DNA of 64,000 bases from Maledivibacter sp. GTDB lineage: Bacteria > Bacillota > Clostridia > Peptostreptococcales > Caminicellaceae. The stretch spans positions 62,001 through 126,000 of the forward strand of contig JAOASB010000037.1 of assembly GCA_025210375.1 (NCBI GenBank), given 5' to 3'. The translations under genes were made by a program, and so were the position numbers. The notes under the pieces were generated by a model. It was not told the origin of the DNA, did no database searches, and saw only the letters and a program-made list of their open reading frames with translations. This document shows positions 1-64,000 of the stretch, one piece after another; the first letter of the stretch is position 1; the number at the start of each line of letters is the position of its first letter.

Positions 1-756
1 TTGTATTAAATGAGTAGCAAAAGAATGTCTAAGGGTATGGGGAGTTATTTTTTTATTGATTTTCGCTTCTTTTGTATACCTTTTAATTATCTTCCAGAAC
101 CCTTGCCTAGTCAATCTCTTTCCATAATAATTAACAAATAATGCCTTCTCATCATCTTTAACTAACATAGCTCTATATTCATGGAAATATTTAAGAAGAG
201 CATTCTTAGCCATGGTTCCGATAGGAATAATACGCTCTTTGTTGTTTGTTCCTCTACATTTTATAAAATCCAGTTCTAATTCTACATCGCAAAGATCTAA
301 TCGCACTAACTCTGATACCCTAATACCCGTGGCATATAGTAATTCAAGCATAGTTTTATCTCTGCAGCCCATTGCACTATTTTCATTGGGTTGACTTATG
401 AGTCTCTCTACTTCGCTTAAACTTAACACACATGGCAGTTTTTTCTCTGATTTAGGTGATTCAAGATTTATAGTAGGATCACTTTGAACTAAACCATTGT
501 TTAATAAATGTTGATATAAGCCTCTTATTGAAGCTAAATTCCTAGAGATTGTAGAAGTAGCACGTCCCTTTTTTTGAAGGTATAAAAGATAAGTAATAAT
601 TGTTGTCTTATTTACATCTATATAAGAATCTCTGCCCTTATCATTTAAAAACTCCCCAAATTGGCGAAGATCCCTTCCATAGGATTCCAAAGTGTTGTTA
701 GATAATTTTTTTTCATCTTTTAAGTATACAAGAAAATCCTTTACAATTGTATTCAT
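1..756 (-). CDS. xerD: Tyrosine recombinase XerD, 3' end outside window
   Basis: The frame opens at ATG 756 and runs off the left edge after 252 residues. Residues 1-85 form the SAM-like core-binding domain. The catalytic domain follows, with ATGIRVSE (catalytic Arg146) and HTLRHSFATHL (His240, Arg243); the final His/Tyr lie outside. XerD with XerC resolves chromosome dimers at dif. Position after nudF and spoIIM matches the Bacillus/Clostridium order and argues against a phage integrase. Odd point: the beta-hairpin usually reading GKGNKER reads CRGTNNKER, so the expected catalytic lysine is Thr170 (codon ACA). Confidence 0.9.
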   Translation of the reverse strand, partial: MNTIVKDFLVYLKDEKKLSNNTLESYGRDLRQFGEFLNDKGRDSYIDVNKTTIITYLLYLQKKGRATSTISRNLASIRGLYQHLLNNGLVQSDPTINLESPKSEKKLPCVLSLSEVERLISQPNENSAMGCRDKTMLELLYATGIRVSELVRLDLCDVELELDFIKCRGTNNKERIIPIGTMAKNALLKYFHEYRAMLVKDDEKALFVNYYGKRLTRQGFWKIIKRYTKEAKINKKITPHTLRHSFATHLIQ

Positions 757-966
757 TTGATTAACTCCTTTATTTCTCTTCTGCTACAAAATACACTATT
801 CTATAATTCAACACCCATAAACAAAATCCTCTTTAATTTTTTGAAAGTGCATAAAATAATATAATTAAACCCACAACCCTACGTCGAAGATTTGAGCAAT
901 GATTTAGAAATAAAACAACGAAGTAGAGTTTTAAATTTTCTATGAATACTCTGGGTTATAATAATT

Positions 967-1599
967 TTACATATAAGCAGATATATATTTTATAAAGAAC
1001 GGTGTTACATATGCTTCAATAAGGCAACCAACAGCTATTACTATATGTATTATAGCCATAATAGTACTATATATAAAAAACTGGTTTACAATATTATACT
1101 TACCATTCTTCCTTACCATATTTTTTATAAGCATGGTTGAAAAGCTAATACCTAAAACCCCAACAAAAATAGCACTTGGAACGATTAGAATATTTTGAGG
1201 TAATATGGATACTAGGGAAAACATCATTCCCTTTAGTCCCATCTGTTTTGCAAAAAAACCAACGGTAAATCCTATTATAAATCCCCTAAGAGCAATAAGC
1301 AACAAAATAAGGGGAATACCGATAACGGTTATACCTAAAATCCATATTATTATACCAGTTTGGAGATTGTTTAATAAGGATTGTTTCAATATAGAAAAAT
1401 TGTTTATGGATTTTGAATCAACTATACTAAAGAAATTTTTCAAGTAAGCAATTAGGTCTTTATTCTCAGCTCCAGTCAATGCTTTAGACATAAATGCTCC
1501 AGATGATATTCCAATCATAAAAAATAATATCACAAAGAAATATATTACTAGGTTACTCTGTATATGTTTTTTAATTGTTTCATTGATTTTTCTAATCAA
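967..1599 (-). CDS. spoIIM: Stage II sporulation protein M
   Basis: A 210-aa integral membrane protein with about five hydrophobic segments (near residues 18-38, 82-105, 107-130, 140-160, 172-200). SpoIIM is part of the SpoIIDMP peptidoglycan-hydrolysing machine that drives septal thinning and engulfment, in the mother-cell/septal membrane. The start is TTG at 1599, supported by a strong GGGGG ribosome site 8-10 nt upstream. The gene lies between nudF and xerD, its usual place. A family-2 inverted repeat sits in the gap to nudF. No clear sigma-E promoter could be assigned. Confidence 0.92.
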   Translation of the reverse strand: MIRKINETIKKHIQSNLVIYFFVILFFMIGISSGAFMSKALTGAENKDLIAYLKNFFSIVDSKSINNFSILKQSLLNNLQTGIIIWILGITVIGIPLILLLIALRGFIIGFTVGFFAKQMGLKGMMFSLVSILPQNILIVPSAIFVGVLGISFSTMLIKNMVRKNGKYNIVNQFFIYSTIMAIIHIVIAVGCLIEAYVTPFFIKYISAYM

Positions 1600-1764
1600 A
1601 AAAAATCCCCCTATCTATGGATAAACAACTCATCATCTATTATGGATTGCTTATCTTTAGTACATGCTATTAAATAATATGCATAGATTGGGGATTATAT
1701 GTATTAATTTATTTATAAAAATCGAGATAAAAGAAAGAAATTATGTCGTTGGTTAAAATTATTC

Positions 1765-1858
1765 TATAGGGGTTTTATTATAAACTTTAATTTATACAAG
1801 TCCAAAATGCCCAGAAGCACCGCATATTTGTCCATGTATAAACTATAAAAACCCTATA
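1765..1858. repeat. Family-2 inverted repeat, 94 bp
   Basis: Starts TATAGGGGTTTTATTATAAA and ends in the inverse, AAAAACCCTATA. The centre (GTCC ... TTTGTCCATGTATAA) closely matches the copy at 44947-45054. It is non-coding, lies between spoIIM and nudF, and can form a long imperfect hairpin. Confidence 0.75.
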
Positions 1859-1888
1859 TAGATAAACAACATTAAGAATTGAAATATA

Positions 1889-2440
1889 TTAACCCTTGAG
1901 ATCGTTTATCTTTAAATAATTTTTAACATATAATATCGATATAATTGTTTTTGCATCCTTTATTTCTTCTTTATAAATTTTTTCTAGTAGTTCATCAACT
2001 CCATACTTCTCAATTTCAATATACTCATCTTCATCGGGCTGAGCAACATCCGCAACTAGATCTTTTGCTATAAATAGGCTTATAATTTCATTACTAAATC
2101 CCGGCGAAGTATAAAATTTGAATAGATATTCTATATTATTAGTTTTAAAACCAGTCTCCTCTAAAAGCTCTCTTTTAGCACATTCAACAGGTTTCTCGCC
2201 CATTTCAAGCTTACCAGCTGGCACCTCTAGGAGATATTCTTCCACAGATTTTCTATACTGCCTAACCATTACTATCTTATTATCCTGAGTTACAGCAATA
2301 ACCGCAACGGCTCCAGGATGTTCAACTATCTCTCTTTTTGAATACTTTTGCTCTGGTAATTCTACTGTATCAATTCTTAAATTAATGATTTTACCTTGAT
2401 ATATTTTATCAGATTTTATAGTCCTCTCAACATTTTTCAT
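1889..2440 (-). CDS. nudF: ADP-ribose pyrophosphatase, Nudix family
   Basis: A 183-aa Nudix hydrolase. The Nudix box GX5EX7REUXEEXGU is complete at residues 76-98 (GKLEMGEKP then REL-EETGF). It cleaves ADP-ribose to AMP and ribose 5-phosphate in the cytoplasm as housekeeping. The start was set at ATG 2440, preceded by AAGGGGCG, rather than an in-frame ATG 42 nt upstream with no ribosome site. Neighbours spoIIM and xerD match the Bacillus nudF-spoIIM-xerD order. Exact substrate is inferred from family and context. Confidence 0.9.
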   Translation of the reverse strand: MKNVERTIKSDKIYQGKIINLRIDTVELPEQKYSKREIVEHPGAVAVIAVTQDNKIVMVRQYRKSVEEYLLEVPAGKLEMGEKPVECAKRELLEETGFKTNNIEYLFKFYTSPGFSNEIISLFIAKDLVADVAQPDEDEYIEIEKYGVDELLEKIYKEEIKDAKTIISILYVKNYLKINDLKG

Positions 2441-2476
2441 AATAACGCCCCTTAAAAATATAAAATTTAATCTATA

Positions 2477-2634
2477 GAGCAAATTGCATAATTACCTTCC
2501 GTAAAAAACATATACTATATATAGTTTTAGAATCTGCGAAGACATACCACCAAATATGCTATATCTTAAATATTCAAATTAAGGATGATATTCCCATATG
2601 CAATTTTGCCAAGTTACAATTACACAATTTCCTC
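2477..2634 (-). repeat. MITE family 1, copy A (158 bp)
   Basis: Read on the minus strand it starts GAGGAAATTGTGTAATT and ends AATTATGCAATTTGCTC. It aligns over its whole length with copies C and F, including the internal AATATCATCCTTAATTT. It is flanked on both sides by TATA (2473-2476, 2635-2638), a 4-bp target duplication. It sits between nudF and the DUF3866 gene. Confidence 0.88.
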
Positions 2635-2654
2635 TATATAGAATATTGAAATTT

Positions 2655-3725
2655 CTATACAAAGCTTTCAGCAATTTTACCATTAACTCCAACAGTTAAA
2701 AAATAGTCCATGTCATCTTCCAAGTATCTCCCCATGGTACTCATCTTAATATCTGTCTTTTTCAATATTTCTATTATATCATTAATTTCACTAAAAACCA
2801 CATCATGTTTCTTATCAATATTATACTTACTTAATTGTCTTTTTATAATAGAATCTTTTTCTCCCATTAATTTCGGGATACCTATACATGCCCTAGTCTT
2901 TGAAATCTTACTGAGTACCGTAATGGTATGATGGCTTATTCCATAGTGTCTTTTTCTTTTATCCATAAAGCTAATTCTTGGTACACAAATTGGGATACCT
3001 CCTAAATCGGTTACGGCATCTATAATACTTCCTTGTTCAGTACCTGTAAATCCATATTTAGTCCCTGTTCCTATTATTCCTGGCCCCATTGACACAATAC
3101 AAATATCACATTTTAATATATCCTTTGCAGCTATCAACCCATTATATATATTTATACATTCTATATCCCCTCCAAATGCATGCCCGATAGTTATGGTACC
3201 ATCTATATAGCCTTTTTCCTTTAAATGATAAACATTTTTACTAAAATCTATGGGTAAAGCTCCGCCATCTGTCATTATATATACGATTTTTATATTGCTC
3301 TTTAAAGCCTTTAAAACCACTGCAATGGGAGTTAATATACTATGTAGCCCACCTATCAATACAGGCATCCTTTCTAGGGAAGTAAATTCATTAAAAACGT
3401 GGTGATATCTACTGTTTTGCTCTTCAGCAGAATTAACTTTGATTTGTATTGGAGTATATCTAAGCTTCATAATATGACCATGTTCCTTACTTTCTTTGAT
3501 GGTATTCTGGGGATTAGCCAATACAAAGTGATATCCCCCCGTTCCAAGCTTTAAATCCTTGGCAGTAGTATTTAATATAACTTTACTCCCCTCATAAATA
3601 TCATAAATAAGCCCCTTATAGGCTATAGCTTTCTCTGATCTATTGTCTACATTAACCATTAGTTCAATGGCATTCCCCCTCACATTAATGATTTTTTCAA
3701 CTATTCCAGTTTTTAAATTCAGCAT
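2655..3725 (-). CDS. DUF3866 family protein
   Basis: A 356-aa protein recognised as the conserved DUF3866 family, whose biochemical function is unknown to me. No signal peptide or membrane segment is evident, so it is probably cytoplasmic. The N-terminal ~90 residues look beta-rich; the rest contains glycine-rich turns (IGGLHSILTP, VSMGPGIIGTGTKYGFTGTE) suggestive of an alpha/beta fold. Start ATG 3725 has AGGTGAT upstream. It is co-directional with the steAB/glycosyltransferase genes and nudF-spoIIM-xerD. Confidence 0.85.
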   Translation of the reverse strand: MLNLKTGIVEKIINVRGNAIELMVNVDNRSEKAIAYKGLIYDIYEGSKVILNTTAKDLKLGTGGYHFVLANPQNTIKESKEHGHIMKLRYTPIQIKVNSAEEQNSRYHHVFNEFTSLERMPVLIGGLHSILTPIAVVLKALKSNIKIVYIMTDGGALPIDFSKNVYHLKEKGYIDGTITIGHAFGGDIECINIYNGLIAAKDILKCDICIVSMGPGIIGTGTKYGFTGTEQGSIIDAVTDLGGIPICVPRISFMDKRKRHYGISHHTITVLSKISKTRACIGIPKLMGEKDSIIKRQLSKYNIDKKHDVVFSEINDIIEILKKTDIKMSTMGRYLEDDMDYFLTVGVNGKIAESFV

Positions 3726-3800
3726 TTTATATCACCTGCATAGATATTTTATATTTCATAGGATTTATTTACCCTTAGTAATGAACTAAGCACAGATTGT

Positions 3801-4607
3801 TCATCCCCTTCCCAGCTCATCTAAAAAATTTAATAATTTATTTTTACCTATAAATTTTGTAATAGAGTGTTTTTCCGAATATAGATTCGCTAGGCCTAGA
3901 AATACAACCAATAAAATTTTTATATACATGGTGTAGCTTGTGGCTATGATGCCAAGGATAATACCTAAGCAATTAGATCCTATGTCTCCAAGCATCGCTC
4001 TCCCCTTAATATCATATGGAAAGTATGCTAAGGATGCACCTATAAAACATACTAATATTATTTTATAAATCCTGCTTACATAAAATAATGAAGGTAAGCT
4101 AAAGATCATAAAAACCTTTATAGCCCTTCCAGGTCTTAAATCCATTAGGTTAATAAAGTTAGTAAATAGTGATATAATCAAGGTGTTAATTAGAAAATTA
4201 ATAAAGTCTATGGAAATCAATGAACTTATTAGTATTGAAACTATACCTCCAAGTACGGCTTTTAATCCACCCGTCGTTAGTTTTAGGCTTAACAGCATCT
4301 TTATATGTCCTTTAAATCCCTTTACAAAATTGTCTCCAATAAAATCATCCAGTAATCCTATAAACCCCATAGTTAAAATTCCTAATATAAATACAAAGAT
4401 TTCTACGTAATTATTACTAGCCGTAAACATTACTAAAAGTAACGCTATAATCAGAACATTTAAAACATATATTATTCCCATGGCATTTGGTATAAGTTCC
4501 CCTTTATAATTTTCTTTTATAAAGCCTGCATTTATATACAACCTTCCAAATAAAGGAATTATTAGCTTGTTTAATAGATACGAAATAATTAAGATTATAT
4601 ATATCAT
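3801..4607 (-). CDS. MraY/WecA-like polyprenyl-phosphate sugar-phosphate transferase
   Basis: A ~268-aa polytopic protein with many hydrophobic segments. The cytoplasmic-loop motifs GLLDDFIGD and NLMDLRPGRA, followed by GDIGSNCLG, are those of enzymes that move a UDP-sugar-phosphate onto undecaprenyl phosphate. The likely start is ATG 4607, overlapping the upstream stop as ATGA, with AGGATGG as ribosome site; the frame also extends to TTG 4643. It is translationally coupled to the GT2 gene. Shorter than true MraY and next to GT2/SteA/SteB, so a cell-envelope polymer role is inferred; the exact sugar is unknown. Confidence 0.75.
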   Translation of the reverse strand: MIYIILIISYLLNKLIIPLFGRLYINAGFIKENYKGELIPNAMGIIYVLNVLIIALLLVMFTASNNYVEIFVFILGILTMGFIGLLDDFIGDNFVKGFKGHIKMLLSLKLTTGGLKAVLGGIVSILISSLISIDFINFLINTLIISLFTNFINLMDLRPGRAIKVFMIFSLPSLFYVSRIYKIILVCFIGASLAYFPYDIKGRAMLGDIGSNCLGIILGIIATSYTMYIKILLVVFLGLANLYSEKHSITKFIGKNKLLNFLDELGRG

Positions 4608-5287
4608 GACTGCCATCCTAACCTTTTGAGAATCAAAGTCCAAAGTATTTGATGGAACTGTTTTCCCCTATGGATAAAGCCCTTTAAATCTCTACCGGTT
4701 TCCCTATGCTTCATCTCTACATCTATCTCTTTAATACTGTAGCCTGATTTTATAATATCTATGGTCATACCCACTTCCACACCATATTTTGAAGGTATAT
4801 TATATACAGATTTAAGCACCTCAGCTTTGAATGCCCTTTGTCCCGAGAGGCTGCATTCTATTTCCTCATGGGTAAAATACTTAACACCTCGCTTTGCTAA
4901 AAATTTAACTAACCCGAAACCACCCTTTTTTTTTGCTTTTGAGAACCTAGCTATTGTTACATCACATTCATTATTCAAAATAGGCTCAATCAATCTGTCT
5001 ACATCCCGTTGCGAAGCATCTATATCTCCATCTAGAAATAGTATTATTCTACTTAAATCTATAATTTTATCTAGCCCATATTTTAATGCATAGCCTTTTC
5101 CCATATTTCTTTTAAGCTTTATTACCTTTGCCCCTGCCTTAGCTGCTTTTAACGCTGTAGAATCCTGTGAACCATCGTCTACTACATAAACATCATCAAT
5201 ATATTTAGAAGTCCGTATGGCCTTAATAGAACTTTCTATTTTATCCTCTTCATTATAAGCAGGGACTATTGCATATACATTTGACAC
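4604..5287 (-). CDS. Glycosyltransferase family 2
   Basis: A 227-aa GT-A fold enzyme with VPAYNEEDKI at residues 8-17, VVDDGSQDST at 35-44 and the metal-binding LDGDID at 85-90. There is no membrane domain at the C-terminus, so it resembles soluble dolichol-phosphate-mannose-synthase-like enzymes that use NDP-sugars at the membrane face. Start is GTG 5287 with AAGGAGG 11 nt upstream. Its end overlaps the MraY-like gene, so the two products probably work in one pathway. Donor and acceptor cannot be read from sequence. Confidence 0.85.
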   Translation of the reverse strand: MSNVYAIVPAYNEEDKIESSIKAIRTSKYIDDVYVVDDGSQDSTALKAAKAGAKVIKLKRNMGKGYALKYGLDKIIDLSRIILFLDGDIDASQRDVDRLIEPILNNECDVTIARFSKAKKKGGFGLVKFLAKRGVKYFTHEEIECSLSGQRAFKAEVLKSVYNIPSKYGVEVGMTIDIIKSGYSIKEIDVEMKHRETGRDLKGFIHRGKQFHQILWTLILKRLGWQS

Positions 5288-5372
5288 TATTGTTATGCCT
5301 CCTTAAGTCATTTTTGTTATAAGAAAAATTAATATAGCTTTCGGTGCTATAATAAACACTCTAAAAGAGAAA

Positions 5373-6263
5373 TCAATTGATATCAAAATACAAGATATCT
5401 TCTGGTATTAAGCTGTCAGCTGTTACCTTTTCACCAAAATGTCCTTCTTTCCCATTTAGAACCATAAACATGGCTATTTGTCCTAGCTTAGTATCAACAT
5501 TATCCACTGTAGATATTCCAAGCTCCTTATAAAATGTCATACTTGAATGCTTTGTATTAGACTTCTCAATCACCATTAGGGGTATGTTATTTGTATTAAC
5601 CAAATTAATAAGTTCATTTCTAACAAATCCATAGTCTTTATTGTTTATCTTGAATCCATCATCCACCAATATAACATAATCTATGGATGTATATATATCC
5701 CCTTGAAAATTCAAACCATCCATATCTTTAAAATAAAATGGAAGTAAATCATAATCCCCAATGAGAAGCTGTGAATATATCTTTTCTGAAATAGATTTCT
5801 GGATTTCATCATGTGTGCTTTCCATTTTGGATTTATGCTTTAGCCCTTTGACAATGTTCTTCATACTATCATCACTTTTCTTTGGTATTTCAGCTTCGAT
5901 TATTTTATTGATTTTTGTATTACTAAAAATTTCTTCCATATCTAAATAGTCATTTTCAGTAAACATATTTATAATCATAACGTTTTGATCTACTAAACTG
6001 TCCTTAGTTAGATTATAATAAACAATATCTAAAAACTTTTCTTTACTTTCATTGTCCCTTCTATATTCTTCAAGTCTACTCATGAGTTCATAGTTTTTTT
6101 GTTTAAACCCATCAAATTCCTCTTCAATCTGAGTTACTAAGACCTTTTGTTGATCAATAAATAATTGCTGGCTATCAATTATTACTCCAATAAATATCCC
6201 TATACCTAGGGATAAAAATATGGCAATTATCGTTATAATGAAATGTTTTATATTTATTACCAT
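5373..6263 (-). CDS. steB: SteB-like / MctB-family membrane protein ('copper transporter')
   Basis: A 296-aa protein with one N-terminal membrane segment (residues ~5-27), then a charged coiled coil (~30-75) and an extracytoplasmic domain. This is the layout of the MctB family, often auto-named copper transporter. No metal-rich motif is visible. Adjacency and a 7-nt overlap with steA fit the SteA-SteB pair linked to cell-wall integrity and division in Actinobacteria. A copper role is not supported here; an envelope role is inferred. Confidence 0.75.
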   Translation of the reverse strand: MVINIKHFIITIIAIFLSLGIGIFIGVIIDSQQLFIDQQKVLVTQIEEEFDGFKQKNYELMSRLEEYRRDNESKEKFLDIVYYNLTKDSLVDQNVMIINMFTENDYLDMEEIFSNTKINKIIEAEIPKKSDDSMKNIVKGLKHKSKMESTHDEIQKSISEKIYSQLLIGDYDLLPFYFKDMDGLNFQGDIYTSIDYVILVDDGFKINNKDYGFVRNELINLVNTNNIPLMVIEKSNTKHSSMTFYKELGISTVDNVDTKLGQIAMFMVLNGKEGHFGEKVTADSLIPEDILYFDIN

Positions 6264-7393
6264 AGCATCCCCTTCAATTCATATAATAATTTGAATCTTA
6301 TCTGCAAAAGTCTGATTATGTGGTTGCTAAGGGGTGAATATAAACAAACAATAATAATGGGAATCAGTGACGAAACAACTACACCGAATAAATGAATGGG
6401 CTTTATTCTTTCTTTATATAGCTTGTTTACTCCCTTGGCATCTATTAATTTGGGCCCTATCTTTAGCCTTACTAAAAACGTACTAGCCATACCCTTTCTA
6501 CCCTTTTCTAAGAAATCTATCATATTTGTATGGGTCCCCACAGCAACAATAAAATCTGCTCCCTTTTCATGGGCCAAAAGCATAGCCACATCCTCACTAG
6601 TCCCAGGACATGGAAATAGGGTGTACTTAAGTCCCTGTGCCTCTATTCTATTAAGCCCCGGTGCCCTACCATCATTGTAAGCATGTAAAACTATTTCCTT
6701 ACATTGCTTCAAGCAATTATCTGACACACTATCCATATCCCCTATAACAATGTCAGGGGCATAACCAAATTCTAAAAGAGCATCTCCCCCACCATCTACA
6801 CCTATAAGTACAGGCTTAACTTCTTCAATGTATGTCCTTATTGCTAAAAGGTCTTTCTTATAATCCTTTCCCCTTACAACCACCAATACATGTCTGTTTT
6901 TTATATGTGTATTAATATTAGGTATTTTCAGATTATCCAAGATAAGTTTTTTTTCTTTCTTAGCATATTCTAAGGTATTATCTATAAAGTCATCTAGTAC
7001 TACTTCTAAATTCTCCTCTGCTTCTTGGGTTTTAAGCTTAATTATTTCCCTTGTTAGAAGTTTTCCTTTACCAATATACCTGTCATCTATAAATAGTTTT
7101 TCATTTAATATCTTTACTGTACTATTCTCCTCTATCACATCAAAAATCAATTCATCATATGTATCAAGCATTTGAATTCCAGCCTCTAGTAATATAGCTG
7201 GCCCCCTATTAGGATATTTACCACTCATGGATGGATATGTATTAATAATAGCTTTAGGTTTCTTTTCAACTAATGACCATGCAGCTATTTCATCTATATC
7301 CCTATGCTTTATTACAGCTATATCTCCACAGTTCAATCTTTTTACTAGGTTTTTTGTTTTACTATCCTTCTTGGCAATGGATTCGATAAACAT
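6257..7393 (-). CDS. steA: SteA-like protein, thiamine-pyrophosphokinase fold
   Basis: About 378 aa. The central domain has the TPK-type motifs VKPVLIGVDGGGDALLEFGY and PDIVIGDMDSVSD, and ~residues 335-365 hold a C-terminal membrane segment. Start at ATG 7393 because GGAGGT lies just upstream; the in-frame ATG at 7405 falls inside that ribosome site. SteA is described as a cytokinetic-ring-associated protein working with SteB, not a thiamine enzyme. It is the first gene of a run through steB, GT2, MraY-like and DUF3866. Family call firm, role inferred. Confidence 0.82.
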   Translation of the reverse strand: MFIESIAKKDSKTKNLVKRLNCGDIAVIKHRDIDEIAAWSLVEKKPKAIINTYPSMSGKYPNRGPAILLEAGIQMLDTYDELIFDVIEENSTVKILNEKLFIDDRYIGKGKLLTREIIKLKTQEAEENLEVVLDDFIDNTLEYAKKEKKLILDNLKIPNINTHIKNRHVLVVVRGKDYKKDLLAIRTYIEEVKPVLIGVDGGGDALLEFGYAPDIVIGDMDSVSDNCLKQCKEIVLHAYNDGRAPGLNRIEAQGLKYTLFPCPGTSEDVAMLLAHEKGADFIVAVGTHTNMIDFLEKGRKGMASTFLVRLKIGPKLIDAKGVNKLYKERIKPIHLFGVVVSSLIPIIIVCLYSPLSNHIIRLLQIRFKLLYELKGMLW

Positions 7394-7607
7394 TAATACC
7401 TCCATAAGAAATTATTATTAGAGATTATATTATTTCCTAGATCTCTATAGTATTATTTCCATTAATGGTAAATTTATAATACCCTATACTTTTAATATGT
7501 TACAAAAGCAAATTGATATTGACATTTTTCCTTCAAGAATTTATAGGAATTTGATGCAAATTGTTGTAATTTTACTATTGCCTCGGAAATGGGAAAAAGT
7601 ACTGAAA

Positions 7608-7640
7608 TAAAAAAAGACATCTATGTGGTATCAGATGTCT
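7608..7640 (-). terminator. Intrinsic terminator of the LRR gene
   Basis: Minus-strand stem AGACATCT/AGATGTCT with a 10-nt loop followed by a run of seven T. It lies about 20 nt after the stop of the LRR gene. Upstream, 7421-7607 shows no gene. Confidence 0.85.
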
Positions 7641-7658
7641 CTGGAATTTAAAATATAT

Positions 7659-8888
7659 TTATTCATTTTTTTCCTTGGGACTTTCTAATATGAAATCCTT
7701 ATCCCTCAATTCCTTATAAACCTCGCGAATTGGAGATAGATCCTTTATATCGTTTCCACCTAAATATAGTATTTTTAAATTCTTTAGACTAGATAAAGCA
7801 CTTATGTTTGTTAATCTATTATTCTTTATTACCAATTTTTCTAGCAAAGACAGTTTGTCTAAGGGTTTTATATCAATAATCTGATTATTGTTTAATGATA
7901 GATTCCTAAGTTTTTTGAGATTAGCTACGACGCTAATATCTTCTATGTTATTTTTATACAAATATAAAACCTGTAAATTGGTCATCTCCTTTAAATCAGA
8001 GATATCTATTATCTTATTTTCCGACAAATATATTTGTTCCAATTTATTAATACCATTGACACCCTCAATATCTGTTATTTCATTACCATTCAAAGCCAGT
8101 ATTTTTAGAGAAGTTAATTGTGTCAAAGCTTTAATATCCTTTATTTCATTTCTACTTAAATATAATTCTTTTAAATTAGTTAACTTACCTAAAGAATCTA
8201 TTTGCTTTATACTATTAATATTTAGGGATAATTTTTCTAAGCTTGTGAGATTTTCTATAGGCTTTAAATCGGAAATATTATTATTATCTAAGTACAATTC
8301 TTTCAAGTTAACAAAATATTGTAATGGACTTAAATCAGATATTTTTTCTTCTTCTTTAGTTGGATTAGAAAAGAAAAGCTTTGTAACATCATCAACATCA
8401 TCCTTGGTGATATTACCCTTTGGTTTATTTACGATTTCTCTAACTACCTTTTCTAAGCTTTTTTCACTAAAATTAATTATATTTGAGTCTTCTTTCTTAG
8501 TATCTTCTTTATTGCTTTCTTCTTTTTTACTTTCAACTTGACTATCTACTGATTTTTTGATCTCTTCCTCTTTTTTAGATACTTCTTTAGTTTCTTCCCC
8601 TTCATCATTTTGAATTTTAGCTGTTTCATTTATACTAGCAGTTTTTGTTTTCTGGTCCCATGCCACTTCTTTTCCTATAAGCTCACCAACTTTTCTTATA
8701 GGTATATATGTAGTTCCATTATAAAGTATATTATTAACTTCAATTTTTTCTCCATTCACTTCCAAATTTACAGAATCAAATACTACTTCAATAGTATGTT
8801 TTATGTCTTCTGAAAAAACAAGCAAAGTACCTAATATAAAGGTAACCATTATACCTAAAATTAAACCTTTAAGGAATTGCTTATTCAT
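7659..8888 (-). CDS. Secreted leucine-rich-repeat protein with stalk domain
   Basis: A 409-aa exported protein. Residues 1-27 form a signal peptide/anchor. Residues ~35-85 match the copper-amine-oxidase N-terminal-like 'stalk' domain (VNGEKIEVN ... TYIPIRKVGELIGKEVAWD). A Lys/Glu/Ser-rich linker follows (~90-140). Residues ~165-395 hold about ten 22-residue internalin-type repeats (LKELYLDNNNISDLKPI pattern). Start ATG 8888 has AGGAGG. There is no LPXTG or C-terminal anchor. It is monocistronic with its own terminator. Probably a surface-exposed binding protein; the ligand is unknown. Confidence 0.85.
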   Translation of the reverse strand: MNKQFLKGLILGIMVTFILGTLLVFSEDIKHTIEVVFDSVNLEVNGEKIEVNNILYNGTTYIPIRKVGELIGKEVAWDQKTKTASINETAKIQNDEGEETKEVSKKEEEIKKSVDSQVESKKEESNKEDTKKEDSNIINFSEKSLEKVVREIVNKPKGNITKDDVDDVTKLFFSNPTKEEEKISDLSPLQYFVNLKELYLDNNNISDLKPIENLTSLEKLSLNINSIKQIDSLGKLTNLKELYLSRNEIKDIKALTQLTSLKILALNGNEITDIEGVNGINKLEQIYLSENKIIDISDLKEMTNLQVLYLYKNNIEDISVVANLKKLRNLSLNNNQIIDIKPLDKLSLLEKLVIKNNRLTNISALSSLKNLKILYLGGNDIKDLSPIREVYKELRDKDFILESPKEKNE

Positions 8889-9148
8889 ATTGATACCTCC
8901 TAAAAATTTAATGATTCATCCTTTACTATTCAAATATATATCTTGAATACTCAAGGAGTTAGTATAATTCTTACCAATTTATAGTAATTTAATACATATT
9001 AGTATGTTGTTCCGGTTTTTGCAATGAAAATAGTGATTTCCCTACACCTTTTTAAGCGAAGATTTTTTATTTGTTCAGAGTTATTTACAACTCGGAACTT
9101 ATTGTATTCCCATATCCTTTAGTCTTAAAATTTTACTTATAATGCCCT
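8889..9148. other. Intergenic stretch without recognised gene
   Basis: AT-rich spacer upstream of the LRR gene, expected to hold its promoter on the minus strand. I see no open frame with a ribosome site, no RNA motif and no convincing dyad here. Confidence 0.5.
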
Positions 9149-9197
9149 TATAGGGATTTTGGTATAGACTTTAATTTATACTATGAAAACCCTATGT
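9149..9197. repeat. Family-2 repeat, short copy
   Basis: TATAGGGATTTTGGTATA at the left and TATACTATGAAAACCCTA at the right, with ACTTTAATT between. It keeps both ends of the 94-108 bp copies but lacks their centre. It directly follows the small 55-aa gene. Confidence 0.65.
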
Positions 9198-9199
9198 AT

Positions 9200-9367
9200 T
9201 TATTTTTGTATCTTTTCTACATCCAGAACAATTTTCTTTGCAGTCCTTAGTCCTTCACGATACCAATACTCACTTTCCTTTAATTCCCTACCCTTGTTCT
9301 CTCTTTCAGTTATTCTGCCAATTGAAAAGTTTAATTCATCTAAAATAATCTTAGTTTCTTTACCCAT
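9200..9367 (-). CDS. Small conserved-looking protein, 55 aa, unknown
   Basis: ATG at 9367, stop TAA at 9200-9202, with AAAGGTGG 8-12 nt before the start. The product begins MGKETKIILDELNFSIG, is rich in charged residues (about one third Lys/Arg/Glu/Asp), and contains SEYWYREGLRTAKKIV near the middle. Helical, soluble, no membrane segment. Family not recognised. The ribosome site and composition favour a real gene, but no homology was tested. MITE copy B begins 23 bp upstream of the start codon. Confidence 0.6.
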   Translation of the reverse strand: MGKETKIILDELNFSIGRITERENKGRELKESEYWYREGLRTAKKIVLDVEKIQK

Positions 9368-9389
9368 GAAATGACCACCTTTTTTAATA

Positions 9390-9520
9390 GAGGAAATTGC
9401 ATAACTCTTACTTGCCTTGATTGCATAGTATATATGATAGGTGTATATAAGTTAAAGTTTATATTAAAATCCCTATATGCAGTACATAGTTTTTATAAAA
9501 GAGAATTATGCAATTTCCTC
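9390..9520 (+). repeat. MITE family 1, copy B (131 bp, hybrid)
   Basis: Starts GAGGAAATTGCATAACTC and ends AATTATGCAATTTCCTC. The first ~25 bp match copies C and F. The centre (about 9443-9476) is instead an inverted family-2 end (reverse complement TATAGGGATTTTAATATAAA). Flanks are AATA and ACTT, so no target duplication remains, unlike the other five copies. Confidence 0.8.
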
Positions 9521-9560
9521 ACTTATAAATATTATTACAATTTTTTTGTTTTAAAAACAT

Positions 9561-9600
9561 AAAAAAAGAAGTCAGTCTATATTATCAAGACTAACTCCTT
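9561..9600 (-). terminator. Intrinsic terminator of the PP2C-like gene
   Basis: Minus-strand stem AGTTAGTCT/AGACTGACT with a 9-nt loop, followed by a T-rich run (complement of AAAAAAA at 9561-9567). It starts a few bases after the PP2C-like stop. Confidence 0.85.
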
Positions 9601-9605
9601 ATAGT

Positions 9606-10463
9606 TTACTTACCAATGTCCATATAAACAGCAGAACAATCATCACTCTTTCTAAGTCTAGGATATTTTATACAATCCATATCATCTTTTTCAATGGTTC
9701 TTATAATTTTATATATTTTTTCAAGTCCGTAGTCCTTTACATAGTCAAAGAGTGTATATTCATCCATCAATCCATAATTATCTATCGATAAGGAAAAACC
9801 ATCACTCATTAGTATAACTTTTATTGAATCATCAATAAAGACGCTTCCATAAAGTCCTTTATCTATAGCCCTTTCGTCAAACTCTAAAATCCAATAGCCC
9901 GTATCAGTATTTTTTTTAAGCCGGTTGTTTCTAAGCATCTCTAAACTTTTTTGCGAAAAACCTTTAAACACCTTATGTTGATCTAGATTTTTTTTATTTT
10001 CTTCCATAATATTTTTTATAACTTGATCATCAAACTCAGTCACCCTATCATCCTTGAAGTAACAAACCTCTCCATCATTTTTCTTGAGGATTATTGAACA
10101 ATCTCCTAAAATAAAATACTCTATATAATTATCAATAATCTTAGCCACGGCTATAGCAGCTGACGGATAATTAAGGGGATTCACCTTCTTTTTATTAACT
10201 AAGTATTGAAATCTAGCCTTTATAATTTTCAAGCCATCCTTCATTATATCCTTTAAACTTTTATCAGTATCTAAGTTAGCCTCAAGTATTTCCTTCCATT
10301 GATTCACATACCAATATACATCATTTTCAGAATTGGTTACATTGGTTCTAGTTAGTCCCGAAGCTCCATCTATTATAAATGTACTAGTTTTAGTAAAGCC
10401 TACAGCATCTTCATTAAACTCCTTTTCTGAATAACTCATGGCTTTTATATCCCTTATTATCAT
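9606..10463 (-). CDS. PP2C-like serine/threonine phosphatase domain protein
   Basis: A 285-aa soluble protein with the PP2C-type metal-site pattern: NEDA at residues 17-20, FIIDGASG at 29-36, LGDCS near 120 and LMSDGFSLSID near 215. PPM phosphatases dephosphorylate Ser/Thr, but the spacing is looser than in classical PP2C, so activity is inferred. It is a lone gene with its own terminator. MITE copies B and C flank it in the same orientation. No cognate kinase is encoded nearby. Confidence 0.75.
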   Translation of the reverse strand: MIIRDIKAMSYSEKEFNEDAVGFTKTSTFIIDGASGLTRTNVTNSENDVYWYVNQWKEILEANLDTDKSLKDIMKDGLKIIKARFQYLVNKKKVNPLNYPSAAIAVAKIIDNYIEYFILGDCSIILKKNDGEVCYFKDDRVTEFDDQVIKNIMEENKKNLDQHKVFKGFSQKSLEMLRNNRLKKNTDTGYWILEFDERAIDKGLYGSVFIDDSIKVILMSDGFSLSIDNYGLMDEYTLFDYVKDYGLEKIYKIIRTIEKDDMDCIKYPRLRKSDDCSAVYMDIGK

Positions 10464-10508
10464 AATTTCTCACCCAATTACTATATTTTTATTGTCCTTA
10501 TTTCACTT

Positions 10509-10666
10509 GAGGAAATTGTATAACTCTTACTTGGCTAGGCCTAATATGCGAATATCATCCTTGATTTAATTGCTTAAGATATAAGCATATTTGATGGTAT
10601 AGCTTCGGGGCTTCTAAACTATATATAGTAGATAGCTTTTGTAGAAAGTAATTATGCAATTTGCTC
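10509..10666 (+). repeat. MITE family 1, copy C (158 bp)
   Basis: GAGGAAATTGTATAACTC at the left, AATTATGCAATTTGCTC at the right. Flanked on both sides by ACTT (10505-10508, 10667-10670). Same length as copy A and same internal sequence. It lies upstream of the PP2C-like gene and may separate it from its promoter. Confidence 0.9.
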
Positions 10667-10755
10667 ACTTAAATATTACTTATTTAATCCGATCTTGTCA
10701 ATATACTATTTTATATATGAATTTATGGCTATAACTTTTGTGATATGTATGGATA

Positions 10756-10873
10756 GAGCAAATTGCATAATTACAATCCTCAAAAATTTACTGCTACATA
10801 TAGTCTTAAATCCCCTAGAGGCATACCACATTTATTGTGCAATTGTGCCAAGTTAGAATTATGCAATTTCCTC
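10756..10873 (-). repeat. MITE family 1, copy D (118 bp)
   Basis: On the minus strand it runs from GAGGAAATTGCATAATTC to AATTATGCAATTTGCTC. It is about 40 bp shorter than A/C because of an internal deletion. Flanked by GATA on both sides (10752-10755, 10874-10877). Confidence 0.9.
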
Positions 10874-10904
10874 GATATATTTCTATTATTACATAGGTTG
10901 TATA

Positions 10905-10979
10905 GTATTTTTTTATAGTTTTTTGATAACTATAATATTTTTCTATACTATATCATATATACAGCGGATATATGGTATA
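10905..10979 (+). promoter_or_regulatory. Probable promoter/operator region of the Fe3+-type ABC operon
   Basis: Contains TATAAT at 10974-10979 and an upstream imperfect dyad, TATAGTAT...TATAGTT / AACTATA...TACTATA, spanning about 10905-10955. No good -35 hexamer was found at 17 nt, so use of this -10 is tentative. The dyad could bind a repressor; it does not read as a standard Fur box. Confidence 0.4.
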
Positions 10980-11030
10980 ATGACCCAGTTAATTTTTACA
11001 CATATAATTTGATTAGGGAGGTTTATGGAT

Positions 11031-12119
11031 ATGAGTAAAAAAATCGTTGCATTATTTTTAGCATTTATGATGTTATTTGCTGTTGTAGGCTGCTCTACAA
11101 ATGATACCGCGAATAATACTTCAAACAATCAGGAAGCTACCGAAGAAACAAATAAGACTGGTACTACTAACCCAGAAGAAAGTAAAAATACCTTAGAGGG
11201 TAAAACTTTAAATGTAGTTGCCGCTTTTTCTAACAAGGAAGAGGTTTTTGCAAAATTCACTGAAGAAACAGGCATCAAAGTTAATTTCTTAGATATGTCT
11301 TCAGGAGAAGTCCTATCAAGGGTTGAGGCTGAAGGTGGAAAGCCCGTAGCTGATTTATGGTTCGGTGGTGGCGTAGACAGCTTTATTTCAGCAGCAAATA
11401 AAGGTCTTTTAGAAGCATATGCTTCTCCAGAAGCTGAAAAAATACCTGCTGAGTTTAAAGACCCAGAGGGCTATTGGAATGGTATATACTTGGTTATAAC
11501 TGGCTTTATCGTTAACAATGATGTATTAACTGAAAAAAGTTTAGAAGCACCAAAGGCTTGGAAGGATTTAACCGATAGTAAATACGAAGGCGAAATAATC
11601 ATGTCAAACCCAGCGATTTCTGGTACTAACTATGCTATTGTAAATTCATTACTTCAATCAATGGGTAACGAAGAAGGATGGAAATATCTTGAGGGATTAG
11701 GAAAAAACATACCTTATTTTGGTAAGCGTGGTAGTGAACCACAAAAGAAAACAGTTGCTGGTGAATACGCCGTAGGTATTACATATGTTGATGGAGGAAT
11801 AATGAATCTTCCTAAAGAACATCCTGTATCTGTGATTTTCCCGGAAGACGGTATTCCTTGGGTTCCAGCTTCAATGGCTATTTTCAAAAATGCTGAAAAC
11901 TTAGATACTGCAAAGGCCTTTGTTGATTGGGCTTTATCCGTAGATGGACAACAATTTATAAGTGAACTTAATTCAACTATCATGGTAAGACCAGAAGTAC
12001 CTAAACCGGAAATACTTGGAAGCACTCCTCTTGACAAATTATTAGATGTTGACTTTAATAGATTTGGTTCTGAAAGAGATGCTGTCCTTGATATTTGGGA
12101 AAAGAAAGTTGCTAAATAA
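11031..12119 (+). CDS. ABC transporter substrate-binding lipoprotein, Fe3+/FutA-FbpA type
   Basis: About 362 aa. Residues 1-20 form a lipoprotein signal with lipobox AVVGC, then a Thr/Asn/Glu linker and the binding domain. Segments such as ADLWFGGGVDSFISAANKG and KTVAGEYAVGITYVDGG match the family binding Fe3+, thiamine or 2-aminoethylphosphonate (FutA/FbpA/PhnS). Start at ATG 11031, nine bases after GGGAGG; an ATG at 11025 is too close. It heads an operon with a fused permease and an ATPase. Ferric iron is the best guess; the substrate is not proved. Confidence 0.82.
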   Translation: MSKKIVALFLAFMMLFAVVGCSTNDTANNTSNNQEATEETNKTGTTNPEESKNTLEGKTLNVVAAFSNKEEVFAKFTEETGIKVNFLDMSSGEVLSRVEAEGGKPVADLWFGGGVDSFISAANKGLLEAYASPEAEKIPAEFKDPEGYWNGIYLVITGFIVNNDVLTEKSLEAPKAWKDLTDSKYEGEIIMSNPAISGTNYAIVNSLLQSMGNEEGWKYLEGLGKNIPYFGKRGSEPQKKTVAGEYAVGITYVDGGIMNLPKEHPVSVIFPEDGIPWVPASMAIFKNAENLDTAKAFVDWALSVDGQQFISELNSTIMVRPEVPKPEILGSTPLDKLLDVDFNRFGSERDAVLDIWEKKVAK

Positions 12120-12129
12120 TAGGCTCAGT

Positions 12130-13773
12130 ATGCGGATATCTGATAAAAAAGATATCCGTTTTACTAATTTTTTGTATAAATTATTACTATGGATAGTTGT
12201 ATTCAGTACCCTAATATTTATTTTTTATCCAATCTTAATGGTGATTAAATCTAGTGTAATAGTAGATAACAAATTTACATTGGATATCTATAAAAAACTT
12301 TTTATTAATGAACCTCAGCTTATCCTTAATAGTGCTTTTACATCTACACTGGCAACTGTGCTTACTTTGTTTTTTTCTATAAGCATAGCTTTATTTATAT
12401 GCTTTACTAACTCAAAATACAAAAAAATTATCATGGTTATCCTATTGCTAACTATGATATCTCCCCCCTTTGTTTCCTCATTATCATATATAATGCTGTT
12501 TGGGAAAAGAGGTTTGATCACCCATAGTCTATTACATCTCACATGGAATCCCTATGGTTGGTGGGGAATTATTATGATGCAGGTTTTGAGTAACACTTCC
12601 CTTGCTAGTCTTATACTAATTGGCTCCTTTATAAATATAGATAATAACACCATAAATGCTTCCTTAGATCTTGGGGCAAGCAAAAACCATACTTTATTTA
12701 AAATCATCTTTCCATTAGGGCTACCGGGTATTATTTCCGCCGGTCTTATTACCTTTGTTAAGTGTCTGTCTGATTTTGGCACTCCCATTATTATAGGAGG
12801 TAATTTTGAGGTCTTAGCAACGGAAGCTTATTTAAATATCATCGGTAGAGGCAACTTTCCAAAAGCATCAGCCATGAGTGTGTTGATCTTCATCCCTGCC
12901 CTTTTGGCATTTGCTGCATACAAATACTTTATGAAAAACACTAATTCTATATCGTCCTTTATCAATAAGGGAAAGGATGAAGAAGGATACATACTTGATA
13001 ATAACATTAAGAACATTGTGATAATAGTAACTGGTTTCTTTCTACTAATTATGGTATTACAATATGTTTCTATTTTTATGAGTTCATTTTCCATATATAA
13101 AGGTAAACATATAGAATTTACACTTAAATACATTCAAAGCTTTATTAAATACAACAAGCTGGATAGTTTTTTAAGAAGTATCAAATATGGTTTAATAGTA
13201 GGAATTATAGGAAGCTTTCTAGGTATTATACTTTCTTATATAATTGAAAGAAAGGAAATAAGGTATGGGGGGCTAATTGATTTCATAATAACACTTCCAT
13301 ATATAATCCCCGGTTCATTTTTTGGAATAGGATATATACTAGCGTTTAATCATTATCCAGTTTATATAACGGGAACCTCAGCTATAGTAGTGATCAATTG
13401 TATATACAGACAGCTGCCAATAAGCACTAGGGCTGGTAGCTCTATAGTTAATAATATAAACATCGATATTGAAAATGCGGCATCAGATTTAGGAGCATCT
13501 AGGCTACATATTCTAAAGGATATCATACTGCCCCTACTTAAACCAGCCTTTCTGATAGGCTTTATTAACAACTTTACTGCTACAATGACAACGGTGGGAG
13601 CAATAATATTTATTATTTCACCTAGGGCCAAGGTTGCTACAGTGGAGATGTTTAATGCCATAAGGGATGGAGATTATGGAGTTGGTGCGGTATTTGCCAG
13701 TCTTATAATAATATGCACATTAATTATAAACCTATCTTTTTCTAAAATAATACTCAATAAAAGGGAGGATTAA
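12130..13773 (+). CDS. ABC transporter permease, fused double domain (FbpB/ThiP type)
   Basis: A 547-aa membrane protein, two permease halves in one chain (each ~6 segments). Each half carries an EAA-type loop: ASLDLGASKNHTLFKIIFPL and AASDLGASRLHILKDIILPL. This double layout is typical of iron(III)/thiamine importers. Start is ATG 12130 just after the SBP stop; the open frame extends upstream but overlaps the SBP gene without a ribosome site. It forms the channel for the adjacent ATPase. Confidence 0.88.
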   Translation: MRISDKKDIRFTNFLYKLLLWIVVFSTLIFIFYPILMVIKSSVIVDNKFTLDIYKKLFINEPQLILNSAFTSTLATVLTLFFSISIALFICFTNSKYKKIIMVILLLTMISPPFVSSLSYIMLFGKRGLITHSLLHLTWNPYGWWGIIMMQVLSNTSLASLILIGSFINIDNNTINASLDLGASKNHTLFKIIFPLGLPGIISAGLITFVKCLSDFGTPIIIGGNFEVLATEAYLNIIGRGNFPKASAMSVLIFIPALLAFAAYKYFMKNTNSISSFINKGKDEEGYILDNNIKNIVIIVTGFFLLIMVLQYVSIFMSSFSIYKGKHIEFTLKYIQSFIKYNKLDSFLRSIKYGLIVGIIGSFLGIILSYIIERKEIRYGGLIDFIITLPYIIPGSFFGIGYILAFNHYPVYITGTSAIVVINCIYRQLPISTRAGSSIVNNINIDIENAASDLGASRLHILKDIILPLLKPAFLIGFINNFTATMTTVGAIIFIISPRAKVATVEMFNAIRDGDYGVGAVFASLIIICTLIINLSFSKIILNKRED

Positions 13774-13776
13774 AGG

Positions 13777-14715
13777 GTGTACTTATCATTGAAAAAGCTC
13801 AGTAAAAAATTTGAAAATAAAGAAGCCGTTAAAAATATCAATCTAGATATTAATAAAGGTGAACTAGTTTCCCTTTTGGGTCCCAGCGGTTGCGGTAAAA
13901 CTACTACATTAAAAATGATTGGTGGATTTCTTAATCCCACAGAGGGCAAAATCTATCTTGAGGACACCGATATCACCCATTTTCCCCCTGAACTAAGGCC
14001 AATATCTACTGTATTTCAAAACTATGCCCTATTCCCCCACATGACTGTAATTCAAAATGTAATATATGGATTGAAATTCCAAAAAAATTATAGTAAGTCT
14101 AGTGCCATAACAAAGGGAAAGAATATACTCACTATGGTTGGCCTAGAGGATTATATTGATATGAAGGTTACGAAGCTAAGCGGAGGCCAACAGCAAAGAG
14201 TCGCCCTGGCAAGATCACTAATACTTAATCCAAAGGTTTTGCTTTTAGATGAACCCCTGAGCAACCTAGATGCGAAGCTACGGTTGAAAATGCGTAAGGA
14301 GATCAAAGATATCCAAAGAGAATTTGATATCACCATGATTTTTGTCACCCATGACCAAGAAGAAGCCTTAAGTATATCCGATAGAGTTGTGATTATGAAT
14401 AATGGCAATATACAGCAGATCGGCAGTCCACAACACATATATAATTCACCAAGTAATAGCTTTGTCGCAGATTTTGTTGGAAAGGTCAATATCATTAATA
14501 TAAATGGTGAATCAAAGCTTATTCGTCCCGAGCATTTAAAGCTATCAGATAAAAATGGACAGTTTAAGGGCACTGTCATGGGCAAACAATTCTTAGGTAT
14601 TATCACAACCTATTTCGTATCCCTTAATAATACTACTATTCAAGTGGATGTTATGAATAATGCTGGGCAAGATCATTGGAATATCGGTGAAAAGGTTTAT
14701 GTATCAATGGATTGA
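13777..14715 (+). CDS. ABC transporter ATP-binding protein (FbpC/PotA type)
   Basis: A 312-aa ATPase with Walker A GPSGCGKT (35-42), signature LSGGQQQR (134-141), Walker B VLLLDEP (154-160) and switch His in FVTHDQEE. The C-terminal ~75 residues form a TOBE-like domain (LIRPEHLKLSD). It powers the upstream permease. Start is GTG 13777, three bases after the permease stop, with GGGAGG at 13763-13768. A terminator follows, closing a three-gene operon. MetI-like double permease plus this ATPase argue for iron or a small anion. Confidence 0.9.
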   Translation: MYLSLKKLSKKFENKEAVKNINLDINKGELVSLLGPSGCGKTTTLKMIGGFLNPTEGKIYLEDTDITHFPPELRPISTVFQNYALFPHMTVIQNVIYGLKFQKNYSKSSAITKGKNILTMVGLEDYIDMKVTKLSGGQQQRVALARSLILNPKVLLLDEPLSNLDAKLRLKMRKEIKDIQREFDITMIFVTHDQEEALSISDRVVIMNNGNIQQIGSPQHIYNSPSNSFVADFVGKVNIININGESKLIRPEHLKLSDKNGQFKGTVMGKQFLGIITTYFVSLNNTTIQVDVMNNAGQDHWNIGEKVYVSMD

Positions 14716-14752
14716 TTGGTAATGAAATCTATTTTAATAAAGAAATAAAAAT

Positions 14753-14790
14753 TCTCCCATCTTTTAATATTTTTGATGGGAGAGTTTTCT
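14753..14790 (+). terminator. Intrinsic terminator of the Fe3+-type ABC operon
   Basis: Stem CTCCCATC (14754-14761) / GATGGGAG (14775-14782) followed by AGTTTTCT. It lies ~40 nt after the ATPase stop. Confidence 0.85.
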
Positions 14791-14811
14791 AAATGATTTA
14801 ATATTAATAAC

Positions 14812-14915
14812 CTAGCCAGAAATACAAGATGCCATTTTTTTCATTAGCATTTCAAGTTCCCTTGATTTATACTTGATTTTGACTTCGGTAATAATATCTA
14901 AACATGTATTTAAAA
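14812..14915 (-). pseudogene. Fragment homologous to the 28111-28470 gene
   Basis: Minus-strand translation ending at TAG 14812-14814 gives LDIITEVKIKYKSRELEML, almost the same as LDIITEANIKHKSKELEML of the gene at 28111-28470. Upstream, KY.LDII is out of frame by one base, and no homologous 5' part is seen. It is a decayed C-terminal fragment of a duplicated gene, caught between a terminator and the riboswitch promoter. Confidence 0.75.
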
Positions 14916-14931
14916 TCTTTAGATATCATGT

Positions 14932-14959
14932 TTGACAATTCATAACTAAATATTATAAA
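14932..14959 (+). promoter_or_regulatory. Sigma-A promoter of the cobalamin riboswitch/btu operon
   Basis: TTGACA at 14932-14937, a 16-nt spacer, TATAAA at 14954-14959. Transcription would begin near 14966, just before the riboswitch. Confidence 0.75.
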
Positions 14960-14969
14960 ATAGGTTGAA

Positions 14970-15145
14970 AACTTAATAATATTATATTGTAATGGAAGTT
15001 GGGTGTGATTCCCACACAAGTGCGTTGCTGTAATTACTGAGCTGCTTTTTATTTAATGTTTAACATTAACCACTGAGAGATTGGGAAGGTTTAAAAGTAG
15101 CAACGAAGTTTAGTCAGAATACATCAATATAATATGGTATTTGTA
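14970..15145 (+). ncRNA. Cobalamin riboswitch
   Basis: Shows the ordered landmarks of the class: GGAAGTTGGGTGTGATTCCC, then ACACAAGTGCGTTGCTGTAA (the CGCTACTGTAA-like segment), CCACTGAGAG, TTGGGAAGGT and a degenerate B12 box AGTCAGAATAC near 15113-15123. It precedes two intrinsic terminators and a btuFCD-like operon. Cobalamin binding would favour termination, reducing importer synthesis when B12 is plentiful. Boundaries are approximate. Confidence 0.9.
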
Positions 15146-15167
15146 TTTTTACAAAACTCTTCGCAAC

Positions 15168-15234
15168 GAGGGGTACCATTCCAATCAATGCTTTTTAGCT
15201 TTAGAAGAAGCATTGATTACGGTGCCTCTTTTTA
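15168..15234 (+). terminator. Riboswitch expression-platform terminator 1
   Basis: Long interrupted stem: GAGGGGTACC pairs with GGTGCCTC, and inside it AATCAATGCTT pairs with AAGCATTGATT. A TTTTT run ends near 15232. Confidence 0.75.
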
Positions 15235-15277
15235 CCTGCATACAACAAGAGTTTTATGCAGGTTTTATTTTTTTATT
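15235..15277 (+). terminator. Riboswitch expression-platform terminator 2
   Basis: Stem CCTGCATA/TATGCAGG with loop CAACAAGAGTT (approximately), then TTTTATTTTTTT. Its loop and 3' arm carry AAGAGTTTT (15247-15255), complementary to AAAACTCTT at 15153-15161 just after the aptamer. Confidence 0.75.
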
Positions 15278-15303
15278 ACAAACTTATTTTAAGGAGGATT
15301 ATC

Positions 15304-16380
15304 ATGAGTAAAAAAATCAAAGCAACAATGAGTAAAATCTTTATAATCGTGTTAATTGTAACAATGCTATCAGGGTGTGGTCAAACCCCAAACTCAAACC
15401 AATCTACTAATGGAGAATCAAATTCTTCACAGGAAGTAAGTTCCGGTTCAGGGTCTTCTGAAACTCAATCAGAAGAAAACAAGAATAGTCATTATCCAGT
15501 AACATTAGATACATACAATGCTGCCCGTGAAAAAATTACTATCACAATAGAAAAGGAACCTGAAAAAGTATATGTAGCTTGTCAAAACAATATTGAAGCA
15601 ATGTTAAAATTAGGACTAGCAGATAAAATTGTTGCTTGTTATGGACTTGATGGTGAAATTGCTGAAGATTTAAAAGATGAATTCGCTAAGGTAAATTACT
15701 TAGAAAAAGGATTACCTAAAGAAGATGTAATTGCCATGCAACCTGACTTCATTTTAGGGTGGTATTCCCTATTTTTGGACAAACGTTTAGGTGATGTTAA
15801 CTACTGGCATGAAAATGGAACAAACACTTATATGTCTTTAAATAGTTCTTGCCGACCTAAGGGTACACCACAAAAAGTTGAAGATGAAATGCAAGATATT
15901 CTCAACATAGGTAAAATATTTAATGTAGAAGAGAAGGCTCAAGCATTAGTAGACGAAATAAATACAGAAATTGAAAAAATCCAAAAACATATTGAAGGCA
16001 AAGAAAAAGTATCTATTGCTGTTTTAGAAGATGAGTCTGGTTCTTACAGAGTTTATGGAGCAAATACCCTAGGTGGTGATATTGCACTAAGTGCTGGTGC
16101 TGAGCTTAAAGTAGGAGCTGAGAATAGTTCAAACATAAGTGCAGAGGATTTAATTACTGCAAACCCTGAAGCGATTTTCATGGTTTGGTATGAGGGATTC
16201 CTATCTCCAGAAGAAGTTGTTAAATCAATTACAGATAACCCTGCATTTGCAAGTCTTGATGCAGTTAAAAATAACAAGGTATTCCCCCTTAACTTAACTA
16301 ACATTTATTGTAGTGGATTGCGTTCAAAGGACGGTATCTTAGAATTTGCACAAAAGTTATATCCTGAACTTTATAAGTAA
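15304..16380 (+). CDS. btuF: Cobalamin/corrinoid ABC transporter substrate-binding lipoprotein
   Basis: A 358-aa lipoprotein: signal 1-~27 with lipobox MLSGC, a Ser/Asn/Gln/Glu linker, then a helical-backbone class III binding fold (KVYVACQNNIEAMLKLGLADKIVACYG; VYGANTLGGDIALSAGAEL). This is the BtuF/FecB family for cobalamin, haem or siderophores. Start ATG 15304 with AAGGAGG at 15291-15297; upstream in-frame ATG 15256 lies in the terminator region. The cobalamin riboswitch makes a corrinoid the most likely ligand. Confidence 0.87.
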   Translation: MSKKIKATMSKIFIIVLIVTMLSGCGQTPNSNQSTNGESNSSQEVSSGSGSSETQSEENKNSHYPVTLDTYNAAREKITITIEKEPEKVYVACQNNIEAMLKLGLADKIVACYGLDGEIAEDLKDEFAKVNYLEKGLPKEDVIAMQPDFILGWYSLFLDKRLGDVNYWHENGTNTYMSLNSSCRPKGTPQKVEDEMQDILNIGKIFNVEEKAQALVDEINTEIEKIQKHIEGKEKVSIAVLEDESGSYRVYGANTLGGDIALSAGAELKVGAENSSNISAEDLITANPEAIFMVWYEGFLSPEEVVKSITDNPAFASLDAVKNNKVFPLNLTNIYCSGLRSKDGILEFAQKLYPELYK

Positions 16381-16394
16381 ATGAGGCATCTTTA

Positions 16395-17468
16395 ATGGAA
16401 AATACAAATAAGGGTATTATAAAAAAGACAAACCTATATATACTTTTAATAATAATACTTACAATAGCACTTGTTTTTTCAATACTAATTGCAGTAACAA
16501 TAGGCTCAACTAAAATCCCATTTACCGATGTATATAATGTTATATTTTATAAACTACTTAGTATTGTTAATGCTAGTGTTTATAGCTCTGGTCCATTACA
16601 TGATATCATTATTTTTATACGTTTACCAAGACTTATATTAGCAGTTAGTGTTGGTGTTGGACTTGCTGTTTGTGGTGTTATCATGCAAGCTATTGTTAAA
16701 AACCCTTTAGCTGACCCATATATATTAGGAGTATCTTCCGGTGCATCTTTAGGTGCAACTTTGGCTGTAATGCTTGGTGTTGGAAGTGCTTTAGGTAGTA
16801 ATTTTATTGGTGTTATGGGCTGTTTAGGTGCCTTTCTCGTATCAATTTTAGTATTATTACTGTCTAATGTGGGAAGCAGAAGTAACTCTGTTAAATTGCT
16901 TTTAGCTGGTATGGCTTTGAACTCTTTATGCAGTGCTTTTTCCAGTTTTATAGTTTATTTTTCCCACGATAAGCAAGGAATGATGACAATAACATACTGG
17001 CTTATGGGCAGCCTTGCTGGTGCTAAATGGAAGGATATCGCTATTATTTTACCCTTAGTTATTATTTGCACTATATTTTTTTGGACACAATACAGAGTAC
17101 TAAATTTAATGCTCTTAGGTGACGAAGTTTCTATTACATTGGGTACGGACTTACACAAATACAGAAATTTTTATCTTCTTGTAGCTTCAATAATGATAGG
17201 TTTTATTGTTTATTCTTCAGGTATGATTGGATTTGTAGGACTTATAATTCCTCATATAGTTAGAATTTTAGTTGGTACAAACCATAAAAAACTACTTCCT
17301 ATATGTGCATTATGCGGAGCCCTATTACTAGTATGGGCTGATGTACTTTGCAGAACCATTATTCCAAAAAATGAATTGCCAATTGGTATTTTAATTTCTA
17401 TAATTGGCGCCCCTTGTTTTATTTATTTGATGGCTAAAAAATCCTATGGTTTTGGAGGTAAACAATAA
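16395..17468 (+). CDS. btuC: Cobalamin ABC transporter permease, FecCD family
   Basis: A 357-aa polytopic protein with about ten membrane segments. Family motifs include RLPRLILAVSVGVGLAVCG, ADPYILGVSSGASLGA and SSGMIGFVGLIIPHIVRI. It forms the channel partner of the upstream binding protein. Start ATG 16395 has GAGG upstream; its stop overlaps the next ATG. Riboswitch control supports vitamin B12 import over siderophore import. Confidence 0.9.
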   Translation: MENTNKGIIKKTNLYILLIIILTIALVFSILIAVTIGSTKIPFTDVYNVIFYKLLSIVNASVYSSGPLHDIIIFIRLPRLILAVSVGVGLAVCGVIMQAIVKNPLADPYILGVSSGASLGATLAVMLGVGSALGSNFIGVMGCLGAFLVSILVLLLSNVGSRSNSVKLLLAGMALNSLCSAFSSFIVYFSHDKQGMMTITYWLMGSLAGAKWKDIAIILPLVIICTIFFWTQYRVLNLMLLGDEVSITLGTDLHKYRNFYLLVASIMIGFIVYSSGMIGFVGLIIPHIVRILVGTNHKKLLPICALCGALLLVWADVLCRTIIPKNELPIGILISIIGAPCFIYLMAKKSYGFGGKQ

Positions 17469-18247
17469 TGGATATCTCAGGTAATAATATAGAACTCTCC
17501 TTTGGGAAAACTAATATTCTTAATAATGTTTCTATAACCGCTAATACTAACAAATTTATTGGTATCATAGGTCCTAATGGTAGCGGAAAATCAACATTTT
17601 TAAAATGTCTTTATCGTGTTTTAAAACCTGATAAGGGTGTAGTATATATTGATGATACTAAGCTTAACAATCTTCCTGTAAAAGAATCTGCAAAAAAGAT
17701 TGCCGTTGTTGCTCAACATAACTTCTATAATTTTGACTTTACCATAGAAGAGGTTGTTATGATGGGACGTTCACCCCATAAAAAGAATATGGAAAGAGAT
17801 AATGCTGAAGATTATAAGATTGTTAATGAATGTCTTGAAAAAGTTGGGATGTTTTCTTTTAAAGGTAGGAATTTTTCTACACTCTCCGGTGGAGAACAAC
17901 AAAGAATTATCTTAGCAAGGGCTCTGGCTCAAAGAACTGATTGTATAATTTTAGATGAGCCTACAAACCATCTTGATATTAAATATCAACTTCAGCTTTT
18001 AGATATCGTTAAAAATTTAAATTTAACTATCATATCGGCCATTCATGATTTGAATATTGCATCTATGTACTGTGATTATTTGTATGCCATGAAGGATGGA
18101 AAAGTGATAAAGGAAGGATCACCTAAAGAAGTATTCACTGCTGATTTAATTAAGAATTTATATGAAGTGGATGCTGATGTTTTGGAAGATAAGTTTGGTA
18201 GATTAAATATCACATATTATCCAAAGCATCTGCGTCAAAATAAATAA
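17468..18247 (+). CDS. btuD: Cobalamin ABC transporter ATP-binding protein
   Basis: A 259-aa ATPase: Walker A GPNGSGKST near residues 35-43, Q-loop AQHNFYNF, signature LSGGEQQR, Walker B CIILDEPTNHLD, switch His in AIHDLN. It is of the FecE/BtuD class that pairs with FecCD permeases. The ATG overlaps the permease stop (TAATG), so translation is coupled. A CGGC-domain gene follows. Confidence 0.9.
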   Translation: MDISGNNIELSFGKTNILNNVSITANTNKFIGIIGPNGSGKSTFLKCLYRVLKPDKGVVYIDDTKLNNLPVKESAKKIAVVAQHNFYNFDFTIEEVVMMGRSPHKKNMERDNAEDYKIVNECLEKVGMFSFKGRNFSTLSGGEQQRIILARALAQRTDCIILDEPTNHLDIKYQLQLLDIVKNLNLTIISAIHDLNIASMYCDYLYAMKDGKVIKEGSPKEVFTADLIKNLYEVDADVLEDKFGRLNITYYPKHLRQNK

Positions 18248-18265
18248 TGAAAAAGAGTTGAGAAT

Positions 18266-18589
18266 ATGAAAATTGCTATTTTACACTGTAGAAAGTCAAG
18301 CAATGTTTGTACTGGAGCAGCTTGCTTTAAAGCTTATAATGATTGTTCAAAGAACTTTGAGCAATATAAATACAATAAACCTCAATTAGCAGCTTTTTTT
18401 GATTGTGGTGGATGTTCTATAAATCAAAATACGGATGATGGAATGATTGAAAAAATGAACCGACTAAAATTTGAGGGTATAGAAAAAATACATATTGGTA
18501 TTTGTATAAATGAAAAATGTCCTCGGTATAATGACATTATCCAAATGCTTGATGAATATGAAATTCCTTACGAATTTGGTACACACTAG
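18266..18589 (+). CDS. CGGC domain protein, putative metal-binding
   Basis: A 107-aa protein with the hallmark CGGC at about residues 49-52 (FFDCGGCSIN) plus conserved Cys in LHCRKSSNVCTGAACFKAY and CINEKCPRY. CGGC proteins are presumed metal or redox-centre binders without a firmly known reaction. It is the fourth gene of the riboswitch-controlled operon, 18 nt after the ATPase. Its place suggests a link to corrinoid or cobalt handling, an inference only. Confidence 0.8.
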   Translation: MKIAILHCRKSSNVCTGAACFKAYNDCSKNFEQYKYNKPQLAAFFDCGGCSINQNTDDGMIEKMNRLKFEGIEKIHIGICINEKCPRYNDIIQMLDEYEIPYEFGTH

Positions 18590-18644
18590 TCAACTAAAAA
18601 AATTCATAATTATATACATTAAGAAAGCTCACAACTAATTAAAT

Positions 18645-18692
18645 AAAAAAGCCACACCCAATCTTATTCTTGTGATTCGGTGTGGCTTTCTA
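18645..18692. terminator. Bidirectional intrinsic terminator
   Basis: AAGCCACACC (18649-18658) pairs with GGTGTGGCTT (18679-18688); A-run on the left and T-rich sequence on the right. It ends the plus-strand btu operon and the minus-strand sugar ABC operon that converge here. Confidence 0.87.
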
Positions 18693-18800
18693 TTACTCAA
18701 TATTCCTTTGATATCATATTAAATCTTAAAATCAATGGAACAAGTTTATCAATTTACATCTAATTAGCTCACCTGTCCCCTAATTTACTTTTATAAAACC

Positions 18801-20177
18801 TTATTTCCCAAAGTTTTTCATAGCTTCATCTAATTCTTCCCTTGCTTTATCCCTAGCCTCATCTAAAGCTTCTTTACTGGTCTTTTCTCCTAGTATAACA
18901 GCCTCTAAGGCTTTTTGCATGTTCTTATGTATTGCATATCCGTTTAATATTTTAGGATCTCTAAATCCATAGTCAAATTCCTTTAATGCTTCACCCTTTG
19001 CAGGATTTTCTTTTAAATAATTTTTAAAGTCTTCTGATTCTAAAGCCGAATATCTTACAGGTAAATATCCTGAATTTTTACCCCACTTTATAGTGGCATC
19101 CTTACTCATGAAATATTTCATGAATTCCCATCCTGCTAGTTTTTCTTCAGGTGAGTGTGTATTAAACATAGCCATATCTGTTCCTGAGAATAATGCTGCT
19201 TGTTTTTTACCCTTTGGAAGGACTGCTGCTTTCCACTGAATATTATTATCTCCAATAGCTTCTTCTAAATAAGGAAGTTTTGAAGTTGAGGAAACCATCA
19301 TCGCTGCTTCTCCTCTGGCAAATGGAACATAAGAATATTTTTCTTCTCCTGCAACCTTAGCTACCCCATCTTTAACCATACCGGATACAAAGTCAAATGC
19401 CTCCACACCGGCCTCAGAGTTAAAAGTAATAGTCTTTTCATCTTCTGATATTAAGTGTCCACCGGCTTGCTCTACCCAAAAGCTAAAATCTATTCCCACA
19501 GATTTGTTAAATCCAACACCTATTATGTCACTTTTGCCATCACCATCGGTATCTACTGTGAGCTTTTCTGCTGCGGTTCGTAATTCATCCCATGTTGTTG
19601 GGACTTCTACATCATATTTATCTAGTATATCCTTATTATAGAATAATAGGTATGCACTTTTATTACATGGCATGGTATAAAATTTCCCATCCCATATGCC
19701 TTTTTTAAACACATTAGGTATATCCTTTAGATCTTCTTCTGTGAATCCTACCTTTTCATTGTTTATGTAGGGTGTCAAGTCCTCACCCAAATCGTTCATC
19801 ACATAGGCCGTCATTCTATTCGGGAAAATTTGAGTCAATACTGGCAATTGTCCTGCCTTGGCAGCACCAGTCAGTTTTTGAAATAACTCTTTATAATGTC
19901 CTTGATAAACCATCTTCACCGTAACCTTATCATTTTGCTTGTTAAAATCCTCTACTATTTCCTTTAATGCCTCTTCATTTCCTCCACTCATGGCATGCCA
20001 AAATTCAATCTCAACTGGTTTTGCAATTTCTGTAGCAATAACAGAATCTTCTTTTGTTTCACTAGCTTCCTTTGACTCCTTAGCTTCGTTAGCAGTATTG
20101 GATACATCTTTACCATTGCAAGCCGCTAAACTAAATAACATCATAAGTACTAATAATACAGAAATAATTTTTTTCAT
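18801..20177 (-). CDS. Carbohydrate ABC transporter substrate-binding lipoprotein (UgpB/family 1)
   Basis: A 458-aa lipoprotein: signal with lipobox SLAAC at ~16-20, then a family-1 extracellular solute-binding domain (EIEFWHAMSGGNEEALKEIV; KGIWDGKFYTMPCNKSAYLLFYNKDILDKY). The Trp/Gly-containing motifs resemble glycerol-3-phosphate/sugar binders (UgpB). It is the last gene of a four-gene minus operon. No ATPase is encoded, so a shared MsmK/UgpC-type ATPase elsewhere is expected. Substrate unresolved. Confidence 0.87.
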   Translation of the reverse strand: MKKIISVLLVLMMLFSLAACNGKDVSNTANEAKESKEASETKEDSVIATEIAKPVEIEFWHAMSGGNEEALKEIVEDFNKQNDKVTVKMVYQGHYKELFQKLTGAAKAGQLPVLTQIFPNRMTAYVMNDLGEDLTPYINNEKVGFTEEDLKDIPNVFKKGIWDGKFYTMPCNKSAYLLFYNKDILDKYDVEVPTTWDELRTAAEKLTVDTDGDGKSDIIGVGFNKSVGIDFSFWVEQAGGHLISEDEKTITFNSEAGVEAFDFVSGMVKDGVAKVAGEEKYSYVPFARGEAAMMVSSTSKLPYLEEAIGDNNIQWKAAVLPKGKKQAALFSGTDMAMFNTHSPEEKLAGWEFMKYFMSKDATIKWGKNSGYLPVRYSALESEDFKNYLKENPAKGEALKEFDYGFRDPKILNGYAIHKNMQKALEAVILGEKTSKEALDEARDKAREELDEAMKNFGK

Positions 20178-20195
20178 TCCACCAATATCTCCCTT

Positions 20196-21017
20196 CTATC
20201 CTTTAATCCCACTTGTTGCAACCCCTTCAATTATATATTTTTGAAGGACTATATATAAAATGATCATTGGAAGTATGATCATTGTAGCTGCCGCCATAAG
20301 AAGATGGTAATGTGATCCCGCCTCAGTTGTAAAAACAGCCAATCCAACTGGTAATGTCCTCATCTCGGGAGTATTTGTGACTATAAGAGGCCATAAAAAC
20401 TCATTCCAGCTATAGATCATTTTGAGCATAGCAATTGTAATAAGTGCTGGCTTAGCTAATGGAACCATTATGCACCATAGATATCTAAAGTCGCTGCATC
20501 CATCAACCTTTGCCGCATAGTAGAGTTCATCGGGAATACCAAGAAAAAACTGTCTTAACAGAAATATTGCAAATACGCTTACTATCCATGGAATTATAAG
20601 AGCTAATCTAGTATTTATCCATCCTAATCTCGAAAGCGTAACATAATTTGGTATAACGAGAACTTCCCCTGGTACCATCATAGTAGCTAAAAGCATAGAA
20701 AATATGACATCTCTTCCCCAAAACTTAAGCTTTGAAAAGGCAAATGCTGAAAGTATAGACGTAATAAGAGTTAAAACAGTAACACTTATAGAGACAACAA
20801 CGCTATTCATAAAATAAATTGTAAAGGGTATTCTTTCCAATACCTCTTTATAATTTTTTAGCATAATACTTGATGGGATCAATTTCGGAGGTATTATATA
20901 AACCTCCTCAGGTGTTTTTAATGAGGTGCTAAGCATCCATAAAAAGGGCACAATTGTAATTATCGCCCCAATTATTAGAACTATGTATGATATTATCTTT
21001 GAATGCTTAATATTCAT
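20196..21017 (-). CDS. Carbohydrate ABC transporter permease (MalG/UgpE type)
   Basis: A 273-aa protein with six membrane segments and the EAA loop ELYYAAKVDGCSDFRYLWCI followed by PLAKPALITIAMLK. N-terminal TTLLWMLSTSLKTPEEV-like motif (PFLWMLSTSLKTPEEVY) is typical of MalG/UgpE. Start ATG 21017 has AAGGAG. It pairs with the permease immediately upstream. Confidence 0.9.
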   Translation of the reverse strand: MNIKHSKIISYIVLIIGAIITIVPFLWMLSTSLKTPEEVYIIPPKLIPSSIMLKNYKEVLERIPFTIYFMNSVVVSISVTVLTLITSILSAFAFSKLKFWGRDVIFSMLLATMMVPGEVLVIPNYVTLSRLGWINTRLALIIPWIVSVFAIFLLRQFFLGIPDELYYAAKVDGCSDFRYLWCIMVPLAKPALITIAMLKMIYSWNEFLWPLIVTNTPEMRTLPVGLAVFTTEAGSHYHLLMAAATMIILPMIILYIVLQKYIIEGVATSGIKG

Positions 21018-21028
21018 AAGTTTACTCC

Positions 21029-21943
21029 TTAGCTGTAATGTACTTTTTTCTTACCTATGTATAATTGTATAAGTGTAAAAAATAAGATGATAATAAATAA
21101 TATATATACAGCTGCGGATGCTATCCCATATACATATTCATTTGCAAATTTGTCGTATATGTAATATACCATCGTCAGACAGCTATCCATTGGTCCCGGC
21201 ATCTTATCAAATAGGACATATACTTCATCAAACACTTTGAATGAATTTATCATAGACATCACCGACACAAAAAAAACCGTGGGGGACAGTAGGGGTAATG
21301 TTATATGAAAAAACATATTATAACTTGATGCACCATCTACTTTAGCAGCCATATAATACTTTTTATCAATATTTTGAAGTCCCGCTAAAATGATTACTAT
21401 GTTATATCCCAACCCTTTCCAAATACTTAGTATGATAAGGCTAATCATTGCCCAATCTGGATCAAGAAGCCATTTAATAGGATCAATTCCCAATAGGCCC
21501 AAAAAATAATTTAATATACCAAATTCGGAGTTGTATATCCATCTCCACACCGCCGATATTGCAACCATAGAAGTTACAAAGGGAATAAAATATACGCCCC
21601 TAAATAGTGACTGAAATTTTATCTTGCTATTTAATATTACTGCTATAAAAAGTGAAATAATTATTGATAAGGGTACAACCCCTAGTACAAAAGTAAATGT
21701 GTTCTTAAGAGCAATAATAAACTCCTTATCATGAAAAATGTATATGAAATTATCAAAACCCCTTTCATATACAATATTCTTAAAATAGTTATACTTTGTA
21801 TAAAAACTCATATCTAAAGATTTTAAAATAGGATATATATGAAACACCCCTATTATTATAAGTGCGGGTGATATATATAAGATACCCCTTATAAAACTTC
21901 TAAAGGTGTTTTTATTTTTCAATTTAAGCACATCCTTTTTCAA
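21029..21943 (-). CDS. Carbohydrate ABC transporter permease (MalF/UgpA type)
   Basis: A ~304-aa six-segment permease. EAA loop is YYMAAKVDGASSYNMFFHITLP. The longest frame begins at TTG 21943, but AAAAGGATG lies downstream of it, so the true start may be GTG 21931 or TTG 21922. It is preceded by the TudS-like gene with only 9 nt between. Forms the heterodimeric channel with the next permease. Confidence 0.87.
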   Translation of the reverse strand: MKKDVLKLKNKNTFRSFIRGILYISPALIIIGVFHIYPILKSLDMSFYTKYNYFKNIVYERGFDNFIYIFHDKEFIIALKNTFTFVLGVVPLSIIISLFIAVILNSKIKFQSLFRGVYFIPFVTSMVAISAVWRWIYNSEFGILNYFLGLLGIDPIKWLLDPDWAMISLIILSIWKGLGYNIVIILAGLQNIDKKYYMAAKVDGASSYNMFFHITLPLLSPTVFFVSVMSMINSFKVFDEVYVLFDKMPGPMDSCLTMVYYIYDKFANEYVYGIASAAVYILFIIILFFTLIQLYIGKKKVHYS

Positions 21944-21952
21944 TTATGGGTA

Positions 21953-22513
21953 CTAAGAGACCCCAAGTAAATCCTTCAATGTATCCATAAATTCCTCTAT
22001 ATTATTCTTATTAAAATCAACAAATGGGATATTTATATTATTCTCTTTCAGTATGTTGTCAATCTCTTCTATAAATACACCCTTTGATTCTATCATTTTA
22101 ATAGTTTCCAAGGTTTCGCTTAGGTTAGTATTACTGCTAAACTCTCCACCCCATTCTCCACTGCATGTTCTATATACTCCACAACTTGGACTACCTTCTA
22201 TTCCCACAATAGCAATGATCTCATAGTTATTTTTTATATATTCTTGAATTTGTTCTAAATATATATCAAAGGATTGCCTACAAAGCTTTCTATAATGGGG
22301 TGTGTCAAACTGTTCTTTCACATGTCCCCATCTTTTTAGACCATAGCACATAAGCTCTGGACAAGGTAACTGTACCATTCCAATCTGATTGTCCAATAAT
22401 ATTTTCAATATTTGTCCTATATCTGCGGAAGGATTGATTCCATGTTTTTTTACTTTTGATTTTTCATTTAAAAAACAATGTGGTAAAATTATTATTTTTT
22501 CTTTATCTCCCAT
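21953..22513 (-). CDS. TudS-related (CD3072-type) putative desulfidase
   Basis: A 186-aa protein related to DUF523/TudS. Conserved cysteines are at 13 (LPHCFLN), 51 (LPCPE) and 111 (GSPSCGVY), the layout that ligates an Fe-S cluster in TudS, which desulfurates thiouracil. Cys56 and Cys117 are extra. Start ATG 22513 with AGAGGGGAAGG. It is first in the sugar ABC operon, unusual for a desulfidase; the substrate may be a thio-compound brought in by this importer, which is inference. Confidence 0.75.
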   Translation of the reverse strand: MGDKEKIIILPHCFLNEKSKVKKHGINPSADIGQILKILLDNQIGMVQLPCPELMCYGLKRWGHVKEQFDTPHYRKLCRQSFDIYLEQIQEYIKNNYEIIAIVGIEGSPSCGVYRTCSGEWGGEFSSNTNLSETLETIKMIESKGVFIEEIDNILKENNINIPFVDFNKNNIEEFMDTLKDLLGVS

Positions 22514-22704
22514 ATATTCCTTCCCCTCTTAGAATCTTTTCTCTGCTATTTTATGCTAATATGTCCCATAAATCAAATTAAAAGTTTCTATATATATCCT
22601 ATATTGTATAAATTTATTTTATGATGATATATTATCCACATTGCCCAATTAGAAATATTTAATCCATAATTTGAATTTTTATGGTGATAGAATAACGTTA
22701 TAAA

Positions 22705-22897
22705 GGGGACCTAAAAAGGTCCCCTCAGATTGTTGACAAAGTCAACAAGATGGCAGGCTGCCTAACAATTCGAAGTTCGAGGCGTGCTGAAACCTAGAGG
22801 CCGCAGCGTATATAGACATACGTAAGGGTTCTTGGTTTCAGCAACAACGACGAAATTCGGGTTGTTAGGCAGCCTGTGGGAACCTAAAAAGGTCCCC
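22705..22897. other. GC-rich branched palindrome flanked by hairpins
   Basis: Two outer hairpins, GGGGACC/GGTCCCC (22705-22724) and GGGAACC/GGTCCCC (22877-22897). Next to the first is TGTTGAC/GTCAACA (22731-22747). Between them a 123-bp palindrome: CAGGCTGCCTAACAA (22754-22768) pairs perfectly with TTGTTAGGCAGCCTG (22862-22876), TGCTGAAACC (22785-22794) with GGTTTCAGCA (22834-22843), and CGTAT/ATACG makes a tip. Markedly more GC-rich than its surroundings. Outer hairpins can end minus transcripts of the DUF2179 gene. Confidence 0.8.
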
Positions 22898-23008
22898 TTC
22901 ATATATAATCATTATAATAAATATTGTTTATATTGCTGGCTATGTTACTCTATATAGTTTCTATTCTTATAAAATACTATCCACCATAGAAATCAATAGG
23001 AATATGAT

Positions 23009-23641
23009 TTATTCCTTCCAATTCTTTTTAAAAGTATTTACTTCATTTTTCATTTCCCTAAGGGTTTTTCTAACAACACACAATGGGCTTTGTTCATCGA
23101 TGCCTTTAATAACCTTAGCTTTTCTCGTTCTTTTCTTCATCATATCAGTTAGATAGCCACCTTTAAACATTTTTGGCTCATATGATATGATAAATGCATC
23201 AGGTTCATGTGCAGATATCTTTTTTATCAAAAATGGTTCTCTTTTTCGTTTTGTCAAAATATCCATTATTACTCTTTCACCATTTTTCCCCTCCACTTGA
23301 TGAACAGTAACACCAAAACCACTATCCCGTAAATCCTTAACAAGTACAGGATTATTGTGATTAATATTGATATGTATGCTAGTAAATCCAATAGCTAATT
23401 TTTGCTCAACAAATATACCTGTTATTAAACCAATTGAAAATCCCAGGGCATATACGATCATTTCTAAAACACTTTGTTCACCAGACAAAACAATGGCTAA
23501 TCCAAAAATATAGATCATTGACTCCAGAAAACCAAAAACTGCTGTAAGCACCTTTAGATTTTTTACCATTGATATTGTCCTTAGGGTCAGCATGGGTACA
23601 TACAATAATTGCATTAAAATTATTAATACTAATTTTGACAA
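23009..23641 (-). CDS. DUF2179/UPF0316 membrane protein
   Basis: About 210 aa. Three membrane segments in the first ~85 residues (DUF5698-like) are followed by a cytoplasmic DUF2179 domain (ERVIMDILTKRKREPFLIKKISAHEPDAFIISYEPK). The family has no established function; DUF2179 occurs at the end of several membrane proteins and may bind a ligand. Start probably TTG 23641 with GTGAGG seven nt before; GTG 23650 lies inside that ribosome site. It follows the VOC gene by ~28 nt. Confidence 0.82.
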   Translation of the reverse strand: MSKLVLIILMQLLYVPMLTLRTISMVKNLKVLTAVFGFLESMIYIFGLAIVLSGEQSVLEMIVYALGFSIGLITGIFVEQKLAIGFTSIHININHNNPVLVKDLRDSGFGVTVHQVEGKNGERVIMDILTKRKREPFLIKKISAHEPDAFIISYEPKMFKGGYLTDMMKKRTRKAKVIKGIDEQSPLCVVRKTLREMKNEVNTFKKNWKE

Positions 23642-23669
23642 ATTTACCACCTCACTACTTAAATCAACT

Positions 23670-24092
23670 TTATTTCATTCGTTTTGAAATGGGGTGATCT
23701 TCATTCAACTGCAGCAGATCCCATAAGTTCCCATATAAATCTTTAAAAACAGCCACCATACCATAGGATTCCTTTTTAGGCTCTCTTACAAATTCTATTC
23801 CCTTTTCAATCATATCATTATAATCTCTCCAAAAATCGTCGGAATTGAGAAATAGAAATACCCTTCCTCCAGTCTGATTCCCAATAAAGGACTCTTGCTC
23901 AGATTTTGAAGCCCTTGCCAATAATAAAGTGGTGCCAGTAGATCCTGGTGGTGATACTACAACCCAGCGTTTGTCTTGCTCCGGCTGATAGGTATCCTCT
24001 ATCAAAGTAAAATTGAGTTTCTTTGTATAAAACTCTATAGCTTCATCATAATCTTTAACGACCAAAGCTATATGGACAATTGATTGTTTCAT
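23670..24092 (-). CDS. VOC family protein (glyoxalase/dioxygenase superfamily)
   Basis: A 140-aa protein with paired beta-alpha-beta-beta-beta units: HIALVVKDYDEAIEFYTKKLNF at the N-terminus and FLNSDDFWRDYNDMIEKGIEF, MVAVFKDLYGNLWDLLQ at the C-terminus. His7, an acidic residue and Asp/Asn near the end are possible metal ligands. The superfamily covers glyoxalases, resistance proteins and dioxygenases, so the reaction is not predictable. Strong GGGGGG ribosome site. Probably co-transcribed with the DUF2179 gene. Confidence 0.85.
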   Translation of the reverse strand: MKQSIVHIALVVKDYDEAIEFYTKKLNFTLIEDTYQPEQDKRWVVVSPPGSTGTTLLLARASKSEQESFIGNQTGGRVFLFLNSDDFWRDYNDMIEKGIEFVREPKKESYGMVAVFKDLYGNLWDLLQLNEDHPISKRMK

Positions 24093-24128
24093 CTTTTATT
24101 CCCCCCATAACATTGATTGCTTTCAATT

Positions 24129-24222
24129 GAGGAAATTGCATAATTACTTTCTATAAAAACAATCTACTACATGTAGTTTAAAGTTCTTCAAAGCTATACC
24201 GCATACATTATGCAATTTCCTC
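24129..24222 (-). repeat. MITE family 1, copy E (94 bp)
   Basis: GAGGAAATTGCATAATTACT at the left and its inverse ATTATGCAATTTCCTC at the right. The internal CTACATGTAGT segment matches copy F on the opposite strand. Flanked by AATT on both sides (24125-24128, 24223-24226). A shortened member, upstream of the VOC gene. Confidence 0.88.
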
Positions 24223-24333
24223 AATTTTCAAAAAACATTAAATATATTGATATAAAATATTGCTGTTACATTATAACATATCAAGGGATAATTATCCTTA
24301 AATATTTTTAGAATATTAGGTCTAGTTTTATTG

Positions 24334-24362
24334 AAAAAGAGAACCCCAACTGGGTTCTCTTT
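24334..24362 (-). terminator. Intrinsic terminator of the DHHW/MBOAT operon
   Basis: AGAGAACCC (24338-24346) / GGGTTCTCT (24352-24360); the minus-strand tail is TTTTTC. It lies 45 nt after the DHHW stop. Confidence 0.8.
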
Positions 24363-24406
24363 GAAGGCTGATGATCCCTGATGAAAAGAATATCTGCCAT
24401 CTATTT

Positions 24407-25465
24407 TTAAAACATTTTTCCATCATTAACGGATTTAAAACCATAATAGTATAATATTTCTGTTTTATCATTAACATAATTTTCAACAAAATCCATGGGC
24501 ATCATCCTTAGATCCAGCATGGTCACTTTATTGTAGTGTTGAGCCAAGTAAGGGGCAATACTTAATCCATAGCTATCCTTGATGATTACTAGCTCTCGGT
24601 TGTTTTCACATTGTTTATTTTCAATAATCGTTATGGGTTTATTACCATTTAGGTTAAAGGAATATTGATCATGGGTATCTAGATGCTTGCTAAAATAACA
24701 ACCATGATGACTGATATACTCCCCATTATCATCTAAATAAGTAACTTCCAATTGATCAATTATTCTATTACTTGGTTTCAGCATATGATCTTTAATATCT
24801 GTATACATAGATTTTATAGCGTAATAGCCTAAAAAATCATCTGATACCTTTATAAATTTCATATCATAATCTTTCTTCAAATTCATTTCCTTTTTCAGCT
24901 GTAGATAAATTTTATAACTTCCCTCATTTGTTATATGAATATCTGTCTTATAAAAATCCGATGCATCTAATATATCTGAATAATCTATGGGCTTAAATTT
25001 CAGTTTATTAAATACTTTTTTATCTAGGTGAATAAATCCATCATTAAGATAAAAACTTTTGTCTGGAAGAATAACGGTATAATGCTTATTGTTTCTTAGA
25101 TTAAACATTAATTTCATAATATTATCATTGAAATTTTCTATATTTAACTTATTGAGCTTTATACACTCATATAAGGCCCCATTATTTATTACAATATTTT
25201 TATTTTCTATTTTACGAAATATATTGTAATTTATATAAGAAACAATTCCACTAAACTTTTCACTTAAAATTTCTTGATCCTTGACATATATATCTAATTG
25301 ATCAGAAAACTTTCCACTAAGGTAGCTTGATAATGAAATCTCAGGAAACATTTGAAGTCTTCTTTTTTGTAACTGAGAAACTTCTTTATCAGCAACTATG
25401 ATATTACTAATCATTAATACACTTATAATCACTAAAAAACTAATTCCTGTTATATATCTTTTCAT
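24407..25465 (-). CDS. DHHW-type AlgJ/AlgX-like protein
   Basis: A 352-aa protein with an N-terminal membrane anchor (residues ~5-25) and an extracytoplasmic SGNH-like domain. Visible motifs: KTDIHITNEGSYKIY (in place of the DxHW block) and LVIIKDSYGLSIAPYLAQHY (Ser-containing block I) near the C-terminus. Such proteins act with MBOAT acyltransferases to O-acylate surface polysaccharide. It follows the MBOAT gene by ~90 bp that contains a repeat. The polymer is unknown. Confidence 0.78.
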   Translation of the reverse strand: MKRYITGISFLVIISVLMISNIIVADKEVSQLQKRRLQMFPEISLSSYLSGKFSDQLDIYVKDQEILSEKFSGIVSYINYNIFRKIENKNIVINNGALYECIKLNKLNIENFNDNIMKLMFNLRNNKHYTVILPDKSFYLNDGFIHLDKKVFNKLKFKPIDYSDILDASDFYKTDIHITNEGSYKIYLQLKKEMNLKKDYDMKFIKVSDDFLGYYAIKSMYTDIKDHMLKPSNRIIDQLEVTYLDDNGEYISHHGCYFSKHLDTHDQYSFNLNGNKPITIIENKQCENNRELVIIKDSYGLSIAPYLAQHYNKVTMLDLRMMPMDFVENYVNDKTEILYYYGFKSVNDGKMF

Positions 25466-25477
25466 AGGTACACTCCT

Positions 25478-25550
25478 AGGGCATATAAAAAATAAACAAG
25501 TTAGGTCACTAAGTAATTTTGATTAGTAAGATGACTAGTTTATTTTTTGA
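25478..25550. repeat. Family-3 inverted repeat (complete copy)
   Basis: Begins GGGCATATAAAAAATAAAC. AATAAACAAGTTAGGTCACT pairs imperfectly with AGTAAGATGACTAGTTTATT around a TAATTTTGATT centre, then TTTTTTGAAT follows. The right half matches 31254-31311 and 55258-55307. It lies between the MBOAT and DHHW genes. Confidence 0.6.
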
Positions 25551-25556
25551 ATTTGC

Positions 25557-26927
25557 CTAAAATCTAAAGTAAATAAATGGGCTATAATTAGAGTCACTTA
25601 TTACAAAAATACAAAATAAGAACAAAATGATATATATACAATTTTTTAATGTATCTGGTGCTTTTCCAAAAAGCTTCTTTACAAATGGTGTTGCAGAAAT
25701 AATAGATATAACTAGAAGAATGCTATAGTTTCTTATAGTAAATGCCATTTCCCTTGATATTAAGCTTATATTATTTAGACCAAACATGTACCTATAGGTC
25801 TCTATTATTGTATTGATATCCGTATTAGCAAAAATAACCCAAGAAAAAATCATCATTATGCATACATATAGGTGTTTTATTATTGTAGGTACATGAACAT
25901 ACATCTTTTTAAAAATAGTTTTCTCAAGTGTAATTAATATTCCAAAATATAATCCCCATAACACAAAGTTTATACTTGCACCATGCCACAACCCAGTAAT
26001 TAGCCAAACAAACAGTAGGTTTCTTATAATCTTCCATTTTATAACTTTACTACCACCAAGGGGTATATACACATATTCCCTAAACCATGTACCTAATGAA
26101 ATATGCCATCTACGAAAAACTTCTGAAATCGACCTTGAAATATAGGGATAATTAAAGTTTTCTAGGAAATCAAACCCTATCATTTTACCCAGTCCTATCG
26201 CCATATCACTATAACCAGAAAAATCAAAGTAGATGTGTAGCCCATATGCTAAGTATGCTAAATAGAATCCTAATTGCGATGGATTAGCTTTGATTAAGTC
26301 TATATACATTAAATTCATTGAATCAGCTAAAATCACTTTTTTTGATAAACCCATAATGAATCTTTTAGCTCCCAGGTCCAAATTTTCTAGGGATACCATT
26401 CGATTTCTCAAATCTTTTTCTATATCAATGTATCTTATGATCGGGCCAGCTATTAATTGAGGGAACATTGATACATACATTAAAAAGTTTAAGTAAGACT
26501 TATTAGCCTTTACATTTCTCCTATAAACATCAATAGTATAAGACATGGTTTGAAAAGTATAAAAGCTTATACCTATGGGTAATGGTAGATTTAATAGGCT
26601 CAGGTTTGTATTAAAGGCATAATTAATTGTATCCATTAGGAAATCACTATATTTGAAAAATCCTAGCAGAAATATATTTATAGATATACTTATACATAAA
26701 AATATCTTTCTTCTAAAACTATCATCGTTTTCTTCAAGCTTTCTAGATATAATATAATCTATTGAGCTGCTAAAAATAAGCAATACCACATAAATCGGTT
26801 CGCCAAAAGAATAAAAAATCATACTAAAAACTATCAGAATGATGTTTCTATATTTTGCAAAGGCAAAATATAGAAACAGAAAAACTGGCATAAAATAGAT
26901 CAAAAATATAAGACTAGAAAATACCAT
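25557..26927 (-). CDS. MBOAT family O-acyltransferase (AlgI/DltB-like)
   Basis: A 456-aa polytopic enzyme with ten or more membrane segments. MBOAT hallmarks: YFDFSGYSDMAIGLGKM (233-249), FRRWHISLGTWFREYVYIPLGG split around His275, and TGLWHGASINFVLWG with catalytic-type His315. It passes acyl groups across the membrane to an extracytoplasmic acceptor. Ten bp separate it from the upstream lipoprotein gene, and a DHHW protein follows, giving an AlgI/AlgJ-like module. Acetyl is the likely acyl group by family analogy. Confidence 0.9.
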   Translation of the reverse strand: MVFSSLIFLIYFMPVFLFLYFAFAKYRNIILIVFSMIFYSFGEPIYVVLLIFSSSIDYIISRKLEENDDSFRRKIFLCISISINIFLLGFFKYSDFLMDTINYAFNTNLSLLNLPLPIGISFYTFQTMSYTIDVYRRNVKANKSYLNFLMYVSMFPQLIAGPIIRYIDIEKDLRNRMVSLENLDLGAKRFIMGLSKKVILADSMNLMYIDLIKANPSQLGFYLAYLAYGLHIYFDFSGYSDMAIGLGKMIGFDFLENFNYPYISRSISEVFRRWHISLGTWFREYVYIPLGGSKVIKWKIIRNLLFVWLITGLWHGASINFVLWGLYFGILITLEKTIFKKMYVHVPTIIKHLYVCIMMIFSWVIFANTDINTIIETYRYMFGLNNISLISREMAFTIRNYSILLVISIISATPFVKKLFGKAPDTLKNCIYIILFLFCIFVISDSNYSPFIYFRF

Positions 26928-26936
26928 TTACTTCTC

Positions 26937-27884
26937 CTACTTATCTTTTTTAGCTATTAATATAACATAATTTCCTTCTAACTCAACCTTAACTTCAACA
27001 TCCTTTGAAATAAAAAATTTATTTTCATACCCTTCAACTTTTGAAGCCTCTTCAACTGCTTCTTTTACCAAATTGATTTTATCAGGATTTTTTACTTTCA
27101 CAACATAAGCAGAAAATCCAAGGGGCTTATCTAATTGTGAATAGTCAACTTTACTTCTGATAAAATATCCATCTTCTAAATCTTCCTCAGTGAAGTCATA
27201 TTTTTTATTCTCTGCAAAACTAGGATTTATGGTATATACTGACATGGGATCTACGTTCAATTCGGAAATATCATAATTTTCTTTGTGCTGATTATAAATA
27301 GTCATTGCCTTGTCTAAAGTTGTATCATCATTATATTCTGGTTTTACGGTTAAATCCAGTTCTTTAAAAGCTTTTTCAAACTCATCGCCTCTATCACCTT
27401 CATGGGATTCCACTGAGATATAGCATATAAAGTTTCCATTTTCTATAATATGAACACTTTCTTCCGATGGCGAAACACAAACTCCTGAATACATTATACC
27501 CTTCATGGCCTTTTTATATTTTTCAAAGTTCCTATTGTCCTTAAATTGTAAAACCGTTATATTCTGTGTAGAAGGCATCATCATAGGAACTGTGGTTGCT
27601 CCTGAAATATATCCCTCTACTTTAATCTCTTCTTGATTTTGAGCAAGCATATTCTGATAATTTAATTGTTGCTCCCCAGCTTTCTCATCTAATACATTTA
27701 TTGTTTCATAAGGTTTAACTCCTACTTTATCGAACATCATCATAAGAACATCTAAGCTTGAATATTCATAGGCCATACCACCTTTATCATCTTGCCCAGT
27801 AGATGTATCACTACTTGTTCCACACCCACCTAGGGATACACATATTAATAATCCTAATAATACTGCTATAATTCTTTTCTTCAT
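26937..27884 (-). CDS. Lipoprotein with DUF4358-like repeats
   Basis: A 315-aa lipoprotein with signal and lipobox SLGGC at ~17-21. The C-terminal ~100 residues (FSAYVVKVKNPDKINLVKEAVEEA, then EGNYVILIA) look like DUF4358. The N-terminal half (ITVLQFKDNRNFEKYKKAM ... ENGNFICYIS) looks like a diverged second copy. DUF4358 genes commonly accompany MBOAT and DHHW genes in Clostridia, as here. Function unknown; probably assists surface acylation. Domain naming rests on pattern recognition only. Confidence 0.65.
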   Translation of the reverse strand: MKKRIIAVLLGLLICVSLGGCGTSSDTSTGQDDKGGMAYEYSSLDVLMMMFDKVGVKPYETINVLDEKAGEQQLNYQNMLAQNQEEIKVEGYISGATTVPMMMPSTQNITVLQFKDNRNFEKYKKAMKGIMYSGVCVSPSEESVHIIENGNFICYISVESHEGDRGDEFEKAFKELDLTVKPEYNDDTTLDKAMTIYNQHKENYDISELNVDPMSVYTINPSFAENKKYDFTEEDLEDGYFIRSKVDYSQLDKPLGFSAYVVKVKNPDKINLVKEAVEEASKVEGYENKFFISKDVEVKVELEGNYVILIAKKDK

Positions 27885-28030
27885 CTTAAAACTCTCCTTC
27901 TACTTTAATTGCTATTCATTATTAACGAATGCTTGACCCCCATTATAATTTGAGGACTAATCAATTAGACGTGGAAAAATAGAATTAGTTCCAAAAATTT
28001 TTAATTCTAAAATATTCCTCAGCAAAGCTT

Positions 28031-28058
28031 AAGGGACCGTCTTTTGAGACGGCCCCTT
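28031..28058 (-). terminator. Intrinsic terminator
   Basis: AAGGGACCGTCT pairs with AGACGGCCCCTT across a short TTTGAG loop, with one internal mismatch. It lies ~55 nt after the 28111 gene stop. Confidence 0.7.
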
Positions 28059-28110
28059 CATAATTGTTATACAAAATATCAATTATTATGATGATATGCC
28101 CTATGTAATG

Positions 28111-28470
28111 TTATATTCCATAATGAATCATCCATTTATCTTTTTTAATTGCTTCGGATATTTTTCCCCTTAGCATTTCGAGTTCTTTTGATTTGTGCTT
28201 GATATTTGCTTCGGTGATAATATCTAAAAAATATTTAAGGGATGTAGGCGGTATTAAAGTTATTCCATAATACGCAAGATCTTTAGAAGGTCTATTTGTA
28301 TTATGGGCAAATGTATCAAGATACTTTATTTTATTTTTTAATCCATCATAGTATACTTCAGATAAAAAATCATCATCTACAGAAATACAATTATATTTCT
28401 TAGGTTCATACTCATCTTCATTATATTCTTCCAAAAAATCTATTATCCCAAATTCATGGTTACAAGGCAT
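28111..28470 (-). CDS. Hypothetical protein, 119 aa
   Basis: Start at ATG 28470, seven to eight nt after AGGAG; an upstream GTG at 28479 overlaps that ribosome site. The product is soluble, with an acidic N-terminal third (IIDFLEEYNEDEYEPKKYN) and a basic helical C-terminus (KSKELEMLRGKISEAIKKDKW). I do not recognise the family. A decayed duplicate of its C-terminus is at 14812-14915, showing the gene has been copied within this genome. It has its own terminator. Confidence 0.7.
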   Translation of the reverse strand: MPCNHEFGIIDFLEEYNEDEYEPKKYNCISVDDDFLSEVYYDGLKNKIKYLDTFAHNTNRPSKDLAYYGITLIPPTSLKYFLDIITEANIKHKSKELEMLRGKISEAIKKDKWMIHYGI

Positions 28471-28550
28471 AAATCCCACTCCTATTAATTTCGAAAATTT
28501 CCATATGTATTTACAGCTGTTTTGACCTATTTGTTATGTTAATATGACAT

Positions 28551-29027
28551 TTATTCACCTTCATAATAATCTACAGCTGTATCCTTTTTATAAAATGTAC
28601 TAGATTCACCATTTATGATTATACCAACTTTGTCAGACCTAGGATAGAATACTAATTCAGGGGAATTAATGGTATCAAAATCTATGTAAACTAGGGTTTC
28701 TGTGGTGGAGGAATTAATTATTCTATGGGCTCCTCTTTCTGACGGTGGACAGACTATAACGTCTCCTGGGGAGATGGTTCTATTCCCATCAGGAGTTTCT
28801 AAAATTCCATTACCACTAATAATATAGAAAACCTCTTCATTTTTGTGATGATAATGATACGGGTAATTTGCTTTCTGTGGTGGAATTTCGTATATAGCAA
28901 CACAACATTGATTTTCTTGGGTTCCCTTGGTTACTTCATATTTCTTGTACTCATAGGGCTCATATTCACATTTGTGTTTAGCTTCAATTAAACTTTTATT
29001 AGTTATTTTAATCCCACGATCATCCAT
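28551..29027 (-). CDS. Cupin domain protein
   Basis: A 158-aa protein. Cupin motif 1 PYHYHHKNEEVFYIISGNG (His, His, Glu ligands) and motif 2 DVIVCPPSERGAHRIINSS are present. It is a single-domain beta-barrel that binds a metal; the substrate is not predictable, though the pattern resembles sugar-isomerase or sensor-type cupins. Start ATG 29027 follows GAAGGAGG by 8 nt; the longer frame to 29066 would start inside non-coding sequence. Confidence 0.85.
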   Translation of the reverse strand: MDDRGIKITNKSLIEAKHKCEYEPYEYKKYEVTKGTQENQCCVAIYEIPPQKANYPYHYHHKNEEVFYIISGNGILETPDGNRTISPGDVIVCPPSERGAHRIINSSTTETLVYIDFDTINSPELVFYPRSDKVGIIINGESSTFYKKDTAVDYYEGE

Positions 29028-29115
29028 TAAAAAACCTCCTTCATATAATATAGAAATTCCAGTCAAGCTATATTGATTTCCTCTGACCTAATTTCAGATG
29101 AATAAATAAGCTTTG

Positions 29116-29358
29116 TCATCTTTCTTTATGAAATAAACTCGTTGCTGAAATAATGAAAATAACAGTCAACAATACAAGCCTAAGCCAATCCATATAAAGC
29201 CAAAAATCACTTCCAGAAATTACACTTGGTGTAGTATTGTGTTCATCCACATATATTCCCATATTCCAGAAAAGTCTTAATGAAATTAACAAAACCATAC
29301 CACTTAATATAAATACAATAAAAAGTTTAGATTTTTTCTTATCAATTCTTTTAATCAT
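29116..29358 (-). CDS. Small two-segment membrane protein, 80 aa
   Basis: Start ATG with TAGGAGTAG upstream. Lysine-rich N-terminus (KRIDKKKSK), membrane segments near residues 13-32 and 52-72, and a short charged tail. No family recognised. It sits between the histidine phosphatase and cupin genes, co-directional with ~30 bp to the former, and may be co-transcribed. No function suggested. Confidence 0.6.
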   Translation of the reverse strand: MIKRIDKKKSKLFIVFILSGMVLLISLRLFWNMGIYVDEHNTTPSVISGSDFWLYMDWLRLVLLTVIFIISATSLFHKER

Positions 29359-29388
29359 TTTCTACTCCTAAGACCCTAGTATTTATTG

Positions 29389-30015
29389 TCATATTACCTT
29401 TTCTTCAACCTTATAATGTGATATATCTCCTTGTAGAATAAAATCTCTACTCTCCTTTTTAATCTCTACAATATTTAAACATGTAGAATGCATAAAAGCT
29501 CCACTCCAAAAATCCTCTAAATTCTTATTTTCTAAATATGTAATAAGTGCCTTTAACACAACCGCATGGGTAACAATTAAGACATTTTTACCTTCGTATT
29601 TAGAAATGATTTTTTCTACTTCATTACTTACTCTATCTAAGACTTGCAGGAATGTTTCTCCTCCCAAAGGTTTATACAAATGAGGAAATTTCCAAAAGTT
29701 TCTATGTTCTTCTAACCAATATTTTTCAATGTCCTTATGTAACTGACCCTCCCATTGTCCAAGATGTATTTCTCTAAGATTATCATTGGGTATTATTTCA
29801 ATATTTCTTTTTCCTCTAATAATTTCAGCTGTTCTAACTGCCCTTCCACTTGAACTTGAAATAATAATATCTATTTCGTCATTATTTAATCTTTCTCCAA
29901 GCCATGCCCCTTGTTGTTCCCCTAATGCTGTAAGTTTTGAATCTTTCTGTCCTTGCATTCTACCCTCTAGGTTCCATTCTGTTTGCCCATGTCTCGTTAT
30001 ATATAACTTTGCCAT
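29389..30015 (-). CDS. Histidine phosphatase family protein (phosphoglycerate-mutase-like)
   Basis: A 208-aa enzyme with the phosphohistidine motif YITRHGQTEWN (His at residue 8) and LREIHLGQWEG plus LIVTHAVVLKAL (second catalytic His). The branch includes cofactor-dependent phosphoglycerate mutases, phosphatases such as PhoE and CobC. Start ATG 30015 with AAAGGAGAG; the longer frame to 30057 lacks a ribosome site. No cobalamin genes adjoin, so a general phosphatase is the safer name. Confidence 0.87.
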   Translation of the reverse strand: MAKLYITRHGQTEWNLEGRMQGQKDSKLTALGEQQGAWLGERLNNDEIDIIISSSSGRAVRTAEIIRGKRNIEIIPNDNLREIHLGQWEGQLHKDIEKYWLEEHRNFWKFPHLYKPLGGETFLQVLDRVSNEVEKIISKYEGKNVLIVTHAVVLKALITYLENKNLEDFWSGAFMHSTCLNIVEIKKESRDFILQGDISHYKVEEKVI

Positions 30016-30232
30016 AATACTCTCCTTTAAATGATCGACACTTGAGTCTATCTTCAAGATATTTTGTTATATTATAACATATTAAGTCATTATTTACATA
30101 GAATGTTATATATTTATTGAGTAACACTTTAACTCAATGCAATCTTCACTTCAATCTATCATTCAATAAACTCAGGAACATTTAAGTCTTTTTTTGTCTC
30201 ATTTACTAATTCAAAGAATCAAAATTTGCCAT

Positions 30233-30279
30233 AAAAAAACCTCCCTATTCATTTCAAATTAAATGGGAGAATTTTTTAT
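30233..30279 (-). terminator. Intrinsic terminator of spo0A
   Basis: Minus-strand CTCCCATT / AATAGGGAG stem followed by GTTTTTTT. It also has a T-run on the other side. Starts ~17 nt after the spo0A stop. Confidence 0.8.
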
Positions 30280-30295
30280 TCAACAAACTGCTCTG

Positions 30296-31102
30296 TTAAC
30301 CAATCATCTGCTCTATCCTAAGCTTATCAGCAACCATAGCGATAAATTCACTATTTGTTGGTTTGCCTTTACCATTATGTACTGTATATCCAAATAATCT
30401 ATTTATTGTATCTATCTTTCCTCTACTCCAAGCAACTTCTATGGCATGTCTGATTGCTCTCTCTACTCTACTTGGTGTAGTATTAAATTTTGTAGCTATA
30501 TTAGGATATAATTCTTTAGTAACTGCACTTAGATACTCTATATTCTCAACAACCATTCCGATAGCTTCCCTAAGATATAAATATCCCTTTATATGGGCTG
30601 GAACTCCAATTTCATGAATTATATTTGTGATTTCTGCTTCTATAGAAACGTTTTTAGGCTGTTTATCAAGATTTGAAAAACTGTAATCATTTAATGGTCT
30701 TCTTCTCTCTACACTACTTTCATTATTTCCCATTAATTGTCTTATTCTCTTAATAAAGACCTCAAAATCAAAAGGCTTTACTACATAATAATCGGCACCA
30801 AGATTTATGGCTTTTTGGGTAATCCTGTCCTGTCCAACAGCAGAAAGAATTATAACTTTAGGAATCCTTGGTATATCTAAGGAGTGCATTCTCTCTAAAA
30901 CACCCAACCCATCCAGATGAGGCATAATAATATCTAGAATCATAACATCCGGTGTGCTTTGTGATAGAATGTCTATAGCTTCTATACCATCCTTAGCAAC
31001 ACCTATAATCTCTAAATCCTCTTGTTTACTTAAGTATTCGTACAGAATATCGCAGAAATCTTTATTATCGTCTGCGATCAAAATCTTTATTTTTTCTTTC
31101 AC
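30296..31102 (-). CDS. spo0A: Sporulation master regulator Spo0A
   Basis: A 268-aa response regulator. Receiver domain: acidic pair Asp11/Asp12, phosphoacceptor Asp57 ([12 protein letters not shown]), Ser87 and Lys108 (YYVVKPFDF). The Spo0A C-terminal DNA-binding domain spans ~155-268, with the recognition region [20 protein letters not shown]. It controls entry into sporulation. Start GTG 31102 with GGGGG. A sigma-H-type promoter and inverted 0A boxes lie 40-70 nt upstream, indicating autoregulation. spoIVB lies upstream, the usual clostridial order. Confidence 0.97.
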
Positions 31103-31140
31103 AACAAAACCCCCTTATAATATGTACTAATACGCATAAA

Positions 31141-31154
31141 TGTTGAATTCGACA
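31141..31154 (-). promoter_or_regulatory. Inverted Spo0A boxes
   Basis: Minus strand reads TGTCGAATTCAACA: a perfect 0A box (TGTCGAA) overlapping an inverted near-match (TGTTGAA). It overlaps the -10 of the sigma-H-type promoter. Confidence 0.75.
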
Positions 31155-31173
31155 TAAATAATAAATATCCTTC
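31147..31173 (-). promoter_or_regulatory. Sigma-H-type promoter of spo0A
   Basis: Minus strand GAAGGATAT (31165-31173), 11-nt spacer, GTCGAAT (31147-31153), matching RnAGGAwww-N11-12-RnnGAAT. In Bacillus, spo0A is also transcribed from a sigma-H promoter at onset of sporulation. Confidence 0.72.
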
Positions 31174-31253
31174 TCTTTTTTTTTATTTTGGAAAAAAAAC
31201 TGTAAGTTATATCCATTTGATAAATATTTTGTAGTTTTATAAATAAATTATTG

Positions 31254-31311
31254 AGGCATATAAAAAAGAATTAAAAGGACGAGTAAGATAACTTGTTTAT
31301 TTTTGAATATG
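31254..31311. repeat. Family-3 repeat, half copy
   Basis: GGCATATAAAAAAGAATTAAAAGG then ACGAGTAAGATAACTTG and TTTATTTTTGAATAT. It shares AATTAAAAGGACGA and TTTATTTTTGAATAT with 55258-55307 and the right arm of 25478-25550. Lies downstream of spoIVB. Confidence 0.55.
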
Positions 31312-31317
31312 TTTAAA

Positions 31318-31346
31318 GCACTTTAAGTCTTTATAACTTAAAGTGC
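31318..31346 (-). terminator. Hairpin terminator downstream of spoIVB
   Basis: GCACTTTAAG / CTTAAAGTGC, 10-bp perfect stem with a 9-nt loop, ten bases after the spoIVB stop. The T tail (TTTAAAC) is weak. Confidence 0.6.
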
Positions 31347-31353
31347 CCGTATT

Positions 31354-32655
31354 TTAGCTTGCCTTTCTAAATCTTCTATTACTAGATGGTATTCCTGATT
31401 CCTTTAGCATCCACTCTATAAATATTCCATATCCCTTTGTAGGATCATTTACAAATACATGGGTCACAGCCCCAATTAGTTTACCATCCTGTATAATAGG
31501 ACTTCCACTCATTCCTTGAACTATTCCTCCGGTTTTCTTGAGTAAATCTTTATCTACTATTCTGACTATCATACTTTTATTGCTTATTTTTCTTTGTAAA
31601 TTTATTTTTTCAATTATAACATCATATTCTTTAACATCATTATCATCAGTAGTTGTAAGGATTTTTGCTGGCCCTAACTTAATGTCATTTTGCATTGCAA
31701 TCTCAATAGGATTGTCATATATTGGGTTCTTCATTTCCTTATACATTGTTCCATATATTCCAAAATTCGTATTCTTCTCTAATGCCCCTAGAGGCTCTGC
31801 TGTTTCTAAAAATATACCTCTTATTTCTCCTGCTTTTCCTCTTTTTCCTTGTTTTATAGAAACTACCCTTGATTTCAAGATTTCTCCTTTTCCCACGGGT
31901 AAAATTTTACCCGTCTCAGCATCGGATATAGCATGGCCTAATGCCCCATATATATTTGATTTTGGGTCGAAAAACGTTAATGTTCCTACCCCAGCTGTTT
32001 TATCCTTCACCCAAAGTCCAATCTTATAATCATTGTAGACCTTACTTTTAACAGGAGTGATCTTGCAATTGAAAACACTTTTATTTCTTTTAGCTTTCAC
32101 CTTTATTTCATTTCCCTTGTTCTTATTGATGAGTTCAATGACATGATCTGCATTTTTTACTTTCTGATTATTTATTTCTATTATATTATCCCCAATTCTC
32201 AGACCACCATCATATCCAGGATTATATTTTTTATTATCTATACCTTCAATTTCCTCTAATCCTACTATTAATACCCCTTTAGTATTCAGCTTTACTCCTA
32301 TTGAACTTCCTCCTGGCATTACTTTTAACTTAGGAAATACATCAACTGATAAATTTTTGATAGGCAATACACCTAATAATTTTATCTGAAGATTGGCTCT
32401 GCCCTTTTTAAGAGGTATTATTTTAATTTGATTTTTATTTAGCTCATTATCCTTCGCCACAGATATTTCTACGATTTCGTCGTCTTCGCTATAGGTGACT
32501 TTAAAGGGATACTTTATATTCAAAACCTTTCCTTCACCTTCAAAAACGTTTATTTCCGTTGGATAATATAAAAATCTTGCTATATTGAAAAAAATAAAAC
32601 TAAAGGAAAAAAGTAGTATTGAAAGGGTTATTATTCTTTTGTATTTAAGTTTCAA
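31354..32655 (-). CDS. spoIVB: SpoIVB serine peptidase
   Basis: A 433-aa forespore-secreted protease (S55). One N-terminal membrane segment (7-29), a PDZ domain (~115-200, GYDGGLRIGDNIIEIN) and the peptidase domain with GALGHAISD (His241) and GMSGSPII (381-388). It signals across to the mother cell by acting on the SpoIVFA/BofA complex, releasing SpoIVFB to activate sigma-K. Start TTG 32655 with AGGGAGTGGG. It lies directly upstream of spo0A as usual. No sigma-G promoter could be assigned with confidence. Confidence 0.95.
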   Translation of the reverse strand: MKLKYKRIITLSILLFSFSFIFFNIARFLYYPTEINVFEGEGKVLNIKYPFKVTYSEDDEIVEISVAKDNELNKNQIKIIPLKKGRANLQIKLLGVLPIKNLSVDVFPKLKVMPGGSSIGVKLNTKGVLIVGLEEIEGIDNKKYNPGYDGGLRIGDNIIEINNQKVKNADHVIELINKNKGNEIKVKAKRNKSVFNCKITPVKSKVYNDYKIGLWVKDKTAGVGTLTFFDPKSNIYGALGHAISDAETGKILPVGKGEILKSRVVSIKQGKRGKAGEIRGIFLETAEPLGALEKNTNFGIYGTMYKEMKNPIYDNPIEIAMQNDIKLGPAKILTTTDDNDVKEYDVIIEKINLQRKISNKSMIVRIVDKDLLKKTGGIVQGMSGSPIIQDGKLIGAVTHVFVNDPTKGYGIFIEWMLKESGIPSSNRRFRKAS

Positions 32656-32739
32656 ATAAACCCACTCCCTACATTAATCACTCCCCATAAAAGCAATTTA
32701 AAAAACATAAATTTAAATTTTTGAAGCTGTGACTCTATT

Positions 32740-32898
32740 GAGGAAATTGCATAACTCTTACTTGGCTAAGCCTAATATGCAAATATCATCCTTAATTTAA
32801 TTACTTAAGATATAAGCATATTTGATGGTGTATCTATTGGGATTTTAAAACTACATGTGGTAGATGATTTTTATAGAAAGTAATTATGCAATTTGCTC
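32740..32898 (+). repeat. MITE family 1, copy F (159 bp)
   Basis: GAGGAAATTGCATAACTC at the left, AATTATGCAATTTGCTC at the right, flanked by TATT on both sides (32736-32739, 32899-32902). Aligns end to end with copy C with scattered substitutions. It lies between spoIVB and recN, about 85 bp upstream of the spoIVB start, where its promoter would be expected. Confidence 0.9.
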
Positions 32899-32996
32899 TA
32901 TTAATAATTTAGCCTATTTCTGAATTCATTATTCTATATATGTCTTAACAAATTCTATCAATTTTTGGTGGATTTGAAATCTACTTATTTTTACCA

Positions 32997-33028
32997 AAAT
33001 AAAAAAGCTGCAATCTAGGCAGCTTTAA
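32997..33028 (-). terminator. Intrinsic terminator of the recN transcript
   Basis: AAGCTGC (33005-33011) / GCAGCTT (33019-33025), minus-strand tail TTTTTTATTTT. It is ~200 nt beyond the recN stop because a family-2 repeat lies between. Confidence 0.8.
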
Positions 33029-33065
33029 AACACATTTAAAAATAAATATATATAAAATTTTATGG

Positions 33066-33169
33066 TATAGATTTCCAAAAGTTAAACTTAATTTATAAAT
33101 CTCAAAATATCCGATGCTTCTAGGGATTTTTGATGTGTATAAATTAATTGTTTAACTGGAATATCTATA
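33066..33169. repeat. Family-2b repeat, 104 bp
   Basis: TATAGATTTCCAAAAGTTAA at the left and its inverse GTTTAACTGGAATATCTATA at the right. By eye only five positions differ from the 104-bp copy at 55152-55255. Non-coding, just after recN. Confidence 0.85.
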
Positions 33170-33225
33170 CTATAAACCCAACATGGATTTTGATTTCAAA
33201 ACAATTACTTTTCACAAATGAATAG

Positions 33226-34944
33226 CTAAGATGCTATATTTTTCTTTATATTATCGGCCATGTTAAGCATTTCTTTGGCATGATTTAGGGTTAGCTCAGT
33301 TATTTGATTACCACCAATTAGCCTAGATATCTCATTTATTCTATCCTTAGTATCCAGTTTATTTATAAGTGTTTTTGTTTCATTGTTTGAAACAATTTTT
33401 TCTATAAACATATGGCTATCAGCCATTACTGCAATCTGAGGCAGGTGAGTAATACAAATTGTTTGATGGGTTTTAGAAATAAGTGCTATCTTTTCTCCAA
33501 CCACATTAGCAGTTTTCCCACTTATACCTGTATCTATTTCATCAAATATCAATGTACCTATATTATCAATTTTTGCCAATATAACCTTCATGGCCAACAT
33601 AATTCTAGACATTTCACCACCAGAAGCTACCTTTGATAATGACTTCAATGGTTCTCCAGGGTTAGTTGATATCAAAAACTCAACCTTGTCTATACCGTAT
33701 TTTGTGAAATATAGGCCATTATCTTTATGTAAATATGGAGTTATACTAACTTTAAACTCAGCATTTTCAAAATTTAAGTCCTTTAATTCCTGAATCATTT
33801 TACTTTCAAAATTCTTAGCTATCTTCTTTCTTTGAAGACTTAATCTATTACTTATTTCTATAAATTCCTTTTTAATGATTTCAATTTTTCCCTTTAAAGT
33901 TTTTATGGTATTGGCACTATCCTCTAGCTCTTTAAGTTCATTATATAATTGCTCTCTATATTCTAATATCTCCTCGATAGTATTTCCGTATTTTCTTTTT
34001 AAATTATTTATGGTATCAAGTCTTTTTTCTACTTCAAATAAAGCCTCTGAATCATAGGTAATGTTTTCTCCATATAGTCTCATATCAGTTGCAATATCTT
34101 GTAATCTATAGAATATATCTTGAAGGTCTTTATTAAAGTCCATTATGGCATCATCAAAATTTGCTATTTTCTCAAAATTTGCTAAAATTTCCGATAAAGC
34201 ACTTGTTATAGATTGATTATCATTTAAGCCAGCGGATATTCTATCATAACTATCATGAACAATTGAAAATATTTCTTCACTATTTTTAAGCAAATCAAAT
34301 TCCCTAGATAAGTCAGTATCCTCACCGATTTTTAAATTGCAAGAATCTATCTCTTCAATCTGAAACTTTATTAAATCTATTCTTCTTTCTCTTTCCTTAT
34401 CATTTTGATCAATGGATTCTAATTTTCTTTCAATCTCTTTTAATTCATTATATTTTCTTTTAACCATTTCTAAATCCTTCAAAAGCACTTCATTCCCAAA
34501 TAAGTCCAGCATATGCAGATGATTCTCAGTATATAAAAGGGATTGGTGTTCATGTTGTCCATGTATATCTATGAGCATCTTTGCAACTTTCTTTGCAAAG
34601 GCTAATTGAACTATTCTACCATTTATCCTAGAAATACTTTTGCCAGTTCCGAAGATTTCTCTATTTAATATAATAATATTATCTTCACAATCAATTCCGT
34701 ATTCATCAAGGAGTCTCTTAAGCCTTTCATCATTAAAGGCAAAAACGATTTGTATTACGGCTTTCTGCTTTCCAGTTCTAACGTAATTTTTATTAGATTT
34801 GCCCCCCAATGCTATGCTTATTGCGTCTATAACAATAGATTTTCCAGCTCCAGTTTCTCCTGATAATACGTTAAAGCCTTCGGTAAAATTAATATTAACA
34901 TTTTCAATTAAAACAAAATTTTCAATATTGAGTTCAAGGAGCAT
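33226..34944 (-). CDS. recN: DNA repair protein RecN
   Basis: A 572-aa SMC-like ATPase. Walker A GETGAGKS at residues 29-36, a long coiled-coil centre (~155-365), signature LSKVASGGEMSRIMLA and Walker B TLIFDEIDTGISG near the C-terminus. It acts early at double-strand breaks. Start ATG 34944 with GGAGG. It is encoded just after argR, as in most Clostridia and Bacilli. Full length, no defects. Confidence 0.96.
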   Translation of the reverse strand: MLLELNIENFVLIENVNINFTEGFNVLSGETGAGKSIVIDAISIALGGKSNKNYVRTGKQKAVIQIVFAFNDERLKRLLDEYGIDCEDNIIILNREIFGTGKSISRINGRIVQLAFAKKVAKMLIDIHGQHEHQSLLYTENHLHMLDLFGNEVLLKDLEMVKRKYNELKEIERKLESIDQNDKERERRIDLIKFQIEEIDSCNLKIGEDTDLSREFDLLKNSEEIFSIVHDSYDRISAGLNDNQSITSALSEILANFEKIANFDDAIMDFNKDLQDIFYRLQDIATDMRLYGENITYDSEALFEVEKRLDTINNLKRKYGNTIEEILEYREQLYNELKELEDSANTIKTLKGKIEIIKKEFIEISNRLSLQRKKIAKNFESKMIQELKDLNFENAEFKVSITPYLHKDNGLYFTKYGIDKVEFLISTNPGEPLKSLSKVASGGEMSRIMLAMKVILAKIDNIGTLIFDEIDTGISGKTANVVGEKIALISKTHQTICITHLPQIAVMADSHMFIEKIVSNNETKTLINKLDTKDRINEISRLIGGNQITELTLNHAKEMLNMADNIKKNIAS

Positions 34945-34960
34945 ATGTATCCTCCATTCC

Positions 34961-35410
34961 CTATCTTATCAATTTATTAAATTCAGCGATTATTTCATTT
35001 TTATCAACAGTTTCACTTACCAATATAAATATTGTATTATCCCCTGCTATTGTACCTGTTATTCCCTTTAGTCCCAAAACATCAATAGCTTCAGCCGCAG
35101 CATTAGCTGCCCCACTAAGAGTCCTTAGCACAATAATATTTCCGGAATAGTCAATAGCTAAGACTGAATCCCTAAATATTTTTATAAGACGATCAGATAT
35201 CATACTATCCTGCTGTTTTATGGCAGCATATTTATATTGTCCTGTTTTTGTTAAAACTTTAATTAATCTAAGTTCTTTAATATCTCTAGATACTGTTGCT
35301 TGTGTAACATTAAAACCGTTTTGCTTTAAAAATTCTGCTAACTCTTCTTGAGTTTCAACTTCATGATTCTCGATTATTTCAAGAATTTTTGCATGTCTTG
35401 AATATTTCAT
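34961..35410 (-). CDS. argR: Arginine repressor ArgR/AhrC
   Basis: A 149-aa regulator: N-terminal winged helix ([30 protein letters not shown]) and a C-terminal oligomerisation/arginine-binding domain ([13 protein letters not shown] with the Asp-containing arginine pocket). Represses arginine synthesis or activates catabolism with arginine bound. Start ATG 35410 with GGGAGG. No arginine genes are nearby; placement between tlyA and recN is the conserved order. Confidence 0.95.
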
Positions 35411-35633
35411 AAAACCCTCCCGGAAAAAATTTTTTTTATAGGAAAACCTTTTTATATATATTATACTACAAGAATTTACATTTTCCTTTTTTTTGTTTTA
35501 TTTTTATGCAGTTACTGGAATATCTATAGTAATGCTACTTCAAAGATTAATAAATTTCAATGAAAAATGTACAAGCATTCATTATTCCGGTAAAATTCAT
35601 CTTAAGTTTTGATGTAGCATGACTATAATAAGT

Positions 35634-36443
35634 CTAGCTTAGCTCATCATGGGCTTTCTCTACCACATCATAGGCCAACTTCTCGACATCTAAGGCTTCA
35701 ATTGGGGGCTTATTAGAAACATATGCAAGAAATTCTCTATTCCCCTTTGGTCCCTTTATGGGAGAAAAGGTTAATCCATTTATAGTTAATCCTAATTCAA
35801 TAGCAAAATTCAGTATTCTTTCGATAACTTCCCTATGTACACCTTTATCCCTTACTACACCTTTCTTTCCAACCTTATCTCGGCCCGCCTCAAATTGTGG
35901 TTTTATTAAAAATATTATTTCTCCCTTTGGCTTTAATAGCTTTTTTACAACGGGTAATACTATCCTTAATGAAATAAAGGACACGTCTATTGATGCAAAA
36001 TCTATCTCATCTTCTATTTCTTCGGGCTTCACATAGCGTATATTGGTTCTTTCCATAGATACTACTCTTTCATCCTGCCTCAATTTCCAATCTAGCTGTC
36101 CATAGCCCACATCTACAGAATACACCTTTGAAGCTCCATTTTGAAGCATACAGTCGGTAAATCCGCCGGTGGATGCTCCAACATCCATACAAATCTTATT
36201 AGTGAAATCCATACCATATCTATTTATTGCCTTTTCAAGCTTAAGCCCACCTCTACTAACATAGGGTAAGGCTTTCCCCTTTATTTGAATATCTGCATCG
36301 TGGTCCACCTTCATCCCAGGCTTGTCTATAAGTAAATTATTAACATAAACTATTCCTGCCATAAGAGCTTTTTTAGCTTTTTCACGGGAATCAAAATGAT
36401 TTCTATCCACTAACAGCATATCTATTCTGACTTTTTTTTCCAT
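35634..36443 (-). CDS. tlyA: TlyA-family rRNA (cytidine-2'-O)-methyltransferase
   Basis: A 269-aa protein: S4 RNA-binding domain (~5-65, RIDMLLVDRNHFDSREKAKK) and an RrmJ-like methyltransferase domain with SAM motif MDVGASTGGFTDCML (~86-100) and DFASIDVSFISLR. TlyA proteins methylate rRNA ribose and are often misnamed haemolysins. Start ATG 36443 with AAGGAG. It lies 10 bp after dxs, in the same operon as argR-recN. Confidence 0.93.
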   Translation of the reverse strand: MEKKVRIDMLLVDRNHFDSREKAKKALMAGIVYVNNLLIDKPGMKVDHDADIQIKGKALPYVSRGGLKLEKAINRYGMDFTNKICMDVGASTGGFTDCMLQNGASKVYSVDVGYGQLDWKLRQDERVVSMERTNIRYVKPEEIEDEIDFASIDVSFISLRIVLPVVKKLLKPKGEIIFLIKPQFEAGRDKVGKKGVVRDKGVHREVIERILNFAIELGLTINGLTFSPIKGPKGNREFLAYVSNKPPIEALDVEKLAYDVVEKAHDELS

Positions 36444-36453
36444 AGAATTCTCC

Positions 36454-38328
36454 TTATTTTTTTATCTGGGCTACTATATCCTTATATATACTCTCAGCAT
36501 CTAAATTGTGATGCTTAAAAAGTTTTTCTGCATTTCCATGCTCAACGAATTTATCCGGGAAAGCATATACTTTAGTATTCCTATCCTTAACTCCGTTTTT
36601 GCTCAGCATCTCTAGTATTTGACTGCCAAATCCACCTATTTTAACATTATCCTCTAATGTAAATATATTGATAGTGTCCTTTATGCCTTCCAATATGGTA
36701 GCTTCATCAAGGGGTTTTACAAATCTAGCATTTATGACTGTACTTTCTATCCCATCTTTTTTAAGAAGCTTTGCTACTTCAAGAGCAGTAGCTACCATTT
36801 TACCTACCCCAATGATACATACATCCTTACCCTTGAATATGATCTCAGCCTTTTCATGGTATATATCCTCTATATTATTTTCTGTCTCTATCTCTTTACT
36901 TATGCCCCTAGGGTATCTTATAGCAATAGGGGATTTTTGAGAAAATGCATACTTCATCATTATTCTAAGCTCATTCCCATCCTTAGGTAAAAGAATTTTT
37001 AAGTTTGGTATATTGCTTAGATAGGATAAGTCAAATACTCCATGATGGGTCTCACCATCCTGACCCACTATACCAGCCCTGTCAATGCCAAAAACCACAG
37101 GCAAATTCTGAAGACAGACATCGTGTAAAACTTGATCATATCCTCTTTGGAGGAATGTAGAATAAACAGCGAACACAGGTCTTAGTCCATTTGAAGCTAA
37201 TCCAGCAGCAAAGGTTACTGCATGCTGTTCAGCTATACCTACATCAAAAAATCTTTTAGGATATTTCTTGGAAAACTGACTCAGTCCAGTTCCCGATGGC
37301 ATTGCGGCAGTAATTGCAACGATATCTTCATTTTCCTCAGCCAATCCTATTAGTTCTTCACCAAATATCTCGGAATATGTCTGTCCCTCTGATTTTTTTA
37401 ATTTTTTACCAGTTTTAATATCAAAGGCACTAATACCATGAAATTTATCTGGATATCTCTCAGCAAATCCATATCCTTTTCCTTTCTTCGTGATAGTATG
37501 AATCAAAACTGGTCCCTTCATTTTTTTCGCTCTCTTCAAAACCTCCGTAAGTTCTTCAACATCATGGCCATTTACAGGCCCAATATATGTAAAACCAAGT
37601 TCTTCAAATAATACTCCTGGTACAAAAAAGTATTTTATTGTTTCCTTAGCTTTTTGTGCAGTCTTAACCACCGATTTACCTATAGCAGGAATTTTGCTCA
37701 ATATCTGCTCAACATCATCCTTCATTTTATAGTAGGCAGGATCTGTCCTTAATCTATTAAGATATCTAGATAACCCCCCGACATTTTCAGAGATTGACAT
37801 TTCATTATCGTTTAGAATGACAATAAAATCAGTTTCTGAATGTCCAGCATGATTTAGGGCTTCAAAGGCCATCCCCCCAGTTAATGCACCATCCCCAATA
37901 ACTGAAATAATGGAGTATTTATTCCCTTTTATATCCCTTGCCATTGCCATACCTAATCCAGCAGAAATCGAAGTGCTGCTATGGCCGGTTTCAAAGCAAT
38001 CATGAATACTCTCCTTACATTTTGGGAAACCACTTAATCCCTTGAACTTTCTAAGGGAATCAAATTTTTCTAGTCTTCCAGTAAGGATTTTATGTACATA
38101 GGCTTGATGTCCAACATCCCATACTATTTTATCCTTAGGGGTATCAAAAACCCTGTGCAATGCAATCGTGAGTTCAACAACACCTAGATTTGAAGCTAAA
38201 TGCCCACCGGTTTTAGACACAGATTCTATCAAAAAATTTCTTATTTCCTTACTAAGCTTTTTAATATCCTCATAGCTTAATTTTTTTAAATCCTCCGGTG
38301 AGTTAATCTTTGTAATAAGCTTATACAA
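36454..38328 (-). CDS. dxs: 1-deoxy-D-xylulose-5-phosphate synthase
   Basis: A 624-aa thiamine-diphosphate enzyme making DXP from pyruvate and glyceraldehyde-3-phosphate, the first step of the MEP isoprenoid pathway. TPP site: HQAYVHKILTGR, GHSSTSISAGLGMA and VIGDGALTGGMAFEALNHAG; the pyrimidine-binding and transketolase C domains follow (EQHAVTFAAGLA; GIVGQDGETHHG). Full length. Start TTG 38328 with a GAGAT ribosome site. Lies with ispA (farnesyl-PP synthase) of the same pathway, separated by OLE/oapA. Confidence 0.96.
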   Translation of the reverse strand: MYKLITKINSPEDLKKLSYEDIKKLSKEIRNFLIESVSKTGGHLASNLGVVELTIALHRVFDTPKDKIVWDVGHQAYVHKILTGRLEKFDSLRKFKGLSGFPKCKESIHDCFETGHSSTSISAGLGMAMARDIKGNKYSIISVIGDGALTGGMAFEALNHAGHSETDFIVILNDNEMSISENVGGLSRYLNRLRTDPAYYKMKDDVEQILSKIPAIGKSVVKTAQKAKETIKYFFVPGVLFEELGFTYIGPVNGHDVEELTEVLKRAKKMKGPVLIHTITKKGKGYGFAERYPDKFHGISAFDIKTGKKLKKSEGQTYSEIFGEELIGLAEENEDIVAITAAMPSGTGLSQFSKKYPKRFFDVGIAEQHAVTFAAGLASNGLRPVFAVYSTFLQRGYDQVLHDVCLQNLPVVFGIDRAGIVGQDGETHHGVFDLSYLSNIPNLKILLPKDGNELRIMMKYAFSQKSPIAIRYPRGISKEIETENNIEDIYHEKAEIIFKGKDVCIIGVGKMVATALEVAKLLKKDGIESTVINARFVKPLDEATILEGIKDTINIFTLEDNVKIGGFGSQILEMLSKNGVKDRNTKVYAFPDKFVEHGNAEKLFKHHNLDAESIYKDIVAQIKK

Positions 38329-38406
38329 ACCATTTCATCTCACTTTCTCTTATCTTTGGAGATTATCCAAAAACCCTTTTAATGAAACATAAAAATCCAT
38401 ATAGTT

Positions 38407-39030
38407 TTATTTTTTCTTCTTATTATCTGGCAATAAATCTATTTTCAAATTATTTTTTATCCAACAAAGAAATTGTGAAACCTTGTACACTATCTCCTTA
38501 GATTTTTTCAATGCTATCTCTTTTCCTAGGGCTTTTCCACCCACCGTAATAGCTGCCACAACTCCACTTAATATAAAGCTATAGTATACAGTATTGATAC
38601 CACTATAAATTCTGCTTACTTGCACCAAAATTATTGCTCCAGCAGCACCACTTATAATACCTGCAATGTCACCTATAACATCGTTACAGAAATTAGATAC
38701 TGGGCCAGCATTTTTTATTAATTTTATGGCGTATTTTGCAGCATCTATCTTCTGTGCAGCCATTGAATGAAATGGCTTTTCATCGGCTGTAGCAACTGCA
38801 ATACCTATTAAATCCGAAACTATTCCTATAAATACAATTATGATTAAAATCATGAATGCCACAGAGATAGTTGTATTCCTAAGTAATGCCTCGGAAGCAG
38901 AACTCATAAAAACAGCCAATATAAAGGTTATTATTGTTATATTAACTACCCATTTTATATTATAGCCCCTTATATTTATAGCTTTATTGTTTTTCCCATT
39001 GTCTTTTATTTTCTTAGCCAATTTAAACAC
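38407..39030 (-). CDS. oapA: OLE-associated membrane protein OapA
   Basis: A ~207-aa protein with four hydrophobic segments (about 27-47, 53-78, 120-140, 145-165), cationic ends (KKSKEIV, DNKKKK) and the charged loop ATADEKPFHSMAAQKIDAAKYA. It lies directly downstream of the OLE RNA, the position of OapA, which binds OLE and places it at the membrane. Often auto-annotated as a CorB-like Mg2+/Co2+ transporter. Start GTG 39030 or, with better ribosome spacing, TTG 39021. OLE/OapA complexes are linked to Mg2+, energy and alcohol or cold stress tolerance. Confidence 0.88.
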   Translation of the reverse strand: MFKLAKKIKDNGKNNKAINIRGYNIKWVVNITIITFILAVFMSSASEALLRNTTISVAFMILIIIVFIGIVSDLIGIAVATADEKPFHSMAAQKIDAAKYAIKLIKNAGPVSNFCNDVIGDIAGIISGAAGAIILVQVSRIYSGINTVYYSFILSGVVAAITVGGKALGKEIALKKSKEIVYKVSQFLCWIKNNLKIDLLPDNKKKK

Positions 39031-39073
39031 ACCTTTTAGATGCCTCTATTTGTAAAATTTACTATCCTATATT

Positions 39074-39103
39074 CAAAAAAACTGATAGCTTATGCCATCA
39101 GTT
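39074..39103 (-). terminator. Intrinsic terminator between OLE RNA and oapA
   Basis: Minus strand AACTGAT / ATCAGTT stem, 10-nt loop, then seven T. It would end the OLE transcript ~670 nt after its promoter while letting some readthrough into oapA. Confidence 0.8.
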
Positions 39104-39149
39104 ATAGACAACCAATTATATAGGTTTATTACCTACACTCTCTATAATC

Positions 39150-39750
39150 AGTTATTCTTATTTTTCACTTGAGGGCAATATATTAAGTAAACTTTGCAGC
39201 TTAGGTCCAGTAGGATTTCCCATATAAGTACTGTTCCGTTGCCGGATCAGCGGTTTCCCTTTAAACCCATATTTATATTGTCGCCAAATATAAAACTAGA
39301 TTACCACTAAGTCTGCACTATAATCCTTAATATATCTCCACCTAGGAACAGTCTAGGAGTTTTCCTCAACAGGCAAGCTAATTCCTAGCCTCTTTTGCAG
39401 CATAGGTTTAGGATACAATTGCATCCATTTTATGGGCCCATAAAACAGATTTCTTTACATATCCGTCTACCTACCCCACTCAAGGCAGGCTACACTGCAC
39501 GTAGCAGAAAAACCACCACATTGCAGGTTCATCCTAAATTACAAAATATAATTTAGGTCTCCGCGGAAAGAGGGTCAACGCCCACATGCCATTGTGGATC
39601 GCCCCCAGATCCTTACTCCCAGCATAAGCCCCCGACTGGGCGTCGAAAGCCAATACCAGGAACTTCATCGATGTGCCCTTTGACGGATTTTTAGCCCCGC
39701 CTTCAAAATTAGTAGCTCTGACTAGAATACTGCACCACTCAAGTGCAGAT
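39150..39750 (-). ncRNA. ole: OLE RNA (ornate large extremophilic RNA)
   Basis: A ~600-nt region with no real protein gene, unusually GC-rich and rich in hairpins, between the DUF212/ispA genes and oapA. This is the published OLE gene neighbourhood (ispA/dxs/tlyA/argR/recN). The 5' and 3' ends pair: CACTTGAG (39738-39745 region) with CTCAAGTG (39165-39172), enclosing ~580 nt. Conserved-looking blocks include CCGTCAAAGGGCACATCGA and GGTATTGGCTTTCGACGCC near the 5' part. OLE forms a membrane ribonucleoprotein with OapA. Assignment uses size, context, partner and end pairing; no covariance search was run. Confidence 0.88.
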
Positions 39751-39753
39751 GAC

Positions 39754-39782
39754 ATTATAACATAAAAATTTAAATTTTTCAA
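39754..39782 (-). promoter_or_regulatory. Promoter of the OLE RNA
   Basis: Minus strand TTGAAA (39777-39782), exactly 17 nt, TATAAT (39754-39759). Transcription would start near 39747, right before the 5' OLE stem CTGCACTTGAG. Confidence 0.8.
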
Positions 39783-39814
39783 ATGTAATATTTAGCAATG
39801 AACCCTTTAATCTT

Positions 39815-40264
39815 TTAAATCATTAGATTAGCAATCACAATCCCTAAAATCGCACCAGCAAAAACCTCTACAGGGGTATGACCTACCAATTCTTTTAGCC
39901 TCTTTTCCTGTATATGTTTATCCCTATGATTATGCATATCTTCTAACATTCTATTTAATATTATGGCTTGCTTACCAACTGCTCGTCTGACTCCTGCTGC
40001 ATCGTACATTACAATCAACGCAAATACCAAGGATATTGCATATGAAACTGAATCCCAACCAGTTTTGAGTCCCACTGAAGTAGATAATCCCATTACAATA
40101 GATGAGTGGGAACTCGGCATACCACCGGAACCTACAAATCTATATAAATCAAATTTTTTCTGAGTCAAAAGAGTAAGGACAACCTTTAACGCTTGTGCAA
40201 TAAACCAGGAGGTAAGGGCCACATTAAATACTTCATTTTTCATAATTCCATTAAAAAATGTCAC
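39815..40264 (-). CDS. Divergent PAP2 family protein (DUF212)
   Basis: A 149-aa membrane protein of the DUF212/YuiD family. Motif GGMPSSHSSIVMGL (PSSH as in PAP2 phosphatases) and TPVEVFAGAILGIVIA at the C-terminus. Possibly acts on a lipid (poly-prenyl) phosphate; the Arg-containing first PAP2 motif is weak. Start GTG 40264 with AAGGAGG. It sits between ispA and the OLE promoter in the isoprenoid cluster, which supports a polyprenyl-phosphate substrate as inference. Confidence 0.87.
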   Translation of the reverse strand: MTFFNGIMKNEVFNVALTSWFIAQALKVVLTLLTQKKFDLYRFVGSGGMPSSHSSIVMGLSTSVGLKTGWDSVSYAISLVFALIVMYDAAGVRRAVGKQAIILNRMLEDMHNHRDKHIQEKRLKELVGHTPVEVFAGAILGIVIANLMI

Positions 40265-40276
40265 TTGATTTCCTCC

Positions 40277-41167
40277 TTAATAATCTCTATCTTCTAAATA
40301 TTTAGCCAGCCCCCTTAAAAATTCAGCCTTTTCACCAAATATTTCCAAGGATTTACGACTGTCTTCTATCAATCTAGATACAATTCTTCTTGATTCTTCT
40401 ATTCCATATAGTGATGGATATGTGGATTTTTCATTATATACATCGCTTCCAACTTTTTTCCCTAACTTTTTTTCATCCCCTATTACATCAAGTATATCAT
40501 CAACTATTTGGAATGCTAGTCCAATACATTTACCATAGTTTTGTAGTTTTTCATACTCATCTTCTGTAGCCTCACCAAGCATTGCCCCAGCATTAATTGC
40601 AGCTTCAAGCATTACGGAGGTCTTATGATGATGGATAAAATCCAGGGTCTGTGCATCGACTTTCTTTCCTTCACATTCCAAGTCCACCACTTGACCACCA
40701 ATCATCCCATTAACTCCAGAGGCCTTAGAAATAATCTGCATAGCCTTTACCCCTTTATGGAGGAGATGGGGATTTCGATCTATTTTGTCAATCATGGTTT
40801 CAAATGCAAGATTCAAAAGACCGTCCCCTGCTAAAATAGCAATTCCTTCACCATATACCTTATGATTAGTAAGTTTGCCTCTTCTATAGTCATCGTTATC
40901 CATGGCTGGTAAGTCATCATGTATCAATGAATATGTATGTATCATTTCTATTGCTAAAGCAAATTCTACGGCATCATTTATATTACCACCTAACATCTCG
41001 CAAACCTCTAAAAGTAGTACTGGTCTTAATCTCTTTCCTCCGGCCTTTAGACTATACTCCATTGATTCAAACACAGTTTGCTGGAGTCCGCTTTTATTTT
41101 CAAAACATTGGCATATTTTTTTATCTATTTCAGTTTTTCTTTGTAAGAGCTGTGATTTAAAGTCCAT
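40277..41167 (-). CDS. ispA: Polyprenyl synthetase, farnesyl-diphosphate synthase type
   Basis: A 296-aa prenyltransferase with first Asp-rich motif LIHDDLPAMDNDDYRRG (DDx4D type, ~80-96) and second FQIVDDILDVIGD, plus the GKRLRP substrate loop. Condenses DMAPP/IPP to farnesyl diphosphate. Start ATG 41167 with GAGGAGG; the frame up to 41191 overlaps xseB coding. Operon order xseA-xseB-ispA is conserved in Firmicutes. Confidence 0.94.
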   Translation of the reverse strand: MDFKSQLLQRKTEIDKKICQCFENKSGLQQTVFESMEYSLKAGGKRLRPVLLLEVCEMLGGNINDAVEFALAIEMIHTYSLIHDDLPAMDNDDYRRGKLTNHKVYGEGIAILAGDGLLNLAFETMIDKIDRNPHLLHKGVKAMQIISKASGVNGMIGGQVVDLECEGKKVDAQTLDFIHHHKTSVMLEAAINAGAMLGEATEDEYEKLQNYGKCIGLAFQIVDDILDVIGDEKKLGKKVGSDVYNEKSTYPSLYGIEESRRIVSRLIEDSRKSLEIFGEKAEFLRGLAKYLEDRDY

Positions 41168-41168
41168 T

Positions 41169-41420
41169 TTAATCCTCCTCTGTAACAACAAAAGGCCTTT
41201 CTTTCCCTACATTATCCTCCCCTAATAATAATGTAATCCTTTGCTGGGCATGGCTTAATGTATTATTACAATACCTATAAAGCTTTATACCCTCTTCAAA
41301 ATATTTCAAGGATTCTTCAAGGGATAGGTTGCCTTCTTCAAGCTGTCTTACAAGTTCCTTTAATCTAGTTATATTACCTTCAAAATCTCCGATATTCATA
41401 CCATCATCATGATTTATCAA
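41169..41420 (-). CDS. xseB: Exodeoxyribonuclease VII small subunit
   Basis: A 76-83-aa helical protein with the family pattern [36 protein letters not shown], split across two helices. Binds XseA to form ExoVII, which degrades single-stranded DNA. Start ATG 41420 overlaps xseA by 14 nt; ATG 41399 is an alternative. Overlaps or abuts the ispA start, so translation is probably coupled. Confidence 0.93.
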
Positions 41421-42636
41421 AAATGCTTTCCCCTTTCACGGTATCATCTACTGTACATTTCAACATACCATCTTTTACTAATATATTAACACCCTCACCA
41501 ATATTTACATCACCGGTACTGGTAATAGTCTTAGTTTTCTTCTCATCCATTAGTATACTATATCCTCTTTGGATTGTTGATAGAGGACTTAAATTATTTA
41601 GATTATCTCCTAATGAAGTAAGCATCTCCTTAAACACTGTATATTCTGTATTTATATTACCTTTGATATTAGTATACATATTATCCAAGGTCTGATGCTC
41701 TTCGTTAATTTTATAGGATAAATACCTTTTTATTCTATCTTCATTGTAACCATCAAGTTTCTCTCTTAGATTTGAAAGCTTATTAAATATATTATTTTTA
41801 AGATTGTTATTAAAATAGTCGATAGTACTTCTTATATCGTTTATAGATGGAGCAGCTAATTCACCCGCTGCTGAAGGTGTAGGTGCCCTCAAATCCGATA
41901 CAAAATCCGATATGGTAAAATCCGTTTCATGTCCTACTGCAGAAATAACAGGTTTTTTACAATGAAAAATACTCTGTGCAACTATTTTCTCATTAAATGC
42001 CCAAAGTTCTTCTATAGATCCCCCGCCCCTAGTCAAGATAATCAAATCAATATCATCAAAGGCATTAAGCCGATCTATTGCCTCTGATATTTGTATAGGA
42101 GCTTTCTCCCCCTGAACCAAAACTGGGCAAACGAGAATATCAACTAGGTTATTTCTCCTAGTGATTACCGATATAACATCTCTGATAGCAGCTCCCGTTG
42201 GAGAAGTTATAACTGCTATTTTTCTAGGGAAAAAAGGTATATTTTTTTTCTTATCTTCATCAAAATATCCTTTACTAAGTAGCTCTTCCCTTAGTTTTTC
42301 AAATTCCAAATAAAGCTTACCTAAACCAACCTGCTCTAAACTGTTAATATATAATTGGTATTCACCATTTCTTTCATATATAGAAATATATCCCTTTGCA
42401 ATTACATTCATACCATCCTCGGGTATGAATGTAAGCTTTCTAAATTCACTATTAAACATAACGCATTTCAGCTTACTATTTGTATCCTTTAAGGAAAAGT
42501 AACAATGACCACTATTGTGAAGCTTGAAATTTGATATTTCTCCTTTGATTACAAGATTGTTTAATATTGGGTCATACATTAGTATTCTTTTCAAATAACT
42601 ATTTAATTCTGATACTGTTAAAGTTCTAATTCCCAT
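41407..42636 (-). CDS. xseA: Exodeoxyribonuclease VII large subunit
   Basis: A 409-aa protein: N-terminal OB-fold (~5-100, [14 protein letters not shown]), catalytic core with [19 protein letters not shown] and [38 protein letters not shown], then a coiled-coil C-terminus that binds XseB. Start ATG 42636 overlaps the folD end by 19 nt. Complete and in its usual operon. Confidence 0.96.
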
Positions 42637-43475
42637 TGTTTTAAAAATGCCTCCAAAGTATTTTCTAATAACATGGTTATTGTCACAGGTCCAACGCCAC
42701 CAGGTACAGGAGTTATTAATGAAACCTTTTCAAGGGCACTATCAAACTCTGTATCTCCAACTAACTTTCCATCTACAACATTAGTACCAACATCAATCAC
42801 AATAGCTCCATCCTTTAGCATGTGACCCTTTAAAAGATTGGGATATCCAACGGCTGAAACCACAATATCTGCTTTTTTTGTATGTTCCTCTAAATTTGTG
42901 GTTTTTGAATGGCAAATTGTAATTGTAGCATTTTCCTTTAATAATAATTCTGCAACGGGTCTTCCTACTATGTTGCTTCTACCAATAACTACTATGTTTT
43001 TGCCCCTTAGCTCTACGCCTGTACTCTTCAATAGCTTAACCGCAGCCTTTGGTGTACAAGGTATGAAGGTATTCAGCCCTGAATATAGCTTCCCAGCGGT
43101 CAGTGGATTGATCCCATCTACATCTTTTTTATCAGATATGTATGATTTTATCTTGTTTTCGTTTATGCCCTTTGGTAAAGGAAACTGTATCAATATACCA
43201 CTAATTTTCTCATCATTATTAAGTTTATCCAATAAGTCTAGTGCTTCATTCTCAGTAGTGTTTTGTTCTAAGCTATGTTTTTCACTAAAGAAACCTACAG
43301 CATCGCATTTTTTAATAATATTATTTGCATAAACTCCCGAGGCTTTGTCATCGCCAATAAGAACAACTGCCAAACCAGGAGTTTTATTATATTTATCTTT
43401 TAATCCTTGAGTCTTTGTTTTAATTTCTTCTAGTAAGTCTTTTGACATCTTTCTTCCATCTATTATTTTTTTCAT
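42618..43475 (-). CDS. folD: Bifunctional FolD (methylene-THF dehydrogenase/cyclohydrolase)
   Basis: A 285-aa cytoplasmic enzyme interconverting methylene-THF and formyl-THF. Signature blocks: YANNIIKKCDAVG (catalytic Lys), QFPLPKGINENK, KDVDGINPLTAGKL, and NAD(P) motif GRSNIVGRPVAELL with PVPGGVGPVTITMLL. Start ATG 43475 is preceded by GGGGGGAGA; the open frame extends to 43511 without a ribosome site. Confidence 0.96.
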   Translation of the reverse strand: MKKIIDGRKMSKDLLEEIKTKTQGLKDKYNKTPGLAVVLIGDDKASGVYANNIIKKCDAVGFFSEKHSLEQNTTENEALDLLDKLNNDEKISGILIQFPLPKGINENKIKSYISDKKDVDGINPLTAGKLYSGLNTFIPCTPKAAVKLLKSTGVELRGKNIVVIGRSNIVGRPVAELLLKENATITICHSKTTNLEEHTKKADIVVSAVGYPNLLKGHMLKDGAIVIDVGTNVVDGKLVGDTEFDSALEKVSLITPVPGGVGPVTITMLLENTLEAFLKQWELEL

Positions 43476-43580
43476 CCCTATCTCCCCCCACATATTAGTC
43501 ACATGCCCCAAGTTACAATTTGTAAGTTTTCAGGTCATCCCTATAGTTTTACCCTTATGAAGTTTAACCTACATCTTATG

Positions 43581-44519
43581 CTATATACCCAATAAAGCTG
43601 TTCCCACAGCGTTGTCAGTACAATATTTTGCTTCTCCAAAATGGATATTGAGTCCTTCGTCCTTTAACTTCCTATATAAATTATCCCTTAAAAACCTATT
43701 TGATGCAACTCCACCGGCTATTAAAATTTCATTAATTTTTTGTATGCGAGATGCATTGACTATTATCTTATACAAAGATCTATAGATACAATCAAATAAA
43801 GCTACAGCAATATCGTCATTTTTCTTTAAACCTTCTTCGATTATCTTCTTCGTATAGGTTTCTGCTCCAGAAAAATTTATATAAGTATTTTTTGTACTAA
43901 CTGGGAGCCTCATATGTCCATAGGTCCCATTTTGACTCATTTCGTCTAACTCTTTACCTGCTGGAAAACCAAGTCCCATCATAACTCCTATTCGATCAAC
44001 AAGCTGTCCTGCACTTATATCCATTGTACCACCAATTATTTCTGAGTCATATCTATTATTATTTTTTTCTGTTTTTAAAAGCTCCGTCGTACCACCAGAA
44101 ATATGTAGGGAAATAAATTTATCACAAATTAAAGAATCAGAAGACCATTTAGCAGCTTCTATATGACCTTCTTGATGACTATATTCTTCATATTCCACTT
44201 TCAAGGTTGATGCTATTGTTCTCCCAAAGGATACTCCAGATAGAAATACAGGCATATATGATTCTTTTAGATTTCTAGGTTTATTGCTACAACAAACCTT
44301 AATAATATTTCGCATATCAATTTCCTTAGATATCTTTTCATAAAGTAGAGGGAAATTTCTAGTATGTTGAAAAGCAGCATCGGACTGTCTTAATCCTCTA
44401 TTTCCCCTTTTAACATCTAATATCTTTCTTTCATCAAATAAAAGCCCTTTATTCTCATCCACAACTGCTATGGATGTAGTATAACAGCTTGTATCAATGC
44501 CCAAAATATATTTACTCAT
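43581..44519 (-). CDS. TsaD/Kae1-like paralogue (peptidase M22-type)
   Basis: A 312-aa ASKHA-fold protein with GIDTSCYTTSIAVVD at the N-terminus, the HxxxH metal motif SHQEGHIEA, SGGTTELL and GGVASNRFLRDNL. TsaD makes the t6A tRNA modification with TsaB/TsaE, but those partners are absent here. The QSDAAFQHTRN segment is typical of the clostridial paralogue annotated O-sialoglycoprotein endopeptidase. Overlaps nusB by 8 nt. True function unproven. Confidence 0.8.
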   Translation of the reverse strand: MSKYILGIDTSCYTTSIAVVDENKGLLFDERKILDVKRGNRGLRQSDAAFQHTRNFPLLYEKISKEIDMRNIIKVCCSNKPRNLKESYMPVFLSGVSFGRTIASTLKVEYEEYSHQEGHIEAAKWSSDSLICDKFISLHISGGTTELLKTEKNNNRYDSEIIGGTMDISAGQLVDRIGVMMGLGFPAGKELDEMSQNGTYGHMRLPVSTKNTYINFSGAETYTKKIIEEGLKKNDDIAVALFDCIYRSLYKIIVNASRIQKINEILIAGGVASNRFLRDNLYRKLKDEGLNIHFGEAKYCTDNAVGTALLGI

Positions 44520-44922
44520 TAACCTCTTCCTTGCCAGCTATCGCACCTAAAAGCCCACTTATAAAGCTACCTGAATCATCGGTACCAAACTTTTTCCCGA
44601 TCTCAATAGCCTCATTTATTGATACCTTCACTGGAATATCTTCTCTATATAACATTTCAGATAATCCTATTCTAAGTATGGATAAATCTATTTTTGACAG
44701 ACTATCTAAATTCCAACCCTTTAGATTATCGTTTATATGCTTGTCTATTACTTCTTTATTTTTAATAAATATATCGATCATATCGACAATGTATTTTCTG
44801 TCACCCTCATTATCTGTTACGCCTTCTATAAAATTTTTAGCCACATCAGCCTCATATTCCTTATGTATTTCCATTTGATAATAAACCTGCATCGCAGTTT
44901 CTCTAGCCATTTTTCTGCTCAT
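44512..44922 (-). CDS. nusB: Transcription antitermination factor NusB
   Basis: A 136-aa all-helical RNA-binding protein: MSRKMARETAMQVYYQMEIH at the start, and ILRIGLSEMLYREDIPVKVSINEAIEIGKKFG in the conserved C-terminal half. With NusE it binds boxA of rRNA leaders. Start ATG 44922 with GGGGAGG; the upstream open frame reads through a family-2 repeat and is not coding. The TsaD-like gene overlaps its end. Confidence 0.94.
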   Translation of the reverse strand: MSRKMARETAMQVYYQMEIHKEYEADVAKNFIEGVTDNEGDRKYIVDMIDIFIKNKEVIDKHINDNLKGWNLDSLSKIDLSILRIGLSEMLYREDIPVKVSINEAIEIGKKFGTDDSGSFISGLLGAIAGKEEVNE

Positions 44923-44946
44923 TTTTATCCTCCCCATGTTATAAAC

Positions 44947-45054
44947 TATAGGAATTTTTAGTATAGAATTTAACTTATATACGTCCAAAACACTTAGAAG
45001 TATCGTATATTTGTCCATGTATAATTTAAGTTGTAATCATAAAAACCCTATATA
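44947..45054. repeat. Family-2 inverted repeat, 108 bp
   Basis: TATAGGAATTTTTAGTATAG at the left, AAAAACCCTATATA at the right. The centre (ACGTCCAAAACACTTAGAAG and TTTGTCCATGTATAA) matches the copy at 1765-1858. Lies in the leader of nusB, between the asp23 terminator and the ribosome site. Confidence 0.78.
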
Positions 45055-45104
45055 TAAAGTTCTATTTTTATTTATTTTTTACCAATATTATCATAAGATA
45101 CATA

Positions 45105-45143
45105 AAACAAACTAACTCTCAATCCAAAGAGAGTTAGTTTCAT
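45105..45143. terminator. Intrinsic terminator of asp23
   Basis: AAACTAACTCTC (45109-45120) / GAGAGTTAGTTT (45129-45140), 12-bp perfect stem, 8-nt loop, minus-strand tail TGTTTTATG. It separates asp23 from nusB. Confidence 0.85.
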
Positions 45144-45162
45144 AAGTTTAACCCTAATTAAT

Positions 45163-45558
45163 TTATTCTTCTTCAACTACTTCCTTTTCTTTTTCCTTTT
45201 TAGGTATGTTGACCCCTTGAACATGGACATTAACTTCAACAACCTTGAGTCCAGTCATAGTTTCTATAGCATTTTTAACATTCTCTTGTACCTTCCATGC
45301 AACATCAGGTATTTTTATACCATATTCTACTACAACAAATAGGTCTATAGCAGCTTCTTCTTCTCCAACTTCAACCTTTACTCCCTTAGACAGGTTTTTC
45401 TTGCCAAAAAGATCCGTAAGATTACCTGCTAATCCACCACTCATTGAACAAATTCCCTCTACCTCTGCTGATGCAAGTCCAGCAATGGTTGTAACAACAT
45501 CATCAGATATTTTCACCTGACCATATTGTAGATTATCTATTTGTGAATTATTTTCCAT
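45163..45558 (-). CDS. Asp23/Gls24 family protein
   Basis: A 131-aa envelope stress-type protein: GQVKISDDVVTTIAGLASAEVEGICSM at the N-terminus, VVEYGIKIPDVAWKVQENVKNAIE in the middle, then an acidic/lysine tail (KKEKEKEVVEEE). The family sits at or near the membrane through partners. Start ATG with GGAGG. Encoded between spoIIIAH and nusB, a common clostridial position (YqhY homologue); YqhY has been linked to control of acetyl-CoA carboxylase in Bacillus. Confidence 0.92.
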   Translation of the reverse strand: MENNSQIDNLQYGQVKISDDVVTTIAGLASAEVEGICSMSGGLAGNLTDLFGKKNLSKGVKVEVGEEEAAIDLFVVVEYGIKIPDVAWKVQENVKNAIETMTGLKVVEVNVHVQGVNIPKKEKEKEVVEEE

Positions 45559-45638
45559 AAATTTACCTCCATTTTCCTATGTTATATTGATTATTATATC
45601 AAAATGTTATTTTGTTTACAATTAAGTTACTAGTATTT

Positions 45639-45684
45639 TATAGGGATTTTAGTATAAATTAATTGTTTAACCGGAATATATATA
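45639..45684. repeat. Family-2 short repeat, 46 bp
   Basis: TATAGGGATTTTAGTATAAA on the left (family 2 end) joined to AATTGTTTAACCGGAATATA on the right (family 2b end). It looks like a hybrid of the two subfamilies. Lies between spoIIIAH and asp23. Confidence 0.65.
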
Positions 45685-45686
45685 TA

Positions 45687-46382
45687 TTATTTGCTTTGAA
45701 TAATTATATTATCTAAAGAATATTTTGTTTCCCTAGTAACTATATCAGATACCTTTGCCACATCGGACTTAGCTAATGACTCAGTTTGTACAGTTACATA
45801 GACATTTTCATCGGTAATAAATACTACTACATCCTCAAAGCCCTTACTTTTTATCAGGCTTTCAATGATTTTTTCCTTATTCATGACATCAATCAATTTT
45901 AGCTTTTTGTCTACCGCACCTTTTCTTGATTCTTCATCGATTCTTTCATTATCTATGATTTCATCAAATCGCGCTATAGTTTTCTCCCTCTCTGTCTCTA
46001 TATCTATTTTGGCTTGTAAAAAATAGTTTGCATTACTCATATTATTTTCTGATAAGGATTCTTGGATATTCGTATTTGCTACTGAAATAATCTCCTCTAA
46101 CCCATTTTTTTTGCTGTCAACAATATTATTACCATCTTCAACTATAGTTATAGATGATGTTGCAGTTTCACTATCGGAAGGTCCAACATGGGTTATAGTA
46201 TCCTTAAAGGTATCATCGTTATTCATCTGGGCCATTTGTTTTTCCTCATATTCCTTTAAATCCGCTGAAGCATCTAGTAAAGACTGCTTATTAATCATAT
46301 AGTTTAAATAGCTTAATGATATCAATACAAAAACCAAGGACAATACAATCAATTTTCTTTTTTCAAATTTAAAATTAAACAT
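45687..46382 (-). CDS. spoIIIAH: Stage III sporulation protein AH
   Basis: A 231-aa mother-cell membrane protein: N-terminal segment (~10-28) and a C-terminal YscJ/FliF-like ring-building domain (~130-231; ESLIKSKGFEDVVVFITDENVYVTVQ). It crosses the intermembrane space to pair with forespore SpoIIQ in the feeding-channel complex. The Ser/Thr/Asp-rich middle is a linker. Start ATG 46382. Confidence 0.93.
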   Translation of the reverse strand: MFNFKFEKRKLIVLSLVFVLISLSYLNYMINKQSLLDASADLKEYEEKQMAQMNNDDTFKDTITHVGPSDSETATSSITIVEDGNNIVDSKKNGLEEIISVANTNIQESLSENNMSNANYFLQAKIDIETEREKTIARFDEIIDNERIDEESRKGAVDKKLKLIDVMNKEKIIESLIKSKGFEDVVVFITDENVYVTVQTESLAKSDVAKVSDIVTRETKYSLDNIIIQSK

Positions 46383-46406
46383 TTTTTATCCTCCCCTTAA
46401 TCCCCA

Positions 46407-47012
46407 TTATAAATTTCGATTATAGATTTTAACCTTGTGACTTTTTATTTGAAATATAGTTGTAACAGCTTCTATAAGATTGTTCTTAACCTCGGGATTG
46501 TCAGCACCCTCAGCTACTACTATTACACCCCTAATTATGGGCTTAATCTCTTTAATAACAATTGGTGAATTCCTATAATCCTTTTCACTTACAGTTACGA
46601 TATTTTCTGAAGTATTTTCTTGCTTTATAGTCCTAGTACCACCCTGCTTGTCATTTTCCTGGGTGGTTTGCTCCGACTTGGTAGTATTTGATGCGGGGAC
46701 AACCTCCGTACTGGTTTCATATGTAATCATCACCTGAACTTCTCCTATTCCATCTATTTGACTTAATATTGTTTCTAACCGACTTTCCATACTATCACTA
46801 TATGCACTTTCAGGTATATTTGTATCCTTTGAAACTTCACTCACTTCAGAATCGGTGCTGGTATTCATATCCTCGGCTTCCCTTTTAGGATAGAATATGC
46901 TTAAGGAAATCAAAATAACTACACAAATTATAACCACTACCAATAGGTTACTTATAATCTTCTTTGTATTTCCACTTTCTAACATGTCCTTAAGTTTCTT
47001 TATGAATTTCAT
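46407..47012 (-). CDS. spoIIIAG: Stage III sporulation protein AG
   Basis: A 201-aa protein with one membrane segment (~20-42) and an extracytoplasmic ring domain (QIDGIGEVQVMITYE; PIIRGVIVVAEGADNPEVKNNLIEAV). SpoIIIAG forms a large ring in the SpoIIIA-SpoIIQ channel. A ~50-residue Thr/Gln/Asn-rich insertion (about 100-140) splits the ring domain, as in other SpoIIIAG. Start ATG 47012. About 100 bp separate it from spoIIIAF, with no other gene. Confidence 0.93.
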   Translation of the reverse strand: MKFIKKLKDMLESGNTKKIISNLLVVVIICVVILISLSIFYPKREAEDMNTSTDSEVSEVSKDTNIPESAYSDSMESRLETILSQIDGIGEVQVMITYETSTEVVPASNTTKSEQTTQENDKQGGTRTIKQENTSENIVTVSEKDYRNSPIVIKEIKPIIRGVIVVAEGADNPEVKNNLIEAVTTIFQIKSHKVKIYNRNL

Positions 47013-47111
47013 CCCTCATCCCCCTTTAAGCTAAACTTCCTCCACTAAGCTTTCTAAAATTTCTTAAGGCACATCTTTCCTAAATCAATAGGCCATAAGC
47101 TTTTTTACCCC

Positions 47112-47732
47112 TTAATTACTAACTATTACCTTGTTATCATCTAAGCTATAAATATTTGTAATATCCTCTTGGATTTTTTTCATTAATCCATTATTTAAGT
47201 TTTCTTCTCCATTAATGCTATTGTTTTGAACATTTTTCCCTTCACTATCGGATATATCAATCTTTACAATGGGAATGGCTTCTTGCTTTGTTTTTTCTTT
47301 TTTTTCTGTTACTATCAATTCTAATCCCTTAATTTCTCCCATTTTTTCCTCTGTACTACTGTCAATCTCTACATTTACCCTTGTTACCCTTACATCGTAT
47401 TTACTCTCTACCCTAAAAACTATATCCTCTTCGATTCTGTTCTTATATAAAGAGGCCAACTGCTCTATCTGCTTATTTTCTATATTTGAATTTATAAAGG
47501 AATACTCTTTTTTAGTTAATTCATTTGATATCTTAAATACTTCATTTTCTAATTCATCATTATTATTAATGAAATTTATTATGGGATTTAGTATTATTAG
47601 CATAACTATAAATCCAAATATTAATTTCAAATATTTTTTTATTTTTCCATTTGGCACTAATATCTCCAAAAAACTCATAAGTATTATCACAGTAACTATA
47701 TTTTTAATCCAAATCTTTATGCCCTCAATCAT
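47112..47732 (-). CDS. spoIIIAF: Stage III sporulation protein AF
   Basis: A 206-aa protein with two N-terminal membrane segments (~8-25 and ~33-52) and a charged cytoplasmic or intermembrane domain ending with DITNIYSLDDNKVIV. Part of the SpoIIIA export complex in the mother-cell membrane. Start ATG 47732, 8 bp after spoIIIAE. Confidence 0.9.
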   Translation of the reverse strand: MIEGIKIWIKNIVTVIILMSFLEILVPNGKIKKYLKLIFGFIVMLIILNPIINFINNNDELENEVFKISNELTKKEYSFINSNIENKQIEQLASLYKNRIEEDIVFRVESKYDVRVTRVNVEIDSSTEEKMGEIKGLELIVTEKKEKTKQEAIPIVKIDISDSEGKNVQNNSINGEENLNNGLMKKIQEDITNIYSLDDNKVIVSN

Positions 47733-47740
47733 CTTGTCAC

Positions 47741-48925
47741 CTACCTTATCATTGCTGTAATATTACCGGCACCAACTACGGCCGTTACAGCAATAAAAAA
47801 CATAATTGCAACGGATATTACAGTGGCAAATACTATCACCAATGAGTTACTCATATCATTTAAACAGTTTACTATCTTTGGATCACTTATGGGTTCTATT
47901 AGTACAGCTGTTATTTTATATATAATGATAAGTGATAAAATCTTTAACATGGGAAATGTCAATATTATAAGTATTACTATCAACCCCACTACTCCTATGG
48001 CATTTTTTATCAGTAGTGAGCATCCTAGGACAGTATCAACCGCATCTGACATAAATCCTCCAACTATGGGAATAAACCTGTCCACTGCAAATTTTGCAGT
48101 TCTTAGGGTAATACCATCTGTACTGGAGGCTAAAACCCCTTCAATGGTAACCACGCCAAGGAAAATGGTAAGTATAAACCCCATTAAGGTCACACTTACT
48201 TGTTTTATGAGGGATGCTAGCTTCTCTATCTTTATCCCGGAAGGTAAATTGTTTACTATTGAGAGTATGGCAGAAAACAGTACTAAGGGTAGTATTATAT
48301 CCCTCATTATGGTGCTTGTAATTCCTATAGAACCTACTATAATGGGCTTAAAAATGGCTGAAGCCGTTATACTACCTGCCGCCATAAGTAAAGTCAATAA
48401 CACAGGCATTAAGGACTGCATAAAGCTAACCATATTATCTATCGCTTGTTGTCCAACCGTCATAGCTGCTATAAAGCCCTTTACAAGTATTCCTGCTATG
48501 ACTAAATAGCAAGCATAAAATGCAATCTCACTGGTACTATTATTTCCAAAGGAATTAGTTAGATTATTTAATAAACTGCATAATATTGAAATAATAATCA
48601 ATTGAGACAAAAGCTTTGAATTTATGATAATCTCTTTAAATAGCTTTTTAAAAAATCCCATCAATATTCCTTTAAAGGATAAATTCAATTCACCCCTTAA
48701 GGCCTTTACTATATATGTCTTTATATCCAGTTGAGGCATGCTTAATGAATTTTCATCGTTCATATTGTTTATTAGCTCTTCCATCTCCGTTAGGTCTATT
48801 GTATCTAGCTGTTCTATTATCAGTTTTTCCGTTATTCCCGATGACTTTTCTCCACCCTCATTACTATAAGCGACATTGGCAGAAAAAATTAATATCATCA
48901 GTATAATAATTATTTTTCTCTTCAT
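47741..48925 (-). CDS. spoIIIAE: Stage III sporulation protein AE
   Basis: A 394-aa polytopic protein: cleavable-type signal (1-21), then about eight membrane segments, with the family blocks SFMQSLMPVLLTLLMAAGSI and GFMSDAVDTVLGCSLLIKNA. SpoIIIAE is the main membrane-embedded subunit, resembling export-gate proteins. Start ATG 48925. Operon gene 5 of 8. Confidence 0.94.
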   Translation of the reverse strand: MKRKIIIILMILIFSANVAYSNEGGEKSSGITEKLIIEQLDTIDLTEMEELINNMNDENSLSMPQLDIKTYIVKALRGELNLSFKGILMGFFKKLFKEIIINSKLLSQLIIISILCSLLNNLTNSFGNNSTSEIAFYACYLVIAGILVKGFIAAMTVGQQAIDNMVSFMQSLMPVLLTLLMAAGSITASAIFKPIIVGSIGITSTIMRDIILPLVLFSAILSIVNNLPSGIKIEKLASLIKQVSVTLMGFILTIFLGVVTIEGVLASSTDGITLRTAKFAVDRFIPIVGGFMSDAVDTVLGCSLLIKNAIGVVGLIVILIILTFPMLKILSLIIIYKITAVLIEPISDPKIVNCLNDMSNSLVIVFATVISVAIMFFIAVTAVVGAGNITAMIR

Positions 48926-48936
48926 TTGCTCACTTC

Positions 48937-49323
48937 CTAAGGCATCAATTTAATTATTAAATTCAGAACCGAAAGTAATATAGGTAACGCCAATGCCATT
49001 ATAATAATCTTTCCAGCAAACTCAATCTTTGATGCTATTGAAGATTCCCCTGTATCTTTACAGACCTGGGCTCCAAACTCTGTAATATATGCTATACCTA
49101 TAATTTTAAATATGGATTTTAAGTATACTACCTCCATATCCAGCTTATTTGTAAGCCCATGGATGACCTCCAATATAGAAGCCAGCTTACTTATCATAAG
49201 CAGAAATATAACTACTCCTGTTGCTATGCTTATATGAACACCATACTCGGGCTTAAATTGCTTTACTATAACCGCAAGTATGGTAGCTGTGATTCCTAGA
49301 GCAACAATTTTAAATATCTCCAT
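48937..49323 (-). CDS. spoIIIAD: Stage III sporulation protein AD
   Basis: A 128-aa protein with four membrane segments and the family motif FKIIGIAYITEFGAQVCKDTGE followed by SIASKIEFAGKIIIMALA. Membrane component of the SpoIIIA channel complex. Start ATG 49323, 15 bp after spoIIIAC. Confidence 0.93.
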   Translation of the reverse strand: MEIFKIVALGITATILAVIVKQFKPEYGVHISIATGVVIFLLMISKLASILEVIHGLTNKLDMEVVYLKSIFKIIGIAYITEFGAQVCKDTGESSIASKIEFAGKIIIMALALPILLSVLNLIIKLMP

Positions 49324-49338
49324 AAAACCACACCTTTG

Positions 49339-49542
49339 TTAATATATTTCAAACATTGCTCTTACCGTTGTAAAAAGATTATTTACTAGCTGTACTATCA
49401 TTAAGAGAACAATTATCAACCCCGCTATTGTTGTCATCATAGCCATTTCTTCCCTGCCGGAATGCTTTAATACCTGATTCAATATTGATACTAAAATTCC
49501 TATTGCAGCAATCTTAAATATCAAGCTTATATCTACCGCCAT
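49339..49542 (-). CDS. spoIIIAC: Stage III sporulation protein AC
   Basis: A 67-aa protein with two membrane segments joined by KHSGREEMA, the conserved loop of SpoIIIAC. Start ATG 49542 with GGGAGG. Membrane subunit of the SpoIIIA complex. Confidence 0.93.
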   Translation of the reverse strand: MAVDISLIFKIAAIGILVSILNQVLKHSGREEMAMMTTIAGLIIVLLMIVQLVNNLFTTVRAMFEIY

Positions 49543-49556
49543 AATAACCCTCCCAA

Positions 49557-50078
49557 TTAAATTAGAATTATCACTACTGCTAAACCTAATAATATACCTA
49601 ATCTATTGTACATTTTCCCATTTTTCTCTTTTTCTTTAATTGCTTTACCTTTTTGCTCAATCAAAAGAACTTTTGTATATTCAAAATGTTTTTCCTGAGT
49701 ATTTTTATTTCCTAAGCCAAGCTCTTTAGCAAAATCTATTATTATCTCTATATCTTCTTTTCCTAGGGAAAGAAGTCCACTATTTCTATTTATTACATCC
49801 TTCCACGTCTCGTCTATACCATATCCTTCTCTAGCCCTCAATTGCTTCCATGTCTCTTCAAAAATCCATGAGATACTTTTATGGCTTCTCTTTGCAACTG
49901 TTTTCATGGCAATCGGTAAAGGGGTGGAATAGTATAATATATCGTTTTCTAAACTGTTTAGTGAACTAATAAAATAATCAAGCTGTTTCACTCTCATTCC
50001 ATACCTTAAGGCTATAAGATATCCTATTGTTCCAGAAGAGAAAAGCAGAATTAACCCAACAATGAATTTAAGTGCCAT
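49557..50078 (-). CDS. spoIIIAB: Stage III sporulation protein AB
   Basis: A 173-aa protein with membrane segments at each end (~5-22 and ~155-172) and a helical middle (YGMRVKQLDYFISSLNSLENDILYYSTPLP), similar to GspF-type export proteins. Start ATG 50078 with AGGAGGG, inside the end of spoIIIAA, so coupled. The upstream in-frame ATG at 50123 lies deep in spoIIIAA. Confidence 0.92.
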   Translation of the reverse strand: MALKFIVGLILLFSSGTIGYLIALRYGMRVKQLDYFISSLNSLENDILYYSTPLPIAMKTVAKRSHKSISWIFEETWKQLRAREGYGIDETWKDVINRNSGLLSLGKEDIEIIIDFAKELGLGNKNTQEKHFEYTKVLLIEQKGKAIKEKEKNGKMYNRLGILLGLAVVIILI

Positions 50079-51126
50079 GCAGTTCCCTCCTATCAGATAG
50101 TACCCCTTGTCCTTCCACCACATCAGTTTCTAAATCTATAATTTTTTTTACCGTCCCAACCCTGGGCCTATTAGTCAAAATTATTATCTTTTCGAATATT
50201 TTATTTTCAATTAAGCTAGAAATATTTGTTCTTCGACTGATCTCTTCAATACTATCACCATGAACCGTAGTTATGAACTTAACTCCAGCATTTATTGCCT
50301 CCTTTAAGGCATATATGTCCTCATCCCTACCAATCTCGTCGGTGGCTATCACTCTAGGGGACATGGATCTTATGAGCATGATCATGCCCTCAGCCTTGGG
50401 ACATCCATCCAGCACATCGGTTCTCAGTCCAACATCTTTTTGAGGTATTCCATTGTAGCATCCAGCGATTTCAGATCTTTCATCTACAACCGATACATTT
50501 ATTCCTTTGAAATTGTATTTTTTTGTTCCACTGCTTATAAGTCTTATGATATCCCTAAGTATTGTTGTTTTACCGCATCCAGGTGGTGAAACTATCAAAG
50601 TATTATATATGGAATCACAACCCTTTATTATATGCTTTATTACTTTTTCACCACATCCAATTTTCTCCTTTGATATACGTATATTTAAACCAGATATATC
50701 CTTAATGGTTTTAACCCTATTATTCTCTATAATAGCTTTGCCGCATATTCCAACCCTATGTCCACCCCTTATGGTTATGAATCCATTCTTTATTTCTTCT
50801 TCAAGGGCATATGCAGAGTAATCTGTTACTAATCTAAAACTTGTGCTTATATCATTTAAGTTAACCATAAAATTATTATGTTTGACTTTTGTGGGCCACC
50901 CATCCTCAGATAGAAAATAATCTTCCCCATGGGAATTTATAATCAATGGTTTATTGACCCTCATTCTAAATTCTTCTACATCATTTAAAAATCTATTTGG
51001 TAAATTACCGAGTACATTTCTTAGCTTTCTAGGTAGGATTTCTAAAATTTCTCTATGATTTGTTTCTAGGTTGTCTCTTATACTGTTCTTCTTAAAACTC
51101 ATATTTTTATCCTTAGGTTCTTCCAT
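50068..51126 (-). CDS. spoIIIAA: Stage III sporulation protein AA (ATPase)
   Basis: A 352-aa GspE/VirB11-like secretion ATPase: Walker A VSPPGCGKTT (~185-194), Walker B-like RVIATDEIGRDED, and FITTVHGDSIEE. It energises the SpoIIIA channel between mother cell and forespore. First gene of the eight-gene operon; start ATG 51126 with AAAGGAGGG. A sigma-E promoter is expected upstream, but the 51127-51190 stretch has no site I could assign. Confidence 0.95.
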   Translation of the reverse strand: MEEPKDKNMSFKKNSIRDNLETNHREILEILPRKLRNVLGNLPNRFLNDVEEFRMRVNKPLIINSHGEDYFLSEDGWPTKVKHNNFMVNLNDISTSFRLVTDYSAYALEEEIKNGFITIRGGHRVGICGKAIIENNRVKTIKDISGLNIRISKEKIGCGEKVIKHIIKGCDSIYNTLIVSPPGCGKTTILRDIIRLISSGTKKYNFKGINVSVVDERSEIAGCYNGIPQKDVGLRTDVLDGCPKAEGMIMLIRSMSPRVIATDEIGRDEDIYALKEAINAGVKFITTVHGDSIEEISRRTNISSLIENKIFEKIIILTNRPRVGTVKKIIDLETDVVEGQGVLSDRRELHGT

Positions 51127-51189
51127 AACATGTCCCTCCTTTTTATAAATAATATTTTCTTATCCTAAATTTATGCTTATTTTTTTCAA

Positions 51190-51229
51190 AAAAAATAAAA
51201 ACCCGATACTTAGTATCCAGTATCGGGTT
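51190..51229 (-). terminator. Intrinsic terminator before spoIIIAA
   Basis: AACCCGATACT (51200-51210) / AGTATCGGGTT (51219-51229), 11-bp perfect stem, minus-strand tail TTTTTATTTTTTTT. Ends the CD1247-type gene and isolates the spoIIIA operon. Confidence 0.9.
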
Positions 51230-51265
51230 GAAATCTCTATATTTTGCTTAATTTAGTTTTAGTTT

Positions 51266-51688
51266 TTAATGATCACAGCAACAATCACATTCATCTTCTT
51301 CATCGGATATATGTATAGTTTCATTACATTCTGGACAAGTTACTTCTATTTCACCATTTTCATCATCATAAAATAGGTTCTCATCTAAATATATTGGTTC
51401 TCCACATGTTGGGCATTTAATTTCATCGAAATCAATAAGATCCTCATCATCAAATTCATCTAATTCTTCATAGTAATCATCCTCAAGTTCAGTTAAATCC
51501 TCATCTATAGCCTCTACATACTCATTAACTTCTGCTAATCCCTCATCTACTTCTTCTATAGAATCAGCAAAATCATCAAGGATATCAATAATATGAAGCA
51601 ATAATTTACCCTCTTTTGTTTTAGGATCCAATTCCATCCCATCGGCTAATCCCTTAACATATGAAACTTTTTCATGTAAATAACTCAT
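51266..51688 (-). CDS. CD1247-type acidic protein with zinc ribbon
   Basis: A 140-aa protein. The N-terminal ~50 residues (MSYLHEKVSYVKGLADGMEL) match a conserved clostridial domain named after CD1247. A strongly acidic coiled region (~55-85) follows, then a C4 ribbon, CPTCGEPIY and CPECNETIHI, and a C-terminal CDCCCDH cluster that could bind another metal. Start ATG with AGGAGG. Function unknown. It lies between efp and spoIIIAA in a single-gene unit with its own terminator. Confidence 0.85.
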   Translation of the reverse strand: MSYLHEKVSYVKGLADGMELDPKTKEGKLLLHIIDILDDFADSIEEVDEGLAEVNEYVEAIDEDLTELEDDYYEELDEFDDEDLIDFDEIKCPTCGEPIYLDENLFYDDENGEIEVTCPECNETIHISDEEDECDCCCDH

Positions 51689-51734
51689 AATAAACCTCCT
51701 TATTGTTTAGTTTAGTTCAATTGTATTATTCCCC

Positions 51735-52292
51735 TTATGCTCTTGATAAATACTCACCTGTTCTTGTATCTATTTTGATTTTGTCACCTTCATTGATAAA
51801 CATTGGTACTTGAACCTCTGCTCCAGTTTCAACCACCGCACGCTTAGTAACGTTAGTTGCTGTATCACCCTTTACACCTGGCTCAGTTTCAGTAATTGCC
51901 AATTCAACAAAGTTTGGTGGAGCTACTTGGAAGCACTTACCTTTATAGAACTTTACAGTAGCACTGTCATTTTCATTGATATATTTTAAAGCGTCCTCCA
52001 CATGTTCCTCTGTAAGTGGTATTTGTTCATATGTCTCATTATCCATGAAATAGTAAAGTTCTCCATCGTTGTATAAATACTGCATTTCTTTAGTCTCAAT
52101 ATGTGCTTTTGGAAACTTATCATTTGGATTGAAAGCCTCTTCTCTAATGGCACCTGTAACTATATTTTTATATTTAGTTCTTACAAATGCAGCTCCTTTT
52201 CCAGGCTTAACATGTTGAAAATCAACCACTACATATGGTTGTCCATTAATTTCAAATGTCATACCTTTTCTAAAATCTCCTGCTGAAATCAT
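51735..52292 (-). CDS. efp: Translation elongation factor P
   Basis: A 185-aa protein of three beta-barrel domains: KOW-like N domain ([21 protein letters not shown]) with the loop [12 protein letters not shown] bearing the conserved Lys at the tip, then OB domains with [22 protein letters not shown]. Relieves ribosome stalling at polyproline. Start ATG 52292 with GGAGGG; ATG 52307 lies within that ribosome site. A promoter is ~120 nt upstream. Confidence 0.97.
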
Positions 52293-52410
52293 TTCTAATC
52301 CCTCCATAGTATTTAAAGTTTACTCCTAAAGGTCAATACTCTATTGATCAGCAACCAGCGTCTAGCTAGCTCCTAGGTTTTAGTCAAGTCTTATAGGACT
52401 TGCTTTATAC

Positions 52411-52439
52411 AGTATAATAGTTATGTATAACCTTTGCAA
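52411..52439 (-). promoter_or_regulatory. Sigma-A promoter of efp
   Basis: Minus strand TTGCAA (52434-52439), exactly 17 nt, TATACT (52411-52416). The implied leader of ~110 nt contains small hairpins (AAGTC/GACTT near 52390; TCAATA/TATTGA near 52335). Confidence 0.75.
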
Positions 52440-52469
52440 GTATATTTATAAATTTAAGCTATTTAAACT

Positions 52470-53549
52470 TTAAAGTTCAATTAATTCCTTAGGGGATTTA
52501 GATAAAACCTCGCAGCCGTCTTCAGTAACAACTATTAGGTCTTCTATCCTAACGCCCCCGAAATCTGGCAAATATATACCTGGCTCATCAGTAACTACCA
52601 TATTGGCTTTTAAAGTATCTTTTCCTAGTGGAGATAATCTTGGAGATTCATGTACTTCTAATCCTACACCATGACCTAAGCCGTGTCCAAAATATTCTCC
52701 ATAGCCTTTACCCTTGATTATGTCACGGGCTATCTTATCAACATCATACCCTGTAACACCAGGTTTTATATGCTTTAAAGCTTCCTCTTGGGCCTCTAAG
52801 ACTATATTGTATATTTCTTTTTGCTTATCCGATGCTTTACCTACCACAACTGTCCTAGTCATATCAGAACAGTAACCGTTGTATATGCACCCCATGTCTA
52901 TTGTGACAAAGTCCCCATCCTCTATTACCTTTTGGGATGCTACGCCATGGGGTAGAGAAGATCTCTTTCCAGAAGCAACTATACTTTCAAAGGAAGTTCC
53001 TGAAGCCCCATTTTTCTTCATAAAGCTTTCTATCTCTAATGATACCTCCCACTCAGTAATACCAGGCTTTAATATACTACATATATATTTGAATGTATTA
53101 TCTGCTATTTCCGCTGCTTTTCTTATCTGAGTTATTTCATCCTCGTCTTTTATGATTCTAATCTTATTTAATGTGTCTTTTAAAGGAATCAGTTCAATGC
53201 CATTCAAATTTTCCTTAAAATCATTATACTGACTTACTGTAACAAACTGATCTTCAAAGCCTAATTTATTTAAACCTAATTCCTTTAATATATCGTATAT
53301 TGTTCTATCATTATTATGCTCAATTATATCAAAATCCTTGCACTGGTTAGTTGCTTGCTGCACATATCTAAAATCCGTAACAAAAAGCTCCTTATCCTGT
53401 GTAATAACTACATACCCCGATGACCCAGTAAATCCACTTAAATATCTTCTGTTCTCCGGTTTAAATACTATGGCGGAATCTAAGCTGTTCTCCCTTAGGT
53501 ATTTTTTTAATCTTCCAACCTTATTATTCACTTTTATACCCGTTGCCAA
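52470..53549 (-). CDS. pepP: M24 family Xaa-Pro aminopeptidase
   Basis: A ~359-aa metallopeptidase. N-terminal creatinase-like domain (~1-130), then the pita-bread catalytic domain with ligands in TIDMGCIYNGYCSDMTRT (two Asp), GHGLGHGVGLEVHE (His), DEPGIYLPD (Glu) and GVRIEDLIVV (Glu). Releases N-terminal residues before proline. Start uncertain: TTG 53549 or GTG 53531, neither with a strong ribosome site. The upstream sequence is the end of the IS607-type element, so its native leader may have been replaced. efp follows, as is usual. Confidence 0.92.
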   Translation of the reverse strand: MATGIKVNNKVGRLKKYLRENSLDSAIVFKPENRRYLSGFTGSSGYVVITQDKELFVTDFRYVQQATNQCKDFDIIEHNNDRTIYDILKELGLNKLGFEDQFVTVSQYNDFKENLNGIELIPLKDTLNKIRIIKDEDEITQIRKAAEIADNTFKYICSILKPGITEWEVSLEIESFMKKNGASGTSFESIVASGKRSSLPHGVASQKVIEDGDFVTIDMGCIYNGYCSDMTRTVVVGKASDKQKEIYNIVLEAQEEALKHIKPGVTGYDVDKIARDIIKGKGYGEYFGHGLGHGVGLEVHESPRLSPLGKDTLKANMVVTDEPGIYLPDFGGVRIEDLIVVTEDGCEVLSKSPKELIEL

Positions 53550-53559
53550 AACTCTATAA

Positions 53560-53705
53560 AACTCTATAAAGCTTGTTTAATTCCCTGTTCAATGTGTCCG
53601 ATTTTGTAATTCCTAAGAACATACTACTTTCGTTTGCTATAACACTCCGAGGGCTTAACTTCGGATACAACGATTCCTACACCTCAAACATAACTGTTTA
53701 AGTAG
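53560..53705 (-). other. Right end of the IS607-type element; putative omega RNA region
   Basis: Non-coding sequence immediately after the tnpB stop. Minus strand has hairpin-forming blocks: AACGAAAGTAGTATGTTC, TCCGAAGTTAAGCCCTCGGA. In TnpB elements this position encodes the omega RNA scaffold that ends at the element terminus and reads guide sequence from flanking DNA. The exact terminus could not be fixed. Confidence 0.5.
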
Positions 53706-54821
53706 TTATGCTGAATATCTGCTTAAATTAATTGAAGCATTAAAATCTCTGTCAATTACTGCTCCACATTCTTCGCAGATATAAGTTCTTTCTGATAGCG
53801 ATAATTTAGTCTTTTTATGTCCACACTCACTACATATTTTTGATGATGGATACCATTTATCAGCTTGGGCAAATTCAATTCCATAGAATTCACATTTATA
53901 TTGAAGTTGTCTTTTAAACTCATATAATCCTTGCCCAGCTATGGCTTTAGATAAATGTTTATTCTTCATCATACCTTTTATATTAAGTGTTTCCATAACT
54001 ACTCTTGACGGCTTGGCTTTCACTATCTTAGTAGTTGCTTGGTGTAAATGATTGTTCCTAATATTAGATAATCTTCTATGAAGTAATCTAATCTGCTTTT
54101 CAAGTTTTATAATGTTGCTTGTTTTGACGAACTTCCTCCCTTCTCTATTTATTTCATATTTTTTTGATTTTTTACGTTGCAACCTACGTAATCTTTTTTC
54201 TAATTTCTTAACTAATCTTGTTTTATTGATATTTTTAAAAGTTATTCCATTGGAGCATATGGCAAGGTCTTTTATGCCCACATCTATGCCTATGCTTTCA
54301 CCAGTTAATTCTACTTTTGTTTTTTCCTTTTCAATACCTACAGATAAGTACCAATACTTCCCGTCAAAACTTACCCTTGGATTAGTATATTTAACATTCA
54401 TAGGTATTTGCTCCGCTGTTCTAATCCAACCTACTTTTTCAATAAGAACCATTTTAGATTTGACTTTTAATTTCATATTATCATTGTAAAATGATGGTTT
54501 ACTTTTCCTTCTGCTTTTAAATCTTGGCTTATCTGCCAATCCTTTAAAGAATCTTTTATAAGCATTACACCCATCTTTTACAGCTTGTTTTGCTACATTG
54601 TTTGATACTTCTTTAAGCCATTTATACTCCTTTGTTTCCTTTATTATGGTAATTTCTTTTCTTAAATCACCATCTTTAATAAATTTCCCACCACTCTTAT
54701 AATTTTCTTCTTGTTTTGCAAGTGTCCAATTATATATAAATCTTGCAGTTCCAACTGATTGCCATAATTTTTGTTCCTGCTCTATATTGGGAATAATTCT
54801 AATTTTCTTTGATAGTATCAT
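53706..54821 (-). CDS. tnpB: RNA-guided endonuclease TnpB (IS607-type)
   Basis: A ~371-aa TnpB. N-terminal helix-turn-helix (IRIIPNIEQEQKLWQSVGTARFIYN split over helix and turn), RuvC-I GIDVGIKDLAI (Asp), RuvC-II VVMETLNIKGM (Glu), zinc ribbon CSECGHKKTKLS / CEECG, RuvC-III DRDFNASINL (Asp). All catalytic residues are present, so the nuclease may be active. Start ATG 54821 with AAGGAG; overlaps the tail of the broken tnpA. The partner is a serine recombinase remnant, placing it in IS607 rather than IS605. Confidence 0.9.
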   Translation of the reverse strand: MILSKKIRIIPNIEQEQKLWQSVGTARFIYNWTLAKQEENYKSGGKFIKDGDLRKEITIIKETKEYKWLKEVSNNVAKQAVKDGCNAYKRFFKGLADKPRFKSRRKSKPSFYNDNMKLKVKSKMVLIEKVGWIRTAEQIPMNVKYTNPRVSFDGKYWYLSVGIEKEKTKVELTGESIGIDVGIKDLAICSNGITFKNINKTRLVKKLEKRLRRLQRKKSKKYEINREGRKFVKTSNIIKLEKQIRLLHRRLSNIRNNHLHQATTKIVKAKPSRVVMETLNIKGMMKNKHLSKAIAGQGLYEFKRQLQYKCEFYGIEFAQADKWYPSSKICSECGHKKTKLSLSERTYICEECGAVIDRDFNASINLSRYSA

Positions 54822-55070
54822 CTTCAATCAACTCCTTAATCATCTTTTTAGCTTTATTGGCTCTTTTACCTTGGAGTTTGGTACTGAATACAGTTACTAT
54901 CTGAATAACCTATCTTTATACAAAACAACAACCCTATCAACTTCATTTTGAGTTATGGGTTTTATTAACTCTTTTAATCCTTTTTTCTTATAATTAATGC
55001 CACTTCTTACTAGATAATAATACCATAAAATTCCCACTTTGAATATATTTTATTCTTTGCATTATTATAT
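54799..55070 (-). pseudogene. tnpA: Remnant of IS607 serine-recombinase TnpA
   Basis: Minus-strand frame gives GLKELIKPITQNEVDRVVV then LYKDRLFR and two stops (TAGTAA), and a second frame gives VTVFSTKLQGKRANKAKKM, ending at TAG 54799-54801. These match the middle (GLKxL...VDRVVVxxKDRLxRF) and C-terminus (FSxxLxGKRxxK) of IS607 TnpA. The N-terminal catalytic serine region and the segment between are missing, so no transposase is made. Confidence 0.8.
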
Positions 55071-55097
55071 ACAAAATTTATGAATTATAAACAGCTT

Positions 55098-55123
55098 GAG
55101 CCCCTCGATTAAACAAGGGGCTC
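55098..55123. terminator. Hairpin near the element's upstream boundary
   Basis: GAGCCCCT (55098-55105) / AGGGGCTC (55116-55123), 8-bp stem, 10-nt loop, no good T-run on either strand. Could be a weak terminator or part of the IS left end. Confidence 0.45.
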
Positions 55124-55151
55124 AGATTGTAAACTTCTGTCAGTCCTTAAG

Positions 55152-55255
55152 TATAGATTTCCAAAAGTCAAACTTAATTTATGCATCTCAAAATATCCGA
55201 TGTTTCTAGGGATTTTTGATGTGTATAAATTAACTGTTTAACTGGAATATCTATA
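55152..55255. repeat. Family-2b repeat, 104 bp
   Basis: TATAGATTTCCAAAAGTCAA on the left, GTTTAACTGGAATATCTATA on the right. Nearly identical to 33066-33169 (five differences by eye). Lies between the IS607 remnant and comFB. Confidence 0.85.
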
Positions 55256-55257
55256 TT

Positions 55258-55307
55258 ATGAAGGGAATTAAAAGGACGAATAGAATGACTAGTTTATTTT
55301 TGAATAT
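55258..55307. repeat. Family-3 repeat, half copy
   Basis: GAAGGGAATTAAAAGGACGA, then ATAGAATGACTAG and TTTATTTTTGAATAT. Matches 31254-31311. Lies at the 3' end of comFB, whose stop is at 55311. Confidence 0.55.
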
Positions 55308-55310
55308 AAT

Positions 55311-55574
55311 TTAATGCCTTGGATTTTGGGATACTATTTGTATTGCATCAATTAATGCCTTCATCACATCTGCTTCAAATTGTCCATCCATTTCCTCCAC
55401 CTTAGAATAAAGCTCCCCTTTTCTTGTGACAACATAATGGGGCTTTAGTTTGTTTAGTGCTATGGCTTTAATATCTAATATACATTTTTCACAGGTACAT
55501 ATATTATCAAAGCCTTTAATCAAATTTGGTAATACATGATCTACTGCTAACTCCATATAGTTTCTAATCTTCAT
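55311..55574 (-). CDS. ComFB family protein
   Basis: An 87-aa protein matching the late-competence ComFB family: NYMELAVDHVLPNL, then CTCEKCILDIKAIALNKLKPHYV with the paired cysteines (28, 31 region) that bind zinc in the family. In Bacillus it is encoded in comF; its role is poorly known, and cyanobacterial relatives bind c-di-GMP. Start ATG with AAAGGATG. It lies just downstream of the type IV pilus operon, co-directional, ~40 bp apart, so it may be pilus- or uptake-linked. Confidence 0.85.
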   Translation of the reverse strand: MKIRNYMELAVDHVLPNLIKGFDNICTCEKCILDIKAIALNKLKPHYVVTRKGELYSKVEEMDGQFEADVMKALIDAIQIVSQNPRH

Positions 55575-55615
55575 ATTTCACACATCCTTTCATGGTTTTC
55601 CTAATACATAATCCC

Positions 55616-58600
55616 CTACAATATCTTAGGCTCAGGAACCACTTTTATTTCTAAATCAGGATTTGGAACTGGAGAATATGAATCATGATAATTTTTAACT
55701 ATTATGTTATTTATAAAGATATGATATATATCTTGTTCATCAACGGGATTGTCCGGATTATTGGCATCTAGTTCAAATAAGCATTCATATCTTCCCGCTT
55801 TGGGGCCAGACTTAATATTAATAACGTTATTCTCATTGTCTATATACCAATGGGAATGTATTTGACCTTCTGTTGAGTTCACTAGCTTTATTTCTTTAAA
55901 GTCAAATTTACTTATATCTATACCCATTAATTGTATTTCTAATCCCTCTACTTCTCTTTCTAATTGGAATCCTACTTTTATAATAAGTTTTCCACCTTTA
56001 ATTATATCAGCTCTTTGTTTATCATTTACATCAGTTATTGTAGCATCCTTTACGGGCATCCCTTCTTCTACGTTAATGGTAATTGGATCAAATTCAAGCT
56101 GTGGCTTTGATTCATTAAAATCATCAAAACTAATTACGGATTTACCCTTTCCACTTAAAGTATAATTTCCCGATGCATTTGCTATCAATGGAACCTCTAG
56201 GGTTATGGTCTGTGCTGAGTATACTTTACTTCCATCCTTATCTATTAGTCTGTATTCTATATCTGGTATATTAGCTCTAATTTTTTGCCCATTTATAACC
56301 AAACCATCATCATTTAAATCTTTATCTATTTTGATATTTTGAGGATATTCATCCTGTATTTTTACATTTCTTAAATATACTTTTTTCTTATAACTTCCAT
56401 TTACATCCCTAAAGCTACCTCTAGGTACTATATCCTGTAGTTCTATTCCATACCTTAGCATAAACACCTCATTTATTTGTACCCTATCACCATGACTCTC
56501 CACACCCTTAGAAAGATTTAATGGAGTATTTCCATCAATGGTAAATGGACCGTAAAGTCCTTCCCTTGCGATATCATTATCCTTGCCAGTTCTAAAGGCT
56601 ATATAATAATCCCCCGATTCCCGTGGGAACTTAACGCCTTGACTACCTGTGAATATGGTTGTGGCATATTCTCCGGGGGTAATATTTTTCGATGGATATA
56701 ACCAATCAGCAGGGATTCTATTTTGAGGGCGAGATTCATCATCACTATATGTGAGTTCATAATGTGCCCATCCACCCCAGTTAAAATATTCTAAATATAT
56801 TGGATAATATTTGTCCGCCTTCATATTGAATACTTTATTTTTTGTGCCGAATGTTGATCCTTGAATCTTAAACATATTTACAAATACATTAGTTTCTCCA
56901 TCTACTGTTATATATCCCCTACATCCATCATCTGAATACGCTCCAAACCTATAGTTGCCATCCTTAGGGACCTTTATATATCCCCAAAACTTAGATGCTT
57001 CCTTATAATTGTTATTTTCATTGCCATTATGCCATGTTATATTCATATTTTTCATAAATATAGATTTAGTTGACCATCTTTTGCCCATACTGCCATGGGT
57101 TTTAAGATAGTTTTCCCAACTACCGTATTGTTTGGGAGTAGTTGAATATGCCCCAGACATATGCTTTGTGGCATCAAAAGGGGTTTTAAACACCTCCCTT
57201 GGATTTTCCCACTTTTCCTTATCATTTAAAGTAGGCATATGATTTACATCATAGGCTCTTTTATTTAAATATCCCTTTTTATCTAAAATTACATCATCAT
57301 TTATAGTCTCTTCATTTAAATTAATGCTTTTCCAATTATCATTAGGCATATTTTGGGGTGTCTCAGTGGTTTTGATAAATTGATATTCAAAAAAATTAAC
57401 ATCCTTAGCCTTAACACCTATTTGAGCAAAGGAATCTCCCCTAAGTATAATACTTGGATTTAAAAGCTTATCTACTCTTATATCTTCATTTTCAGAATCC
57501 ACCCCATAAGTATCTTTCATACCATTAGCATCTGCAACCCTTATATTGACCTCTGGAGCAATTATATCTTTATAAATGGATATATCTATTGTGGGAAACA
57601 ATCTATCTTTACTATCCCCATTGATGTCGCCATAGCTTATACTAGATAAGCTGTTATTTTCGTCATCAACACTTAAAGTATAATCTCCTATATGGGAACC
57701 CTTTAACTTAATAAAAAATTCAAGGGGCTTAGCTTCAAATTGCTTTCTATCCTTGTTCAATATATATGTAATACTACCTATGTCACCGGTAACCGTCTGT
57801 CCATCTATTTCAAGTCCCTTGGAAACCTCAACTATATCTAGACCATGGGGAAAAGTCTCTTGGAAGTTTATACTATGTATAGGCAAGTCACTTTGTATTT
57901 GATCTGCTAGCTTTTCATATACTTCATTTATATCATCGGCGGTTTTTGCTTCCTTATAAAATCCATCGCAGCTATGGGCTATTTGCTGAAGTTTGTCCTT
58001 GTTTGCGTCATTGCTAAAGCCTATGATAAATGTGTCAATAGCTGGATTCCCCGATGATATCCTTTTCGATGCTATGGTTTTGGCATATTCTAATGCATAG
58101 CCACGGGGATCTTTGTCACCATAATTTAAGATCCTATTGTTTTCCACCATTCCATCACCTAGCTTATATTTCCAACTCCAAAAAGTAGAAACATAGCTTA
58201 ATGCAGTGGGCTGTCCATCGGTCATCAAGACAATATATTTCTTTGAGTTAGTATTCGTTGATCTTTGCAAAATCCAATAAGCTCTTCTAAGCCCATCGCC
58301 TATGTTTGTTGAGCCCTCAGCGTATAACTCATCGTTAATTATCTTTTTTAAGTCGCCGAACTTTTCTTTATCTACTAATTCCCTGTTATTAACTGTTTTG
58401 ATTATCCCTTTTCTATCATAATCAACCAAGCCAATTTTTACATTGTTTATATCCTTAAACCTATCAATAAAAAGCTTTGCAGCCTCCTTTGATATGGTAA
58501 TTCTTTTCTTTGCAGTATTAATTGTGTTTTCTCCATTAAGATTCCAATCCATACTTCCCGATGTATCCATTACCAATACAATTTCTTTATCCTTCGCATA

Positions 58601-58837
58601 TGTATGGGGTATGATACTATCTACTGGTATGGGTTTCGGTTTAAGCCTATAGGTTATTGTAAATTCCTCATTCATTAAAAATTGATTTTTCCCAATTTCC
58701 TTACTAAGTTCTATGGGTGCTTCAACGTTTTCATTTATCCTTACAGCATAACTATTTGTAGATGTCAAACTACCTAAAACCATAAAAAATATTAAAACAA
58801 TACAACCCATTTTCAAAAAAATTTTCCTTCCCATCAT
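55616..58837 (-). CDS. Large secreted VWA/PA14 protein, candidate pilus-tip adhesin
   Basis: A 1073-aa exported protein. Signal peptide 1-32, VWA domain ~85-310 with MIDAS DTSGS (91-95) and LMTDGQP, a DUF11-like/Ig-like stretch, a PA14 domain ~600-720 (FWGYIKVPKDGNYRFGAYSDDG; ITVDGE), then beta-rich repeats. No LPXTG, sortase or S-layer motif and no pilin leader. It is the last gene after PilV-, PilX- and GspJ-like pilins with ~30 bp gaps, as PilY1-type tip adhesins follow minor pilins. Role inferred. Confidence 0.82.
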   Translation of the reverse strand: MMGRKIFLKMGCIVLIFFMVLGSLTSTNSYAVRINENVEAPIELSKEIGKNQFLMNEEFTITYRLKPKPIPVDSIIPHTYAKDKEIVLVMDTSGSMDWNLNGENTINTAKKRITISKEAAKLFIDRFKDINNVKIGLVDYDRKGIIKTVNNRELVDKEKFGDLKKIINDELYAEGSTNIGDGLRRAYWILQRSTNTNSKKYIVLMTDGQPTALSYVSTFWSWKYKLGDGMVENNRILNYGDKDPRGYALEYAKTIASKRISSGNPAIDTFIIGFSNDANKDKLQQIAHSCDGFYKEAKTADDINEVYEKLADQIQSDLPIHSINFQETFPHGLDIVEVSKGLEIDGQTVTGDIGSITYILNKDRKQFEAKPLEFFIKLKGSHIGDYTLSVDDENNSLSSISYGDINGDSKDRLFPTIDISIYKDIIAPEVNIRVADANGMKDTYGVDSENEDIRVDKLLNPSIILRGDSFAQIGVKAKDVNFFEYQFIKTTETPQNMPNDNWKSINLNEETINDDVILDKKGYLNKRAYDVNHMPTLNDKEKWENPREVFKTPFDATKHMSGAYSTTPKQYGSWENYLKTHGSMGKRWSTKSIFMKNMNITWHNGNENNNYKEASKFWGYIKVPKDGNYRFGAYSDDGCRGYITVDGETNVFVNMFKIQGSTFGTKNKVFNMKADKYYPIYLEYFNWGGWAHYELTYSDDESRPQNRIPADWLYPSKNITPGEYATTIFTGSQGVKFPRESGDYYIAFRTGKDNDIAREGLYGPFTIDGNTPLNLSKGVESHGDRVQINEVFMLRYGIELQDIVPRGSFRDVNGSYKKKVYLRNVKIQDEYPQNIKIDKDLNDDGLVINGQKIRANIPDIEYRLIDKDGSKVYSAQTITLEVPLIANASGNYTLSGKGKSVISFDDFNESKPQLEFDPITINVEEGMPVKDATITDVNDKQRADIIKGGKLIIKVGFQLEREVEGLEIQLMGIDISKFDFKEIKLVNSTEGQIHSHWYIDNENNVINIKSGPKAGRYECLFELDANNPDNPVDEQDIYHIFINNIIVKNYHDSYSPVPNPDLEIKVVPEPKIL

Positions 58838-58870
58838 AAAAATTCCCCCCTTTCATTTATCCTATAAAAT

Positions 58871-59365
58871 TTAATTTGAAGCATTCCTAAAGTAAACCTC
58901 ATTAGTTAAGGTTATTTCGGAATCGTTTAATTCAGTTGTTATAGTGATCTTAACTCCATTGCTACCGATTTTAGTAACATTAAAATTCTCAATGTTCTCT
59001 GCATATTCTGATCTGGTAGTGCTTGCTCCATTCTTCTCAATCTTGGTTAATGTATTTTTGCTATTGTCATAGTCAAATTGGATCGTCCTATTTCCATGGA
59101 TTCTAAATTTAATTTCCCTTACGGTATCATGATCATAGGTACTTATGGGATCTACTATCTGCTGTGCCTCCATAATACCGTCTACTATTACATTCATGGC
59201 TATCTGAGCGCTGGACTGTGCATCGATTTGGTCCTCTGCCCTATGAAAGGTTTTGATATTAGTTAATAAAAAGGAGGAAATAGCTATGAAAACTATACCC
59301 ATGATAGCAATGACAATGACCAGCTCAACCATAGTAAAGCCTTTTTTATGTTTAATAAGCTTCAT
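58871..59365 (-). CDS. Type IV prepilin-like protein (GspJ/PulG type)
   Basis: A 164-aa prepilin. Leader MKLIKHKKG is cleaved before FTMVELVIVIAIMGIV, with Glu at mature position 5. The remainder is a small beta-rich pilin domain. Start ATG 59365 after GGGGTGGGGG; the frame extends to 59377 (GTG) without benefit. A minor pilin, made just before the VWA/PA14 gene. Confidence 0.88.
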   Translation of the reverse strand: MKLIKHKKGFTMVELVIVIAIMGIVFIAISSFLLTNIKTFHRAEDQIDAQSSAQIAMNVIVDGIMEAQQIVDPISTYDHDTVREIKFRIHGNRTIQFDYDNSKNTLTKIEKNGASTTRSEYAENIENFNVTKIGSNGVKITITTELNDSEITLTNEVYFRNASN

Positions 59366-59401
59366 CTCAACCCCCACCCCTTAACTATTATGGGCTAGGG
59401 A

Positions 59402-61681
59402 TTATTTAACCCTTTCCCATAAAATATCTACTATATCCTCATATTTAAGATATGACCCAACATCATCTGCCCCTGCTTGTGATTGATATAGGAAAGTAAC
59501 CGTCCCTCCATTGTTAACAAATTGATCCCATAAACCAAGTTTTTTATCTTTATCTTCTTCTATTTTATCCTTATATGTTATATTGCGAATATAATTTAAA
59601 TCATTTGTTATCACCTTAGGTTCGTCATCTTCTATATAAATATTTCCTTTGGCGGCAATTGTTCCTCTATAGTTCAACCGTCCTCTTAAATAAACATTTC
59701 CCTCTGTTATGACTACACCATCTATGCCCTCTGCCCCAAATGCGTTGATAGCTTTATCATTGGATTTCATTCCACTCTGGGAACCATTTTTCCCAATAAT
59801 ATATAGGTCTTTACTACCTTTGTTAACATGAACCACTTTTTTAATAATCTTTTCCCTTCCACCTACATCTATTTTTATATCCTCAACATAATCGATGTCT
59901 TTGGCAAAGGAGAACCTCCCCCGATTTTTGACCTTATCATGAATATATATCCTTTTATGGCTGTCGGATTCCCTTTCATCGGACATATTGTTCACATGTT
60001 TATTGTACTCTTCATGCTTTTCCTTGAGTATATGTAACATTTCACCAATATTACTGATGACACTGGGAGATACTTTACCTTTACTTATATAGGCACCTGT
60101 AGAAAATTTAATATTATTGATATCAATACTTGAACTAGTCCCTAGGTTCAAATTTTCAGGTTTAGCATTACTAGAATAAGAAAAATATTTACTTTTATTA
60201 ATAGCAGTCATTTCTTTGTCATCCCCAAATTCATCTGCTAACACAAGGGGGGAATAGGTTCCTAGCTGTACATTATTGTATCTACTCTCATCCTCTTCTA
60301 TGGTATCTGGATTATCGGCTATACCCCTTAAACTCTCTGTATAAGCTCTATAATTTCCCTTTATAGATACACTTTCACCGGTTTGATAATTCTTATCGGC
60401 TAAATCAATATATACCGTTCCCCCTATATAAGTATCTCCCTTAATTTTCAAGGAAGAACCATTACTTTGTCCTATATCCTGGCTATTAATTACAATACTA
60501 CTACTTTCATCATGGGTGGCTTTTTCCTTTTTATTCGAACCATCGGAAAATCCATAATAATCGCCATGGATATCTATCTTGGCTTTGTTGCCATTCAATT
60601 CTATGTCATCCTCTGTGTAGGCTGAATTTTGTACTACAATGGAACTCCCACTAGTGCCTTCTTGAACAACCAAGCTATTACAATAGGCATTTCCTTTTAT
60701 GATTATGCTGGAATTGTCATAATTTGTATGGATATAGCTATTGGCTACGGCATTACCATTGATAATGACACTTCCTGCTTTTCCCGATCCCACTACTATG
60801 CCCCCGAATTTTCTGCACTCCTTTAGGTTAGATGGCTTTGTCCCATAGGCATATACATCTCCGTTAATAGTCACATCCTTCCCCGTTACATATAGATTAT
60901 TTTGGGTAGTAATGGCCTTTTTCCATAGAATGTTTTCGTCTATCTCTGCCTTTATATTTTTTACATAGTATGGAGCCCTATAGGGTGGTATTTTTATGGT
61001 GAATCGTCCCCTTACCTGCTTTTTGATACTATTATGTTCAAAGCTAGATAGTAATGTAATCCCGTAGGGAACTGGCCCACCCTTCTTCATATCCACTGCA
61101 TTAGATGGCTTACCATTAGAAGCAATTCTAATCGGAACATGAATTTGATATAATTTGGGTTCGCCTTCCACTGTAACACTTGCCTTTTTTTTATCATCTC
61201 CATTAACAATAGCTTCATCTACTATTCCATACCCATGTATCCCTAGATCATCTTCTAGATTATCATTTATATAGGTTGCAAAGCCTAGCTTAAACCACTC
61301 CTCAATAACCGGTATCATCTTTTCCTCAACTACTTCTCCATAGCCATTGGATTCTTTAATAAATACACTATCATCGGACTTAGGATTAAATCTTTCCTTT
61401 TTTCTCTCTTTTTCAATAAACTTATCTAGATTATCTTTAACTTTCTCATTTCCCGCTTTAATGGCTCCCTCTACTTCCTTGCCAATAAATGCATGGGCTT
61501 CCGCTAGCCCCGCTTCTGCCAAGTAAAATGACGTCTTTGCATTTTTATCGGCTATCTTCATCCTAAAATTTATTACGCTTAGGGATATGATGGCGGTTCC
61601 CAATATACTCAATATAGTTAGGGTTACCAACACTAGAACAAGAGTCGATCCTTTTTTTGATCTTAAAATTCTTCTAAGCAT
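59402..61681 (-). CDS. PilX-like large minor pilin with beta-helix region
   Basis: A 759-aa protein. Leader MLRRILRSKKG precedes STLVLVLVTLTILSILGTAI; mature position 5 is Leu, not Glu, as in PilX/GspK-type minor pilins. Residues ~245-420 are regular short repeats (ITINGDVYAYG, VIINGNAVANSYI, IIIKGNAYCNSLVV pattern), suggesting a right-handed beta-helix; the same recurs ~640-690. Very large for a pilin. Likely a priming minor pilin with a display domain. Confidence 0.85.
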   Translation of the reverse strand: MLRRILRSKKGSTLVLVLVTLTILSILGTAIISLSVINFRMKIADKNAKTSFYLAEAGLAEAHAFIGKEVEGAIKAGNEKVKDNLDKFIEKERKKERFNPKSDDSVFIKESNGYGEVVEEKMIPVIEEWFKLGFATYINDNLEDDLGIHGYGIVDEAIVNGDDKKKASVTVEGEPKLYQIHVPIRIASNGKPSNAVDMKKGGPVPYGITLLSSFEHNSIKKQVRGRFTIKIPPYRAPYYVKNIKAEIDENILWKKAITTQNNLYVTGKDVTINGDVYAYGTKPSNLKECRKFGGIVVGSGKAGSVIINGNAVANSYIHTNYDNSSIIIKGNAYCNSLVVQEGTSGSSIVVQNSAYTEDDIELNGNKAKIDIHGDYYGFSDGSNKKEKATHDESSSIVINSQDIGQSNGSSLKIKGDTYIGGTVYIDLADKNYQTGESVSIKGNYRAYTESLRGIADNPDTIEEDESRYNNVQLGTYSPLVLADEFGDDKEMTAINKSKYFSYSSNAKPENLNLGTSSSIDINNIKFSTGAYISKGKVSPSVISNIGEMLHILKEKHEEYNKHVNNMSDERESDSHKRIYIHDKVKNRGRFSFAKDIDYVEDIKIDVGGREKIIKKVVHVNKGSKDLYIIGKNGSQSGMKSNDKAINAFGAEGIDGVVITEGNVYLRGRLNYRGTIAAKGNIYIEDDEPKVITNDLNYIRNITYKDKIEEDKDKKLGLWDQFVNNGGTVTFLYQSQAGADDVGSYLKYEDIVDILWERVK

Positions 61682-61693
61682 TCAAGGCACTCC

Positions 61694-62395
61694 TTAATCA
61701 ATGGTTTTAAAACTTGCTAACTCCGTTAAGGTCTCAGTTCCTTTTTTGACTGTTATTTTAATTTTATATACTCTATTTTTGTCTGCATTTACTACAGTCC
61801 TATCATAGATATTCCTATATACATATACCTCTCCATATTCTGTCACTATCTTAACATCACTTCCCTCTGATGCTGAATGAACTTTGTATATATTGACTCT
61901 TTCGCCGGATTTATTTATTACCTTTAAAATTTTATTCATGTTTGCATTACACTTTATTTCTATATTTAGCACTGAGTCAAAGGTGACGGGATAGGTACTT
62001 GAACCTAATTTGATGGTATTGTTCTCTATAATTAATTTATTATTATTAAAATCCTTAGAAGAGGCTTCAAAGCTAAAATGATAACTAATATTTCCACCAG
62101 CATCAAGTTGAAAATCATAATTTTCACTAATATCTACCCTTACTTTCATACCACTCTCACTATCATTAAACGGATTCTTAGTGATAGAGTTTTTAAATAC
62201 AATAGGATTTGACATAGCCTTTTCCATATATCTTTGAGCTACTTGATTGGCTATCATTCTATTCCTTGCATTCCCATTGTTTCTAACGCTGGATACAAAC
62301 AATGTGGCTAAGGGTGTTATGATGATGCCCAATATAGCTATACTCACTATAATCTCTACTAAGGTTACGCCCCTTTTATCCCCTAACTTTATCAC
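61694..62395 (-). CDS. Type IV prepilin-like protein (PilV type)
   Basis: A 233-aa minor pilin. Leader MIKLGDKRG cut before VTLVEIIVSIAILGIIITP, with Glu5. NQVAQRYMEKAM is typical of PilV. Start GTG 62395 with TTGGGGG. Between pilO and the PilX-like gene. Confidence 0.88.
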   Translation of the reverse strand: MIKLGDKRGVTLVEIIVSIAILGIIITPLATLFVSSVRNNGNARNRMIANQVAQRYMEKAMSNPIVFKNSITKNPFNDSESGMKVRVDISENYDFQLDAGGNISYHFSFEASSKDFNNNKLIIENNTIKLGSSTYPVTFDSVLNIEIKCNANMNKILKVINKSGERVNIYKVHSASEGSDVKIVTEYGEVYVYRNIYDRTVVNADKNRVYKIKITVKKGTETLTELASFKTID

Positions 62396-62410
62396 TATAA
62401 TGCCCCCAAA

Positions 62411-63652
62411 TTATCTCGTAAGGTTTATATTACCTATTTTTTTTATAATATTTACCCTGGATTTTTTCCTATCATCGTAATCAATCTTAATACTTAATTG
62501 TAAATTGGACTTGTTAATTAAAGACAAATTCATTCCACTGGTATCTTTCTCCCCATTCCTTTTGTGGGATATAATATTAAGCTTTACATATTTGCCATTG
62601 GGTTTAAATTCAATCTTATTGTTCTTGTATTCCTTTGGCCAGCTGTCTGATTGAGTTTTGTACCTATAAAAGTATTTATTATCTTCCTCAAGTATTTCAA
62701 ATTCAACATTTTCAAAATTCCCATTATCTGCATAAACATAGGTCTTCATAGCGGTATCCTTTGTTTTCCCAATAATAATGGTTGGCAAATCAGATGTAAT
62801 TGGCTTTACAGTCATAATAAAATCATAGTTTTTTCTAGAAGCATTTTTAGAATCACCACTATTCACACCGACATATCCACTAAATGCCTCAAAGGGATTT
62901 TCTCTACCATATTCATTGCTAATATTCCAATTTAAATAATTGATATCATAATCATAATTTTTAAGCCTTGGTACAGCATAAAAATCTAAAACAATATTCC
63001 CCACCATTGGCCCACTATCTGGATTCGATAAACTTAAATTCTTAATGACTATCTTCTTATCAAAGTCCTCTATGTTTTCTATGAAATCAATAATATTTTC
63101 ATAGCTTCCCTCAAAATTTATGGTGGTTATCATCTTTTCAAGTTCAGTTTCTCTACTTTCCTTAGAAGAATCCTCATTATCATTGGTTTTATCCTCGGTA
63201 TTCTTTCTATTGCCATTAATTTTACCCGATTCATTATTATATTGTTGTACTAACTCCTTAAGTAGATAATCATTATTATCCCCTTGTGGATTTACGATCT
63301 CTATCTGCCCAACTTTTTTTTCAGTAAACCCCATGCTGGATATCTTTATTTCTGCATCCTTCGCCATATTATCTATTGTGACTATATATTTCTCTTGAAT
63401 AATCATTGGAAATAATTTCTGACATCCATACATTATTTTAGAGTTCATAATCTTAAAATCTTTATGTAGTTTATTGTCTGGAGATATTGCAATTTTTGTT
63501 TTTTGAACCCTGTCCTTATATTCCTCAGCCTCTAAATTCAATTCCTTGATCTTGTTCAATTGTGGTGTCAAAGCAAATTTATAATATGCTACCATCAATA
63601 TTAATGCCCCCAAGACTAATAGTAGGACTTTTTCTCGCTTAGTTATCTTCAT
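62411..63652 (-). CDS. pilO: Type IV pilus assembly protein PilO-like
   Basis: A 413-aa inner-membrane protein: membrane segment ~8-27, coiled coil ~30-55, then a ferredoxin-like periplasm-facing domain (QYNNESGKING ... LEKMITTINFEGSYENIIDFI, read over adjacent strands). Pairs with PilN to form the alignment complex between the platform and the surface. Longer than proteobacterial PilO (~200 aa) because of a C-terminal ~180-residue extension. Start ATG 63652 overlaps pilN by 14 nt. Confidence 0.87.
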   Translation of the reverse strand: MKITKREKVLLLVLGALILMVAYYKFALTPQLNKIKELNLEAEEYKDRVQKTKIAISPDNKLHKDFKIMNSKIMYGCQKLFPMIIQEKYIVTIDNMAKDAEIKISSMGFTEKKVGQIEIVNPQGDNNDYLLKELVQQYNNESGKINGNRKNTEDKTNDNEDSSKESRETELEKMITTINFEGSYENIIDFIENIEDFDKKIVIKNLSLSNPDSGPMVGNIVLDFYAVPRLKNYDYDINYLNWNISNEYGRENPFEAFSGYVGVNSGDSKNASRKNYDFIMTVKPITSDLPTIIIGKTKDTAMKTYVYADNGNFENVEFEILEEDNKYFYRYKTQSDSWPKEYKNNKIEFKPNGKYVKLNIISHKRNGEKDTSGMNLSLINKSNLQLSIKIDYDDRKKSRVNIIKKIGNINLTR

Positions 63653-64000
63653 TCTTATTCACATCCCTAAATGTACATAGCATTGAAAAAATATAATTTG
63701 TTCCATCTTCAGCTTCTTTATTGATAGAGCCGACATGCACCTCTTTAAATGTATCCATTGATTTAAGATTGTGTTCAAACTCAGCAACAGGGGTTCTCTC
63801 CTTAGATATACCTTGTACTTGTATTCCCTCAAGTGTAAAAGACATGGTTCTTATAAATAAATCCTTTGGTATTGTAGACGCTATATCCTCCATCAAACTG
63901 CTATTTATATTAGACGAAATATCTATGCTAACATTTATATTTTCCAATGTTTCCAAGTATTTTCCCATCACGTCAATTTTTTGACCCTTTTCTTCCACTG
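63639..64000 (-). CDS. pilN: Type IV pilus assembly protein PilN, 5' end outside window
   Basis: The frame enters from the right edge and stops at 63639, giving the C-terminal ~119 residues. TIPKDLFIRTMSFTLEGIQ and VAEFEHNLKSMDTFKEV match the PilN ferredoxin-like domain. The GTG at 63998 is internal. The overlap with pilO is typical of the pilMNO order; pilM and the motor genes are expected to the right. Confidence 0.82.
   Translation of the reverse strand, partial: VEEKGQKIDVMGKYLETLENINVSIDISSNINSSLMEDIASTIPKDLFIRTMSFTLEGIQVQGISKERTPVAEFEHNLKSMDTFKEVHVGSINKEAEDGTNYIFSMLCTFRDVNKNEDN

Follow-up and report, generated by a model that had tools for sequence, protein, structure and literature searches.

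OLE is a poorly understood RNA of bacteria and, to our knowledge, one of their largest structured RNAs for which no biochemical function is known. The locus described here lies in a stretch of 64,000 nucleotides from a Maledivibacter sp. contig (the window), and raises the question of whether an OLE RNA can be made as a transcription unit of its own inside the gene cluster that surrounds it, and how the neighboring partner gene oapA is then reached. In Halalkalibacterium (Bacillus) halodurans a single long RNA covers the cluster, and OLE is regarded as a product of its processing (PMC12265935, PMC9723947), and yet the ole gene inside this large operon has its own promoter and yields an abundant RNA of about 630 nt (PMC9723947). 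According to our analysis, the locus in the window is best read, with a probability of roughly 0.85, as an ordinary OLE gene with its own predicted promoter, a closing stem, and a putative terminator with partial readthrough into oapA.

A full-length OLE RNA in the isoprenoid/sporulation cluster

The earlier note, made from the window alone, had placed an OLE RNA of about 600 nt in its OapA context and had proposed a covariance-model check of the minus strand and a genome search for oapB and oapC; all of this is borne out. The RF01071 match (cmscan; cut-off, 50 bits) runs on the minus strand from 39754 to 39156, covers model positions 1 to 616, and reaches 526.7 bits (E value, 1.3e-151), with oapA, DUF212, and ispA around it (Table 1). 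A stem at model positions 204 to 235 is shortened distally and the rest of the whole model is aligned, including both dimer-contact motifs, which were described as an A-rich P4 loop and a palindromic GGCC in the P9 loop (PMC12286853) and which appear in the RF01071 alignment as CUAAAAAUCCG and GGGCCC, respectively. Segments within OLE have a GC content of 0.34 to 0.50, and the flanks of about 0.25 to 0.38. The RNA is a genuine, ordinary full-length OLE RNA, present as one copy in the 4.56-Mb genome. The first bases of the model overlap the −10 box of the ole promoter, and the 5′ end of the RNA probably lies near 39747, inside the match span. An 82-amino-acid open reading frame within OLE (39782 to 39534) was rejected as a gene, since it is mechanical only and its start falls in the promoter.

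The genes on the minus strand follow the order ispA, DUF212, OLE, oapA, dxs, tlyA, argR, and recN, that is, an isoprenoid/sporulation gene cluster. The gene directly downstream of OLE has homologues at the same place in related loci, and its product matched no Pfam family. Homologues of the two other partners were found elsewhere in the genome: an OapB-like gene between map and infA (E value of 1.6e-13 to the solved OapB structure 7k9b) and a YbxF/OapC-like gene (oapC/ybxF) between rpoC and rpsL. The genome also encodes one CNNM-domain protein of about 424 amino acids that is MpfA-like (G000:C45:52985-53521, L143); MpfA was reported to anticorrelate with OLE, whose carriers typically have at most one copy (PMC11332333).

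Table 1. Features of the OLE locus (positions in the window)
Feature	Position	Strand	Description
ispA, farnesyl diphosphate synthase	40277..41191	-	NF045485, E 5.8e-110
DUF212 (PAP2-like), upstream of OLE	39815..40264	-	PF02681, E 5.5e-52
Predicted sigma-A type promoter, extended -10	39754..39782	-	TTGAAA-N17-TATAAT with TG; start predicted about 39747
OLE RNA	39156..39754	-	RF01071 full-length match, 526.7 bits
Closing stem, 5′ strand	39738..39745	-	CACTTGAG; continues to 39734 past bulged T
Closing stem, 3′ strand	39166..39173	-	CTCAAGTG; inner part reaches 39176
Second hairpin, spacer between OLE and terminator	39107..39158	-	predicted fold only
Putative intrinsic terminator	39080..39103	-	AACTGATGGC-ATAA-GCTATCAGTT + TTTTT; orthologous to CTGATRGC/GCTATCAG terminator in related Clostridia
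oapA	38407..39021	-	TTG start behind AAAAGGTG; 204 aa; four hydrophobic segments; Lys-rich ends
dxs	36454..38328	-	TIGR00204, E 7.1e-257

Two further structured RNAs were observed in the window. A RAGATH-18 RNA (53581 to 53653, minus strand, 74.8 bits) lies directly downstream of a TnpB-like gene (53706 to 54827, minus strand); its most likely role is that of guide RNA for an IS607-type TnpB (cf. PMC11061315), and a cobalamin riboswitch occupies 14971 to 15142 on the plus strand (43.6 bits; cut-off, 31.5).

For comparison, OLE loci were collected by a covariance search in the order and the class, combined with OapA homology, which yielded 119 distinct loci. OLE was found in 64 of the 148 sampled genomes of the order and in 114 of the 291 of the class.

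A promoter at the 5′ end of OLE

The promoter that had been proposed immediately upstream of OLE is confirmed at 39782 to 39754: TTGAAA (39782 to 39777) is followed by a 17-nt spacer and TATAAT (39759 to 39754), with a TG one base upstream of the −10 box. It agrees with the consensus at 11 of 12 positions and is the top of the promoter-like hits between 38300 and 41300. Since that region holds 12 such sites against 11.7 in shuffled sequences, the promoter is not significant from the window sequence alone, and its significance was taken from the comparison across loci. When the 12 hexamer positions plus TG were scored within the 75 nt upstream of OLE, with positions further upstream and resampled sequences as controls, a score of at least 10 was reached at 83% of 118 OLE loci (control positions, 2.2%; resampled sequences, 6%) and a score of at least 11 at 65% (0.5% and 0.4%, respectively). 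Among the 98 good sites, TG is present in 92 and the 17-nt spacer in 86. A promoter of its own thus appears to be near-universal among the OLE loci compared. Sixteen loci show no recognizable promoter, and in some of them OLE starts close behind the DUF212 stop codon (e.g., L086, L091, L093, and L131), so that OLE as a class does not depend on having one.

A covarying stem closes the two ends

The 8-bp pairing of the two RNA ends that the earlier note had described is real and covaries, with one correction: its 3′ strand is 39173 to 39166, not 39172 to 39165. Past the bulged T39737, the stem gains GG/CC and one G-T pair. Across the loci, the own 5′ and 3′ ends fold at a mean of −16.1 kcal/mol, compared with −10.0 kcal/mol for swapped ends, and the own combination is the better one in 115 of 118. 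The register was fixed at 11 nt after the conserved UUUAC, with one hand-placed gap for the six loci that belong to the window's family. In this register, pairs 3, 4, 5, and 6 are formed in 95, 96, 97, and 83% of 103 distinct sequences, whereas shuffled 3′ strands give means of 79, 81, 75, and 47% and maxima of 86, 86, 83, and 58%. Swaps include T-A to A-T and T-A to C-G; versions such as GTGG/CCAC, GATGG/CCATC, and GAGG/CCTC occur, and in one locus (L098) the stem extends to 17 bp (TTCTCAAAATTAAAGAC/GTCTTTAATTTTGAGAA). The relatedness of the loci inflates these statistics, but many distinct compensated pairs are seen, and we therefore deem the covariation of the closing stem across the aligned OLE sequences secure. 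In the RF01071 structure line both RNA ends are unpaired; the stem is probably P1 of the published OLE model.

A terminator inherited in one group of Clostridia

Before oapA, where an intrinsic terminator had been claimed, a candidate is indeed present, with a 10-bp stem containing four GC pairs and a T5 tail, and it has orthologous copies in relatives. The stretch from 39080 to 39164, which also includes the second hairpin, has a folding z-score of −5.7; the sequence of the spacer between OLE and the terminator is not conserved in relatives. The hairpin core CTGATRGC/GCTATCAG lies 3′ of OLE in 47 of the 119 loci, with a T-rich tail in 46 of the 47. Pairs −1 to 7 are intact in each of the 43 distinct versions, with five G-U pairs at pair 4, five at pair 6, and compensatory changes from A-U to G-C at pair 6 and from G-C to A-U at pair −1, while the loops vary freely between 2 and 7 nt.

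The pattern occurs once in the window genome. Across 60 genomes of the order it has 17 places, 15 of them at the 3′ end of an OLE RNA; with the reversed pattern, used as a control, there were none. A general repeat was rejected on account of the single copy in the window genome and of the few non-OLE copies elsewhere, which sit at unrelated genes. The copy in one genome without OLE (G029) was likewise rejected as a remnant of a lost OLE locus, there being no dxs, ispA, DUF212, or oapA nearby. In a family without OLE in our sample (f31, L170, L171, L172, L173, and L174), a conserved terminator-like hairpin with a CTGATAGC/GCTATCAG stem and a loop of 3 to 4 nt was observed at an unrelated place, in L171 upstream of a NusB/RsmB-like gene.

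The hairpin was found in the window's family, in Alkaliphilus-like genera, and in Geosporobacter, Tissierella, Anaerosalibacter, and relatives; it is absent from Bacillaceae, Acetobacterium, and others. Loci without it show any terminator-like structure in only 9 of 72 cases, and the median distance between OLE and oapA is 98 nt with the hairpin and 55 nt without it. Judged by its distribution in these sequences, the predicted terminator is a lineage trait, found mainly in Peptostreptococcales/Tissierellales relatives and inherited in one Clostridia group. The word terminator is absent from the open OLE papers that we searched, except for PMC10898510, where the passages found with it concern a riboswitch.

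The near-perfect inverted repeat GCTGATAGC-n-GCTATCAGC could also be viewed as a DNA operator bound by a repressor instead of an RNA hairpin. We consider this highly improbable, given that the spacer ranges from 2 to 7 nt, that variants keep G-U pairs of the RNA without DNA symmetry, and that the T-rich tail follows in nearly every locus.

The stem is far better conserved (identity, 0.94) than the loop (0.39) or the sequence just upstream (0.30). This could reflect a regulated attenuator, in which readthrough would respond to an alternative fold or to a bound partner such as OapA, so that OapA follows the OLE level; the position of the hairpin between the RNA and its partner gene, with no second promoter, would suit such a role, which is compatible with our preferred explanation and adds regulation to it. 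The terminators of rpsT are nearly as conserved, however, with a mean 5′-arm identity of 0.89 (best offset, 9 genomes), 8 of the 9 terminators found in the same genomes carrying AAAGCGTAC/GTACGCTTT or a near variant. This rpsT stem was observed across families (L199, L203, L204, L210, L214, L220, L223, and L224). Moreover, neither arm of the hairpin has a conserved contiguous partner in OLE: an antiterminator of this kind was rejected, the best contiguous 7-bp site being present in only 21 of 47 loci for the left arm and 4 of 47 for the right arm. A bulged pairing of the hairpin with CUAGUCAG near the 5′ end is possible; both partners are nearly invariant and hence hold no covariation information. 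An attenuator appears improbable to us.

Orthologous terminators in this order can thus be long-lived and sequence-stable, and they seem to keep their stems because a stem base changes only together with its partner. Since the rpsT stems are nearly as conserved, stem conservation points to maintained termination and is no evidence of an extra function; for the same reason, we gave up the view that the stem is a new functional element specific to OLE, despite its single copy per genome and its 47 loci. What the comparison leaves is an ancestral termination after OLE that this lineage has maintained, and no new regulatory element.

Additional OLE copies in relatives

The most unusual thing seen is a set of orphan OLE paralogues. 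One genome of the same order (G095; 4% estimated contamination of the assembly) has three OLE RNAs (L188; L189, 1591 to 2180; L190, 1576 to 2125). The canonical one precedes oapA without a recognizable promoter. The two orphan copies (494 and 398 bits) have unrelated neighbors, a YdcF-like protein and a MocR-type regulator in one case and a rhomboid-like protein in the other, and no oapA nearby. Each is preceded by a near-consensus promoter of its own, TTGAC[A/T]-17-TATAAT, and followed by a terminator-like hairpin of a different kind. These copies lend what we take to be independent support to a free-standing OLE unit. A Clostridiales-2 sRNA (RF02937) was observed just downstream of one of them (L190, 2200 to 2284). 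A second genome (G002) shows two OLE loci (L005; L006/L191) with diverged DUF212/ispA in a fragmented assembly of 450 contigs, and is probably a mixed bin rather than a case of true duplication.

A broader proposal can also be made, namely, that in one Clostridia lineage ole has become free-standing, that its inherited terminator serves as a control point at which regulated readthrough sets the OLE-to-OapA ratio, and that in at least one relative extra OLE genes have moved away from the oapA locus and act in trans with a shared OapA. We regard it as speculative and rather unlikely.

Proposed readthrough into oapA and the transcription unit

Behind the hairpin, an oapA promoter was found in none of the 47 loci at a score of at least 11 and in 3 at a score of at least 10. 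In the window, a promoter-like site at 39144 to 39115 was rejected as the oapA promoter, since transcripts from this position, which precedes the terminator, would run straight into the latter. With no oapA promoter behind the terminator, oapA would have to be reached by readthrough, either from the OLE promoter or from upstream. The earlier suggestion that oapA is expressed partly by readthrough fits this result; the readthrough itself is something that we infer.

The conserved promoter and terminator, together with the orphan copies that have both, support the earlier proposal that OLE can be transcribed as an independent unit. The contrary possibility is that OLE is exclusively a processing product of a polycistronic ispA-DUF212-ole-oapA-dxs transcript, the promoter and terminator matches being due to chance or of minor importance. 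Co-transcription of the B. halodurans cluster (PMC12265935), promoter-like hits in this AT-rich region of the window that are no commoner than in shuffles, and some relatives without promoter and without terminator would all agree with it. Conversely, promoter and terminator are conserved at homologous places, and in G095 both accompany the orphan copies, away from the cluster. The CTGATRGC/GCTATCAG terminator occurs in none of the 16 loci that lack a recognizable promoter. We judge exclusive processing to be distinctly improbable; processing from a long RNA, as thought for B. halodurans, could take place here as well.

In the explanation that we prefer, an OLE unit with its own promoter and terminator, RNA polymerase with the housekeeping sigma factor would initiate at the promoter that shortly follows the stop codon of DUF212, as sequence and conservation suggest, and the resulting RNA of roughly 580 nt would close via the covarying stem that joins both ends. 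Most transcripts would stop at the terminator; oapA, dxs, and the genes beyond would be reached by the remaining minority and by the long operon transcript that arrives from upstream. Readthrough into oapA is proposed because the scan recognized no promoter between the terminator and this gene. Such an arrangement would yield more OLE RNA than oapA mRNA. Together with OapA, OapB, and OapC, whose genes are all present here, the RNA would then function as part of a membrane complex, as reported for OLE (PMC11332333, PMC12265935).

Comparison with known OLE systems

An own promoter of OLE is already published for B. halodurans, so that the window is a further instance and no discovery. What is new here is modest: the family-wide statistics on promoter and end stem and the lineage-specific terminator. 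Together, the conserved start, the closing stem, and the terminator would map the real ends of the RNA and thereby define a complete OLE molecule for structural work; the cryo-EM studies did not resolve the 5′/3′ domain 2 (PMC12265935), of which the covarying closing stem is a part. Lineages with and without the terminator also offer a natural comparison for the setting of the RNA-to-OapA ratio.

The locus resembles that of B. halodurans in its isoprenoid cluster, the adjoining oapA, a promoter of its own inside the cluster (PMC9723947), a full-length RF01071 match, and the presence of the partners OapA, OapB, and OapC. It differs in having the Clostridia-lineage terminator between OLE and oapA; in five Bacillaceae loci (L094, L106, L109, L112, and L134; B. 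halodurans itself is not among the loci) this terminator is missing and oapA follows OLE after a short gap. OLE variants 1 and 2 from TANB77 and RF39 belong to the same RNA class, and have P7 to P9 shortened or lack P7/P8 (PMC11332333), whereas the RNA of the window aligns to the whole model. The loci of Maledivibacter halophilus and Candidatus Petromonas tenebris, members of the same family as the window genome, share the same promoter, the closing stem CACTTGAG/CTCAAGTG or near variants of it, and the terminator CTGATGGC-n4-GCTATCAG, and differ from the window in the length and sequence of the spacer between OLE and the terminator.
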